Shown: positions 1 through 64,000 of the stretch, piece by piece
Position numbering within the stretch: the first letter of the stretch is position 1
Layout: every line of letters starts with the position of its first letter
Origin: Patiria pectinifera
Taxonomy: Eukaryota > Echinodermata > Asteroidea > Valvatida > Asterinidae
Direction: 5' to 3'
NCBI GenBank assembly: GCA_029964075.1
Contig: CM057135.1
Location: 29,067,366-29,131,365, forward strand
DNA: 64,000 nucleotides
Notes under the pieces: model-generated
Told to the model about the DNA's origin: nothing
Database searches by the model: none
Seen by the model: the letters and a program-made list of their open reading frames with translations, nothing else
Translations under genes and position numbers: made by a program

Positions 1-296
1 ACGGGGACCATGGCTCCCCTCCCCCCAAAAGAAAGAGCCCAATTTTTTTTTTTTTTTGGGGGGGGGGGGGGGGGGGACGTCGCTTTTAAGGCAGGCACTG
101 CGTACACCAACATCTTTTCCTCCAAAAAACATTGGTCAAAGTGGTCAGAAATTGCCTCAGAGCCCACCACAGAGCATTTTGAATCAAACAAACAAAAATT
201 CGGGGGCCCTAGCACCGGGCCCAGAACCCCACGCTGTATTTTTTTGACTTTTTTTTAGGCCCCCCCCAAAAGAAATTGTGTTCTGGATCCGCCCTT
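1..296 (-). mobile_element. hAT-like MITE, copy A (cut by window edge)
   Basis: The right end is the terminal repeat CTGGATCCGCCCTTG at 282-296, the reverse complement of the start of copy B (519-839). The interior at about 120-185 matches the interior of copy B in reverse orientation (shared blocks include CAGAAATTGCCTCAGA and CCACAGAGCAT). Long poly-T/poly-G and poly-C tracts lie near both ends. The left end is outside the window, so no target duplication can be read. Translations through this stretch (runs of F and G) come from the homopolymers and are not genes. Confidence 0.7.
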
Positions 297-510
297 GAAC
301 CTGGCTGAGTACCCGGTCCATACAGCAAGGAACCACACGTAGTAGAAAGGGCGTGGAGTTTTCTCCATGTGGTCACGACCACTATTCTGGTGGGAGCATG
401 GAGGAATGTTTTATTCCTCCACGGTGGGAGGAACCACCAGCTTTATTCGCGATTCGCATGCGCATGGTTGCATCTGTTATTATACAGATACATGTAGCCT
501 ATTCTCTTTG
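297..510. other. spacer between two MITE copies
   Basis: Mixed-composition DNA between copies A and B. Open frames crossing it are short and run into the poly-G tracts of the flanking elements. I see no gene, RNA or regulatory site that I can support. Confidence 0.5.
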
Positions 511-518
511 CCTGCGCA

Positions 519-839
519 CAAGGGCGGATCCAGAAAACATTTTTTTTGGGGGGGGGCCAAATTTTTTTTTGGACCCCCCAAAAAGTGGGTCCAAAAAATT
601 ACGACGTGGGGTTCGGGGCCCGTTTAAGGGCCCCGAAATATTTTTGGATTCTAGATGCTCTGTGGTGCGATCTGAGGCAATTTCTGAACACTTTAACCAA
701 TGTTTTATTGAGGAAAAGATGGTGGTGTACTCATTGCCTGCCTTTATTGCGATGTCACATAATAAAAAAAAATTGGTCTCGTTTTTTTTTGGGGGGGGGG
801 CATGGCCCCCTTTGCCCCCCCCCCCTGGATCCGCCCTTG
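519..839 (+). mobile_element. hAT-like MITE, copy B, complete with 8-bp TSD
   Basis: The element starts CAAGGGCGGATCCAG (519-533) and ends with its exact reverse complement (825-839), giving 15-bp perfect TIRs. It is flanked by the 8-bp direct repeat CCTGCGCA at 511-518 and 840-847. An 8-bp target duplication with TIRs starting CA(A/G)GG is typical of hAT elements. At 321 bp with no coding capacity it is non-autonomous. The interior is homologous to copy A and to a fragment at 13,982-14,065. Confidence 0.85.
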
Positions 840-910
840 CCTGCGCAAGCATACTATGACGAGTCTGGATAAAACGGAATGGGCCTATTCCTCCATGGTT
901 CAAAGACGTT

Positions 911-1018
911 ACTTGACTACATAGATTGACGACATCACATATAGATTGACTACATAGATTGACAACACCACATAATAGATTGACGTCATCGCATAATGGA
1001 TTGACTACATCACATTAT
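911..1018. repeat. degenerate short tandem array (ATAGATTGAC units)
   Basis: The decamer ATAGATTGAC or a one-base variant recurs at about 921, 941, 955, 975 and 996, separated by variable CATCACAT-like spacers, giving an irregular period of 14-23 bp. This is a local minisatellite. It has neither the regular spacing nor the unique spacers of a CRISPR array. Confidence 0.75.
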
Positions 1019-2385
1019 ACAAATACAATATGGTTTGTCGGGAAATAGTGAAAACTAATTGGTGTTGGATGCGTGGGTCTCCCGAGACGAGAAAAGCACA
1101 TGCTTGGTTAAGAGAGACTGCTAGTTTTGCACGTACCACTATACGCGAATTAAATTATAGGCCCACTGCACACTAATTAATATTCGTTCTGCCAATTAAG
1201 CACGGTTCCAAAACAACCATGCGAATTAGTTGTGCGCCTAGTTCATGGAGAATTAAATATAAAAAAACATGCTCAGTGAAACATGGTGAAACCATCATGG
1301 AAAAATATAAGTAAAGAACTCATTAGCCTGGGTTTCATTGTTAAACACCAGTCGAATCATGCATGCATAATTCTGTCTGGTGTTACGTAACTTGACAAGT
1401 GACGACCGTTGGTTCTGTCCATCGCAATGTCTTGTCTGCGGATGATTAGCACCCGTAGGCTTCGCCAGGGCGGCATGGTAGCTCATAATAACAGTCGGCC
1501 ATGATCTTTGATAAATCATTAAGCCAAACTGACACATGCAAGTTGTACTAGACGCGAATTATGCAGGCCGGGGGAAATCATTACTTTAAGTGCTTGCTTG
1601 AATCAATGCAGGAAAAACACTACGCGGAAACAGGCAAATTTGGCCAAATTATTAGTCACAATGTTTCGTATTCATCGTTGTTTTTTGTATAAAGCAAAAG
1701 AAGTAATACTACCATAATAATACACTCAGTGAAAGAGAGTTTATGCCTTAAATTAGGATCAATGAAAACTGTCTTTCTCAACGATCGACATACTTAAAAT
1801 GCATGGATTAATACATCAATGCACGTGCATCATAATGGACATTTAAAGTCACCGTTTTTCTTCTAGATAACCCTCGTTTTGTAATAAAAACCGTCCATAT
1901 GTTCCGACGAAATTAGCCGACAAACGTCGGTATTAGGTGTCGGCCTGGGAAATATTGCCTGGGGATCTATTTCGTCCAAGTATATTCCTATGATGGTCCA
2001 AGCTCTTTCTGGTCAAAACGGCTTTGCCCTCTTCTGTGAACGTTTTATCCTCCATGCATGGTGCTGCGTTGTATTGACAACCAGCGTCCTTGCAATAGCC
2101 GTGCATGGCTGTCCCTGGCTTAAAAGCCATGGAACTGAACAGGACAATCTCGCAAGGTTATTAAATACAAAGCCTCGTTACCTTGTTGTTACTCCTACGT
2201 GACTGGCCGTTGCTCATCATAATAAAAAGGTAACAATTTGTGCTGACAATGAATTTGTATACTGTTGTTATAAAAGTGCTCGTTCAACAGGCTCACAAAC
2301 AAAAATAGTTCCGCCATAGTACACTGCCATATAAGCTTAGAGGGAAATGTTTAAGGGTGCGCCACTAAGACTGAGTAAGACACTA
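1019..2385. other. AT-rich intergenic stretch, nothing recognised
   Basis: About 1.4 kb of AT-rich sequence. The few open frames of 60-80 codons have no recognisable domains or splice context, and no inverted repeat of note was seen. Confidence 0.5.
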
Positions 2386-2388
2386 TAT

Positions 2389-2865
2389 AGTGCTAAATGC
2401 CCATACTTCAAAATTCTTTTAAAAATACTCAGAACTCTCACAGCATATTTAATTAAGCTGCACAGAAAACTGATGATCAACACGTCATCTTTCATTTTCT
2501 TTTCATTTTTGGTGGATTAATAATTGACCATTGACTTTTCGAGATATTCACACCATGGAGCTATAAACACAGCTCCATGTTCACACAAAGAAGACGACCC
2601 CCTTTTCCCCAATGCGGAAAAGTAGCCATCTTGAAAAACGATCCCTCCACAACATGGCGAAATAGCGCCACTTTCGAGCCCAATTCCATCCAAAATGCTC
2701 AGACGGAATTGGAAGCCCAAGTCCGGGCCAGAGGTTCATTATGCCATAATTCTCCAATTCTATGGCTCTCGGAACTCTCTAATATAGAATATTTTGAGGG
2801 TATAACTTTTATTTATGAGCTCGGTGGATGGTTTTTGGCCTATTCACCGGTGTGCACCATTGTTA
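2389..2865 (+). repeat. dispersed repeat, copy 1 (partner at 14,390-14,835)
   Basis: This is collinear with 14,390-14,835 in the same orientation. Shared anchors include CTTTCATTTTCTTTTCA (2,489 and 14,491), TTGAAAAACGAT (2,631 and 14,598), a 'tccat..aaaat' block, TTTTGAGGG (about 2,791 and 14,762) and a final ACCGGTGTGCACC/ACTGGTCTGCACC. The copies are clearly diverged with small indels. No TIRs or poly(A) tail were identified, so the class is unknown. Confidence 0.65.
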
Positions 2866-3872
2866 CAGAAAGATGTTTCCTCATCCACAACTTGCTTTGT
2901 CAGTTGGTTTGGACCCTGCTGCGAAAATATGAGAACACGTTCGATACATGTATAGTGATGAGATTTACATTTACCTACGCACCGTCGGCATTACGTAACA
3001 TATTGATTTGTCAAGGCTACAGGCACCAGCGCCGGTGTCATTCACATCCATCAGAATCGATTCTAATGGATCGAGTCCTGACATCTTGGTATCGAGTAAC
3101 ACAGGATGAAAATGACGTCTGACTTTCTTGAGCTATTATTTTACGGGGCTTGAATATTCATTTACATACTTAGGTAATGATCATGAACGCAGTTTCACAA
3201 CTTTGTCCAGAATCAATCAATCAATATGATGCACACTTCCAACCCTTTGACGATACTTGAGTTTCGAGAAAAATTTCAAAAGATGTTGGAATCGATTTTT
3301 ATACAACATCGAGTAATTTGCATGCCACGCCCGCCGAGCTCACGCCTCGCGCGTCCTAATATAAAAAGCCAGGAGTCGGCGATTATACCATTAGACCCAA
3401 CGCAGTTGTCAGACTTCAGTATCTAACTTGACGAAGTACGTGATCCATCTCAGTTGGTAAGTTTGTTCATTCCTGAACTTCAGTTCCATTCTTTGAACCA
3501 TGGGTATAGTGATTTGCAATTCTTTCTCAATCGAGGTAATAGTACAACCAGAGAAAACTCTTATTCGCAGTGCGGAGAACTCACAGACATCAAAAACGCA
3601 AATTTAGACCGGTAAATCGACTCCACATGAAAACTAGCGCGGCGCGCGTGTGCTTTATCCTCTTAAAATTGGAATAAAAATTGAGGCACTTTTGCTCTAA
3701 CAAACGCTGTTTATCGTTTGAACGGAACGTCATATTAATTTGTGGTGAACGGAAGTAATATGAAAAAATACATTCTAAGCTTTATGATCAGATTATGTAT
3801 GTTTCGTAAACATTCCATTTTTCGGGGAAAAAAACAGGGATAATCTTTTCTTCAAAGTTTTGGGGAAAAAAG
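2866..3872. other. intergenic stretch, nothing recognised
   Basis: No gene, RNA or clear repeat is supported here. Short open frames (for example about 3,226-3,426) have no recognisable features. Confidence 0.45.
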
Positions 3873-4051
3873 TGTTGCAACCTGACGCAACTTCCGCGAT
3901 TGTGTACAAAGTCTATGGAGAGCCTAGACAATTTTGTATTTCCCATCAAAATTGGAAATGTTTCTCAGTCCCACGGTCTATTATGTCTTAAATTCTTGCA
4001 AGACTGATCTTCATTGATATATGAAGAAAAAAGTGGCGTCAGGTTGCAACA
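3873..4051. repeat. inverted-repeat pair, about 180 bp apart end to end
   Basis: TGTTGCAACCTGACGC at 3,873-3,888 is the exact reverse complement of 4,036-4,051. The arms are 16 bp and enclose about 147 bp. This could be a small MITE or a decayed foldback element. No flanking duplication was recognised. Confidence 0.55.
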
Positions 4052-4337
4052 TTCGGAAAGATTCCCATATCTGGCCATCACTTTTCACCTTGTGCACAAA
4101 TCTATATGAGACTGGTCTGAAAATGTCTAAGTGTTTTCTCAGTAAATGCTTCAATATTGTCCCTGCTAGATTTGACTTTTTATGACATAACATCACTTTC
4201 TGATGACTGATGGGTCACTGAAGGGAAAAATTAGTGATGGCAAGTTATGGGAATCTTTCCCATTTTTCTCTCAAAGCTTTCGAACCATCTTTCAGCTTGA
4301 GACTTTTCCTGTGTACATAAACAGTGGCCAATAATTC

Positions 4338-4460
4338 AAATGCCCTTTTTTCACCAGCGCCCCCCCCCAAAAAAAACCATTTTGTAAACAGTGCCCTTTT
4401 TTTAGAAGTGCCTTTTTTTCTGAACAAGTGCCCTTTTAAAAAAGACGTGGTGCCCTTTTG
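4338..4460. repeat. cluster of GTGCCCTTTT motifs with homopolymers
   Basis: Five near-copies of (A/G)TGCCCTTTT occur within about 120 bp, mixed with poly-C and poly-A tracts. This is degenerate low-complexity DNA. The opposite-strand frame through it, rich in K and R, is compositional. Confidence 0.5.
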
Positions 4461-4689
4461 AGCATGTTTTGAGCTATCGGCCGTTCCTATTGCCTTTTTA
4501 ATTTTAATTTCACGCATGTATCGCCCTGAAAAGCATCACCACATACATATTAATTGTCCTCCTAATCGTCGGTTTTGAACAGCGTCCCCATCGACGGATT
4601 GGTAGAAGCCCTCCCCCACCCCCACAACTCAAGTGTTGACACTTATAATAGCACGACCTTCACTCATAAAGACCATAGCTGATAGCTTA

Positions 4690-5068
4690 GGCCAAAAAAA
4701 AAAAGTCTCCGGTTTCTGGTATGCGCGCGCGTCGCCGTAGCCATGTGCGTCGGCAAAATGAAAAAGTTTTTTTTTTCAATACAAGATGATGTTCCAAAAC
4801 CGCCAAACTCACTGGTTTGACTGGAATTCTGCTGCTGCACAATTTTAACGTGTTTTTAGATGGGGTTATGATCGACAATAAAATTTATGTGGCCTCTCTG
4901 GACTCCCATATATTTGCACTAAGTTTAGTCGGGCACCATTTGCAGTCATCAGCCGACATTTGAAGCCAAAAAAAAAAAAAAAACCAGGTAAAAAAAAAAA
5001 AAAGCCGCGTCGCCGCACCACTTTTGGGGCAAGCTCCATACCAGAAACCGGAGACTTTTTTTTTGGCC
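4690..5068. mobile_element. Harbinger/Tourist-like MITE with TTA TSD
   Basis: The termini are GGCC followed by poly-A, then AGTCTCCGGTTTCTGGTATG on the left, with the reverse complement on the right (CATACCAGAAACCGGAGACT then poly-T and GGCC). The TIRs are about 33 bp apart from poly-A length. The 379-bp element is flanked by TTA at 4,687-4,689 and 5,069-5,071. A 3-bp TWA duplication is the hallmark of PIF/Harbinger insertion. There is no coding capacity. Confidence 0.75.
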
Positions 5069-5071
5069 TTA

Positions 5072-6023
5072 GGCTGTTGTTACGGTCAAAAGTGCGCTTC
5101 ACCGACGATTTTCCAATTATGCTGGTATTAATTAACTTCATGTTTTGTAATAATCGTATTAATTCCCAATGAACTATACAGTTTTCTTTTCATTGTAAGT
5201 TTTTCCCAGTTATAGTACTACACAAGAACGGAAGCATGCGGCAGTTCCCTAACCAAGCTAAAATTTGTGACAATGCTTACGTTTCAGTTTAGCAAAATGA
5301 CTTGTGGAGATATGTGAGAGCTGTGTTGGTATTTTTTTTTGAACGTCCAACACGCGTAGGCGTAATGCAGATATTCGTTTATTTCCCAGTAGACAGTTAT
5401 ACCATACACGTTCGGTCAGCGGCCCTCTTCAACTGGACCACGAATTGACCCTGTGCTCGATTTCCCATGACGGAATTTCACTCTAGCGAACGCGCATGCG
5501 CACACATGCTTTCGTATGAGTCGCCTCCCTTACTCGGAACATGGGCCTCAACCACTGCGCAAGCTCAGTAACTTCATCACGGAGACAACCCTGTCACGCC
5601 ACACTGAACCTGGCGAGTACACGAGGGAGCAAAAACTGGCCCTTACCAAGTGCCTGTGAAAATAACCAAAAACCACCCCAAAACCGATCAATAGGCCTAG
5701 GTCTAATCTGCAAACGAAATGGTCTCACAAGAAAACTAGGCCCGTTTCTTTTTACCACGGTGCAACAGCTCTCTCTCTTTGTAATGAACAGGGTTACTTA
5801 TAGATTACAAATGTGCCCTTTGTTTTTGTCAACTCTTGTTTGTTATAGGTGTTAGATTTCGGTCATTCTTGCAGTTGTAGCCTGGCGCAGGCGACACATT
5901 TCAATCGATCAACGGAGGAAATTGCGTGAAATCATTTCCGCATATATTAACTCATTGCTTGTCTTTGTGTTCTCTAATCAACAGCTCTATTTCAGTAGCC
6001 CATAAAGACCGCCCTCTGTCGCC
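5072..6023. other. upstream region of the Ly6 gene
   Basis: No coding exon was recognised. A pyrimidine-rich tract ending in TTTCAG about 30 bases before the Ly6 ATG could be a 3' splice site for a 5' UTR intron, so the true promoter may lie further upstream. No convincing TATA box was seen. Confidence 0.35.
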
Positions 6024-7797
6024 ATGAATCACTTCGCCATTGCCGCCGTTTTCTGCGTTGTTGCAGGTATGTTTGTACGAAGAACAGGGTACATTGTGTA
6101 CATGTATTGTTTTCACGTGATTTTGTGCACTGTTATTATTACGTAATTAATAAGTATTACAATGGAAAAAAACCCACTGAAGTGAGACCTTAAGACACGA
6201 ATAACCAAAACGTGTATACCCTTGGGTGCGCAATCTCCCTTGAATATAAAGCTATAAACTGGGAATCAAAACTAAAAGGGAAATAAAACTACCAGAGGAC
6301 GCCCTTGCATCAAGTGACTGCATACGTCTCTAACCGGTTTTTATGGTTTGATCTTTACAGCATTCACCCTGAACGGGGCTGACGCACAAAGCAACGGGAA
6401 TCTAATGTGCTACAACTGCACCTATACCACCGTGCTGGGATTCGAAGTGGGAGAAAAAGGTTGCGACGATCCCTTCAGCGCTACTGGCATCAGCAAGATT
6501 TCCTGCGATGGCTCATGCGCGGTATGTCCTGTAGACGTTTTCATGTGAAGACTACTTGTCTCCATTTAAAAAAAAAACCCGATAGCTGCTTGCTGTGCTA
6601 ACAAGTGAAGCTACGCGCTGGTTTCAGAAACCTCCATTGAAAATGGGGGAAGGGAACCAGTCCCAAAATAATACTCCTATCGATCAAAAAAAAAAAGTTT
6701 AAGTATACAAAACATGTCTTTCGAAACAGAAACTCGATATACATTATATTTTGTTGCCATTTTTGTTTTTGTTTATACAAAATAATGAATTATTTGATTA
6801 GAAAAGTGTACATTTCAATTAGACAACATCTAAATCTATTGTTCCGGGAGTGGAAATAATAGTACCGATAGTCTGGGTATCACCCGTTATCCACGGAACC
6901 AAGTCCTGTACAACATCTTATGTCTGACATGCAGATTTATGCAAGCCGCGTGCCAGCCAATCGGAGTCGACTTTACTAAATCGTGACGTCATTTCATTCC
7001 CAAATCAGGACTAGAACTGTGATTGGTCAACTTGAATGCAGTGTTTTGTAATGCAACAACAGCCGCGCGCGTATGGCGTAACATAATAATAGCGCTTGAC
7101 AAGTCTTCGTTGCGGTCCGTAGCCGGGTTATTTTTTATCCATGTCTAGAAGCGACAAAGGGGAAATGACCGAAGACCCGACATAGAAAGCGCCCGCTGAT
7201 TGGTCAAAATCTAGAGGTCAAGATGCGGTTCTCTTGCCTAATATTTAGGCAATTATCAATCAGCGAATCTGTTCATATGTAATAGACCGTTCAGACTAGT
7301 AAAGCAGAAACAGCCACTGTGCTATCCAGATTTTCATATTGGATTCAATCGGTCAAGTCAAGTTGAAGGGGGTACACACATTGCAGAGTGACACTTTCAA
7401 CAGTATTGGATTTGTTTCTCTAGGGCAGATACCTGAATCCTGAAGAACGTTTAAGTTGTAATTTTTAATTTAAGGGTTAGGTGGATATAATTACTGCCTA
7501 CACGTAACCTTTGTTTCAATAGGTCTTCAACATGTAATCATGGAGGTTGTTGACTTGATCTGTTATTTTCTTCCCCAGAAACGTGTTCTCGAAGGCGACA
7601 TTCCAGCCACGATGCGAACATGCCACACCGCTCTTGAAGGGGAATGCGTGGAGCTGAACAGGTTCGAAGTCGGCGCCGGCAACTACATCTCCCAGCACTG
7701 CTGTTCCGGCAATCTCTGCAACAGCGCAGGCGCACTGGCCTTTAACCTATTGGTCGCCGTCGTGGCCGTGTGTGGCGCCCTAGCTGTCAAGTATTAA
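6024..7797 (+). CDS. Ly6/uPAR-domain GPI-anchored small protein, 3 exons
   Basis: The coding exons are 6024-6066, 6361-6521 and 7579-7797, all with GT-AG borders and matching phases (43+161+219 nt, 140 residues). The protein starts MNHFAIAAVFCVVA, a classic signal peptide. The mature part opens with LMCYNC and has ten cysteines, the number of a full three-finger Ly6/uPAR fold, closing with the family signature QHCCSGNLCN. A small-residue stretch and a hydrophobic tail (to AVKY) follow, fitting GPI-anchor attachment near the NSAG segment. Family members are extracellular, membrane-tethered ligand or receptor modulators; the specific partner cannot be told. The three-exon layout, with signal peptide, finger 1-2 and finger 3 plus tail in separate exons, is the usual one for the family. 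I chose this ATG because it directly begins the signal peptide. Confidence 0.88.
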
Positions 7798-8400
7798 GCC
7801 GATGGAATGATCATCGTGAGCGTCTTCTGATAGCTGCATAACTTGCATAATGAACTGTTCACGTGAAGTGTCAAGAAGACAGCAAACTGGCACTGATCCT
7901 TATAGCGCTGCGTCCGCATTACTTGGCTGCGGCTGGTGCCCAGCGTAGAAAGCGCATGCGCATGGGAAGTGGATTCAGCCGCTTCGTAAGGCGCATGCGT
8001 TGTTGCCTAGCCAAGTAATTCGGACGAATAACAGTATTCAGTAGTGGGCTGGCCGTAACCGTTTCTTTAAATGAAACTCCCAGAAATATCGACTCCTTTT
8101 TTGCCATGTTCTTATAAAATGTTGACCTGTCTATGAAAATTGCGTATGAGCTTGCTATAGGCAGTGGTTTATCCAATCCAGCATCAACCACTGTTTGGGT
8201 TCTGCAATTGAGATGGGGCCAAATTTTATCTGGTGATATGAAACAGTTTCAGAAATTCTACCGATGTATTTCTCGCCCAGTTTCAGTAATTTGTGGCTTT
8301 TGCTTTTGTCCTTTTTCAAACATTTACATTTTTTTAATTTGGTGTTGTACTATGTATAGGTGTAATAAGGTGTTTTAATAAAGTAACAAAGAAGTGAATG
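7798..8400 (+). other. Ly6 3' UTR with poly(A) signal AATAAA at 8377-8382
   Basis: From the stop codon the first AATAAA on + is at 8377-8382, followed by a T/G-rich stretch suitable for cleavage. The UTR of about 600 nt contains the small TIR element at 7911-8026. Confidence 0.6.
7911..8026. mobile_element. 116-bp MITE-like TIR element in the Ly6 3' UTR
   Basis: CGTCCGCATTACTTGGCT (7911-7928) pairs with AGCCAAGTAATTCGGACG (8009-8026), 17 of 18 positions. The interior holds GCGCATGCG on both sides, so the whole sequence can fold as a long hairpin. No flanking duplication is evident. Confidence 0.65.
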
Positions 8401-9007
8401 CTCTTCTGTTTATTTCAAGTTCGTTCCCTTGAGATGAGTTAACATGATCTTGTTTTTATCCGTTTCCCTATCTTGTCTAATTCACCCGCATGTACAACCT
8501 CGAGCGTCGGAAGGTTCCTATTAATGATGTTGGTGATGATTAGAACAGTGAAGAAACAAAACCTCAAACAACGTGCATTACCGCAAATGAAGACTGCTGT
8601 ATTCGACAGTGGATCCGAATTAAGCACATCTAAATTTGCGCATCTGAAGTGTACGTCGAACAAAAATGTTTTGGATAATACATGTACTGTACATGTACTG
8701 GATATCCATTAAGTATGCCACCCTAAATCTCCACAGAAACAAAATGAATTGAACGGAAGTTTCGGAAAGGTTCCCTGTTGTGTCAAAATGAAGATACAAA
8801 TGGATGGTTACCAATTTTTTTTTAAGGGGGGGGGGGGGTGGTTTTGATGTAACCTCTCTTGACGCGGAACTTTTTTTTTGTGGCTGATGGAAGCATATCT
8901 AGGAAGCAAATAGTCCACAGTAATTACTACAGACGTTATCATGTTGCGGCCATCTTGATTTGCTTGCCATTCAAATCAACGTAGCCAAAGCGAGGCTGGA
9001 AGGAAAA
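8401..9007. other. intergenic stretch
   Basis: No gene is supported. It contains a poly-T/poly-G tract near 8,815-8,840 like those inside the GGATCC-ended elements, so a decayed copy may be present. Confidence 0.4.
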
Positions 9008-9236
9008 CTAGCAGTGGCGGTTCTACGGGGCGCGGGGGGGGGGGGGGGCGGAAAACCCCCCCCAAAAAAAAAATTCCATAAAAAAAATGCACTAGCAAAA
9101 TGCGCTCCCCATTGAAAATATGGCTTGAGCCCCCCCTCCCCCCCCCCTCGATTTTCGGAGGCCTCATTGTCTGGAGAAAATAACCGGTCTACATTTCAGC
9201 ACGCCTCCCTGAAAAAATCCTGGATCCACCCTGCTA
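9008..9236. mobile_element. short TIR element with CTAGCAG..GG(A)TCC ends
   Basis: The left end CTAGCAGTGGCGGTTCTA and the right end CTGGATCCACCCTGCTAG are imperfect inverted repeats. The interior is poly-G, poly-C and poly-A tracts as in the elements at 519-839 and 30,913-30,991. The ends resemble the hAT-like family but are diverged. CTAG at both edges may be part of the TIR or of the duplication. Confidence 0.5.
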
Positions 9237-9559
9237 GCCCTGTATAGTCCGTGGGACGAGGCCTTTTTTTCGCTCGTTACGCGATCTGGTTTTCCGAATT
9301 TTTTCTAATATTTCTCATTCTATTTATCAAAAATAGAAAGCGCTAACAAACCATGTTCCCGCATTCGTGGGTGGTTTGGGACTTCACAAATGAATTTTAA
9401 TTAACATCAAATTCGAGGTTACAGCCAAAATATCGTTAGACAAATATAACGCCCGAGAGAGGATAAAAATCAACCAATAACGTGCAAGGTTTGTGTTGCG
9501 TCGCCAAAGAACCAATCAAATTGCACGTTCTATATACGTCGACAAGAGGCGAATCCAAC

Positions 9560-12055
9560 ATGGCGTCGTCCATGTCGTCGGAAGCAAGTACCGAGTCCGA
9601 GACCGCAGCGGAGACAGAAGGTGAAAATGCTCCAAAATCATCAGTTCAGTGTCTCATGCACTTTCCGACTGGAAAGGGTGAAGTGCAGTTATTTACGGAG
9701 CACAGCTGGTCACGTTTCCTTGAGTATACCGACGTCTGGAAGGCCTTCACAAAAGGACCGCAAGCCGAGATAGCAAGGGCCAAGCCAAGGCAGTTCATCG
9801 CCAAAACATGCGCCACGTCAGCCGGCGCAAGTGTTGCTACGGATCAGCATGATCAGCCCGTCAGTATGCGGTCACGATCCTAGAGAATGCCGGTCATCAT
9901 CGGTGAGATACAAATCGTACACTTCCCTTCACTTCGAGATTGTGTAATATAAATGTCTAGTAAAAAAGTTACAACGCCACGTTCACGGGTCTAGTCCATG
10001 ACCAGATGACTTGACTATTTTATGATCATGATGATCGAGATAAAATAAGGGCAAGGGCATTAAGGGGGGGGGGGGCTCTGAAAATTCATGGCATAGGGGG
10101 GCCTGCATGCACAGTACGTGTAGATTTTTATGCCTTCCTAAAACTACTAAAGCCCCTGTCATCATGGTCATACTACGTGGAGCCTCCTTTGCGTATCCTA
10201 ATTCCTTATGAGTTCCTTGTCAAAATTTTTCAATACGCAGCCGTACGCTCAAAACGTCAATTTTTTTTGGATTACTTTGACTTATGTGCGACGCACATGT
10301 AGCGTACAAGTAACGAATTCAGCCCATCCATTGCGTATGAGACGCGTATGTGTTGCGTATGCAGTGCACAACGTTATTTTTTGGGCTGCGAATAGGTCAG
10401 TATGCAGTGCGCATGCCGAGCGTATTCCGGACGCACCCGACTTATGCCGACCGCATGCTTGACGCACTTCTGAGCGTATTCCCGCCATATTTCCGCCGCT
10501 CGCCGTCCAGCGTGCGTTGCATCTGCGCTGCAAGTACGCTATGTATAGGTCCAATACAGGCGGCTCATATGCAGACGGGGTGCGTCACGAACACATAGCG
10601 TACTCATAACGCACTCGACCGATGCAGGACCGATGCGCTGCGTATTTATAACTTATGACCTGCGTAACAGCGTATGCAGCGTAGTTTTGTGCATGCCCAA
10701 AACTATCCTGTGTACTGGGCCGTACCATGCGTATATATGCGTACATAAAACCTACACAAAACGATAGAGATGCATATGAGGTGCGTATTGTGCGTACGAC
10801 TGCGTATGAAAAAAATGTCAATGCGCAACTCATAAGGAATTAGGATACGCAGAAGTGTGACAGGGCCCTTAAATGCAGTCAGTGATTGTGTATAAACGTT
10901 AGTGAACATGTTCTGATGTTAGTACCTTGCAATTGTGTAGTCATGGTAGGCCTATTGGTCATGTTGGTACTATGTAAATGTAAACCTCCACATTTTCTTT
11001 CTGTATAGGTCATGCTACAGTCAGTACACTGACAAGTCCAAGGTGAAGAGAGCAGTTCAAGCCCAGCAAAAAGAGAAGTCTAAAGTTGCAGGTACATTTT
11101 ATTTGTATAGAAACTGCTGCTTCCATTTCTATTCATTAACAAATTTGGTAACCTTCATGAAAAAAAAAAACTGCAGGGGGAGGATGGTGTGATAAACTTA
11201 TACAAGTATATTTGTGAGGTGCTGTTGATAATCTCCCTCCCCAGTATTTATCTGATGTCTGTAACTAAGTTACACTGGAAAACTGTTGTCATATAGTTCA
11301 GTTCACCCAGTGTCCATGTGAAATGTATTTTGTTTACGAAAAGACAGTCCAAAGAGTTTAATGTATCTTTTGAAAGCTATAAAAACGCAATGTACGTGTA
11401 ACGTAGGAAGGAAAGGGAGTCCACCTGGGCTAGTGTACCATCCACAAATATATACATGGCCATGTACATGCACTTGTGTATACCAGTATTAGGCCCAAGA
11501 ACTGATAACTTTCTTTCCATTTATTTGTAATTTCAAAGAAGGGGAAAGTTTTAATGTATACTGTTGTTTACCCTCCCCAACCGACACCCCCCCCCCAAAG
11601 ATAATCTCACAAATTTAAGGAAGAAACATGACATATACCCTCCTGATTTTGTTTCTTTGAGAGCAACACAACATTTTCATTGAAAAAAATGGCCTTATTT
11701 CAATAAATACAACCAAATAAATGTTAATTACATGTAAACAGTTGAATAAGATTGTATTTTCTGTTTCTCTACTGTATTCTAGAAACTGAAACAGCCAAAA
11801 AGGTTCCCCACCCCCCTATGAAAACGAGAAGACTCCGCTCAGCCACGCAAACGGTTTCCAAGACTGCAGCAAGATCACAACATGTTTTTCCCAAACAGTG
11901 CATCCTTTGCAGGAAGGAGAAGTGTGTGACCTGCCGAGTCACAAGGAAGAGGGGCAAGAACCCTGGTCACATGTACTACCCTACAGGCTGAAAGATTGCT
12001 ACAGGCGGCGGAAGACAACAACAATGAAGAACTTCTTATGCACATTGTCAAATCC
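9560..12055 (+). pseudogene. spliced Cys/His-rich hypothetical gene with two frame breaks
   Basis: Inferred exons are 9560-9902, 11009-11091 and 11783 to about 12,055, with GT-AG borders. Exon 1 opens in CAACATGGCG context and encodes an acidic Ser/Glu-rich start, then SWSRFLEYTDVWKAF. Its frame ends in a stop at 9881-9883, but a second frame carries SARQYAVTILENAGHHR up to the donor and joins in phase to exon 2 (SCYSQYTDKSKVKRAVQ). The joined GHHRSCY is a Cys/His motif. Exon 3 continues in phase with CILCRKEKCVTC and stops at 11,989, whereas another frame from about 11,960 reads TCTTLQAERLLQAAEDNN and seems to be the real continuation. Two frame breaks suggest a decayed gene; sequence errors are the alternative. 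The pattern resembles multicopy Cys/His proteins of invertebrate genomes that I cannot name. Function unknown. Confidence 0.5.
10151..10869. mobile_element. 719-bp Harbinger-like MITE, GCGTAT-rich, TAA TSD
   Basis: The outer ends are AGCCCCTGTCA (10151) and TGACAGGGCCCT (to 10869). A second inner inverted block, GCGTATCCTAATTCCTTATG, occurs at 10,191-10,210 and as its reverse complement near 10,830-10,853. TAA flanks both sides (10148-10150 and 10870-10872), the duplication expected for PIF/Harbinger. The interior is packed with GCGTA/TACGC-type motifs in both orientations. It lies inside intron 1 of the Cys/His gene; without it that intron would be about 385 bp. Confidence 0.7.
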
Positions 12056-13245
12056 AAAATGGATGTGCTCAGAATTGTTTCAGTGCATTTGTGTAATTGC
12101 TCTTATTGTTTCTTGTATTTGACACTTATACATGTACTGTAATTGCAGAAATTCAACTGAGGAAGTGCCATTGCATTGGTGTGGTCAGAATAATTGATAT
12201 CTGTGAAAACACATTTGTGTTTGTTTACAAACTGGCATTTAGAAAACTTATTTTTGTTTTAATTTCTTTTTCATGAAGGCTGTTAACCAAATTGGCAAAA
12301 AGATACATGTAACACTGCATAAGGTGTGTTTGAAGTTGTATTAAACCCTTATGAATGTTTGATGTGGTGTATATTGGGATTTGGGGAATGGATAGGGCCA
12401 AAAAGGAAATAATTGGTTGTATCGTAATTTAAAACAGAAGTTCAAGAAACAAATGTATACTAGATGGTTTTGAATCTAAGTTTTTACTTAAAGTGGAATG
12501 CCTGCACACCTTAAACAACTTTTGTAAAGTTATCTGCTACTGGAAGCTGTTCTTTTGGGGCTCTTTCTTCTGGGGAGGATCTTTGTCATTTAATTTGGAA
12601 TACATGAACTCATCCTGTTTGAGGTACCTGCCGTCTTTACTCAAATTGTTCATTCAAGAAAACAACACTAACTGATTAAGATTTTTCCATCTGTGTATTT
12701 CTTTTGGCTGAATGCAGTATGTCATGTACAGCACATCCAAGTTGGAATAAAAAAAGTTATAGAAACAGTATTTGGATCGTATTTGTTATTTATTGTTTCA
12801 AATCGTTCTTATCAAATTTAATCTAAATTTAAATCAATTTAAGTATGACACCTGCCCCATTTTAATGATGATCATGCGTTTCAGCTAACTAGCAGCCATT
12901 TAGAGAAGATTGACTGATTTACAGTTTTTGTGGGATATCATAACGAAGCAACTTGCAAGTTCTGGGGCTCATGGGTTTTACACATTCTTTCATAAAGGCT
13001 TGTCATTTACAAGATATTTTATAATATAAGGAACTCCCTGGTTATTTCAAATTTAATTTAACTGTAATAAGCATCTTGCTTTAGAAATAATTACAAATAA
13101 AAAGGCTAGAATCTAACATTAAACAAATGTTCAGCAAGACGGGCGAACCCGCCTCGCGCGCGCATGCATTGCGTGTAACATGTATATTTGCTGTGTCAAA
13201 AGAGGGCGCTATTTCTTTCTTTTTTCTCATGCGCAATTCGTGCGT
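12056..13245 (+). other. 3' part of the TIR-bounded element, no coding exon seen
   Basis: AT-rich sequence with GGAATAAAAAAAG near 12,744 as a possible poly(A) signal for the Cys/His transcript. No further exon of that gene and no transposase-like frame was recognised. Confidence 0.4.
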
Positions 13246-13698
13246 GTTTTTGTCGTAGAATTTCTCATTCCCAAACAATTCGTGGACCGGGGAACAACGT
13301 TTTTCTGATATGGTACACCATAATCTACATATCTGGCAAGTTTTATAAAATTCGGTGAACCAGATCGCCTATCTCGAAAACTAAAGCGTTTTCGGGCTCT
13401 CGTCCCACGGACTTACTGTGTGTGGCTGGACTGCACATGAGGTGCCCGGCTTATACTCCGCCGGTGTTGAATGCGCTTTTAATACCGTTACACCGTGCAG
13501 TACTTGTTATGGAGATTGCTGTACGCACAAAGAGTGTCGTATTGTTGAATATTGACAATAACACCACACAATTCAAGGACGCACCCTGGTCGTACCCAGC
13601 ACTGTCGCACAAAATCCTGCCCGGATAATGTTTTGTCATTGCTATGCTGGAGCCGGTTTGGTCAAATTCAGTGTTCAGTTGCCTGATCTGTAGTAATC

Positions 13699-13756
13699 AT
13701 GGACGCGATAACTCGCGCGGAGTACACGCCCGTCCCACCTTATTTTGCTGCATCAG
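13699..13756 (+). CDS. possible first coding exon of the SLC13 gene (20-residue extension)
   Basis: ATG at 13699 opens 19 codons (MDAITRAEYTPVPPYFAAS) ending with one spare G before a strong donor, CAG|GTACGT. The 3' splice site at 19,007-19,009 leaves two bases (AG) before the ATG at 19,012, so the phases fit (G+AG = Glu) and the frame continues into the SLC13 protein. The proline-rich character matches the start of that protein. A fit by chance has odds of about one in three. The alternative is an unrelated orphan exon, with SLC13 starting at 19,012. Confidence 0.35.
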
Positions 13757-13981
13757 GTACGTAGGTTGTTAAAATGGGGTGGGACAAGAAAGGAACGATC
13801 AACCTATTTCACCATACCTCTCTGTAATCCAGAACAAACTCTGCTCGGGGTCTCGGAAATATCGATTTTTGTCTATTCTTCCAATCCGTGAGGGGCCCCA
13901 GTACTTCGGTGCTGGATGGAGTACCTATTGTTCACCAAGGGCGTCTGCTCAATCGCTTTTCAAGAAGTGGGTGGGGACAGG

Positions 13982-14065
13982 GAATCTAGACGTTCTGTGA
14001 TGCAATGTGAGGCAATTTCTGACCACTTTAACCAATTTTGTTTTGAGCAAAATATCATAACATGT
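13982..14065 (+). repeat. fragment of the hAT-like MITE interior
   Basis: GAATCTAGACGTTCTGTG and GAGGCAATTTCTGACCACTT match the interior of the 519-839 element in the same orientation. Terminal repeats are not clearly preserved, so this is a third, decayed copy. Confidence 0.6.
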
Positions 14066-14389
14066 TGTTCAAGCGAAAATGTAGCCGACTGCCGCAGTAA
14101 GGAATGTGGTCTTGGCCCAGGACACCAACCCAGGCAGCCCAAAAACATCAACGGTAGAGGGCGCAATCAACGAGACGAAGTTACCGTCACGCGCCAATGG
14201 GCTCCGTGCGCCAACAAAGAGGGCGCCCTTTTACCTAGCAACGACGGGCGGGATATTTAGCTGGTTGACGCGCAAGTTCTATATCTATGGGGATTACTAT
14301 GTACACGCAGTGGTACGGCCCCGCGTCGCGGCAAAATCAACCCTTTCCCATGGGTACGAGGGTAGCAGACCAGTAAATAAACTTCCATA

Positions 14390-14835
14390 GACCTTAATGG
14401 TAAATGCTCCCACTTCAAAAATTCGGGAAAAATACTCACAACTCTCCAAGGTGTTCGAGACACACATCAAATTAAAGCTTATTTCATCAGCTTTCATTTT
14501 CTTTTCAATTTTTGGGGGGGTCAACTGATGACTTTTAGGAGAAATTTCCATCTGAAGATGATCACCCCTGAAAATAGTCCTGAAGCCCATCGCCATTTTG
14601 AAAAACGATGCCTACACTCCATTGCAAAGTAGCGCGCTTTTAGGGTCCAAATTACATCAAAATTACACAGAACTGCAAGCTCCAACTCCTGTGCACGGTT
14701 TCCACCCATATTTTTTACAAACCCTCAAGTTCATGGCCCACAGCATGCTCAAATACCGAAGATTTTGAGGGCATGCAAATCGTGATTTGGCCGGCGCAGG
14801 CAATTTCGGACCGATTTACTGGTCTGCACCCCGAG
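14390..14835 (+). repeat. dispersed repeat, copy 2 (partner at 2,389-2,865)
   Basis: Collinear with copy 1, with the anchors listed there. The presence of two diverged copies 12 kb apart indicates an interspersed repeat and not a segmental duplication. Confidence 0.65.
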
Positions 14836-15093
14836 ATCTTGCTGCGCCATGTTGTTTCCCATCATGCCTTGCGCGATCTCAACCCCTAGCAAGATGGCGT
14901 CGGTCGGTCACCCCCAACTGTTCCTTCTTTGCCGGTGAGGGGGTACTTGTGAACGGAGCGGATAGAAGCGGTTGCAGCTACTTCGGGCCGTGAGTTATTT
15001 GCAGCCAGGGCCAAGTACTTCAGACGCGGCCTGAATTAGCAATGGCATTCCGTTGAGCATCGGACACTTTTGATTCGGTTTAATAGCACAATG

Positions 15094-16475
15094 GCGAATA
15101 ATAATAATAATAATAAATAATAAAAGAACATTTGTAAAGCGCCGGTATCCGCCAAAAATAGGCGCTCATGGCGCTCGAGGAGAAAGTCAAGTTAGGATTG
15201 TGTATTGTGAGAGTAAGCTTGTTTGTACAGGTGAGATTTTATGTTTGTCTTAAATGTTGTGATGGATGGAGATGATTTGATAGCCAGAGGGAGTTGGTTC
15301 CACACTCGGGTTGACGCTGCAGCAAAGGATCTGTCACCCCATAGAGTGGAGGTCCTGGGCTCGTGAAGCATCATGAGCTCACTGGAGCGGAGTCCCGTGC
15401 GTGCTGTTGAGTACGGGTGGATGAGGTTGATGAGATACTCAGGGGCATTGTTGTGGAGGATTTTGTATACGAATAGGCCCAGTTTGTATTTAATTCTGTA
15501 TGATACTGGAAGCCAGTGGAGATCTGCTAGTACAGGAGTGATGTGAGAATGTTTACTAGTGAGAGAGATTAGTCTGGCACTGATGTTTTGTAGTCGCTGC
15601 AAACGGTTAAGTTGATTTAGGTTAATGCCATACAATAGTGAATTGCCCATGTCAATTTTGGATGTGATGAAAGCGTGAACAAGTATTTCAGTTGTGTGTT
15701 TGTCAAGATATTTTCGTATGTGTCCGATGTTACGGATCGACATGCAGACTGATCTAGAGATTGATGTAAGGTGAGGTTCCATGGATAGAGATGAATCAAA
15801 GATAATACCAAGATTTCTGACTTGATTTGATGGCATGATGGTTGAATCACCAACCCTTATGGATGGAACATGAACTTTGCACGATTGCTGCTTTGAACCT
15901 ATGATGATAAATTCGGTCTTTTCATCGTTGAATTTGAGCCAGTTGTGAGTCATCCAAGAACGTACGTCATCAATGCATGTTTCCATCTGCTGGATTGCTG
16001 AATCAACCTTGTGTTGTTGAGGGTCTACTGACACATATAATTGGGTATCATCTGCATAACAATGATAGGATAGACCATGCTTTCGAATGATTTCACCAAG
16101 TGGCATTGTATACAGAGAGAACAAGACGGGCCCTAGGACTGATCCTTGAGGTAGCCCAAAATCAAGAGAGACAGTAGATGAACTTGAATCATTGACCCGG
16201 ACAAATTGAGATCGATCATTAAGGTATGATTTAAACCAGTCTAATGCAACTCCATCTATCCCAATACGAGTGTTGAGGCGGCTGAATAATGTGGGATGGT
16301 CAACTGTATCAAAAGCTGCTGATAAGTCGAGCAACACGAGCACTGATATCTTGCGCTTGTCCATAGCCTGCAACAGGTCATTTTGGATTTTGAGGGTGGC
16401 AGACTCGACGCTGTGATTAGCACGGAAGGCAGATTGATGCGGGTCGTGTAGATTGTTCTCAATTAAAAAAATCAC
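15094..16475 (-). mobile_element. 5'-truncated L2/CR1-clade LINE with open reverse transcriptase frame
   Basis: The minus-strand frame is open from about 16,472 down to the stop at 15,192 (about 425 residues). It shows, in order, HQSAFRANHSVESA, motif A AFDTVDH, motif B GLPQGSVLGPVLFSLY, the catalytic YADDTQLY, NWLKFNDEKTEF and a C-terminal region with LHWLPVSYRIKYK and DRSFAAASTRVWNQLP. This organisation belongs to non-LTR elements of the L2/CR1 group. The 3' UTR is about 70 nt, contains GCGCTTTACAAATG and ends in an (ATT)n-type tail at 15,100-15,122, as L2 elements do. The endonuclease and N-terminal RT are missing (5' truncation). No internal stop suggests a fairly recent insertion. The nominal frame extends to 16,610, but the part beyond 16,475 is flanking DNA. 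Confidence 0.88.
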
Positions 16476-16479
16476 TGGG

Positions 16480-16985
16480 GGCTCAGGTTCGCTCGTACCC
16501 CCGCCCTGCAAACAGGGCGCTGGGAACACGCTGATGAGCTTCACCGTATCTTGTGAAGGAAAAGGGGTTGGTATTCTGGGTAATTTATCATGACCTATGT
16601 AGAAAGACATCTGGCTGTGTAGCTGTTTAAAGACCGCAGTTAGCTAATGCGCACAAAATTAATGCTATCAGAAAACCTCATAGAAATGTACACATTCCAT
16701 ACCGGATGTAATTTCTTGTTCATTGCGGACCATGCTCAGACAGTGAGTGTCGCATATTATGCAATTTGACCCTCCGTAAATTCAAAACAGGGCCTGAGCA
16801 AGTGACGGGAATTAAAAATTTACAAAACAGATGAGTTTTACAGATTTTCCTACCCTTGCAGGGTCGTGGCCGTGATGACTTGCACGTCACAGGTCACGCA
16901 AAATCTATCCAATCAGAGCTTAAATTCATCAGCGTATCTCAGCGTCCTGTTTGTAGGGCGGGGATAAGGGGGCTGGTAGCATCTC
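16480..16985. mobile_element. inverted-repeat element abutting the LINE
   Basis: CCCCGCCCTGCAAACAGG...CGCTGATGAGCTT near 16,498-16,545 is mirrored by 16,920-16,966 as an approximate reverse complement (about 45 bp, near 80 percent identity by eye). The interior is unrelated to the arms. It is a MITE-like structure whose left edge coincides with the truncated 5' end of the LINE. Confidence 0.5.
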
Positions 16986-17262
16986 CATTATGGAGCGCTG
17001 TTCAAACCGGACGATCAGGACATATCGCCAATAATATTATTGCCGACGTTCGCGTGAAATTCGCAAAAGGACACTCGTAAAAGCCCGCTGGTAAAAAAGA
17101 GCACTTTTTTTTTAGAGGGCACTCTTTACGGGGGTGGGTGGAGTCTTTAAAAAATATTGGGTGGGGGGGGGGGTTAACACAACACCCCCCCTCTGGCTAC
17201 GAAACTGAGCTAACGGTAAGCAAATGTAAGGGCGCCCTCACGAAAATGACGTCGAAAAATGA

Positions 17263-17970
17263 TGGTCTGGTTCCCAGACCAAAAGATTCTGACTATTCCT
17301 GATGAATCTAAGGTCAGGCAGCCTCCGTGGCTAAAAATAAACATGACGACATTGATGGCCCTTTTTCAAAGCTCGGCTTCGTTTCCGATTTCGCTTTATC
17401 ACTTTTAGCCTTTAATGCTTTGATCAAATTTGTAAATAAATCACTTGCTTCGTAATATCATACAGTTATGATAATACAGTTTGATATGTTCCTGTAAGAT
17501 AGCATTGACTAATGTTGATCTGGAATCTTCAAAATTAGGCACCCAAATAGCACTGTTAGCTGGCAGAGCCGAATGAAGACCGAGTTTTGGAAAATCTCAG
17601 TAACGGTCGTCAAATTCAAAATTGTACACAGCAAAAATCGCCCATACGATCCGAGTATATTTTATGCACAAAATCGTCGTTGAATTTTAAGCTTTCTAAA
17701 TGAAAGCAATGAATATTAATTATCAACTCATTAAAAAAAATTAATAGGCAATTAGCAGTTAATTAAACCTATATTATATTCGGAAATACTCAGGCGCTAT
17801 CCGATTGTCGACGAAATGAATTCGGCAAACTTCGGAAATTTTCGGAAAAAGGAGGAATTCCTCCCGTTTTAGTCACGTGACGTAAATTGTAATACAATGT
17901 ATTACCGAAGGCTACCGGACCTAAGATTAATCGGGAATAGTCAGAATCTTTGGGTCTGGGAACCAGACTA
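17263..17970. mobile_element. 708-bp MITE with perfect 9-bp TSD (Mutator-like?)
   Basis: The left TIR is TGGTCTGGTTCCCAGACC, extending through AAAGATTCTGACTATTCC. The right end is its near-exact reverse complement, giving about 50-bp TIRs that contain a small internal palindrome. The element is flanked by the perfect 9-bp direct repeat GAAAAATGA at 17254-17262 and 17971-17979. A 9-bp duplication is characteristic of Mutator-like elements. The AT-rich interior has no coding capacity. Confidence 0.78.
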
Positions 17971-17986
17971 GAAAAATGAGTCACTC

Positions 17987-18145
17987 AATGGGAGACTTTT
18001 GAGACGTTGGTGGCAGCAAACATACCGGTCCTTTTTCCATTGTTTGCGTCATATTGAGCATGCGCGCTTTGGCTTAAACATGACGTAAACAATTGAAAAA
18101 GGACCGGTATGTTTGCTGCCACCAACGACTCAAAAGTCTCCCATT
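17987..18145. mobile_element. foldback element, 65-bp near-perfect arms
   Basis: The arm 17987-18052 (starting AATGGGAGACTTTTGAG) and the arm 18080-18145 (ending CTCAAAAGTCTCCCATT) are reverse complements with only a few mismatches. They enclose a 27-base loop containing GAGCATGCGCGC. Transcribed, it would form a long hairpin. A related half-element occurs at 48,085-48,150. Confidence 0.75.
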
Positions 18146-19009
18146 AAATAAATGTGAACACCCATTGTAATTTGTATGGGAGTTGCGCGTCACGAGGGTT
18201 ACGCACCCAATGTTGGTATCACGCCACTACTATTCGCTTTGACAGGCACTGCCCTTGTTGGTCGATAAATAAAAGGTGAGACATAAAGTTGGACCTTGAT
18301 AATAGAGTTGGGTTCCTATGTCAATGGTTGGACTGGCAACTTGTGGTGTGTATATTTCCGATTACCATCGACATAGTTACGGGTGTAGGGTTAGGAATTA
18401 CTCTGCAAGGTTTGCAAGTTGTACCGTGAACGAGACGAGGACCACACTGAACCGGGTACGCTCAGTCAGCCGGATTCTCGCGCCATTTGAACTCGGCACA
18501 TCTGATATTCCTGTTTGAGTTTCCGGTGGCTTCCCTCACCATTTCTCTCGACAGTAGCTCACAATAGGTTTGTACTTCTTTATTTTGTATTATGGCCTTG
18601 AACTTTATATCCGGGAAATATTTGTTTTTGGTACACTGCCGTCATTACCCACCGTAAGGTATTTCATTGATATATGTTATCAATCCGAAAGACACGCTGA
18701 AGCTTTGCCCGAGATAGAACAGTGATTTGCATCGAATGCCGCTCCAGAAACCACAGACAAGTTTGTGCCGTTATTTACTTGTATAAATGGATAATTCTTG
18801 AACTATCAAGATGCATTCGTCACCATTAAAAATCTGCAAATTCGCATGCGATTCTTTTTTTCAGTGAGAGGGATCATTATGGCAAATCTGTAACACTTGC
18901 TGCGTTTTCGTATGTTTAATATTTGCAGAAGATTGAAGTCATGTCAAAATGTTGTAAGGTGAATTTCGTCAGTGTTTGTTAAACTGAGTTTCTTGTCATG
19001 TTGTTGTAG
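18146..19009 (+). promoter_or_regulatory. possible promoter/5' UTR region of SLC13
   Basis: About 860 bp before the exon that contains ATG 19,012. A splice acceptor (TTGTTGTAG) ends at 19,009, so any transcript starting here needs a 5' exon in this stretch or further upstream (see 13699-13756). No core promoter element can be assigned with confidence. Confidence 0.3.
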
Positions 19010-19011
19010 AG

Positions 19012-22000
19012 ATGAGTTCCAACGACGAACCGCCGCCAACATGGGAAGAGGCGGTCGGTCAAGTCGTGGTGGAGGAGGAACGAGGGGCGGAGCCAACGCA
19101 GACCCCGCCCCCACCCAGCCCGGGAGCATTGGCATGGAGAAACCGGCGATATTTCATTGTTGTGCTGGTACCTCTCATTCTGTGCCCGATCCCTATCGTC
19201 TTCAACAATTCGGTGAGACTTATGAAAACATTTTCAGGGACAGGTGGTCGGTTGGGGAGAGAAATCTGTCTACCGTTGGCCTTGAAAGAGCAAAACAAGA
19301 ACATTATTTGTAGGCCTACTCCTGTATGTCCTGTGCAAAACAGAATGTCCACTGCACACGACAATCCTCATACGTTTAATCCATAGGCCCTTTATACTCT
19401 CATGATGGTCAAGTTGTGTGGCGTACAAATCTCAGTATGTTATTTACTTCATTTTACGCGTTTTTACTGGACTTCACTCTGCTTAAACAAATACACTGGT
19501 TGCCTACAATGCACCGCTTATCAAATATCAAACATTCTGAACGACACCTTGTGATCTTAAAACAAATATTTACACGATTAACACAGGTACGGTGCTTATA
19601 AACTCAAGCTAAGCTTGGTTTTATCTAATTATACATGGTTATCATTCCCTCATATTGACATACCCCCCGGTACTGAATGAGTTCAGCAGATGATTTTGTC
19701 CCTGCTGTCAAATTATACTCCCTTGAAATATTCGTATCGCTGTAGAGAAGTCTTGTACTCGGCAGATATGTTGTTATGAGGCGAAAAAAACCCTTTATAT
19801 TTCTTGGGAAACAATTAAGGTGGGGGACCTTGCTTATGCACTTGTTGAGGTGTACATTTCGGCCGTGTTTACCCGGGGCTGTTTTAGAGTCGTGACGTTG
19901 AGGCCAAGTTTGTACTTTCCCAACCTGTCGCGGCACATGAAAGTACGTGATCCCCAAACACATTCAACGTTCGACCCTTTTTGTTGTTCCATAGAATAAG
20001 GAAACACTCCACTGTTGTTCGACCATAGACGATATTTTCATTCCTGCATGGCTTTTAATACATATGTAAAATAAGTTCGAGGATTGTAGGCTGAGCCTGA
20101 ATAAACAAGGTTGTGAATCACAGCAAACCGAGCAAACATATTGTACAATCAAAAACGGGTTTCGTGGGGGGCTGTCCCCTGATGAAATGTATGTGAAATG
20201 CATGGAAGTGAATCGGGCCAATTAAATGCACACTCTAAAGTCCAAAATGATCTTTCCATGTGCACAATCCATATCTTACCGATTTCGTTACTCCTTCGTG
20301 GTCTTTTCCCCAATGAAGGCATGGGGTTCATACTCGACTCGGCGCCAAAACGAACGTGAGCATGAATTGGTGACGTTTTACGTCAAGTTTTTTGCGTTGA
20401 AGCAGTTGAACACATTTCAAATCCCGCGAATTTCTAAGCGAATATCTTGTGCCGTTGAATTCGCTTGACATTCTTATTTGCGATATGTATGAACCGAGTT
20501 CATATTAGCCAGGCCTGTTCCCTGATCTAAGACTGAGGGGAGATTCGTCAAATCCCACAGTACACCAATTTCAACGATCAAAAAAAGGAAAGACGGTTTC
20601 ATTTCTGGACGTAAACAAAACAATGTTGCACTGTCTGTAGATAACATTTATTGAGAATGTGTGTGAGTTTAGGCCACTTTGGAGGGGTCTAGGAAAAAAA
20701 AATCATCATTCAGTCGAGTGATGCTATATTTGCTTCCTGGTGGCTGTGGGCATTCAACCGGTTATAAACTCCCTTAGGGGGATTACATTTTGAGAAGAGA
20801 GTTGAAATCCGGGTCACGCTTGGGCTAAAACCCAAAGCCCTGTACTCGTTTTTTTCGTAATGAATCAGGCCTGGTGTAACCTATTTTACTTTTCTCCGTC
20901 TCGCCAGTAAAACTGTAGATCTCAATCACTATCGGAACTCTAAGGGATGTTTGTGTTTTTCTTTCCTTCCGTAGATCGGTTACACGGCTTACAGCATCAT
21001 GATCATGGCCGTATTCTGGTGCACGGAAGCCATATCCCTAGCCGTGACCGCTCTCCTCCCACTGGTCTTGTTCCCAGCCTTCGGCGTCATGCCAGCCAAG
21101 GATGTGGCGGTCCAGTACTTTAAGGACACCAACCTGCTCTTCTTTGGTGGCTTGATGGTGGCTGTGGCTATCGAGGATTGCAATCTGCACCGGAGGATTG
21201 CGCTGGGTGTGCTCCTTCTGGTGGGATCTAAGCCGAGATGGTGAGTGTGGGTGTGGCTAGTTGGGGGTGGAGGGGGATGAGGGGGGGGTATTGAACCATT
21301 GATGAGTATGGGCCTTATGCACAAGTTGGCAATTTTTGTAGTGTTCCCTGAATGTATTTCATAAATTGTGAACTGTTGAATGGGATGGTGCAAGACTATT
21401 TATTCACTATAGCCTCACTTTCGTTTTCTTTTTAAGTGTGGCATAAAACATATAGAGTATGTTTAATCATGGAGCTATAGCTCCATGGTTTAATCATAAA
21501 TTTTAAAAATAATTTATCAGAGCAGACTGGTATTAATTTGTAACGTCATTGCTTTCATTTCTCTACACAAATTCCAAAAAATGAAGAGTTTACCTCACTC
21601 TGTTGGTTGGTTGGTTTGTCTGTTAACAAGATAACGCAAAAAGGTATCGACGGATGTGCATAACAAAATGTTTTAGGTCCTTGGTACAAATACAAATCGA
21701 TTAGATTTTGGAATTGATCCGGATCTGGGTCTTGATCATGAATTTGTTTAAGGATTCTTCACCATTTATGCGAGTACTTCTTTTGGGTGTACTGACAATG
21801 GTGGGGAATTGTTCAGCCTTGGCGGAGGTTTGCGCTCTCTGAGTGCTTTCTAGTTTCACCTGCTTGTATCCCTGTCTCGTGAGACTCTTTAAGAAGACTT
21901 TGTCTTGAAATACGCCACCCAATGTTTTCGAAACTTAAGCTAACCACTCCAATGAATTATGGTAGTGGACTACTATACTAAGTTGAATATGCATTATTGC

Positions 22001-25000
22001 TCCCGTGTTGTGACATGCAAGCGAGTTGGGTAAACTTCCTAAAAAGGATATCAACTTCAGACTAAAGTAAAATTTGTTAAGTTGATAGCATCCTAGTCAT
22101 TGCTTCGGTACTACTCAGATAACGGCTGTTGTGTTATTGAGTTTGTGTTTTTGAGAAAAGAATAAGATTATGCGTATGTTTGTTGCAGTGATATGGAAAT
22201 GAAATCGTTTGCCCCTTACCTTGTATTTGATTGCAATTTTTGTGCATTGTTTCTTAACATGCACACAAGTTAGTTATCTTAGAAATATTAATCGAATATT
22301 TTGTAGTTGTGAAACGTTTTATGTCTACGCCAGTTGCTTTTTTTCCGTATTACTTTACGCGGACGCGAAAGAGCAGCAATTTTCATGACGTCACAATTGG
22401 ATTTTCATTGTGACGTACATTGTTACACTAACGACGCCACTGTCTGCTAAATCGCCCGAAACATGAAGCTTGACTATTCCCAAAGTTTTTTCTAAGTTAA
22501 AATATTCGAATTCTTAGTGTTCTCTCTCCCCGGTTTTTTTTTTACTCTGAATGTAATTATTGTATCGTCTGTGATGACCTTAGCACTTTATCAATAGTCT
22601 GATATTAAAGCAACACATTACACATTTTACACAAAAAAGCACACAATATTAAGCAGCACTGCTAACATTTTTATTGAGACATTTTTTAAGTGACACAATG
22701 AAAGCAGAGTAGCTTGAGAAAAAAATCAGTCTCCCTCACTCGAGATGAAATCTTGAATTTATCAATGGGCAGAACCGAGGTGGAGAGAGGAAGCGGGCAC
22801 GACAGAAAGACCATCAAATGGTTATGTCGCGCCCTGGCCCTCACCAGTCCCAACCCTACCCATGACTAATGCTACAGGGAAAATGATTTTCACTCGGTTT
22901 TCTATAAAGTCCAGTCTTAGATTCTGGTTCTAAACACTAGATGTTAGGCCCTCTTTTAGCGGTCAGATCGACCTGATCTTATAGTCGCATCGCCAAGATG
23001 GGAACCGATGATGCTCAGATGTTTCCAGATTCCTTGTCCCTGTCGTGGTCCTGAAGTCCGTCCGTCCTCTTTCTCAAATGTTCAGTCCTTGGCCAGCTGT
23101 TGATCTGATGACAAGCCGAGATCAGTGGAGGGATGGGAAGCCTCATTCCCGGCTGTTGTGACAGTGGACTGCTCACAGGAGAAAGTTCAAAGTCCAGTCC
23201 TGATTTGCCGATCCTGTCCGAGCATAGATGGTTCAGTTGACCCAAGCCTGCCTGATGACACGAGGGCGGGCAGACATGGTCTTCTTGTCCGCTCGCCGTC
23301 GCTTGGGTGCAGCTAGGGATGCCCAGGAGGTGGTATCGCACTCGTCGCCGTCGTTGTGTTTGTCGTCGTTGTCCTCGTGGTCGCTGAAGTCCACGGAGTC
23401 GTCGTCCTTCCCAGCCAGGGGACAGTCCCTGGCCGGGCCGTCGAAGCTGAAGTTTCGGGTGTCACGCTGGCGCTTGGCGAAGTTGTCTTTTCGCTCCTGC
23501 TCCAGGATGATGTTGTCCATTTGGCGTGACATGCCTTTGACTTCAGCCAGTAGGTCGTTGAGCTCCTCACCGATGTGGATCATCTGTTCGACCTCGTCCA
23601 TCGAGAGTTGGCTCTCCGGTTTGCCGAGGGCCAGCAGGGTCTTGTTGCCGGCAGTCATCGGCGGTGTTGGCGGGCAGATCTTGGTGCCGCGCAGGTAGAG
23701 GTTTGGAGGAGTAGGGGGCCTGTCAAGCATCAGATCGACTTCCTGCTCGACGGTCACATTCTCCTTGTCAGTGATGTCAATGACTTCCAAACTCTCCACC
23801 GGTGTTGAAGGGCTCTTGGGCCAGTGGGTCACGAAGTAGTCCCCCTGTCCGGACTCACCTCGCCCGCCAGCCAACTGGTTGACAGTCCACATAGACCGCC
23901 GACGGCCTGGCAGTCTGCCTATCCCCACGACCGAAGGTGTTGAGGCCGGGGATACTCGTGGCCTGTGCTTCCAGAAGAGCCGCTTCCAAAGTCGGCAGAC
24001 CCCGCAAGATGGTTTCACGGGGCCTTCGTCATCCGACAAGTCAACCACAGGTGTTCTTGTGGGTTGTTTCTTCGCTAGGAATCGCATCGCTTTCGAGAGA
24101 TATCCAAATACGCTGTCCGAAAGAAATTTTGCATAACACAAAATGACGGCGTTTGTTTGGTGTCAAGCGTTGATATAGGCTGCCGCTGCGCTATTTTAAG
24201 TAACGCGCTTGCCATTGGCTGGCTCGCGCGTAAAGTCTTTATGACGTAACAATGACGTTCAAGGCGTTCCACAAATTAGACTTGGTCAAGTCTGCAAGTT
24301 ATCCACAAATTGAGTATCTGTGATTGTTTCTGTCTTATGTTTCAGGATGATGCTTGGCTTTATGATTATTACTGCGTTTTTGTCCATGTGGATTAGCAAC
24401 ACCGCTACCACTGCCATGATGCTGCCTATTGCCCAGGCAGTGTTACAGCAACTCAAGCTGGACAACCTGAAACAGGTACTCGCACAATTGTTCGGTCAAT
24501 ATCAAGCAGTTAGCATTCTTCAAGCAAGCACTGCAAGGACTGCCGTGTATACACATGTTGTTTTGTCTGACTGGCTTTCAGCTGTTACGTTTAGCAAATA
24601 ACTTTTTTTGGCAATGCCTTTATGATTTTGGAAGCTCCATGATGAAATTGGCCAGGAATTTTGTGTACTACGATAGTATTTCAATGTAAAAGGCCGTTTT
24701 CGTTACGATCACCTACGATATCCCCTGTCTTCAGGAAATGGACAGTTTGTGAGTCAAGTTATGTTTGTTTAGAAAGCCCCTCCTGGCGTTTTCATACAGT
24801 TAAATTTCTGATGGTTCTGAAGGTTCAAGTTAGTAATTAGGATTTTATGTAGTCCTATTTTTTTCATAGGCAGTTGGTTATAGTTTTATTTACAACATGA
24901 CATTGACATCAAAATATCTTTGAAATAACTTTTTTGTAGAAAAACGAGAATGAAGCGGAACATGAGATATCCACCACAAATGGGCGGAGACGCAGAGAGA

Positions 25001-28000
25001 AGGCGGAGGAGGACGCTGTTGCTATGGAGGAGATCCAGTTCAATGGAGGGTAGGTTCAGCAAAAGGTTTAGCAAGAAATGTGTCAAGTAGGCCTATAGCC
25101 TACAGACATGTGCGAAGGACAGAAATTATTTGCTAAGCGACAACAGGCTACCAGCTAACAAGGTCGTACAGTGTAGGCTGGTCACCGGTTCTCGGCCTAT
25201 TTGTGCTTAGCACCTGATTATTGCTATAATTATGCTCTGCTCAGGCCCCCGTCTGTGCTCCGTTCAATGGGTTCAAATGTTTCTTGGTGGCATCTGAAAG
25301 TTAACATCACTAACATTTATTGATCATTGTTTAATAACAATCTTTCCAGTGCGGAGGTCCAACCCCAGCATAGCAGCAATCGTAACCTTATAGACGAATC
25401 TCAACAGGAAGCCCGCTATAATCTCATGTGTAAAGGCATCGTTCTCTGCATTCCGTACGCCGCTAACATCGGCGGGACGGCTACGCTAACCGGCACGGGT
25501 CCGAACCTCGTACTCGCCGGCCAAGTTACGAGGTAGGAGCATGGCCTAAGAATGCACACACCGTTATCATAACAGAGGCTACCTCGTTATAGTCTTTATT
25601 TCATTTACCTGGAATGAATTTTATGTTCTACGCCTCATATTGTAATAAAATAAATCAGGAAAACGGTGAGTTAGCCCACAGTTTTCAAGGGTTATTATGC
25701 CTTTTTATGATCATCGTTTTTAACGTTAACTTTTGAAGAAACAAATGTCAAAACTGAAATAGGAATTTGTGGGTAAACAAAGACCAAAACGGCATGCGTC
25801 ACGCAAACTGTATGCGGGTTTTTGTTTAAGAATGTAAATGAAGTTGTCTAAAAAATGTTTGAATAGGTAAACTTATTAAATTTTGAATTAGTAGGAAGGT
25901 CTATTTTATGGCAACAAATTGCATGCCTGATAGGGCGTTGAGTCTAGGGTTAGTGAAACCCAGCAAACCAACATACACAGCTCCAATTTAGTAATAATAG
26001 TAATAACAATCATATAGCGCTAACTAAGATCAAAAATACTTTTATACATTATTATTACCCCTGATCATTGGGCCAACAAAACATTCCAAAGAAAATCTCA
26101 GCTCCCTGGGGAATAAACAGCTCTGCCATTTTGGCGTAAAGTAGCTCAAACTTATCACAAACTTAGTGAGCTTGGATGTTATTGTTGACCTGCCGGAACA
26201 AAAAAAAAATAAATATTATCCCACAAAAGATGCTTTTCTATTACACAGTGCCGAGTTGGAGTTATCTTTATAGCATATCAATTTATTTGTTTATTTTTAA
26301 TGGCGGTTATAAACAATTGACCCTCGGCCATGTACATACAGCGAGTGATGAGATTTCAAATGTTCTTATGGTTGTTGACTCTGTAGTTTGTTTGGTCCTG
26401 AGGCTGAGGTGACGTTCGGTGAGTGGATGATATACGCAACGCCTGCTATGCTGCTTTGTCTGCTGCTGACATGGATCTGGTTGCAGATTGTCTACGTGGA
26501 TCGATGGTAAGCGCTGCCAGTTTCTCCCGTAATCATAAATCAGCCGTTGTTATGAAGAAGTTATATCAACCTCATCTCAAGCGTCCTTCTTATCTTCATC
26601 GACTTAGTCGGTTTGAAAAATTGGAATGTCGCAAAATGTTGCGCTGTGTGTAGACGAGCTAATTTATTCATTGTAACCTATTTCTTTAATCGCTTGAATA
26701 AAAGTTCTCCTGGTTGTAAGCCTTTCACATTCTTGAGCTATCTGAATTCTTAAAGACAAAGTGGCATTGGTGTCTTTTTGACCAATACTGACTGTATTTT
26801 ATTTTTTTGATTTTTTTTTCGTGTTAGGTGCTGCAAGAAGCTGGGTCACGAACTCGATCACAGCGGCACCGCCAAGGTCATACGCGAGGCGTACAATGAC
26901 CTCGGGCCCATGTCGTAAGAATATTATCCCTTTTCTCAAACTTAAATTCTTCTAAAAACTAATTCTACATAATTTAGAGTTGTTTAAAATTTAGTTATTT
27001 ATATAGAGCCATGTATGGAACGTGTGATTGGATCTTCGGCCCGACTCCCGCCCCTCCTGTCCTGCTACCCAAGTCCCGCCCCTATCGTGCCATTTGCATA
27101 TTTTCCCACAGTTACCGGGAAATCTCGAATGTTCACGCAGCTAATTCTCGTCTCTTGAAGGTTTGCCGAGAAGGGAGTCCTGGGTCATTTTATCCTGTTG
27201 ATTGTTCTGTGGGTGACCCGCAAACCGGGCTTCGTAACCGGCTGGTCCGTGCTCTTCGCCGACGGGTGAGTCTACATGTTATCCCTATCTCACTCATTAT
27301 TCCAATATATTGTCATAGGCCCAGCAAGTTATATATTATACACAACAGCTGTGATTTTAGCGAGAACCATTACACTTGTACGGACTGTACATTCCTGTAG
27401 AATCCTGGTCAAGTCATCACAGGTCCAAAACAAGTCATTCAGTCTTACAAGTTTTACATAAGATACGAATACCAATTTAACCTTTTTCCAAGTTGCATTG
27501 ATTTTGAACCTCCACAGTTTTCTAAATTGAAAGACTAGTACAACATCATAGTTAATTTACACACTATCGCTTAGTTAATTTACACATCTTATCTTGATGA
27601 TGAAGTAAACATTGTACGATCTAATGAACTCCGTCAAAGGACACTGAGTAGGAGTAAGGACATCTGGAACTATATTGGAAGCGGTGTATCGATTAGGCTA
27701 CTTTAGCAAGACAGACCTTATAGAACCGGCGCTTTTTGTTTCTTCAGGTACGTGACCGACTCAACCACAGCTATATTTGTCTCCATACTGCTCTTCTTGT
27801 TCCCGTCACGCATGCCCAAGTTCCTCTGCGGTCGCAGCTCTGAGGGTTGGTAGAATTTCTCAATTTTCATTGTTTTTTTGTCACTTGAGAAAATTCGCTT
27901 ACATCAAGTAATGAAGGTGTATTGCGTGTTTTCCAAGCTTTCTTTAGGACACGTTTTGTCACAGACAAAATTATTATTTTTTTTTTACAAAATAGTGGTT

Positions 28001-30793
28001 TTGTTCATAGGTTTTTATTTCTCTTTTCAGAGGATTTGAAGGAAGAGAAGGGCCCGTGTCCAGCCCTACTGGAATGGCCGGTCATTCATAAAAAAATGGC
28101 CTGGCTCGTGATAATCTTGCTTGGTGGAGGCTTTGCATTGGCCGAAGCATGCAAGGTAGGTACCGCCCTCTCGTGACCCTTCACGACCGATTTCCTTGTC
28201 TCGAGTTAGTCTTCGTACTATGCGGAACCGTACTGACAGTGACACCTGACAATACAGGAACCATTAGAAATGGTGCGGGATAGGCATGCGGCTGGGCAAA
28301 AAATAGCTGGTTATAGCACAATATTTAATTTCTGGATATTTCACCATACACACATAATAATGATCTCAACCCGCACCATTTTTTTTAACGATCCCTATAC
28401 TAGACGTAGCCTTAGCTCTTGAAACCCAATTACTCGAATTATTCGATTGACCTTTGTATGATATTACTGTAGCCGCAGCTGTAGTGAACATTAAACGGGA
28501 AACTTTATCTATCCTGTGTGTCTTAGTTGAATAGTCTGGTGCGCAGAGCTTCCATATGGCAAGACAATTTATCACTTATTAGTTGCACAGGAGGGTAAAA
28601 CTGAATGATGTATTTGAATATAAAGCCTTTTTAGATTTTGGTGGACACTGCGAGAGGGCGCTAATTGAATCGGTTTACGTGTAGAGGAAGTTCGAGCAAG
28701 GACGATGAGTCGCCGTGGTTGATTTACATAACTTGAATACGCCTGCGCAGTAACAGCAACGCACGAACGCCTCTAGTCAAACGATCGAAAGTCCTGGCTC
28801 CCCGTTGTGCTTTATAATGCCCGCGGCTATTGGTAACCAGCGATGGAACAGTGCTCCGTGGTCCGATTCCAAATAGTCGACAAGAGTAGTCCAACCATCC
28901 TTCGTTCGAGCGAAGTTAGTCGAACTATGGCTGCCTATAGAGGGCGCCCGAACTTACTCTTTGCGGTCATACCGAAGAGTGTACCTAAACCAAAAAAGCG
29001 CTTCCTATATATTCTGTCCACCATATAGCCTTTTTGCACAAAATTAATTAAAAAAACCCCCAATATTTTGGCCCTAAAATCTCGACCCCTTTCTTGTCAG
29101 GTATCTGGGCTGTCGAATTGGATAGGTGACAAGTTCAGCATACTGGACAACTTCCCTCCTTGGGCCATCGCCTTAGTGGTCTCTGTCATCATAGCGGGCT
29201 TCACCGAGGTCACCAGCAACACGGCCACGGCAACCATCTTCCTTCCCATACTCGGCGGACTGGTAAGTTTCGGCGAAGTGAGGCGTTGGGGCGAGTTCCT
29301 AATGTGGACTCTATGAAGTACAGACTCATTGGTTGTATTGCGCATGAAATTGGTTGTATTGCGCATGAAGATTAATTAGGACAATCATAGGTCACGTGTG
29401 AAGTTTAGAGTCACTGTAAATGAGACAAGATTTCATAGGAATCAAAATTTCATATTTCTGTTCCTATACCCTGCGCTCCGTTTGGTTTGGTTTGCCACTG
29501 TTTTCACTACCTGCAAAGTTTGGTATGTTTATTTTTATTGGAATTGGAAGCGGGACATTTATAATTGAAATCATCTTTACTTTGATAATGTTATTGATGT
29601 CTCAGTATGGGAAGCTTTGGTTGTGTTTAACTTAACATCTTTCTGGGTGCTAATGCCCTCAACCCATTGACATATCTTCATATTTCTCCCTCGGCGTGTC
29701 AGGGGAAAGTCTGACATTTTGCGACTCAGTTACTGTGAGTTAGTCGTTTATACTGATCTTTGATTCTTCTGTTCTTGTCAGGGTGTGAGTATCGGTGTCA
29801 ATCCTCTGTTCCTGATGCTACCAGCCACAGTAGCATGCTCCTTCGCCTTCATGCTCCCCGTGGCCACGCCCCCAAATGCCATCGCATTCGCCTATGAACA
29901 AGTCACTGTTATGGATATGGTAATTATGAGGTTTATGCGGAAAAAAATCTCACGCACTTTTTCCTCAAGAATTATATTTTTTGATAGTCCTGAAGTAGAA
30001 AAGCGGCTTGCACCCGTTTCAGACTAGCGAAACCGAACAGAAGCGACTCAGGTTGACCCACATAGAATGTTGGTTTAGTCAGGCAAACGTATGTTATTTC
30101 CCGTTGACCAGTCTCTGAAGTCGTTCTGAAGGACTGCAACAAAGTACGTTTTGCGTAACTTATAACTTACTTCGAAATTTTCAGGTAAAAACAAATTGGT
30201 GAATAACACGTGCAAGCCCCTTTAAAATCGGTTGAAACAAAATTTGACCAAGAATTTTGTGTCTAAATATTGTTTAATGTACCGTACTTGAATCAAATCT
30301 TCAAAATATTTTTGTTCGATGCTGTCGGAAAAGATATACATTCATACTAACTTTAAATGACAAAAAAACCCAACCCTTCCACGCTATATATTTTGTAATT
30401 TATTTTAAATGAGTGGACTTTCTGTAGGCAATAACAACTTAAGACATTCCTTTGTTGATTCATTTCTCCTTTTATTTCACGTAGGCTAGATAGTATTAAA
30501 CCTTCAGGCAGCTCCTGTGCAATTATTAGCTTTATACAAAACATTTTTTTTTAAATATGCAAATCGTAATTACATTTAAATAATTCTTTACGAATATGTG
30601 ATTATGGCCTTTGCTTAATTTCTGGTTTTAATGAATTATTTGTCAACCTCTTTCCCAGGTTAAGACTGGTTTCATACTGAACGTCATCTGCGTCCTCATT
30701 GCCAACGCCTGCGTCAACACATTCGGCATGTGGATTTTCGATGTGGGCAATTTTCCGGATTGGGCCAATGTTAACATTACAGCAATTGAGTAA
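19012..30793 (+). CDS. SLC13: SLC13-family Na+-coupled di/tricarboxylate transporter, complete, 13 exons
   Basis: The exons are 19012-19212, 20975-21240, 24346-24475, 24940-25049, 25350-25532, 26387-26506, 26828-26914, 27161-27265, 27748-27845, 28031-28155, 29101-29262, 29782-29919 and 30659-30793. All have GT-AG borders and consistent phases, totalling 1,860 nt or 619 residues, close to the 570-600 of animal SLC13A2/3/5. Diagnostic features are [41 protein letters not shown], and the two Na+/substrate-binding SNT motifs, [12 protein letters not shown] (exon 3) and [12 protein letters not shown] (exon 11). [18 protein letters not shown] (exon 12) fits the family signature except its last position. 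Exons 4-5 form a charged cytoplasmic loop. The C-terminus ends with an NIT glycosylation sequon, as in the family. Substrate (citrate, succinate, or possibly sulfate) cannot be fixed from sequence alone; the carboxylate branch is favoured. It acts in the plasma membrane. Confidence 0.93.
21468..21487. repeat. 20-bp perfect palindrome flanked by TTTAATCAT repeats
   Basis: CATGGAGCTATAGCTCCATG is a perfect palindrome. TTTAATCAT lies just before it, overlapping by three bases, and again about two bases after it. A similar but interrupted hairpin (CATGGAGCT...AGCTCCATG) lies in the dispersed repeat at 2,553-2,580. Confidence 0.6.
22671..22676 (-). terminator. poly(A) signal AATAAA for the nested minus-strand gene
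   Basis: TTTATT on + reads AATAAA on -, about 560 nt beyond the stop codon at 23,233. It is the first canonical signal I noticed downstream. Confidence 0.5.
23233..24087 (-). CDS. nested single-exon nuclear-type protein with two SUMO-interaction-like motifs
   Basis: This 284-residue uninterrupted frame lies wholly within the SLC13 intron 21241-24345, on the opposite strand. The first in-frame ATG is at 24,087; the frame is open further upstream to about 24,141 but without ATG. Visible features are VVDLSDDE at residues 14-21 and EVIDITDKE near 101-109, both of the hydrophobic-acidic form of SUMO-interaction motifs. There are repeated proline-directed sites (SPSTP, RPPTPP, CPPTPP). A predicted helical segment at about 160-205 includes [20 protein letters not shown]. 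Acidic stretches occupy 220-250. A basic KRRRADKK cluster near 262-269 could be a nuclear localisation signal. The GC-biased third positions and low complexity of function-like motifs argue for a real gene. I do not recognise the family. An out-of-frame ATG upstream may make a short uORF. Confidence 0.65.
   Translation of the reverse strand: MRFLAKKQPTRTPVVDLSDDEGPVKPSCGVCRLWKRLFWKHRPRVSPASTPSVVGIGRLPGRRRSMWTVNQLAGGRGESGQGDYFVTHWPKSPSTPVESLEVIDITDKENVTVEQEVDLMLDRPPTPPNLYLRGTKICPPTPPMTAGNKTLLALGKPESQLSMDEVEQMIHIGEELNDLLAEVKGMSRQMDNIILEQERKDNFAKRQRDTRNFSFDGPARDCPLAGKDDDSVDFSDHEDNDDKHNDGDECDTTSWASLAAPKRRRADKKTMSARPRVIRQAWVN
24214..24218 (-). promoter_or_regulatory. CCAAT box upstream of the nested gene
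   Basis: ATTGG on + within GCCATTGGCTGGC reads GCCAATGGC on -, about 127 bp upstream of the nested gene's ATG, a usual distance for a CCAAT element given a short 5' UTR. The surrounding DNA is GC-rich (GCGCTTGCC, CTCGCGCG). No TATA box is visible. Confidence 0.4.
28633..29026. mobile_element. possible 394-bp TIR element in an SLC13 intron
   Basis: ATTTTGGTGGACA at the left and TGTCCACCATAT at the right are short imperfect inverted ends. They are flanked by the direct repeat AGCCTTTTT (28624-28632 and 29027-29035). The interior has GAGAGGGCGC-type motifs on both sides. The 9-bp flanking repeat is T-rich, so chance is possible. Confidence 0.4.
29327..29465 (+). repeat. short tandem duplication plus dispersed repeat (partner near 44,830-44,960)
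   Basis: ATTGGTTGTATTGCGCATGA occurs twice in tandem (about 29,329-29,369). From 29,392, GTCACGTGTGAAG...ATTTCATAGGA...TTTCATAT matches 44,883-44,951 in the same orientation with scattered differences. Confidence 0.6.
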
Positions 30794-30912
30794 TGTGTAT
30801 ACATATACCCAGACGGACCCCGCCCCCCCTCTGGAAAGGGAACAGCTATTTCAAATCTTAACAACCAAGAAAACACAACAATTGAGCTAAATTTCTTTGT
30901 TAGAATGTGTAC

Positions 30913-30991
30913 ATCAGCAGGGGTGGATCCACTTTTGGATCAAGATGGGAGGAGGGGGGGGGGGTTAAACCCCCCAAGATCCGCCACTGAC
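30913..30991. repeat. short GGATCC-ended TIR element in the SLC13 3' UTR
   Basis: TCAGCAGGGGTGGATCC at the left and GATCCGCCACTGA at the right are inverted and enclose a poly-G tract and TTAAACCCCCC. It is structurally like the element at 9008-9236 but only about 79 bp. Confidence 0.5.
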
Positions 30992-31236
30992 ATGTATTGC
31001 GAATTGTTCTAGCGTGGAGTGCATTCTGTAAATTTCGATTGGTGCAAAATGGAACTTGTTATACATACTGGAGGCTGTGAAGGTCGTGAGTTTAGAAAAG
31101 AGGAAAGTCTAAAGATTGAGTATTATATTAAAAAAAAAAATACGAACAATTATCAAAAGTGTTGTTCATATTGTATTTGCTTATATCGAATGCACACAAC
31201 AATGGATGACAACCATCCCTGTCAGGGCTACGTTCA

Positions 31237-31242
31237 AATAAA
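31237..31242 (+). terminator. proximal poly(A) signal of SLC13
   Basis: AATAAA at 31237-31242, about 445 nt after the SLC13 stop, is a suitable first cleavage site. A second AATAAA lies at 31777-31782. Confidence 0.5.
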
Positions 31243-31776
31243 GAGTGCGAACCTTTAGAATGAAGGGCATCAACAATGGGACTTTTTTGGTTGATGAATT
31301 TGTATATATATACTCATGCACTCTTATTATACTCGTGTATCTATTCAAAGTATTATGTTGTCAAAGTTTGGAGTTTAAATATTGTAGTTAGCAGTTTTAA
31401 TCATTGCGTATATATTTTAATGAGGCGCGTTAAGTTTTTTCTCGTTGTTACAACTTTGATCATTGTAATGGTCCGCAGGGAACGGACAATACTTTTCCAG
31501 TATTGAGACTGATTATTACTTTTTTAACCTTTTTTTCTTGAATGTTGTTATTTTACTCGGTGGTTTTGTACCGACTCTGTATAAAAATGCCCTCAGCGGC
31601 CAAAAAAAACTTGTTAACGGCGGATATTTTGGGCGCCATGTTCATCGTTTGTCCTCGTGGTCACGTGAGTAGACCAAACATGGCTGCCGAGAGGTCCTTG
31701 TGTCAATTAGTTGTGAAATTATTGTTTCCCGTGTAAGTATTTCCTCCCCTCTACTTACCTGTGTTGTGAAACGTAA

Positions 31777-31793
31777 AATAAAATATTTTTATT
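31777..31793. terminator. back-to-back poly(A) signals of two convergent genes
   Basis: AATAAA on + (31777-31782) and TTTATT on + (31788-31793), which is AATAAA on -, lie 5 bp apart in AT-rich DNA between the SLC13 and GABBR2-like stop codons. One compact site could end both transcripts. Confidence 0.45.
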
Positions 31794-31979
31794 GAATCTT
31801 AACCTTTGCGCCTGTAAACGTGCATTGTGTCCTTATGCCTACACAAAATATTGCTCTTGCTTCTGAGCCGAGTGGGTGTTTCTTTGCGTTATGCACATTT
31901 TGCATTAATTTGTGCGAATTTTAGGAACTATTGGCATTTTGTCTTTATAAAAGAAGGGAAGTTCTGCTTTCCTATTATG

Positions 31980-32376
31980 TATGTGCTCGTGTGTCATGGT
32001 ACATGGGTTCGAATTTTGACGGGGAGCATGGTCCTTGTGCTCGTGAGAAAGGCACTTTACCATTATTGCTTCGTCCTCCGGATGGGACGTAAAGTCGTAG
32101 GTCCCGTGTGTTGTGTAGTGCACGTCAAAGAACCCAGTAACACTTGTCGCTAAGAGAAGGGGTTTGCCCTGGTGTTTCTGGCAGTGGCTGCAATATGCGC
32201 CTCAGCACCTTGTATACCCTTTATAAAGGTGCTACATAATGGGTCTCATATTTCTCATAAACTCCATTTACCTGTCTTTAAAAATAGACATAATTACCAG
32301 CGCCTGGAGTACCTTGTTGGTAGATAGTTGCGCTATATAAGACTCCGGTATTATTATTATTATTATTATTATTATA
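31980..32376 (+). mobile_element. SINE-like / LINE-3'-end repeat with (ATT)n tail
   Basis: GGGTTCGAATTTTGAC near 32,006 resembles a tRNA-type B box. The body contains GGATGGGACGTAAAGTCGTAGG and AAAGAACCCAG, and the end GCGCTATATAAGACTCCGGT is followed by at least seven ATT units. The GCGCT(A/T)TA..(ATT)n end is comparable to the 3' end of the L2-type LINE at 15,094-16,475, which suggests mobilisation by such a LINE. The 5' boundary is uncertain. Confidence 0.6.
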
Positions 32377-32846
32377 TAAAAATTGTTTTTATGTGAATTG
32401 GAATTGAATTGGAATTGCTAGTTCCCGCGCCCAAGGACAGAGATGCGAAAGTCTAAGCTTTTTGTTGTGCTCTTTTCCTACAGATAGCCAACTGAGAGAT
32501 GGTTAGTGTTTCAGAAAATAAACTTGGGGACAACTGCTCTTTAAACACAACAGAACAGAGAAAGAAGGCGTCGTTTTCACTGTACTTCAAGAAAATGATT
32601 GTATTCAACAAGGAAGAAAGTGGTTTTTACAGAGAAGATTAACATAATGCCATATAAAACTGGTTAACTGCATGGCAAGTTCGTGGATCTGCACAAGAAT
32701 TCTACCACACGAAGTGAGGTGGTTTTTTCTTCATCAGCGATGAAATTCCGTGTGCGAAAGACAACGATCTGAGACACAGAGGTAGACCTTTAATGCTGTG
32801 TTTTTTCCCCTTAGTAATTGGTCACAAAATGGTGATGGAATCAGCG

Positions 32847-35800
32847 TCAAACGTAGTAGATCATTTCTGGTTTTTCGTTCAGTTGCAGTAGACGCATTTG
32901 TACGCTGCGCATCTCGACAACGAGTCTGCGCACTTCGTTGTGGAAGCGCGCGCTCTCCCGCCTTTCGCTGGTACTGCGGGAACGTCTCGTTGTCCCGCCT
33001 ACTGTCCGCATCGGGGAGTACCGGCTGATTGCGTCGTTCTTAATGCATCGGTTGGGTCCGTCGATGGAGGAGACCAGCGTGTGCCGCCTCGGCAAGCTGC
33101 CCGAGGAAAGGCTCTTGATCAACGGTGGATGTCGCCTCAGAGGCCTGGTGAGTACTGGATTCTCATGCAAGTGTTGGAGATAAGGTCTACTGGAGTTCTG
33201 GAGGCACAAATCAGCGTGTTGCTGCTTAGCTGATCGCGCAGGGGACGGGGTACCAGGCCACTGGTCCTCGTCGGTGACCGAACATTGGTTCTCATTCAAA
33301 TCGGTCGTGTAGGTGCTGACGCTCCTTGAGTCCAACGAATGACGGCCCGAATCGTCCCTCTGCAGTAAGCAATGCAGTTCAACCTCGTGCTCAAAACCTT
33401 TCACGTGGTTCTGGTAAGGCTCGGATGGTTCGGCACCCTGTATACTCGTCTCAGGTAGATGCAAAAGCATGTACATGTCTTTTTCCTGGCACAGGTCACC
33501 CACCCATTCTGCCTCGCTCCCGCTGCTGTCGCCATCGTCTGACTTATTGAGTAATCTCAGTTGGGCTTCTAGCTCGGCAATACGATTGTCCAGCTGTAAA
33601 AGTAAGTGCAAATTCTATTCAATTAGCTGTTCAAAACTGCCTGACATATTTTCACATTTTAAAGAAGACAACTTAACAGCGTTGGGCCAATGTCCCCAAA
33701 TCTCGACTTGTTTCCAGCCCCGGACGATTTTTAGAACATAGAAGCCGAACCCGGGAGATGAGCCGAAATTTGGAAAAAGAAGCTAACTTTGCAAGCCAGA
33801 TCACCATTTGGGTAAATGCTGGGAATGATTACCTTGTTTTTCTCTTTCCTAAAGGCCCTGGCCTGCACCTCGGCTCGGTACAAAGACTCCTTCATCTCCG
33901 TCGTCTCGTCTGTCACGAAGCGTCGCGTGCGACCTTTGATCTCTAACCCCACGGATTTCGTCACGGGGTCACCGCCCAGCCGCACAGCATGGATGGTGTA
34001 CACCTGGCAAGTTTAGAAACACTCAATGGTTTCTCAACATTTTGTAATACATTTTATAATTATTATATTATGGTAGCCCAGAAGCGACGCGCAATGTCTT
34101 CAGTACATTTCACGCCATCCTCAATATGTTTCCAAGTCCCTTTGGTGCCACCATACCATATGATTTTTAATAGGTGGGAAAGTAGAGTAAACAAATAGTT
34201 ATTTTTAAACTTAAATGTTATAATCAGTGCATTCTGATAGGTACTCGTTGGTTTTGTTGAGATTCGTAATCGTTTGTAACGTGATTTATTTGTGAAACAC
34301 GTGCGCGTATCAAGAACATTGAATTGATGAAAGTGACGCAATTATCTTGAGATTTCTTTATTTTACGCTCTAAATATTTTCTTTTAGCGTGGGCTTCAAA
34401 GAACAATTCCGCACAGTGGTTTGACGATGAACACCAACGTGACCTCACCTTGGGCACGAACAGGAAGCACAAGGTCATGGTGGTGGTGATGCAGATACAG
34501 ACGGTGACTAGAACAAACGAAGTGGTGAGCTGATCACCTCGAGTGATCAAGTTGGATACCACTACGGCAAGGATGCTCATTATGGTCACGTTGTACACGC
34601 AAACCTACGGATCAAAATGGACCAATTTGCGATCACAATCTCGACTTACGGAGGATGCAGTTAGGCTTTTCTAGATAGCGGACACGACATGACGGTGCTA
34701 TTATTTTTGAGGTGAGTAAACTCTTTTGCTGATTTACCAAAACGGAATAGCGCCCTCATATCGTGTCCGCCGTATTTCACAAAGGCCAATGTTTTTTTTC
34801 TTAATTGTTTACATAAAGTGTGAATTCACAGATAACAGATTACTTCAGATAACTCCTTTTATTAAAGTATGGTTGCTTACTGTTTGACTATTGTTTTAAA
34901 CAAGCCATGTTATTAACTGCATTGGTAAAACAGGAAACTCATTCTGGACTTACTGCTATGTAGTGTGAGTCGTTTAATGCCGGTATCTTGACCTTGCGCG
35001 TCTCCCAGCCGAGAAATAACCCAAAGAGCAGCAGAAGGCCCTTGTAGGCGTACACCGTGCCGAGCCAGATGCTCAGGTTCTCCGATTTGCATACTTCCAA
35101 TATGGGGACGAAGGCTACAGTATCGTTTGACGACTGGTAAAAGAGAATACGAAATAAGAGGAATCGTCACAAACAGTGGTCTCCAGTTTAATACACAGAA
35201 ATCGGCAGGAATACTGTGGCGCGTGAAAGGACGCCCCCTTGCGAGGGTTGCCCACGACTATAAATGAGCTCACTCAGTAAATTAGTCCCCCAAAATATCA
35301 TGTGAGTACTTTATTATCGTGTAAGCCGGACTCTGAACTGGTGAAATTTTCTCTTATTGCCTTTGATCAAGAACCCGAATGATACAATTTGGCTTGGTTC
35401 TATGTTAAAACATGTACGGGAATGGAAAAAGACCTTTTCAAGGCTGCATTAGGTGCACTGCGTAAGCTTTATTATAGACCTACATTAAAGTCGAGTATCC
35501 CTTTTAATCTTCGTTCACCTAGACTTCGCGTAATAGTTAATGGCCTCCACATCTACTTACACAGACCTAAATCGGCTTGACTTCAGCCAGAAACCTCCTA
35601 TTACTCGGGGTCGGTATTACAGCTGGAGCCCTGACAGATGTAACGAAGACTAATGTGTAGAATGAAGCCAAAATACCCGACCGTGCGAGTCCAATCGGTG
35701 AAAGAAATGGAACGAAAAATGAACCTAAAGTAGCAATTCTTATAATTAGCGGTCCTTCAGTCACAGAGCCGGTTGTTCCTCGAGCAATGTTTATCAATTG

Positions 35801-38800
35801 ACGACACAGGTATACGGAGAGTTACGGGCCAAAGTACACACTGTTTCTGTTAATACCAACTTTACTCAATTCGTACTCCGCATACGGAACCTGATAATTC
35901 TGGCGTGTGCAATAAGGAGTGTTTTTGGTAAAGTAGGGTAGTCCCGTTATCTGTAAACTGACAGTATTCTTTTATAATTCGTCCCACCACAATAAAATTG
36001 TTGTCTTGTGTAGTTTGATGTGGCCTCTGTGAACTGTTTTCTTTTAGAAGGACTCTTTGTTTCAGAAATCCAACTCAGTATCTGTGTTTTATTTATGTAA
36101 TAAATAGCTGATTTACCTCTAACGGTAGGCGTTCCTCTTCTCTGATCATGGGATCGAGGATGCTCCAAAGCGTCAAGATAATGACGTCAATGATCAGCAA
36201 CACGCCTATCATCAGGAACAAAGTTGACTCGTGAAGCATCTATAGCAGATGACCAAAAAACAAATGCAAATGAAAAGAGATGTAAACGGTAACTGGAATT
36301 TGGTACAATTTACTGGTTTGTTTTGTACTGAATTTATTGAAATGACTAAATATGCCCAAGTGTTTCCTAAAAGGTAACATTCAGCTTTGTATTGTTCATA
36401 TCTTTTGTAGTGATATATTTTATAAGACATCCAATCCGGATTTGTTTTTGTGTTTATGACTGGATGTTTATTTTTGAGATTATTACAGAAGTACCTTTCG
36501 TTTAATGACTCGGCTGGTAGCGTGCGTGATGATGTGGTATACCCGATAGGTCTTCACGAACATCGAGCCAAAGGCGAGGGAGAAACCAACCATCAGGAAC
36601 GCAGCACGGATCTGAGAATTTATATCATAATTTAAAAAAATAAATATTAAAACGCACTGAAGAATTACAGTTCAATATTCGTAAAGAGGAAAGTTCGGGG
36701 ATTTCGTCTTAAAAATTAAGATGAATATTGTCTTTGTTGTCATAATACCTTTAGGTAAATACTTGTGTAATCATACCAAACCATGATGGCGGTATCATAA
36801 AAGTGTAATGTTTTTAAATGACATGGCGCGGGGATAACGAGATTGGTAAAACATGCGTTTGGGTGAGTGCACCATACAACGAAATACTCAAAGACTGGTA
36901 ACCAATTTTGTGTTATTTCACTATTTCTACGTATAACTAAGGCGACCTGCTGTTCGGGAGTCAGGGTTCAGGTTTTGTATATAACTGGCGGCTTAAGATG
37001 ATAGTCTGGTACCCACTGTGCACATGGGGTTGTATGCCTCTATCCCGACTCGCTCCGACTCCAGACCCAGCATGATGACCGCTACATATACCATGATACA
37101 CCCAACTATGGTGATGTTGTTCAGGTTAGGGCTGGATAACTTGATGAATCTTCACAAAAAGAGAAGACATGTACAATTGATTCCATATTGTGTCTGGATT
37201 TTCAGATTAGTACAGTCATTATGGTTTAAGATTTGAGGCTTTGGATGGCGGGGTATCGGTATCGTTTCGGTTTGCGGTAACACCATGTGGTAATAACTAC
37301 TGCTTAGAAGATATTAGTTCTGAAAAGAACTTGTCCTGCTTATTATCAACTTTGCTAAGTAGTTTTTTGTTCTGATAAGAACAGTCCTGCTGTAAGTTCT
37401 AAACGAACTTGTCTTTGGTCTCAACGTTTCGACTAGCCTGCTCTAGTCATCGTCAGGAGATTATGGTTGTTAGCAGGAGATACCTCTTCCTTATTGCGCT
37501 GTCAATTAGAGTTGTGATCGTAATTTAACAAAACACAGATGGATGATTCTACCTCGATATTTATCCAGTAGGTTTCATTTTCTAAAACATCTGCGTCATC
37601 GAAGCTTATTTAAATGACTAAATAAACTTATAACAATTGTGTATGTTTCTTACTTTGTTTTCCGATATCGGATGTTGAAGAGAAGAAACAACAATGCCAG
37701 TAACATGCCGCATGCCGCAAGTATCGTTGTGGTGACGTAAGCAGCGAAATTGATGCGCAGTCGTTGGTCAAAGACGAGTAGCTTATCCACTGGCACAACC
37801 CCGCCTACAGAATGAGGCAACAAGTATGTCTTTAGATTTCAGGACAGAGGTAGCCAAAATGATATCATGATGTTAAATTTAGTAACAAGTACATAAAAGA
37901 AACAGCGTTATTTGGAGGCCACGTTATTTATAGATCGTTTGCATTACGGCCACCTTTGAGGTACGTGCTTTTGTTCTAGAGGGATACGAAAAAGTAGATC
38001 TTTTTTGCATATTCATTGTTATAACAAAACAAGCAAACAAAACACATCAAGGATGTAGGATGAATGGAAGCAAAGGGCCCATTAACGCGTTTTCAGTCCA
38101 TTCTGTGTTCAGGTCAACAGGGCTATATTAATTCCTTGCCTTGCAACAAACATAAACGGATTGAAAAACGCGTTTAGAAAGGCGGGTATAAGATTGTTTT
38201 GAAATAATAGGTCGCAAAAATGTCGAGAAAAGAAAAGGATCATGAATTATAAGAAATTGTAGATCCTCAAACACATATCACGTTTTATTACCACTTAAAG
38301 CTCAAATTTTATTTCTAAGAGTATTGCAACTTCCCTTTAACAGTATTTTTTGGAGACCTTTAACCATGTAAATCCGCACCCGTCAATCTGCGCCAAAAGC
38401 CAGCATGCCACGCATGCAAGGGTCTCGAACCCTACTCTGACGCATTCCTGTATCGAATTAAAACCGACTTTAATCCCTCTTTCTCATCTTCCAAATAGCT
38501 TCTTGTTGAGTAATATTTGTCCAGCCTAATCCTGATGAGGGCTTCTTCTTCTTCTTTTTCTTCTTGGCCTATCCTCTCAAGTCATTCAGGCATCTTCAAG
38601 ATGCGACTAGAGAAGGTGATGATGTAGGGGAGAGATGTCAGGCCGTGAACAAGCATCGATTTTTTTTTTAATTTCGACCTAAGCATCGTGTGTGGGTCGT
38701 GCAATCAAAGCGATGTGAACTGAATTGGTGATTTGCATTTTTAATAAATTAGTGGAAGAGCTTTAATGAAAGTAATCAGACTTGGTGGTTCAACATCTAG

Positions 38801-41800
38801 GTTTCGTGTTGATGACTTGTATCGTCTGCAATCAATGTGAAATATTCCAATGCTTATTTTTGCATTACTCTTTTTTTTCTCCATTCAAGTAATTTGTGTC
38901 GGTTTTGTGGGACGCAATTGCTGTGATGTTTATTCATACTTCAGTTTACCCTGCTTTCCACCTTTATGGCAGTAACTATGAGCATACCATACTGCTGTAA
39001 GATTATGTGTCAACGAGAAAAATCCTTCCATTAAATTGATATTTGTTTTATCCTGCTAGGGTTTCTTATTCTTGCGGCACACTTTCAATGACTGTTCTAA
39101 TAATACGCAACCGGCATGGTCGCAGGGGAAAGATATTATTTCTGAAAACCAAGCATTAGTAATAACATTTACTCAAGCGAGTAAATGATATAGCTGTGTG
39201 TATGTGCTGTGAGGCCTTCAGGTAACCAGACACATATTCACGTGATATCTGCTCTCATGCGGCAATAACAAACGCGTTATTAACTTAGTCTGGTGCTTCG
39301 GGTTCTGTTTGGGTTGCTCATAAAATCCCCTAAGTTTATAACATCAAATTGAATTTCGTTTTCTTCCTTGATCTCGCCTGTTTCTTGCGATTGCTCACAA
39401 AATATGCGTGCTGGGGGTATGCCCCTGCTTCAGTTAGGCATACCTGACCGAATTTTGAGTGTGGTTAGGTCGACGGTTGAGTTATCGTTGGCGGCGCTGT
39501 TGCATGGGGGATTTGCGCGAAAAAAAAAGCCATTTGAACGTGACATGACAAGGTAGGCCTACACTAGAATGCTGGCTCAGCGAGGGGGAGGGGGTTGACA
39601 ATGTAGGCGTAGATTTGTCACAATTTGCGGATATTATGTATTCTAGCTTTTTCAGTGTCGAGGAATTGATACAAATTGAGAAGATACATTATTACATACC
39701 CGGATGCGGGATGCAAAGTCCGACGAATTAAACATTAAGAATAGACCTACTAAAACGCATTAAAGACACATTAATGTTTGCACGGATGCAAGCTTTGAAA
39801 CAAACTACACTCGAGTGGTGAGCAGGTAAACTTCACAGAAAACAGTGAACACAAAACTGTAGACACATTTTGAAGTCGTATTTTAACGAAGTCTGGGGTT
39901 AAAAACTCCTTTCTCTATGCCTATACAGGCTCATAGCCAAAAATATGTTGACGCTGTTGTTATATTAGTGCATCACTATAACATCGTTAATATTTGTTTT
40001 GTCGTATAAAAAGCGGAATACGCTGTCCGCTGTTTAAATTTGATAATACGATACACCCGTTCTCATGTACCACTTGTAACTGCAGGTGATTCTATGTCCG
40101 TTCCGGCGTTCTATCATTGACATTTCTTCGTGAATATACTGAAAATTTGCACTAACTCTGTAATTAATTTTTTGTAACGTAAAAATCTCAACTGTCAGTC
40201 ATTTTGTGAATCTCACTGTGGTGGATCGATTGACTATATTGACGAACCACACTGAGGCTAATACTAACACAACACTAGACCAGCTGCGCAAATGTATGAA
40301 CAACTGAAATATCACCCCCATATGGCCGGGGTAATTTCCTTTCAAGCCAAACCTTGGTAAGGCAAACCACTGAGTGAACTCACACACACCTGGGTGGTGT
40401 TGCCAATTGACCATGTGTACTTTGTACAAAATATTGAGCGGGAGTGTAATTGCATACGGTCTACAACATTCGTGGTCCCTTGCCCATGGCATATCCAGAG
40501 GATATACGTATGAAATGACACATTTTGGGGAAATTTGTGTTTGTACTTATGGCAAATGCTTCTTTATTTTTCATCAGGATTTCGTACAAAAGCGTAAGCT
40601 TAATTACGTAAACTGTGTATGCTGTACACAGCTCGGTTTGTGTACAGCCACAAGAGGGCGCTCAAAAACGCTGGTTAAGTTTACACTTTCTAGAGAGTTT
40701 ACGTATACACCTTAATTTATTTTACGTTTTTCGCGGCCTGGATGAGTGATAAAATCTTACCTTTCCAATGGATGGGCGTCAAATCCCTCCCCTCGAAAAC
40801 AAGGCGTTTCTCCTCTGGAAAGAACAGCGCCACCAACTTCATGACTCCACCTGAAACGAGCACAAGACGTTTTGGATGAACCCAAATCGGAATAGAGACA
40901 GGGATGTGTCAACGCCCACCGTTTATTCTCATAAAGACTGGTATAATGTTAATTATACTTGACGGAAAATATGCACTGGATAGGAACAAACTTGCTTACA
41001 CTGTCTTGACATAAATGTTTAAAGTGTGTTGCCGGTTATACAGGACATGCCACGATAGCCTTCAATTCTCCTAAATAATTTATAAATTAGAATTTAACAA
41101 TCAACCCGGTTCAGAAAGTACACTTTCGATGACTTGTTTTTAAACTTCAAGGGCCGTTTTAGGTAACTTCTTTTTTAAATGAGCTGTTTGTCCCCAAGTA
41201 ACAACAAGTAACTTACCTTGATTCTGCCGAAATGTCGTCACTCCGTATCGGTCCGGACCCTTGAACCTTACCGGTCCCTGTATTAAACAAAAGATAATTT
41301 AGTAAGATTGAAGGGAACTTGTCTATAAGAAAGGAATTTGTTGAGTCCTATCAGAGTTATCACTATTACATTACAATAGTTAATTAGTATAATATAAGGT
41401 AAGTAAATGTAACTTTTGAGTTTTGATTTTTCTCAACTCACCGACACTCCTGTAAATCGCAGGTCCGACACGATGTTAGTATAGAGCTCCCTCATTGGTC
41501 GGTTGTCGTACGTGAAGCCGCTCCCCCCGCGGCCCGCGTGGGCCGAGCTCGCATTCTGATTGGCCGCCTCCGTCCTATTCAAATGATCCATTGCGGACTT
41601 GATAGTGAGTGCCATGGTCCAGATGGCGTCGTACGTGTTAGGGGCCTGGCTTCCGGCGGAGCTCACGCCCCTTTTCAGCATGTCCATCTCGAATGCATGT
41701 GATGTCTGATGAAAAAGGAACACGAAACCGTCTGTTAAAACATGTTTGATAAAAAAGAAGATTTTTTTGAGATACAAAAGTTCCTTTCCAGCACCATAGA

Positions 41801-44800
41801 ATATTCACCCTTTCGTAAAATGAATCCCTAAAAACAATCCTAAATGGAATGAAAATAGTTACATGTAGCCTATAACATGATATAACTATTTCTATGTTAT
41901 TGCGAATTAAAATTTGTTATTCAAGCTGTTTTATTTAGAATAAATTACGAAGGACATTGTTGAATCACAGAAACTGTGTCCTTTTTTTTTAACCCCGCAG
42001 ACTCAAAGTGATCTTTTTGTGGGTCATCCCAATTGTACATCTAACGAGCCGAGGCTGAAAGTAATCTAAACATTTCGAGAGGGTTCAAGACGGCATCTCG
42101 CCTGCTTTCACTTCGTGCTTGAGAGGCTGTCGTTAGGGTCTCATGTTCACATGAATGATCCAGCCACAGACGAAGCCTGAAATAGCGTGGGATGTGCTGA
42201 AGTGTCCGTCTGGAAAACACGGTCGCGCGGTGTTACACTTGTAAATGCCAAAGTGAGACGGGCTAGTATCTAGACCACTATCCCCACTGGGGGTAGGAGA
42301 AAATGGCAAAGGATATCTTTGAATTCTCGCCGGATTTTCGTGCTTGATGGGCGTATTACTTTTGAGCGGCATCGCAAGACCATTGTATCAAAGTCGGTTA
42401 TTCGGTTTGAGGCGACGCGTAGTGGTTTATTCATGTGATTTATGTAATGCTGCACAGACGTGCGATTTAATAATAGATGCACTGTCGTAAATTGATATCT
42501 TATGCGCCGAGAGAAATGTGTCAAAAACTAGTGCAGATGATGTACACAAACTAGGCAAATTTAATTGCAAAATGGGTCACGAAACCGAATACTTCATGCG
42601 CCCCGAGCGAGACACATGCTTAAGTATCGATTAATGGTATCGATACTTTAGTACTCTGAATCAAAATGTGCTTGGAACCAAACCACGCGGGGACATCTCA
42701 GAACTAGTTTCTCAGGGAAAGGAATACTCCTTTGATATAATTGAAGCGGTTTTGGATTGCGATTTATGCCTATTATAAGTATCGATACTTGCAAAGGGTG
42801 TGGTATATAGTAAAGCTTTAAAGTGCAATCTGCTTTCAGCTCTTCTGTTGAAAATTCCCCACAGGTCCAAATCCCCCCTTAAGTACACAGCTAGAGGCGG
42901 TCTTCATAGACCATAGAAAAACAACAAAGCAATTGTTTGTTTAAATATACAACTCACAAGTCCCGAGATGGAGCTTCGGTTATCGATATTGATATCCAGA
43001 CTTTCGATAGAGAAGTATCCCTCCACCACCCTGGCCAGCTCTTCCGCCGTGCAGTCAGTGTCCGTCTCGGCACGCCACCACTCCCTCTGAAACCAACCAG
43101 GCAATATCCACACGTACTTGGAACCGTACATGTCGATTTTGTAGGCCTAGTCAGGAATAGACAGAAAAGAACGATAAAAAGGTCAACCTCTAAAGGTTTT
43201 TACTGCAAAAATATGTTATCTTTTGTTCATTATCTCCCTAAACTGATAATAAATAAACCCCCATCCTCTGTGCTGAAGGTGTAGAAGTGTTGGATAAAAT
43301 ATATCCCACCCGGGAAGTCTAGTTTAACCAAACTGTTATCGTCAACCGTTTTTGTCTCTGATAGATAGATAGAATCATAGTTAGAGTTCCATTGTCCCTT
43401 TGAGTGTTGTGAGTAAATTCGCAACCTTTTCCTACCGAGTTTTCATCCTGGTTCAAGGCTTCATGGTCTTTGCCATGCTTATAAGATTTCGCCCCTGGCA
43501 TTTCTTAGGAGCTTGCAGCCACGTTCAACCTTTCAACCATAGACTTAGCCACCGATCCTACCTCACAGAAAACAGCCCTGGCAGTTCGTTCTTGAAAACT
43601 TCCGATGATAATGCGTGCATCTAGTTCCTGTACAGACATTTGATCGGAAATAAAAACAGAGATCGATGAAATCAGGACACCGAGATTAACAATATTAAAA
43701 TAATAGCCTTTGTGAGAATTATGATATTTTACCATGCAAGGCCGATAACGTAATGGGTTTAGAATGTGTATGTCCAAATCCACGTCCCGTGATTACTGGA
43801 AAAACCTTTGCTACTGCTATTATCGTTGCACTTTATATCAAAAACTGCTCACTCACGATTTGCTATTATGTAGACGCAATCAAATTGTGTGTACTTTTTG
43901 ATCGTATCATCCATCATCCACAAATCGACATTCTGTTTTGCTCTCGAGCAATTTTACCCATGCGCATCATGCAAGCTCATCAGGAATGTACGTCTGAATA
44001 TTGCAGCTTCAATATTTTCTTCAAAGTTGATGGATGGTTCCTTTTTTACCTGAAAAAAAGCGCGGCAAAACTCAACCCAATTAAGAACCACCCAAAGTGA
44101 TATGTGCTTTCCATTCGCACTCGGTTTCCTCCTATGGCGCAGGTACGATTTGCTTTGCAGTTAAGCACGGTTGATAACGCCACGGCGGGCCTTTGGGCAC
44201 GGTTCCCTACTCCGCCACACGAGAGCACAAGAAGTGCTACGAGAAGTACCGGATAGGGCTCAATCAGACGACGGGGGATTACGTGCCGATACCAGGCAAC
44301 CCTCGATCACCACTCTGCAGCGTGTTCTAGTAACACGGTAGCCCGTTCTTGGAGTAATTATTGCCCGTTTGATTATTACCACGGTGATTAAGAGGTCTTG
44401 TCGCGGACTCTGTGAACGAGGTTAATGACGTGATGTTCGCTGGTATTCGACGATGACAACTTCCGGTGAAATTGTACTGGCGTCCACGGCAACATGATTG
44501 ATACGCGGTTATTATTTTTTGGAGGGCACTTCTTTTTAACTCAGTCTTTAATAACATCCCTGTGTTAGTAGTCCTATATGTCTTTCTTGCTTTGAGCAGA
44601 CCTATTGCGGAATGAAGTACCGTGTCCTACAATTATTCTTTTTATTTAACTATAAACGTATCATATCAATGTTCATTTTTGAATCAACAACATATGTCTA
44701 TACATTAATGATTTGCCTCAGTGTACATGTAGTGAGTAATAGAGAGAAATTATGGTCGTGTAGGATTGGAAGTTGCAGCCAATGATATTCGTTGGAAGAC

Positions 44801-47800
44801 AGAGTGCTGTTGAATTTAAATATATACGGACTCCTTGATTTTACTGCGCATGTCTCGGTTTAGAGAAGTAGAAGAGTGACAAGTCACGTGTGAAGCTGAG
44901 AGTCCATAAGGGACAAGAATCCACATTTCATAGGAGTCCAAATTTCATATGAGAACAGCACCCGCTTCCTCCATCGGGCTTTGGGTCTTTGTTCCTCACC
45001 TGGAGTTGTTGCATCTTAGCCGCTAGGTCGTCTTCGGTGTTAAGTGAGGTCGAGATCGTGATGTTACTGGACGACTGTAGGTAGCGTGTCAGCTCCGACA
45101 GTGCCTTCAAGGAAGGGAATTGAAACAAAAGTTACGATACATTCTGCGAGTGAATGGCACGAACACACGCACAATTTTTCCCCAGCATTTTCTTGCCGCA
45201 TCATTTCAGACTCTGACCTTTACAACTTGGCAGACGAGACCAATCTTTACAGTTTCATGTCTCTTTGAAATTCAACCTGACGGGCAACTGCCATATGAGG
45301 ATATTCACCTCAATGCCGTGTTAATGGCTACAACATTTACGATCGAAAGTATCGACATTTTAGCACCTCTAGCACTCGTCATCTTTTTTTCTTCTTTTTT
45401 TGGACTTATATCAGTGTCAGTATGAAGTGCCACAAAGGGCGAGCCAAGGAGATGAACACCTTGAAACCAAATTTGATAACATTTTTTGTTAATGCATTGG
45501 TTATGCTGTAGAGATATAGCTGTTTTGTTTTCATCCCAGACATGTGGTTGTACTTAGCTGTCAAATTATGTGATTTGGGGGATTCTGCCGACTTAATGGA
45601 ATTTCTTATCTGTAACCATCTTTCAATTTCATGTGAAAAGGCATAGCCAAACAAAAAACCAAAACCAAAACAAACGCATTGCATTTAATCATGAAAATAA
45701 TGTTAATGACGAAATCGAACATAGTTCTGAATCAGTTTATTTTTCAAAGAAATCACTTTTTTTCATTGACATTTTGCATCCATCTGAACTGAACATTGAG
45801 TGCTTGAAATGAATCCGTTTTTCATTATGGAATGGCAGACTCGTTTAGCTCGCCACATCTGCGAACGTTATCCCACGCGGGCCGTTCATCATCATGACAC
45901 CAGGCAACAGGGCCCACCCCCATTAAGCGCAACATTTATGGTTTCAATGCCCGCAAAAATGTGTGGACGAAATCCCATTAAAAACACATCGTTCAGAAAA
46001 TGGGAATTTGAGAGAACGCGGCTCGAGTGAGACAAATGGTATTCTCGTGTCTATTCATTGACACACTCTGAAACTCCCCGTAGGCCTACACAATACCCTA
46101 GCCCACGCAAACATCTGCACAGGTAGGACTGTATTCGATACAATCCCCGCGTGTTTTAATTCCCACCCCCTAGGGATAGGATACAATTTCGGGTGACATT
46201 TTGATCGCCTTTTTTTCAAGCCAAATGCCATAATCCTTGGCAGTGATTGAGGTTTTCTTGCTGAAAAGCTCCTTTGCCCTGCGTATTTTTCGCTAGAGGA
46301 CAAAATGGAACTTCACAAGGTGTTGAAATTGACTCGCTGTTGTTGTTCGCGTCATTTTTTCCCCTGAAAATTTAGAAGGGAATTCACGCGAGACTTGTCA
46401 ACGCTTGAAGCGAATTACGACCAGTTTTAACTAGAACACAATCCGATATTCAATTTTCTGTAACTGATTTATTGCTATCTGATTTCAAAAAAGTTTTTTA
46501 ACTAACGAAGCCTTTCAACGCGTGAGTAATATTGGTACGAGCCAATTGCTTTACACTTGTTGGCATTGGTAGCTTTTTGCGATTAGTATGTAATATGCAA
46601 TATGCATGATAGGACCTAAAACGGCAAATTTTGTTGCGAAATGTCTTCGCCTTTTATATGTGTTGTTGACCGTGCTCATCCTCACACAAGGGACTCAGGC
46701 ATTTTACTGAAATATGAGTCCTTTATCAAGCGAGCTACTTTTTCTAAAGCCTTTTTACTTCGTCAAATCTTCGTCAAAATCTATTACAAAATACTAATGT
46801 TGATTGTGTGGTGTTAAAGTTGACAGTCTCATCAGAACCGCAGGCACTGTCTGCTAGAATCGAACTGGGCAACGCCAAGCAACACCTGGCGCGGAGTCTG
46901 GTCAAATCTATGCTTTGAGAGAGAGATTTTAGTCACAACATGAACCATTGTGGTCGGTTCGGACAGGATTGGCGATCCACTACTCTTGTGAATGGAAAAT
47001 CGAACGACGTGACACCTCAAACACCTGGTCATGGTTGAGCTTGAATTGTAAGAAAACAAAATAATCTTTACTTTGATATCAGGGTGTCATGAACTGTCCT
47101 CCACCTGCAAATGCCTGTTTGTGTCAGCTGACGTATGGAGCAAACAAAATGACATCCCAAGAATCGCAAGAGAGGAGACTCAGCGTTTTTGTTGAAAACA
47201 ATGAAACATAAAAAAGCATCTATAACTCATTGTACTGCAACAATCTTTGCAGCTAAAAGTATTTCTTGACAAAAGGTGACAGATTTTGATAAGAAACATT
47301 TTGTTACAGGTCAAACCTTAAACATCTCAAAATGCAACAACTTTCCGCGCGTTTTATGACTGAACTGAGTGCCGTCTCTCACGTTACTTTTTAAGAATGA
47401 CGCCTATTAGTGATGAAAATTACGAGGGGAACATCATAGCGTTTCAATGCTACATGAGTTTAAACATTACTGACTGTCATCGTCAATTGAAATATAAGTT
47501 AATATCCACTCTTGTTAGGAAATATTGTATGCAACTCGCTCATTGAATTTTGCCTCCCGCGCACAGAACTGGGTCACTGACGAGGAGAATGGAAGCGACA
47601 CCGGTTGAAATGAAAAAGAGAAGACAGGCCAGAAAAGCGCGGGAAATGAAAGACGTAGCAGACGGCAACAACAAGTTGACTATATCATACCCGCCCGGGG
47701 ACAAAACTGCACCAAGCAGGCTAATTTTGTTCTAAACTTGGATCGTTCATTGTATCGGATTGCTTGCAATCTTTGGCCAAGCGCCTGGCAGGTACAAAGG

Positions 47801-50800
47801 GGAGAAAAAGAGAAAAAAAAAATGAAAAACGGGAATGAAAGATTATCGTCCTCTCAACAGAACCTGGAGGAGGGAACTCTCTGATGTGGGAATGTAGGCT
47901 AATAGATACCCCGAGCCCCTCCTTAGGCCCGGTGTAAAGGTTAAGACATAATTGAAAAACATTGATATGATTGGGACTAAGGGCTTGCAGACATTGTGTT
48001 TCCGTTTAGGTATGAAATTGGGGCGCACATCAGATATAGGTTGCTGTACCGCGGGCCAAGCTTGAACGAAGTGGAGGCTATTTTCAACTCTAGGTGGCGG
48101 TAGACATTTTGGCCCTTTCTACACTATTGAGCATGCGCGCGAGGCTTCTTTAAAACATTCGTGTTAAATGCAAACTGAAAGAATGTTATTTTATCTGATA
48201 TCTGCGTGAAGTAGGCTCCAGTGCATTTGTCTAATTAGTATTTCAGTGTTAGCAGAACGTTTAATACATTATAGATAAACTCAAGCGAAGAACGTAATAT
48301 TAAAGATCAAAACACAGATAACGTAAAACCGTAAGTGCCCATAACGCACTCACAGAATCCTTCGCCGTTCCTGGGTTTATTCTCATCTGGCAAAACCCTT
48401 ATGTTGTTGTCACGCATTAGGAAACATCACCGACGTTATGGCTTTTTTCCCACAAAGATTAATGCCTTGTGTACGGCGATCAATCAAAATTTCCCACGGT
48501 AAGGGTCCGGGCCGATATGAAGAGAACTATAAAAAGCGGCGGGATTATAAATTGCGCGCGGAAAGGTTGAGAGGGTTTGTGGAATGGCTAAAATGCTTGC
48601 TCAGTCTCCCAGGGATATCCTGGATCTCACACAAACACTCGGTAAATTTGCTCAGATACATAAGCGGGCGGCTTTGTTAACTGAGGGCCTGTGAAGTTCG
48701 AGCCGCAGGAACATTTCTTTGTCAAAGTTGTCCTGAATTCGTATCCATAAGGATTGTAGTAAGTTTTACTCCGCGGAATCTGCGAATTTTTTGTTGGCTT
48801 AATTTGTTAATTATACCTAGAAAATTCGATGGCATAGGCAGTATTTGAATAAATTACAGTCTTTTAAGTGAACTGGGTTCACCGACTTTGATCTCCCTTA
48901 TGATGCAAAATCACCCTCTTCCCCAGTGCTTCGACTCACCAGGGAGAACATCTCCTCTTCTTCTATAAGACTTGCAATCTCGTACCATCCGAAATACTCC
49001 AAGAAGGCCACCTTGGCTGCATTGTGGGACGAATCGGGTGCCACCGTCCTGAAAAATGTCGGGTAGAACTCCCTGTTGGTGAGCGTGACCGACGTCGCGC
49101 CGTAGGACACCTGTGAAAGATAAATAAGGATCATTTTGTTTAAAAGAATCGCGGTACTTTACTTTAAGCTGGGGTAAGCTACCAATTAACTGGTTAGGGC
49201 CACATGGCAGCAAAAAAATCGTATAGTTAGACAATGACATCGAAATCTATCAATGCTAGCAATAAATTCAGTATGAGCCACCGAGTTCAATCCATAAAAT
49301 TCTCTTTAAATACACAATGTCCATATTTTCTCAGAGATAACTAACCCTAATATTTAAACAGCCCCTTGTTAAATTGCAATATAGCTGGTGTTATGAAATG
49401 CATACGGCGCACGGCACGACACAAAATTCTTGCTCGCTCTGTCCGACCTATGTAACGATTTTCGAAGGCATTCCACCATGTTGCGCGTGGATGTACAAAA
49501 TGTACAACAATATTACCAGTCGTTGACGTTGTTTAGAAAGACGTGGGGTGCATGTTATACTGGAACCAGTTTCTGTCAACTAGTACACTGCTGAGCGCAA
49601 GTCGTGGCCCAGCATCCCCGCATACACAAATCACGTCACTCCTGCTTAAAGACAGCATGCATTGAAATGCGGGGCATGCAAACAGATCATGATGAATATA
49701 ACCTGCCATCTTGAAAAGTATCAGGTGACTTTAAGGGTACCGGGGAATTATGTAACACTCGGGCATCCCTTTAGTCTGCTCTGTGATTTTTTTTTCTGGG
49801 ATGACCTTTTTGAGCACGGATTTTCCCTTCTTTTTGTAATTTTCATGACCAGCTATATACTCCCTTGATAGAAATTGGTTGGATTTTTGTGTGTTAATGA
49901 GACAGAAAAATGTTTTTAAACTCGATGAACCAATGAAACATATACGAGGGACAAGGACGAATGTATCCGTACAACTTGAATGGGATGAGACATATTTGCC
50001 GGCAGATTACCCGCGAAACAGGCACCAGCAGAGAGTTTTTGACGGTATAGTCCAAACTCAGCTCACGAAGAGCGACTGACGCGGAAATTGTCTCTGATAG
50101 TGCAGTCGGCTGGCCATGGATCGTTGGGTACGATCAGTGATGCAGTGAATGAAGTCGAGATCAAACCAAACAGAGTTTGACAAGCAGAGTATTTGTCACT
50201 TGCAAAGAATTATTCACCATAGACAATATGTACTTAGAAGAGACTGGAGAATCGGCAAATACTCTGCCGCGGGTTCTTCCGACTGGGCAGACGAAATAAT
50301 CATTAAGCATTATCCTTGATTTCCCAACTAATCAAATTAGTTTTGTTTGGCCTCTGTTTCAGTCATAACCTTTACCTGGATCCTAGAAATTCAACGCATA
50401 TACTTACGTCCTGGAGCCCCGACGTGGGTCAGCGTGAGTCCATAGAGAGGAACTCTTTGCATCTGTGTCATTGGACAAAATGTCAAAAGCGAAGCGACCT
50501 GATTGGTCATGTTACGCGATGTTCCTGGTCAAAATGTTGGTATCAGCATATCAATTCTTGTACCTTATCGATAATATCATGCATGAAATTGCTTGCTTCA
50601 CTCTGTACTACAACGTTGTGGCTGGGTTTTTTTTGGCGTGAGAGTGAACAAATCTTTATGAATATGTCTTAATTCTCGCCATGTTTCGTCAAATCTCGTG
50701 TTTTCACGAGGGAACTTACCATGACTAGATTCCAGTAGGGCACGATCTGCGCGATGTGTTTGGACACCTCCGAGCACTGGCTGCCCAGCAGCATGGTCAT

Positions 50801-50857
50801 CGGAGGCTTGCGATAGAGCTGGTCAAAGAGGGCGTCTGCAGCTATCCCAGGATGACA
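32847..50857 (-). CDS. GABBR2: metabotropic GABA-B receptor subunit (GABBR2-like), 5'-partial, 16 exons
   Basis: The exons in transcript order are 50720-50857, 48940-49110, 45000-45104, 43562-43627, 42958-43146, 41442-41705, 41217-41277, 40761-40850, 37654-37804, 37017-37149, 36495-36611, 36117-36239, 34954-35133, 34449-34604, 33833-34003 and 32847-33593. All phases agree (2,862 nt, 953 residues). The first seven to eight exons encode the Venus-flytrap ectodomain ([28 protein letters not shown]). Then come seven membrane segments, one or two per exon from 37,804 to 34,449, and FVPK closing TM7. Next is a coiled coil ([15 protein letters not shown]) across the last two exons. [27 protein letters not shown] and MYGSKY favour the GABBR2 (G-protein-coupling) subunit; the FFRTV segment lacks the His that GABBR1 has there. 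The signal peptide and first lobe strands are missing upstream. The last exon adds an unusually long 248-residue tail. Confidence 0.92.
34678..34770. repeat. 93-bp hairpin element in a GABBR2-like intron
   Basis: The left arm GCGGACACGACATGACGG..GCTATT (34678-34702) and the right arm AATAGC..CCTCATATCGTGTCCGC (34746-34770) are reverse complements at about 22 of 25 positions. It is small and MITE-like, in the intron between the TM5 and TM6 exons. Confidence 0.6.
37250..37470 (-). repeat. Penelope-like or hammerhead-signature repeat in a receptor intron
   Basis: On the minus strand 37457-37422 reads CCTGACGAT, a 6-bp stem GACTAG/CTAGTC with loop AGCAGG, then GAAACG. This resembles the CUGANGA-stem II-GAAA core of hammerhead ribozymes but has one extra base before stem II. 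On the other side, three GTTCT(n)AGAAC-like palindromes follow within 90 bp. Such cores are known in the terminal repeats of Penelope-like elements. No reverse transcriptase is present, so the class is a guess. Confidence 0.35.
37805..40760. other. 3-kb receptor intron, no embedded gene seen
   Basis: This intron separates the TM1 exon from the last ectodomain exons. It contains a CTT-rich simple tract near 38,545-38,570, and otherwise I see no supported gene or clear transposon. Confidence 0.5.
44830..44960 (+). repeat. dispersed repeat (partner at 29,327-29,465)
   Basis: AAGTCACGTGTGAAG, CATTTCATAGGAGTCC and AAATTTCATATGAGAAC align with the copy in the SLC13 intron. This copy lies about 40 bp from a GABBR2-like exon (45000-45104). 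Confidence 0.55.
45105..48939. other. 3.8-kb receptor intron
   Basis: No gene is supported in this intron. Short frames, for example about 47,550-47,735 (lysine- and arginine-rich), lack any domain. It includes the foldback-related half element at 48,085-48,150. Confidence 0.5.
48085..48150 (+). repeat. half-copy related to the foldback element at 17987-18145
   Basis: GGTGGCGGTAGACAT, GGCCCTTTCT and TATTGAGCATGCGCGC match GGTGGCAGCAAACAT, GGTCCTTTTT and TATTGAGCATGCGCGC of one arm and loop of the foldback element. The second arm is not recognisable here. Confidence 0.45.
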
Positions 50858-53800
50858 CTGAAAAAGATCAAGACAAAAAGCAAGTTCAAAATTGGCAACG
50901 TCAGGCAGTAACACACAAGTCTATGAGGAGTGGTGTCTTCCGGAGCCGTACTAGCTAAGTAAATTCGGACTTTGGCTATCTCTGATTCAGATATGGAGTC
51001 CGACAACGGCCAGCGCGTCAGTAGCCTCATGACCTCTGACAGAGGGTCAACCCTTTTACATAGTCACACTCTCTTGGTAGGCACTACGTTTTTCAGGTCA
51101 CGTGCACTTGAACTCTAGGTCAGACAGACTACAGTGAAGGCAGCATCGTCAATGTGCGGCAACTAGGCCTACATTGTAATACAATTTCAAAAGCATTAAG
51201 GTCGTGGCCTTTCCTTACCTTAACAAAAAGTGATTAAGCAGAAAATGAGTTAATTATACCACGACAGGCAAGGTGAAAGAATACATCACCTATGGGACTG
51301 GTGACCTTCCCGTGCCCTCTACACCAGACCGGAACAAAGTCGGGGGGGGGGGGGGGGTAGGAACAACAGACTCTTAACTCTTGTTACTGGAGGTGTTAGG
51401 GAGGTGTTACCATCTAATGACCTGAGTATCAAGAACTAGGACGTACTTGGAAGAGGGTCACTCGAAATGTAGGTCTACTTGTGACCTTTGTTTCAGGCAG
51501 TCGTGTATGGGCTGTGCTCAGCACGTCATGTCAATATCGATTTGCAACGGAATCTTGTAGGGCTTCGTTGTAATTGAATTTGCAAAGTATTTATTATTTT
51601 TTATTGGGAAATCCATTGCCTTATATTCTTTGTCATACGTTACTGATGGCTTTTTAACACTAAACTGGCATCATCGTCATTCATAGCGAAATGTTATTTA
51701 GTTGATCCATGTGGATTTGGATCGAGATCTTTTCCATACCTGTATATCTGATTGCGGAGTGTATTTCAATTTTCATTAGTGTTGTTTAATTCAAATTGAA
51801 CCTAAAACCATAATATAACCGTCGGACCAGCAACCTCTTCAAATCCATTAAAGCAAATGACCGTTGGGCGCCCCAGTTCAACTTCAATCATCGGTCTTCG
51901 GGTCTCGGTAATCGGTAGTATCGCCGACAGCGTGGATCCTAAGTCCTCAACAATCTTCATTCAAAATAGATTTGTGCTCCTCACGAAGCAAGCCCCCACT
52001 TTAAAAATTAAAGGAATATCCGCTAGACCTACAGAGGAACAAGAAGCGTTACACTAATGGTCAACTATCCCAACCGATTAAGAGAAAACAGGCAAAACGA
52101 AACCGGTCATTTCTGTCGCACCCCATTTACTCAAATTATCTGCGTGTTTTGATCGAGGCGGTTAAATTGGTCTTGGTATATTACTCGTGTGAGTGAGCAG
52201 TGGCTATATATTTGCGCAGATGAGCGCCCGCTGGGATTAGCTTCTCGGTCCCCAGGACTCGCGTGGCAAGTCCCAGGCGGCTGGCCGAGGTAGCAGAGCG
52301 GTTAATAGGTAAATGGGAACCGGCTAATGTGCTGCTGGTCTCTGCTTGATATCTGTCCTTGCCATATACCAGGCTAGCCTGGTATATGGTTATCGCTGGA
52401 GCGTGTATATCTGTGTCGCACAGCGCGGTATGTTGTGGCGTAGAGATAATGTGTTATCTACTGAAGATAGCAAAATGCGCTGTCGTGTTAGGGAATAACG
52501 TTGCGTCAAGTTTCATTTATTGAACGCATAATGATTGAGACGTTATGTTAAAAAGTCATCTTCATGACCTTGACAATTAGACAACGTTCATACTTGAAAG
52601 ACTGTATGTAGTTAAGACACGTCTATAAACGATATTGCGTCTTTTTTAATTAGGGCAAATAGCCAATAGGTAACTATTTTGAAATTCACGGTAGCCTAGT
52701 TTTAGCAGTAATGAAATGGCATCTTATTTGGATATAAAAAAAATATAGTAATATTATCAGGATAACCTTCAGCCGTATATAGGTCTGTCCATGTGCTTCA
52801 GTGCATTGATTACCCACTGTTTCGTGGGTGAATGTTTACCGAGGCCACGTAACTCATTTATACCTTCCACATTAACCATGCGTAACATCTAAATGTAATT
52901 ACACATTCATCATGTCCCAAAGCAAACTTACCAACAAACACAAAGAATATTTCTCAACAGTTAACGCTCTTTTTTTTTCTCTCTCTCTCTCCTTTGAGAG
53001 GGCCCAAAATGAAGAGCGTAAATGGTATCCAGAAACGGCGTAATGCATCTAGTTCTGGCCAATTACAATTTGCCGGAATATTTATCACAGTCTTCACGCT
53101 ATATTTCATTCTCAGGAATTCCGTTTCCGAAGTCAACACGTCCAATATTTGGAAGAAGAGACCAGTATTCTGGAATCTACGACCCAGGGAATATTTCATT
53201 GTGGTCCGGCCGGTCGAATGTCGAGGGACCGCACATACTTGGACGAATATTGATGGTCGTGTTTGGACGAACCTATTCATCTTGTTTTGAGGTATACTCG
53301 ACCCAATAAACTGGTATCAGATAAACTGGCATCGGATAAGTAGGTACCATTACAACACGCTAAGTGAACTTAAAACCAAATAATTTTGAGGAAGATCGAA
53401 ATGTTTCTCTCCCATCAAAATTGAAGTTCGATCTTACTTCAACGCGTGGACGCCGTTTTAAGGACAGCTGAGCAGAACGACCTAAATAATTCCAATAATG
53501 CGGTTTAACAATACAATTTATCCTCACAAATACTTTTTATTTACAAGGGAATATTAACACTTAAGATTGTAGAAACCTCCAGAAAGACAGAACAGTTTTT
53601 GTTTTGGATTTTGACAGTTAAAACTTAATTCAATGGGTCAACTTAACAATCTAACATGCTGCAAATCAGGAAACCTTGTATCGTGACCTTTGGAAAAGGT
53701 ACACACGTGGCTCAAGGCAGGGACGTAATTGGTCAATTGTTTAAGGCACAATGAAGTCATCACCCCCATCACGTAAGAGATAATGGCGAGAAGCAAATTG

Positions 53801-56800
53801 AGAGCCACTATTCGCAGAGGAATCAGCTATTTATGTTGCAGAAGAAACAGAATTGGAACATTATAGCAGAACCCCATCCATCCCTCGACTTTCAAGGCTA
53901 CGTATCCTTATCAACCAAGGCTTACCTAATCCGATCCGATTACATCTCGCAAATCGTATCTTGATATGACATGTATCCCCGTGGGTATTGCACTGTAATG
54001 TTCATAACGAGGACAAGGATATCCGCCGTGATGACAGCAGGGAACATGTTTCTGATGGAAATGCCATTGGAAGGCCATGGCAGATTCTTTCAGAGTGGCT
54101 TGGTGTCCTCTAAACAAGTTTTCCCAAGCTGTATTTGTACCATTCTGGATAGTATCGGAGCCCTACACTTTTTATTATATACTGCCAATCCTGTTTATGT
54201 TATGACTACACGAACGGCCCTCTCTCCCGCGATATACATTATAAATGTGTCAATGTCAAGGTCATAGTATATGTCATAAATATCATTTAGTATTCACAAA
54301 CGATCGTCAAGGGACACAAGCTGCACTGGCCGAGTGGTATGTCATAAATTTGCAATGCTCGTATTCCGAATTTGGCACCGGGAATATTTTAAATCATATC
54401 CACGAAAATGTGCAAGTTTTCTGTGGTCAATCACATTTCCACAACTCTGCCAAGTATTCGGCTACATGTAAAGGTTAAATTGTCCACTAACTAGATAAAA
54501 TGGATTGCTGTTCAACGAAACTTTACTTATACATGTATTAATCCTTCAATAAAAATATCCTTTTGAACTACTCGTAAATTTTAAGTTTGAATGCATGAGA
54601 ATTGCTCGTGAAATGTTTTATACCAAGAAGCTAGGGGCACAACATGTTCCCCTTGCTTTTCATATGAAGAACCGGTATCTCACAGACCTTTAAGCAAATC
54701 AAATTGAACAGTAATTCAAAGCAATTATTTTGTTTCTCATTTGGGGAAATTAAACCAAGCTTGTATCCTAGAATGTGTTAACATAGTCATCGGCCAGTTA
54801 TCTGTTATGGTAACCTTGACTTCTAACCATCTCCAGCTGGTCGTGGTATACCGTGGTCTGTGCTCATTCCTCCCTTCGACTGATGAGTAGCGATTGATGG
54901 AAATAGGTACAGATGGTCGGGTTATTAACCACACACCGTGCGAGTAATGACTCTGGCCTCGCGTAATAGTCTCGTAATGAAATAAAACATTATTAAGTAC
55001 TGTCAATACTTATGAAAACACATTATTGCTATATTAAACATGTCTGTATGTGGAATAATTGTCCATTGTCGTAAGGAGGCACTTAAAGATTAATGATGAG
55101 TTGTAGAGGTGTAAAACAGTTTTAAAAACCCTGCAGTAGAGATAGGTTAGGACACGTTTGTACTTGAATTTGGACAATATTTCTTAACCAAAGAGGGTTT
55201 TGAGGATGAATAAGGAGTAGAATTCCACCAAACAGATCTTGCTCACGTGATATGTGTAAATTCTTTGATACGGATACATGTGTCGGAAAATTAGAACGAA
55301 CAATTAAAAAAGCCAGCCGGCTAAAACAGTTTCAAAACTCTTCGCCCCCCCCCCCGCAAAAAAAAACCGCTTCAAATACGATTCTGCTTCATAATTAATA
55401 GTAGATGTCACTTGTCATTTACTTTAGTAAGCGGTCTCTGTCTTGGCTGACCATTAGGCAAACACTGAATTGCCAAACAATTGTGATGGATTGCGGCCGG
55501 TGACGTGCGAATGTCCAGCGCATCGTGACCCAAGAACGGCGTAAACACCGAAACGCTTGGCCGATGCCTGGAAATCCCGTCAAGAATTTTGGCCAGGCGA
55601 TCGTCATCCCGTTGAAAGAAATTAACGCGGCCATCAAGTCGCCGTCACTCATCACTGTTGTATTAATCAAAGCCTGGTATAACGTTGCGACCCCTGGAGA
55701 AACGGACTTGGTATTGGTAATGGATACTGGCTGAACGGTCAATCAGGATGGACGCTGGACTCATTGCGTCAGAAAGAATTGGACCTTTTAGTTTGGGGCC
55801 AAGTTCTAAATTCATACAGCTTACAAAGCCGCTTGTGTAATAGTTGACCAAGGTAAAAATTGGCAACGACTTCGATTGTGGTCATTCTTACGCTGACTTT
55901 TTTGTGTGTGAATCTCAAAAATGGAGAAAATGAATGGAATGGACCGATAAAATACTAGGTGTCAGAAGAGTGAATGATGAAAGTAAGTTGCTGAAATCAA
56001 AGACGAGGAATTTGCTTGAAGGACAGGGAGGGATGTTCCCATTCTAGACAACTTTCATCAATATCAAGAGGTCTAGGAGGGATAGAATATTACATGAAAT
56101 ATTTATGGAGTCGAAATGTCGAAACGCAATTTGTTTTGTAAATGCAAAGTAGAATGTTGTTTAATTTAGATGATTCCAATTGTTTATAGTAATTCGTCTT
56201 GTGTTAGCCTTGTTTACTCACTGAGTCACATTTAGTATTCGCACATTTTTGGAATAAATTTGGTACGCTTCTTTTTCGCGCCTTTTTCAAGGGTGTCCCT
56301 TGGCAACGTCTGGCTGGCAATTTTCCGCACCAGTGCATTGTGATTAAGGATGAAAGAATTAGTCAAGTGGCGGGAACGCCACTCTTACGGTAACGTCTGC
56401 ACTTTTCTCTTCCAGTCGATCCTTGAGTTGGAATGGTGTCACACGGACAGCACCGGACTGATTTTAAATGCAGAGTAAAATGCTGAATAATTTATCTTTC
56501 ACACAATAAATTTGATTTTTAATTTGAACTTCTCGAAGAATGAGTGAATTTTGTTTACGTCATTTTGTTCGATTGTGGTACTTCAACATCAGTATTTTCC
56601 CTTCCGGAATATGTTTGTCATTAGGCAAAGTACGTCACTAAACGATAAATCAAAGTCCATGTCTAAATCTTGAGAATGTGCTGCCTCATATAAAAAACAA
56701 AATAGCTGGAAAACGATAGACGTATTTTGAATGGAAGTTACATTACAACCTCAAAATTCGCCAAATGTCAGGTATGGACTATTTTGTCCATAAATCATAT

Positions 56801-59800
56801 TAAAACTTGTAAAAACGTGGCTGACATTTAAGAACCACAAGCCTTAATTGCAACAATAAGGGCATGTGTAGACGTCTTCCTACTTGGAATTTGAAACCTC
56901 AATTTTAATTTTCCGATGATCCATTGCGTTTCTGTTGCGCTTCGCTTGGTCCACAATATCCGGTCGCTAATTTTTTTTTTCTAGTCTGGTGGATGTTTTC
57001 AACGATATCGGTTTATGTAAACAACAAAGAGATGGACTGAGCAGGCCAGTGTTGACGATTAAAATGCTGCTCGGAATTTCAACTTCGTAGAAAGTATGCA
57101 TTAAATTTGGCACCGGGAGGACAATATTTTTTTCGCATAAATCTAATTTCAGCCCTTAAAAATATTTTTTTGGGGTCATTTTGAGCGTTATGCATTGGAA
57201 TTCAACAAACACAGTTCTGGTTAATCTTTCTCCTCCGAAGAAACGATCAATTTGCACCCCGACCACGAAATCCTGAAGGTGTTATAACAAATTGCTTGAC
57301 GATCGTACCTAGTACGAATTCATAGAAAATTTGTTTAATCACCTTACGAGACTTCCTTTTTTTCAAACATTAATTCGGAGGTTTTTCTCTACAGCAGAAC
57401 AAGCCGAGGGGGAAATCTTTCTTAAGGTCTAAGTACCACCCACCATGCCCCCGCATTACCACAGGAAAGATGTTACGTTGACTTCGAGCAAGAAAATAAT
57501 CAAGCTCACAAGACGACTCACAGAGCATGACAAGATGCGAACGAGACAACGGCTCTGCGTTGACAGCGACTGATAGATGAATTCCCACTCGTGTTATCAG
57601 TTATTGGAATAGTGAAAATAAACCCAGCCCGATTACAGAGGGCTTAGAATTCTAGAATAAACGATTGCATTCGTTTTTGTCAGTTCCTTCAGAATCGCAG
57701 CCATACCTAAGTTTGCGGGATTGTTTGACGAATTCTTCTTTTAAAATGCGAGTGTACTATCACGAAGAAATAATAAATCCAAAAGCATCGGACGAAAGAG
57801 AGTTTAGATGTAACATCTGTATTATTACATCAGACAGATACCAATTATTGTAGTCGAGAGACAGCGGTTCCGTCACTTGGGAGATTACAATCTCCGAATT
57901 AATCTATCAAAAATGGTAAATTTGAACTCAGACTTTCGGCCTAATTGGATTTTCTGACTTTTATAACAGCTACTTTGTAAACAGAAATGGTTGGTGTAGG
58001 CATATCGTATTTACCACTAATAAAGATGTAAAGGTTCTCGAATGAATTGATGATATTTAGTTGTTGTCGTCCCTCATAATGGTAAAGCAATGCAGAAGCA
58101 CTGAAATAAAATTAATTATACCTAAACGAGACAAGGAAGTCCGATAAAAGTTTTCGTCAGGGCCTACTGATTTCCTTTTAGGTCTCTCATCCTGATATTC
58201 TCAACTGAGCCTGACTAAAAAATCTTGTTACCTTAAAAAAGAAAAAGTACATGTACCACAATTCTATGATAATCTTATCACAAATGTTGTATTAAAGAAC
58301 TCTAGCAGAAATTGCTAGTATTTTACACGAAAACAACTTCAAAGAATCTCAGCCTGCGAGACCTATTATGTTCCTGCTTGGGTTAAGAATTTTGCAGCTG
58401 CAAATCAATGTCGCAGTTACAAACCACACCATTATTACATCCACAAAACATCAGTCAATCTTTCACAAAGAACCGCTTCTCATGTTTCATTATTGTCACG
58501 ACTCCAGATGTCCACCTTATGTCACATTATCTCATTGGGGACCTCGATCTTTCTCCGTAAAAACCACCACCCGAGCAATTTAATTAAAGGGCCCCAGTTT
58601 ATGGTAACCAAAAGCATCACTGTCATCATCGTATTGTAACTGCCCCGCCAAACCGTCTGGAGTCGAGGAGAGAAAATTGAATTATGAAATCAAAATCGAG
58701 TCTGCATGAGATATATGGTGCGTGCGAATGGCCCAGGTTCGGGCATTAACCTCGTGGAGTCAGGGGAGAAGGTGAAAATGACTCCATCACAGATTTAAAG
58801 TTGAATGCGACCGAAAAGTGTTGCGAAAATACCTCCGGTGTTTTCTGTTCTTTTTTTTGTTACCGGCTGACATTCATTCAATATGGTCAATATCGTCAAT
58901 CATACAGTACATTTGTATGCAGGTCATATTTGAAAGGCAACTTCACTTCTCCATTGGCCAATGAGTATACGTATGAGTCTTAGTTAAACAAATTTCAGGT
59001 TACAACGGTTTGAACGAGCCCCCAAAATGGCTTCCCCGAGGTGTTTGTTCTGTGCACAGAAACAAAACAAGGTTTTATAGATTGTGAAACCCAACGCGTT
59101 AATCAGGCGATAAAAACCAAACTAAACTAGGTACTTATCCAACTCAAAGTACGATGTACACCTTTCGATGCGATATTATTATCACACACAAGATCACTTC
59201 AGATCCATCAAGAAAACCTAAACCGCCGATAATGCTGGCTACAATTACCGACCCGGGCAGCACAAGCACGGTTCCAAAGGAGAAAATTTAATCAAACCCG
59301 TACGCGCGTTGAAAGGTATCTCCGGCGGAGAACCCGACTGCAGGGAAATTAGGAGTAGTTGGATTTCGGAATAAATATTTATATCTCCCAAGGTCTCACA
59401 CTTGACAGTGTTGATACTTTTTGGCGGGTTTTATAAATAAACGAATGGGAAATGTGCAGGTTTGCTGAGTCGGGACCAAGTGTGGTTATTCCACCCAGGA
59501 TCGGTGGTAAAACCACACCATTTGGTCTGGTCATCGGTGCGTAATTCCGCCAGGAGTTTTAATGAACATAGCCAACACGATTTTAATGGTTCGAGAATGG
59601 GATATTTTTTCACAAATTGGATAAGGTTTGACAATTTGCCAATGATAAATTGATCAAGTGTGAGGGCTGTCGTGTTCATGTGCATGTACGGTGCGATAAA
59701 TCAAGAAACCTCCCACCACGCGCGCTGCAATGGTATGCTGATAATACGAGCGTCAGAAGCCTATATGCTCTCGTCTACTGAAGATAAGTGCTGAAGTGTC

Positions 59801-62800
59801 TCGACCCCTGCGCAAACCGGCCCCTCCCCGCGTGCCCGTGTTGCGCTGCGTGCGCTAACCAAGAAAAGAAAAAACCTCTAAAAAGACCTCTGAACCCTTC
59901 CCCGGAGTCACTCTATCCTACACAATCTCACCCCAATCGGTCCCTTCTCTGTCTCTCTCTTTCCTCTTTTTTTCTTCTCTTTCTTCTTTTCCAACCGCTC
60001 AAATCTAATTTGATGAAATGATAAATCTCCCGCCATCGCAAACTCTCTCCCCCTTCCCGATTGCCCCCGTGAATTGAACGGGTCGAGCGGAATCTAGCAA
60101 GCCTAATGAATCTAATTTGACTGCTGTCGGGCCCCTGCACTGCCAAGCCGTTAACCCACACCGAGGAATTATACACAGATTTCAAAGACACAGAAGCTCA
60201 AATCAATGCAAAGACACCGATTGGTGCAGTTGTACTGTCACTTCAGCTGTACATACCATGAGATATTACATTGACAAATTTAAATGGACTGGGACGACCG
60301 GGGTTTGTAGGTCCGTATACGTAAATCAGATCAAACTGGCAATACAGGATCTTTAACAAAAAAAAAGATCGACTGGATTTAGCAGAGAAGCCTCCAATGT
60401 ACATAACATAAACCCAACATGCAGTACAATACTGCCGTCTTCCCAACGGGAACCTTAAAGAAATATCCTATTTAAAGGTAAACGTAATGCTCATCGAACA
60501 CAATAGTCAGCATCAATATTTGGAGACAAAACATCACATTAAGCTCAATACCGGGAAAGCAAATATTGCCGAAAATAATCAATTATGTTTTTCCTCTCCC
60601 GCCATTTTCCCCCTCTTTCTTATTTCCTAACGTGAATCCACGGCGCCAATCCGCCAACACTCGAAGCATAATGACCGCCACGAGCTCTCAGAGTCTTTAC
60701 CCTGGCTGTTTGCATAGCTGATATTTCTAGGTGACTTTCATCTCCGCTCTCCGAAGGAAAAACTAGAGATACCACAATTTTCTTCCTATTGTGACCTGCT
60801 AAAAGCTAGTCGTATCTTCGTTGCAAAGGTTGAAGTGAGTTAATATCTGATCCTATTAGCGCGAACTTTATCGTCAACCTTTTCGCAACACTTACACTGC
60901 CAACCTTTTGTTTGGTAAAGCCATAGATCTTTAATTTCTAACACTTCAACAGGTAAGGTCCACCCAAAACCTAACACGATTTGTGATTTACCCTTTACAA
61001 AAAATCACCAAGTTGGGTAACTGGTTAACTCTCTGAAATAAGTATCCAATTCTAATAACTTTGCAAGTTTAAGCTCGGTAAAAGAGAGGTGCATGACATT
61101 GCAAATTGAGAGAATGTGTCTCAAAACAATCCAACGGTCAAATATCGAAAATGGCGATTCAAGTGTTATGTAATATCTATGGCAAAGCTTTTGAAAGCTT
61201 AGTGAACAAATATGAAAATGCTTTAAAAAATACGTTCATCATCATAGCCTTTGAGTTTTGGCTCATTTCTCTGAATCGTTAATTAGATATCATGGTTAAT
61301 TGGCTCTTTCACTGACAATGCACTTTCTTTCAGTGCTGGAATTGCCCGAAACGGATAGTGTAGATCAGTCTATCGCGGGTACATCTTCTGCCGCTCGAGA
61401 AATAATTACATCTATGGGTGTCTAAGGCGCTTCGCATTAGCACTCTTAAACAACATGCAGCTATAAACAGCTCTTTCGGCACAAAATGGCTCATTCTAAG
61501 TCCTGTAACCAAGGGAATGACTTCTTGAACTGGCACAGATTCATATCAGGGCATCGCAAGTTGTCGCGCTACTTCACTAGAGATCCAACATAATTATCAG
61601 GGAGGGCTGTCGATCGACTGGAAAACAGACACCGATGTTCGTCTCAACGGTCTATCGGATATGGCGATACTCAAAACCGTTTGCCACTACAACGGCCAGG
61701 GACGTTTCGATTGCGGGTTTTCCATTCACTGATGTAATCTGAACCAGCGGGTGAAGGGAGAAAAAAGGTATGCACTCTCTGTCTCGGCTGCCATGGTTAA
61801 CCTGAATCGTGGATGCTTAGATATAAATCGAATACTTGATGTCCCCGAGGCAAAAGACACACAGGGTATGAAACCTTGTATTCTGCGAAACCTAGAGATG
61901 CATTCAACGACACCATGTATGTTAATTAAACACCAATTGTAATTTAAAGTCTGCAATGTAAAAACCAAAGTCGGCTTGCCATACTTTTTAAAGAAAAGGA
62001 AACAGGAGGGGATTGACTTGGGCGATGGTGACAAGTGCCGAATGGGTTCAGTGTTCCAGGTTTAATAACGAATCTCTATTTTCGGCAAAATCCTCATGCA
62101 GGTGGGCCAGTATTATATCGGACAGGTAGCCCCGTTGATAGGTCATATCATCATCAGGGATTTCCCCTCAAAGCACATCTCTTTAAATCCCCCTGTCGCT
62201 GTTTCCGTCATCGTTCGGCACCCACTCCTTACCCAGTCGCCATAGCGAGTAATAATGACCCTCAGTCTTGGCTGGTAAATCGCTAGCTTAAGAAGGTATT
62301 GCCTGCCCCAGATACTTCTACCAATAGAAAGCAACGGCAAAAGATCCCACTGCAGCAAGGGGATCTTGCAGCGAGCCCCAGATTCAAATCTGGGAGATTT
62401 ACAACTTTCGGCTCAGGAAATGAAGGATGTGGCAGGCTTTAAATCGAGGGTTTATTGGGATATCACGTTGGCGCGAGGTCAGTGCGATAAGCTATCCCGG
62501 AAGAATCGTGGCCTGATTTCACGTTCTGCGTTTTGTACCAATTGTATTTTGCTTGTTTATTGTACACTTAATTCCACAAGAACATTAAGTCGGCGCTTGT
62601 ACATGTATACAAGGTAATCTTTGAAGAAGCTTTCGTTGTACTACAGAACTGATATAATGTTAAAGTGGTAAAGTAAACGAAGAGAAATAATCGACTTTCT
62701 AGGTCACGAGATACCATTTTGACATTTTGATATTCCATAAATAAAACCTGTGGACATTGGTCAGACACTTCAGCACTTATCGTCAGTAGACGTAAACCTC

Positions 62801-64000
62801 AGTCGTTATCCAGTGTGTGGAAAAGATCTAGCGTCTCGAAAAAAAAGGACCGTCCCAAACCTGTCGGTAAGAAACTTCAGTTAATTGAGACGCTAAATTT
62901 TGAACAGTTCCTTCCTTCCTTTTCAGACTCCCCGGTGCCTTGAGCTTTTGCCGGCGATGATGCCCGTTGTCTATGCCATTATTTCTTGAAGTTTTTGAAG
63001 GAGTGCAGTTACGACGTGTCGAGAGCGTCGCTCGCTGCCAGAGTGGCTGTGCTGGTAACATAACCCTGCCGTATGACATCTCAATTGTCCTCCTGAAGTG
63101 TGGCATTTAAAAGAGTCTCGTCAAACGTTCGGCCGTTAACAGTTTGGAGAAGGTCCTTCGACAGTGTTATCTATTCTTGCCAAAACCTGAATTGATTGTA
63201 AAGAATTGTTTGACCTGCTTCCTTTTTAAAAAGCTCTTCCTATACGTGGGTTATATTGAGACTGTAGCTACACTTGCACATGATACTTTCCCACAACTTG
63301 GGCATAAAAGTTAACGATCTCATTTATTTATGTAATCATCATGCACTTGAACATTTTAAAGTTTGGTTTTCATCATTAGCCACCAAAAGATTGAATTCGG
63401 ATATTGACATAAGAAAATATTTGAAGGGGAAAATTCCAACTTCTGGTTGCACTGAGAATCATGGTGGCAGATACGAAATGTGCAAGGTCGATCTTGTGCA
63501 ATGCGAAATATGGACTCCACTGATATTGAACACGAGGGGATTTATTTTTTTCCCGCCTTGATGGCATCACGTGACCACCGAGCTCCCGGCTGTTTTATTT
63601 TGGTTGATACTGCGGAAGAAAAATATGTATTCAGTGGAATTGTCCCTTGCCTTGATTAGGCCGCTGAGATCAACGCCAGTGTTGGGGGTCTGAGACAGGC
63701 AGGCGCCAGACAACTCGGGCAGCCTGCGGACATACGGTCTAAGCCGGTCATAATGAGGTACGGACACGGCATAGCCTAGGCAGGGGAAGGATGGCGCGGA
63801 AGGAGAGGGGGTGTAATGGAGAAGCAATTTCCGTCCCACACGTCTCAATGTCAGCCGGCTACAGAGCTCCGGAGAAGGGGGCATCTTAAAGGGTACTTCT
63901 AGGAGGCAGAGGAGCAAAGACCAAGTTCTCAGACGCTCCTCAGTAGGCCCTATGCATCTCTAACATAGGACTTTTCCTTTTCGCGCAGTTGTACCCCCTG
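50858..64000. other. 13-kb region upstream of the recovered receptor exons, no gene supported
   Basis: I checked both strands for the missing signal peptide and first-lobe exon of the GABA-B receptor and for other genes. No frame shows a recognisable domain with proper splice borders. There are poly-G and poly-C tracts (51,341-51,357, 55,345-55,356), a CT-rich tract (52,971-52,992) and a perfect palindrome at 52,362-52,389. Most of this is probably the receptor's first intron(s) and 5' flank. Confidence 0.5.
52362..52389. repeat. 28-bp perfect palindrome
   Basis: CCATATACCAGGCTAG and its mirror form a perfect palindrome centred on CTAG, with 14-base arms and no loop. It can form a cruciform or may be a dimeric protein site. 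The surroundings are ordinary intronic or intergenic sequence. Confidence 0.7.

Follow-up and report, generated by a model that had tools for sequence, protein, structure and literature searches.

A recently amplified non-autonomous DNA transposon family that in all likelihood carries the N-terminal leftover of a transposase-type Cys/His gene in Patiria pectinifera

The window analysed here, a 64,000-nucleotide stretch of the Patiria pectinifera genome (C7:29067366-29131365 of genome G000, which comprises 613,548,705 bases on 1,020 contigs), contains a unit that is bounded by inverted ends and encloses a spliced Cys/His gene (Table 1). A first-pass annotation of the sequence had placed this unit at 9246..13413 between diverged inverted repeats. 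Both inverted ends were found, AGTCCGTGGGACGAG at 9246-9260 and its exact reverse complement at 13399-13413, and so were the collinear inner inverted blocks (e.g. 9263-9302 and 13347-13386, which are 75% complementary). The ends are thus real, but the true end bases lie one position further out, with T at 9245 and at 13414, and the word 'diverged' suits only the inner, patchy part and not the outer 16 bp, which form a perfect repeat. Local alignment of end to end covered ~204/232 bp and scored 78 in the window copy and 76-80 across three aligned copies, while the highest score obtained from 200 base shuffles of copy L031 as a control was 57. Between 8800 and 13900 there were two exact non-simple 15-nt inverted matches, namely the terminal pair and an internal hairpin (10190-10851), compared with an average of 0.02 in 200 local shuffles of the same region.

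Table 1. Positions of the transposon copy and its parts, numbered from the first base of the window.
Feature	Position	Strand	Basis or remark
Whole ~4.1-4.2 kb non-autonomous DNA transposon copy	9245..13414	+	Borders as in 20/20 other paired units fetched
Left target site GTA	9242..9244	.	Right flank after the end base is ACT, so no intact target site duplication (TSD)
5' terminal inverted repeat, TAGTCCGTGGGACGAG	9245..9260	+	325 exact genome copies, reversed control 0
Sub-terminal inverted-repeat part	9261..9448	+	Patchily similar to the 3' end as far as about 13183
Exon 1, first Cys/His domain of transposase-like protein	9560..9902	+	L076/L077 alignment; stop precedes donor GT at 9903
MITE-like inverted-repeat insert in intron 1	10190..10851	.	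41-nt arms, 83% complementary
Exon 2, SCYSQYTDKSKVKRA...	11009..11091	+	Bordering AG and GT; joined to exon 1 in L076 and L077
Exon 3, start of second Cys/His domain (CILC)	11783..11991	+	Frameshifted in window copy
3' terminal inverted repeat	13399..13414	-	Final base T here, A in 20/20 other fetched copies

DNA searches of the genome were carried out with each end of the unit, and the best 40 of 921 candidates (5' end) and the best 40 of 424 (3' end) were scored. Identities within these best 40 were 97-100% for the 5' end and 98-100% for the 3' end, and the matches broke off at the borders of the unit: 36/40 began at position 44-46 of the 5' query, in which the border base is 46, and 32/40 stopped exactly at position 514 of the 3' query, which corresponds to 13413. 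Among the matches listed, 22 loci had both ends, and 20 of these, chosen as pairs, were fetched. All 20 run from TAGTCCGTGGGACGAG to its reverse complement and are flanked by a perfect 3-bp TSD whose sequence varies from copy to copy (ATA, AGT, CTA, TAC etc.). The window copy, with GTA on the left and ACT on the right, is the only one of the 21 copies without a TSD, as would be the case if 2 bp had been lost at its 3' junction. The pentamers CTGTA and CTGTG, earlier put forward as a possible target duplication, do not hold in that role, as the duplication of the family measures 3 bp in 20/21 copies and the window copy lacks one altogether.

The genome contains 325 exact copies of the terminal 16-mer (163 forward and 162 reverse; reversed control, 0 and 0). 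Pairing was done on the first 100 of these 325 termini, located on contigs C1 to part of C7, and 66 of them make 33 convergent pairs less than 50 kb apart, leaving 34 unpaired. Six pairs are spaced at 1.0-2.5 kb, 17 at 4.0-4.25 kb, six at 4.4-7.6 kb and four at more than 20 kb; one of the last, 45.6 kb apart, is perhaps no real pair. The first-pass annotation had set one pattern against its own reading, that of ends dispersed through the genome without the gene between them. Among the first 100 of the 325 termini this is not what we saw: a listed exon-3 match is enclosed by 27/33 convergent pairs, those without one being the six spaced at 1.0-2.5 kb. The family is also young. Nineteen aligned units differ by a mean of 0.87% in pairwise comparison (range 0.12-1.37%), and because of this low divergence we regard its spread as a recent burst. 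The aligned set leaves out L020 and L025, which contain large inserts. Both had been considered as autonomous versions and were rejected, since L020 (8.2 kb) carries an opposite-strand reverse-transcriptase insert (RVT_1, E 4.5e-39) and the extra length of L025 (5.4 kb) is another insert.

The gene inside the unit consists of three exons with GT/AG borders, and the AG and GT of exon 2 are invariant in a variant table of 21 copies. In two relatives, the exon 1/exon 2 junction is unbroken coding sequence, reading GGFHRKCYQYFTD in L076 and AGFHRQCYAHFTD in L077, and this matches the junction in the window, ...NAGHHR joined to SCYSQYTDKSKVKRA, which was read by eye and lies in a frame different from that at the start of exon 1. 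The contiguity of the junction in L076 and L077 therefore supports splicing, and the spliced Cys/His gene that had been proposed for the unit was borne out, at least as a gene that was once spliced. When exon 3 is aligned with L075, L076 and L077, a C-x-x-C motif is shared and 23 columns are invariant; the DCVA..YHxSC stretch of these relatives is not retained as such, one Cys being aligned and a His lying one place off. In the window copy, the frameshift leaves an open frame of 81 codons in exon 3, as opposed to 132.

A tblastn search of the 21 units detected both Cys/His domains, the first (L076 query) in 21/21 and the second (L077 query) likewise in 21/21, the latter only over positions 30-109 of the 384-residue query. 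The 617-aa core of L076 matched 0/21 units at E 0.01. Across the genome, matches of the 4-kb copies to the L077 query are confined to about positions 21-130, and copies extending to position 130 may have a longer remnant of the second domain than that of the window copy. Neither Cys/His domain matched a Pfam model above cut-off in the pieces scanned, nor was a Pfam transposase found in the exon pieces scanned. The unit as a whole thus shows terminal inverted repeats in dispersed copies, a TSD fixed at 3 bp (20/21) and no intact transposase.

Elsewhere in the genome, the second domain continues into a far larger protein. At C7:25253804-25257118, a stop-free frame of 1,357 aa covers positions 45-381 of 384 of the L077 query and 9-616 of 617 of the core. 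At C21:35808177-35811173, a stop-free frame of 1,235 aa covers the L077 query from position 104 onward together with the core, and positions 12-103 of the query are found in a separate open frame directly upstream. The core query gave 77 listed matches in the genome, with 71 of 176 candidates scored. Compared with DUF6589 (PF20231), the L076 core aligned to positions 126-324 of 410 (E 0.0014) with 17.8 bits, below the cut-off of 27; at E <= 1, the DUF6589 profile itself matched the genome 82 times. PDB sequence searches gave no match or chance level only, an NCBIfam search gave no match, a literature search by the name DUF6589 found no paper, and in viral contigs one stretch fitted a pattern and no relative was encoded. 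An AlphaFold model of the core, built from a single sequence, had a mean pLDDT of 40 and was too poor for use.

One relative lies within a recognisable element. The locus C22:24949324-24957012 (7,689 bp) contains all three parts, that is both Cys/His domains and the core. A search with L076:1-1500 placed the 5' border of the element at L076:825, where it reads TAGACCGTCGGGCGTC, and a paralogue on C19 runs on from the C22 flank without the element (...cacagtcTATgtatttt), representing an empty site. The right side of the C19 paralogue sets the 3' border near 24957005, and the fetched end reads ...gccctACAGTCTA, followed across the border by TATgtatttt. From both border readings and the empty site, we therefore deduce an element with ends of the form TAGAC(C/T)GT(C/A)GGGC and the TSD TAT. 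A 9-bp duplication, ACAGTCTAT, was also considered, as this word stands on both sides, and was rejected because it leaves two surplus bases at the 3' junction while TAT fits the empty site exactly. Two further copies, at 23.78 Mb on C22 and on C891, look like duplicated segments and not separate insertions, because their flanks match those of the C22 element on both sides. The C22 copy itself is not intact, since the open stretches of L076 are separated by frame breaks. The first-pass annotation had expected intact relatives, should they exist, to define the kind of element that carries this Cys/His protein family, and relatives such as the C22 element, with its three-part gene and its TSD, do show it.

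The ends of the C22 element match those of the window family at 11/16 bases (5') and 10/16 bases (3'), with P values of 3e-4 and 2e-3 at 25% per base. To place a non-autonomous element in a superfamily, Repbase asks for equal TSD length and at most one mismatch in terminal positions 1-11, according to an excerpt of PMC4455052. The window family and the C22 element have TSDs of equal length and differ at two (5') and three (3') of these positions, one and two more than the rule allows. Among the termini listed, no copy in genome G000 was identified that combines exactly the window termini with the full gene.

We consider it very probable that the unit is an internally deleted, non-autonomous cut-and-paste DNA transposon and that its Cys/His gene is the N-terminal leftover of a transposase of the kind that acts on it in trans. 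The earlier description of the gene as the cargo or the protein of an unrecognised DNA transposon holds as far as the DNA transposon is concerned; the cargo part was dropped, since it is the N-terminal domains of an element-type protein that the exons match, and the gene is broken in 21/21 copies. Given its sub-threshold DUF6589 match, the large protein with two Cys/His domains and a core would be the catalytic transposase, and it may work in trans on the ends of the window family. Its two Cys/His domains would presumably bind zinc and DNA. In such a scheme, a transposase encoded elsewhere would mobilise the termini (TAGTCCGTGGGACGAG, 3-bp duplication) in trans, a full-length protein of this kind binding the ends and then cutting and pasting them, and the unit itself would have lost the large core and everything beyond while keeping the N-terminal part of the gene.

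An alternative is that the element is autonomous, or that the spliced gene still gives rise to the Cys/His protein as a kept product, for instance an accessory protein or a repressor that binds DNA. The constant AG and GT splice bases in the 21 compared copies are in line with a kept product, as are an exon 3 whose frame, in many of the listed matches, stays open for ~132 codons and the complete lack of stops among 51 distinct exon-3 changes, where about two were expected. Yet the exon-1 frame runs into a stop ahead of the donor in 21/21 copies, and because this stop is so constant, the progenitor gene of the window family was probably already broken. At 30 exon-3 loci, 16 of the 51 distinct changes are synonymous, no different from the neutral expectation (26%; p 0.43), although these loci are the best protein matches, a selection that favours an open frame. 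That exon 3 does not retain the DCVA..YHxSC stretch as such also speaks against a kept product. There is no sign that the window-type gene is still functional, and we judge this alternative to be unlikely. With the exon-1 stop in all 21 copies and no significant constraint on exon 3, the best interpretation of the unit is that of a non-autonomous deletion derivative moved in trans.

Were the gene instead host cargo taken up by an unrelated DNA transposon, a unit without a recognisable transposase core would be readily accounted for. Against this, large genes of the same genome begin with this pair of Cys/His domains, and one of them is enclosed by the C22 element with its TAGAC-type ends and 3-bp TSD, which makes host origin very improbable. 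The true partner of the ends could also be a DUF6589 gene that is present in the long copies of 31.7 and 21.9 kb on C6. Inside both, DUF6589 matches lie on the same strand, with open frames of 1,112 and 663 aa. They sit between exon 1 and exon 3 instead of following exon 3, as a nested insertion in the intron would, and the two copies share a contig and could represent a segmental duplication. A partner of this sort seems to us highly unlikely, and we retain the deletion derivative of a two-domain transposase gene as the explanation of the unit. Read in this manner, the locus ties a recurrent Cys/His protein family, one without a Pfam match above cut-off, to the anatomy of a transposon, with ends, a 3-bp duplication and an empty site. 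Gene predictions built on these exons become recognisable as transposase debris. The window family was recently active, and an autonomous partner could be sought.

Among known superfamilies, Kolobok has a TTAA target duplication according to a passage of PMC9587614 and is discounted, as the duplications of the window family are 3 bp long and varied. EnSpm/CACTA and PIF/Harbinger share 3-bp duplications with the window family, as stated in a passage of PMC12730594. The termini of the window family are TAG..CTA, unlike CAC..GTG of EnSpm/CACTA, and the pieces scanned contained no Pfam transposase of that type, nor a Harbinger-type DDE transposase match, so that neither superfamily was accepted. 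Pfam lists DUF6589 as a domain of unknown function; the L076 core resembles it in that the two align, but differs in that its score stays below the curated cut-off. Academ proteins are long and Cys-rich, and those of AcademX come with an XPG nuclease. A passage of PMC10045372 gives a TSD of 3 or 4 bp for AcademX and mentions a nuclease. The 3-bp TSD, found in the window family and, as TAT at an empty site, in the C22 relative, together with the long protein suggests AcademX. The superfamily is thus probably Academ (AcademX), though this membership is unproven, as the searches detected no XPG domain. None of the 20 XPG_N (PF00752) matches in the genome lies on C22, where the gene was read up to but not including its C-terminal part; unlike AcademX, the 4.1-kb unit is without a catalytic part. 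We regard it as possible, if rather doubtful, that the large two-Cys/His protein, only weakly related to DUF6589, and the TAG..CTA ends with their 3-bp TSD represent a lineage of transposases that no catalogued superfamily covers, with the window family as its non-autonomous offshoot. Ds-type elements and MITEs retain their ends along with a portion of the parent gene, have lost the catalytic part and are amplified in trans, and the window unit resembles these deletion derivatives with no difference of principle.

Most of the length of the inverted-repeat insert in intron 1 of the element can be aligned in the other units of the window family, the exceptions being L019, which lacks part of it, and L025, which is split there; the insert was therefore probably already present in the progenitor. 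TGCGTA/TACGCA words are abundant in the insert.

Both very long C6 copies carry a DUF6589 match between exon 1 and exon 3 on the same strand, in open frames of 1,112 and 663 aa, respectively, and would represent either a nested insertion or a larger relative. In the 32-kb C2 copy, ~30 kb separates the exons.

Features in the window and elsewhere in its genome (G000)
Feature	Location	Details
Inverted-repeat insert	window 10190-10851	~660 bp; intron 1 of element
Very long copy	C6:14856908-14888576	exact window-type termini
Very long copy	C6:15325992-15347879	exact window-type termini
32-kb copy	C2:15695540-15727708	exact termini at both ends
Second Cys/His domain (L075)	C21:2869500-2875500	open frame 177 aa
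XPG_N cluster	C13:18209603-18258079	one strand; six open frames
Short terminus pair	C1:7783207-7784213	
Short terminus pair	C2:17812339-17814028	
Short terminus pair	C3:17065932-17067449	
Short terminus pair	C4:1706854-1708893	
Short terminus pair	C4:2456144-2458647	
Short terminus pair	C5:10179420-10181279	

None of the listed matches to the core (the 617-aa part of L076) falls in the L075 area or in the C13 cluster. L075 may be what is left of a decayed element, or its domain may have been taken over by the host. The XPG_N-matching frames of the cluster measure 714-727 aa and all lie within ~48 kb, and one of the six has a stop inside the match.

Among the first 100 of the 325 window-type termini, six short pairs span 1.0-2.5 kb. 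No listed exon-3 match lies inside any of them, and they are likely to be shorter, MITE-like offshoots.
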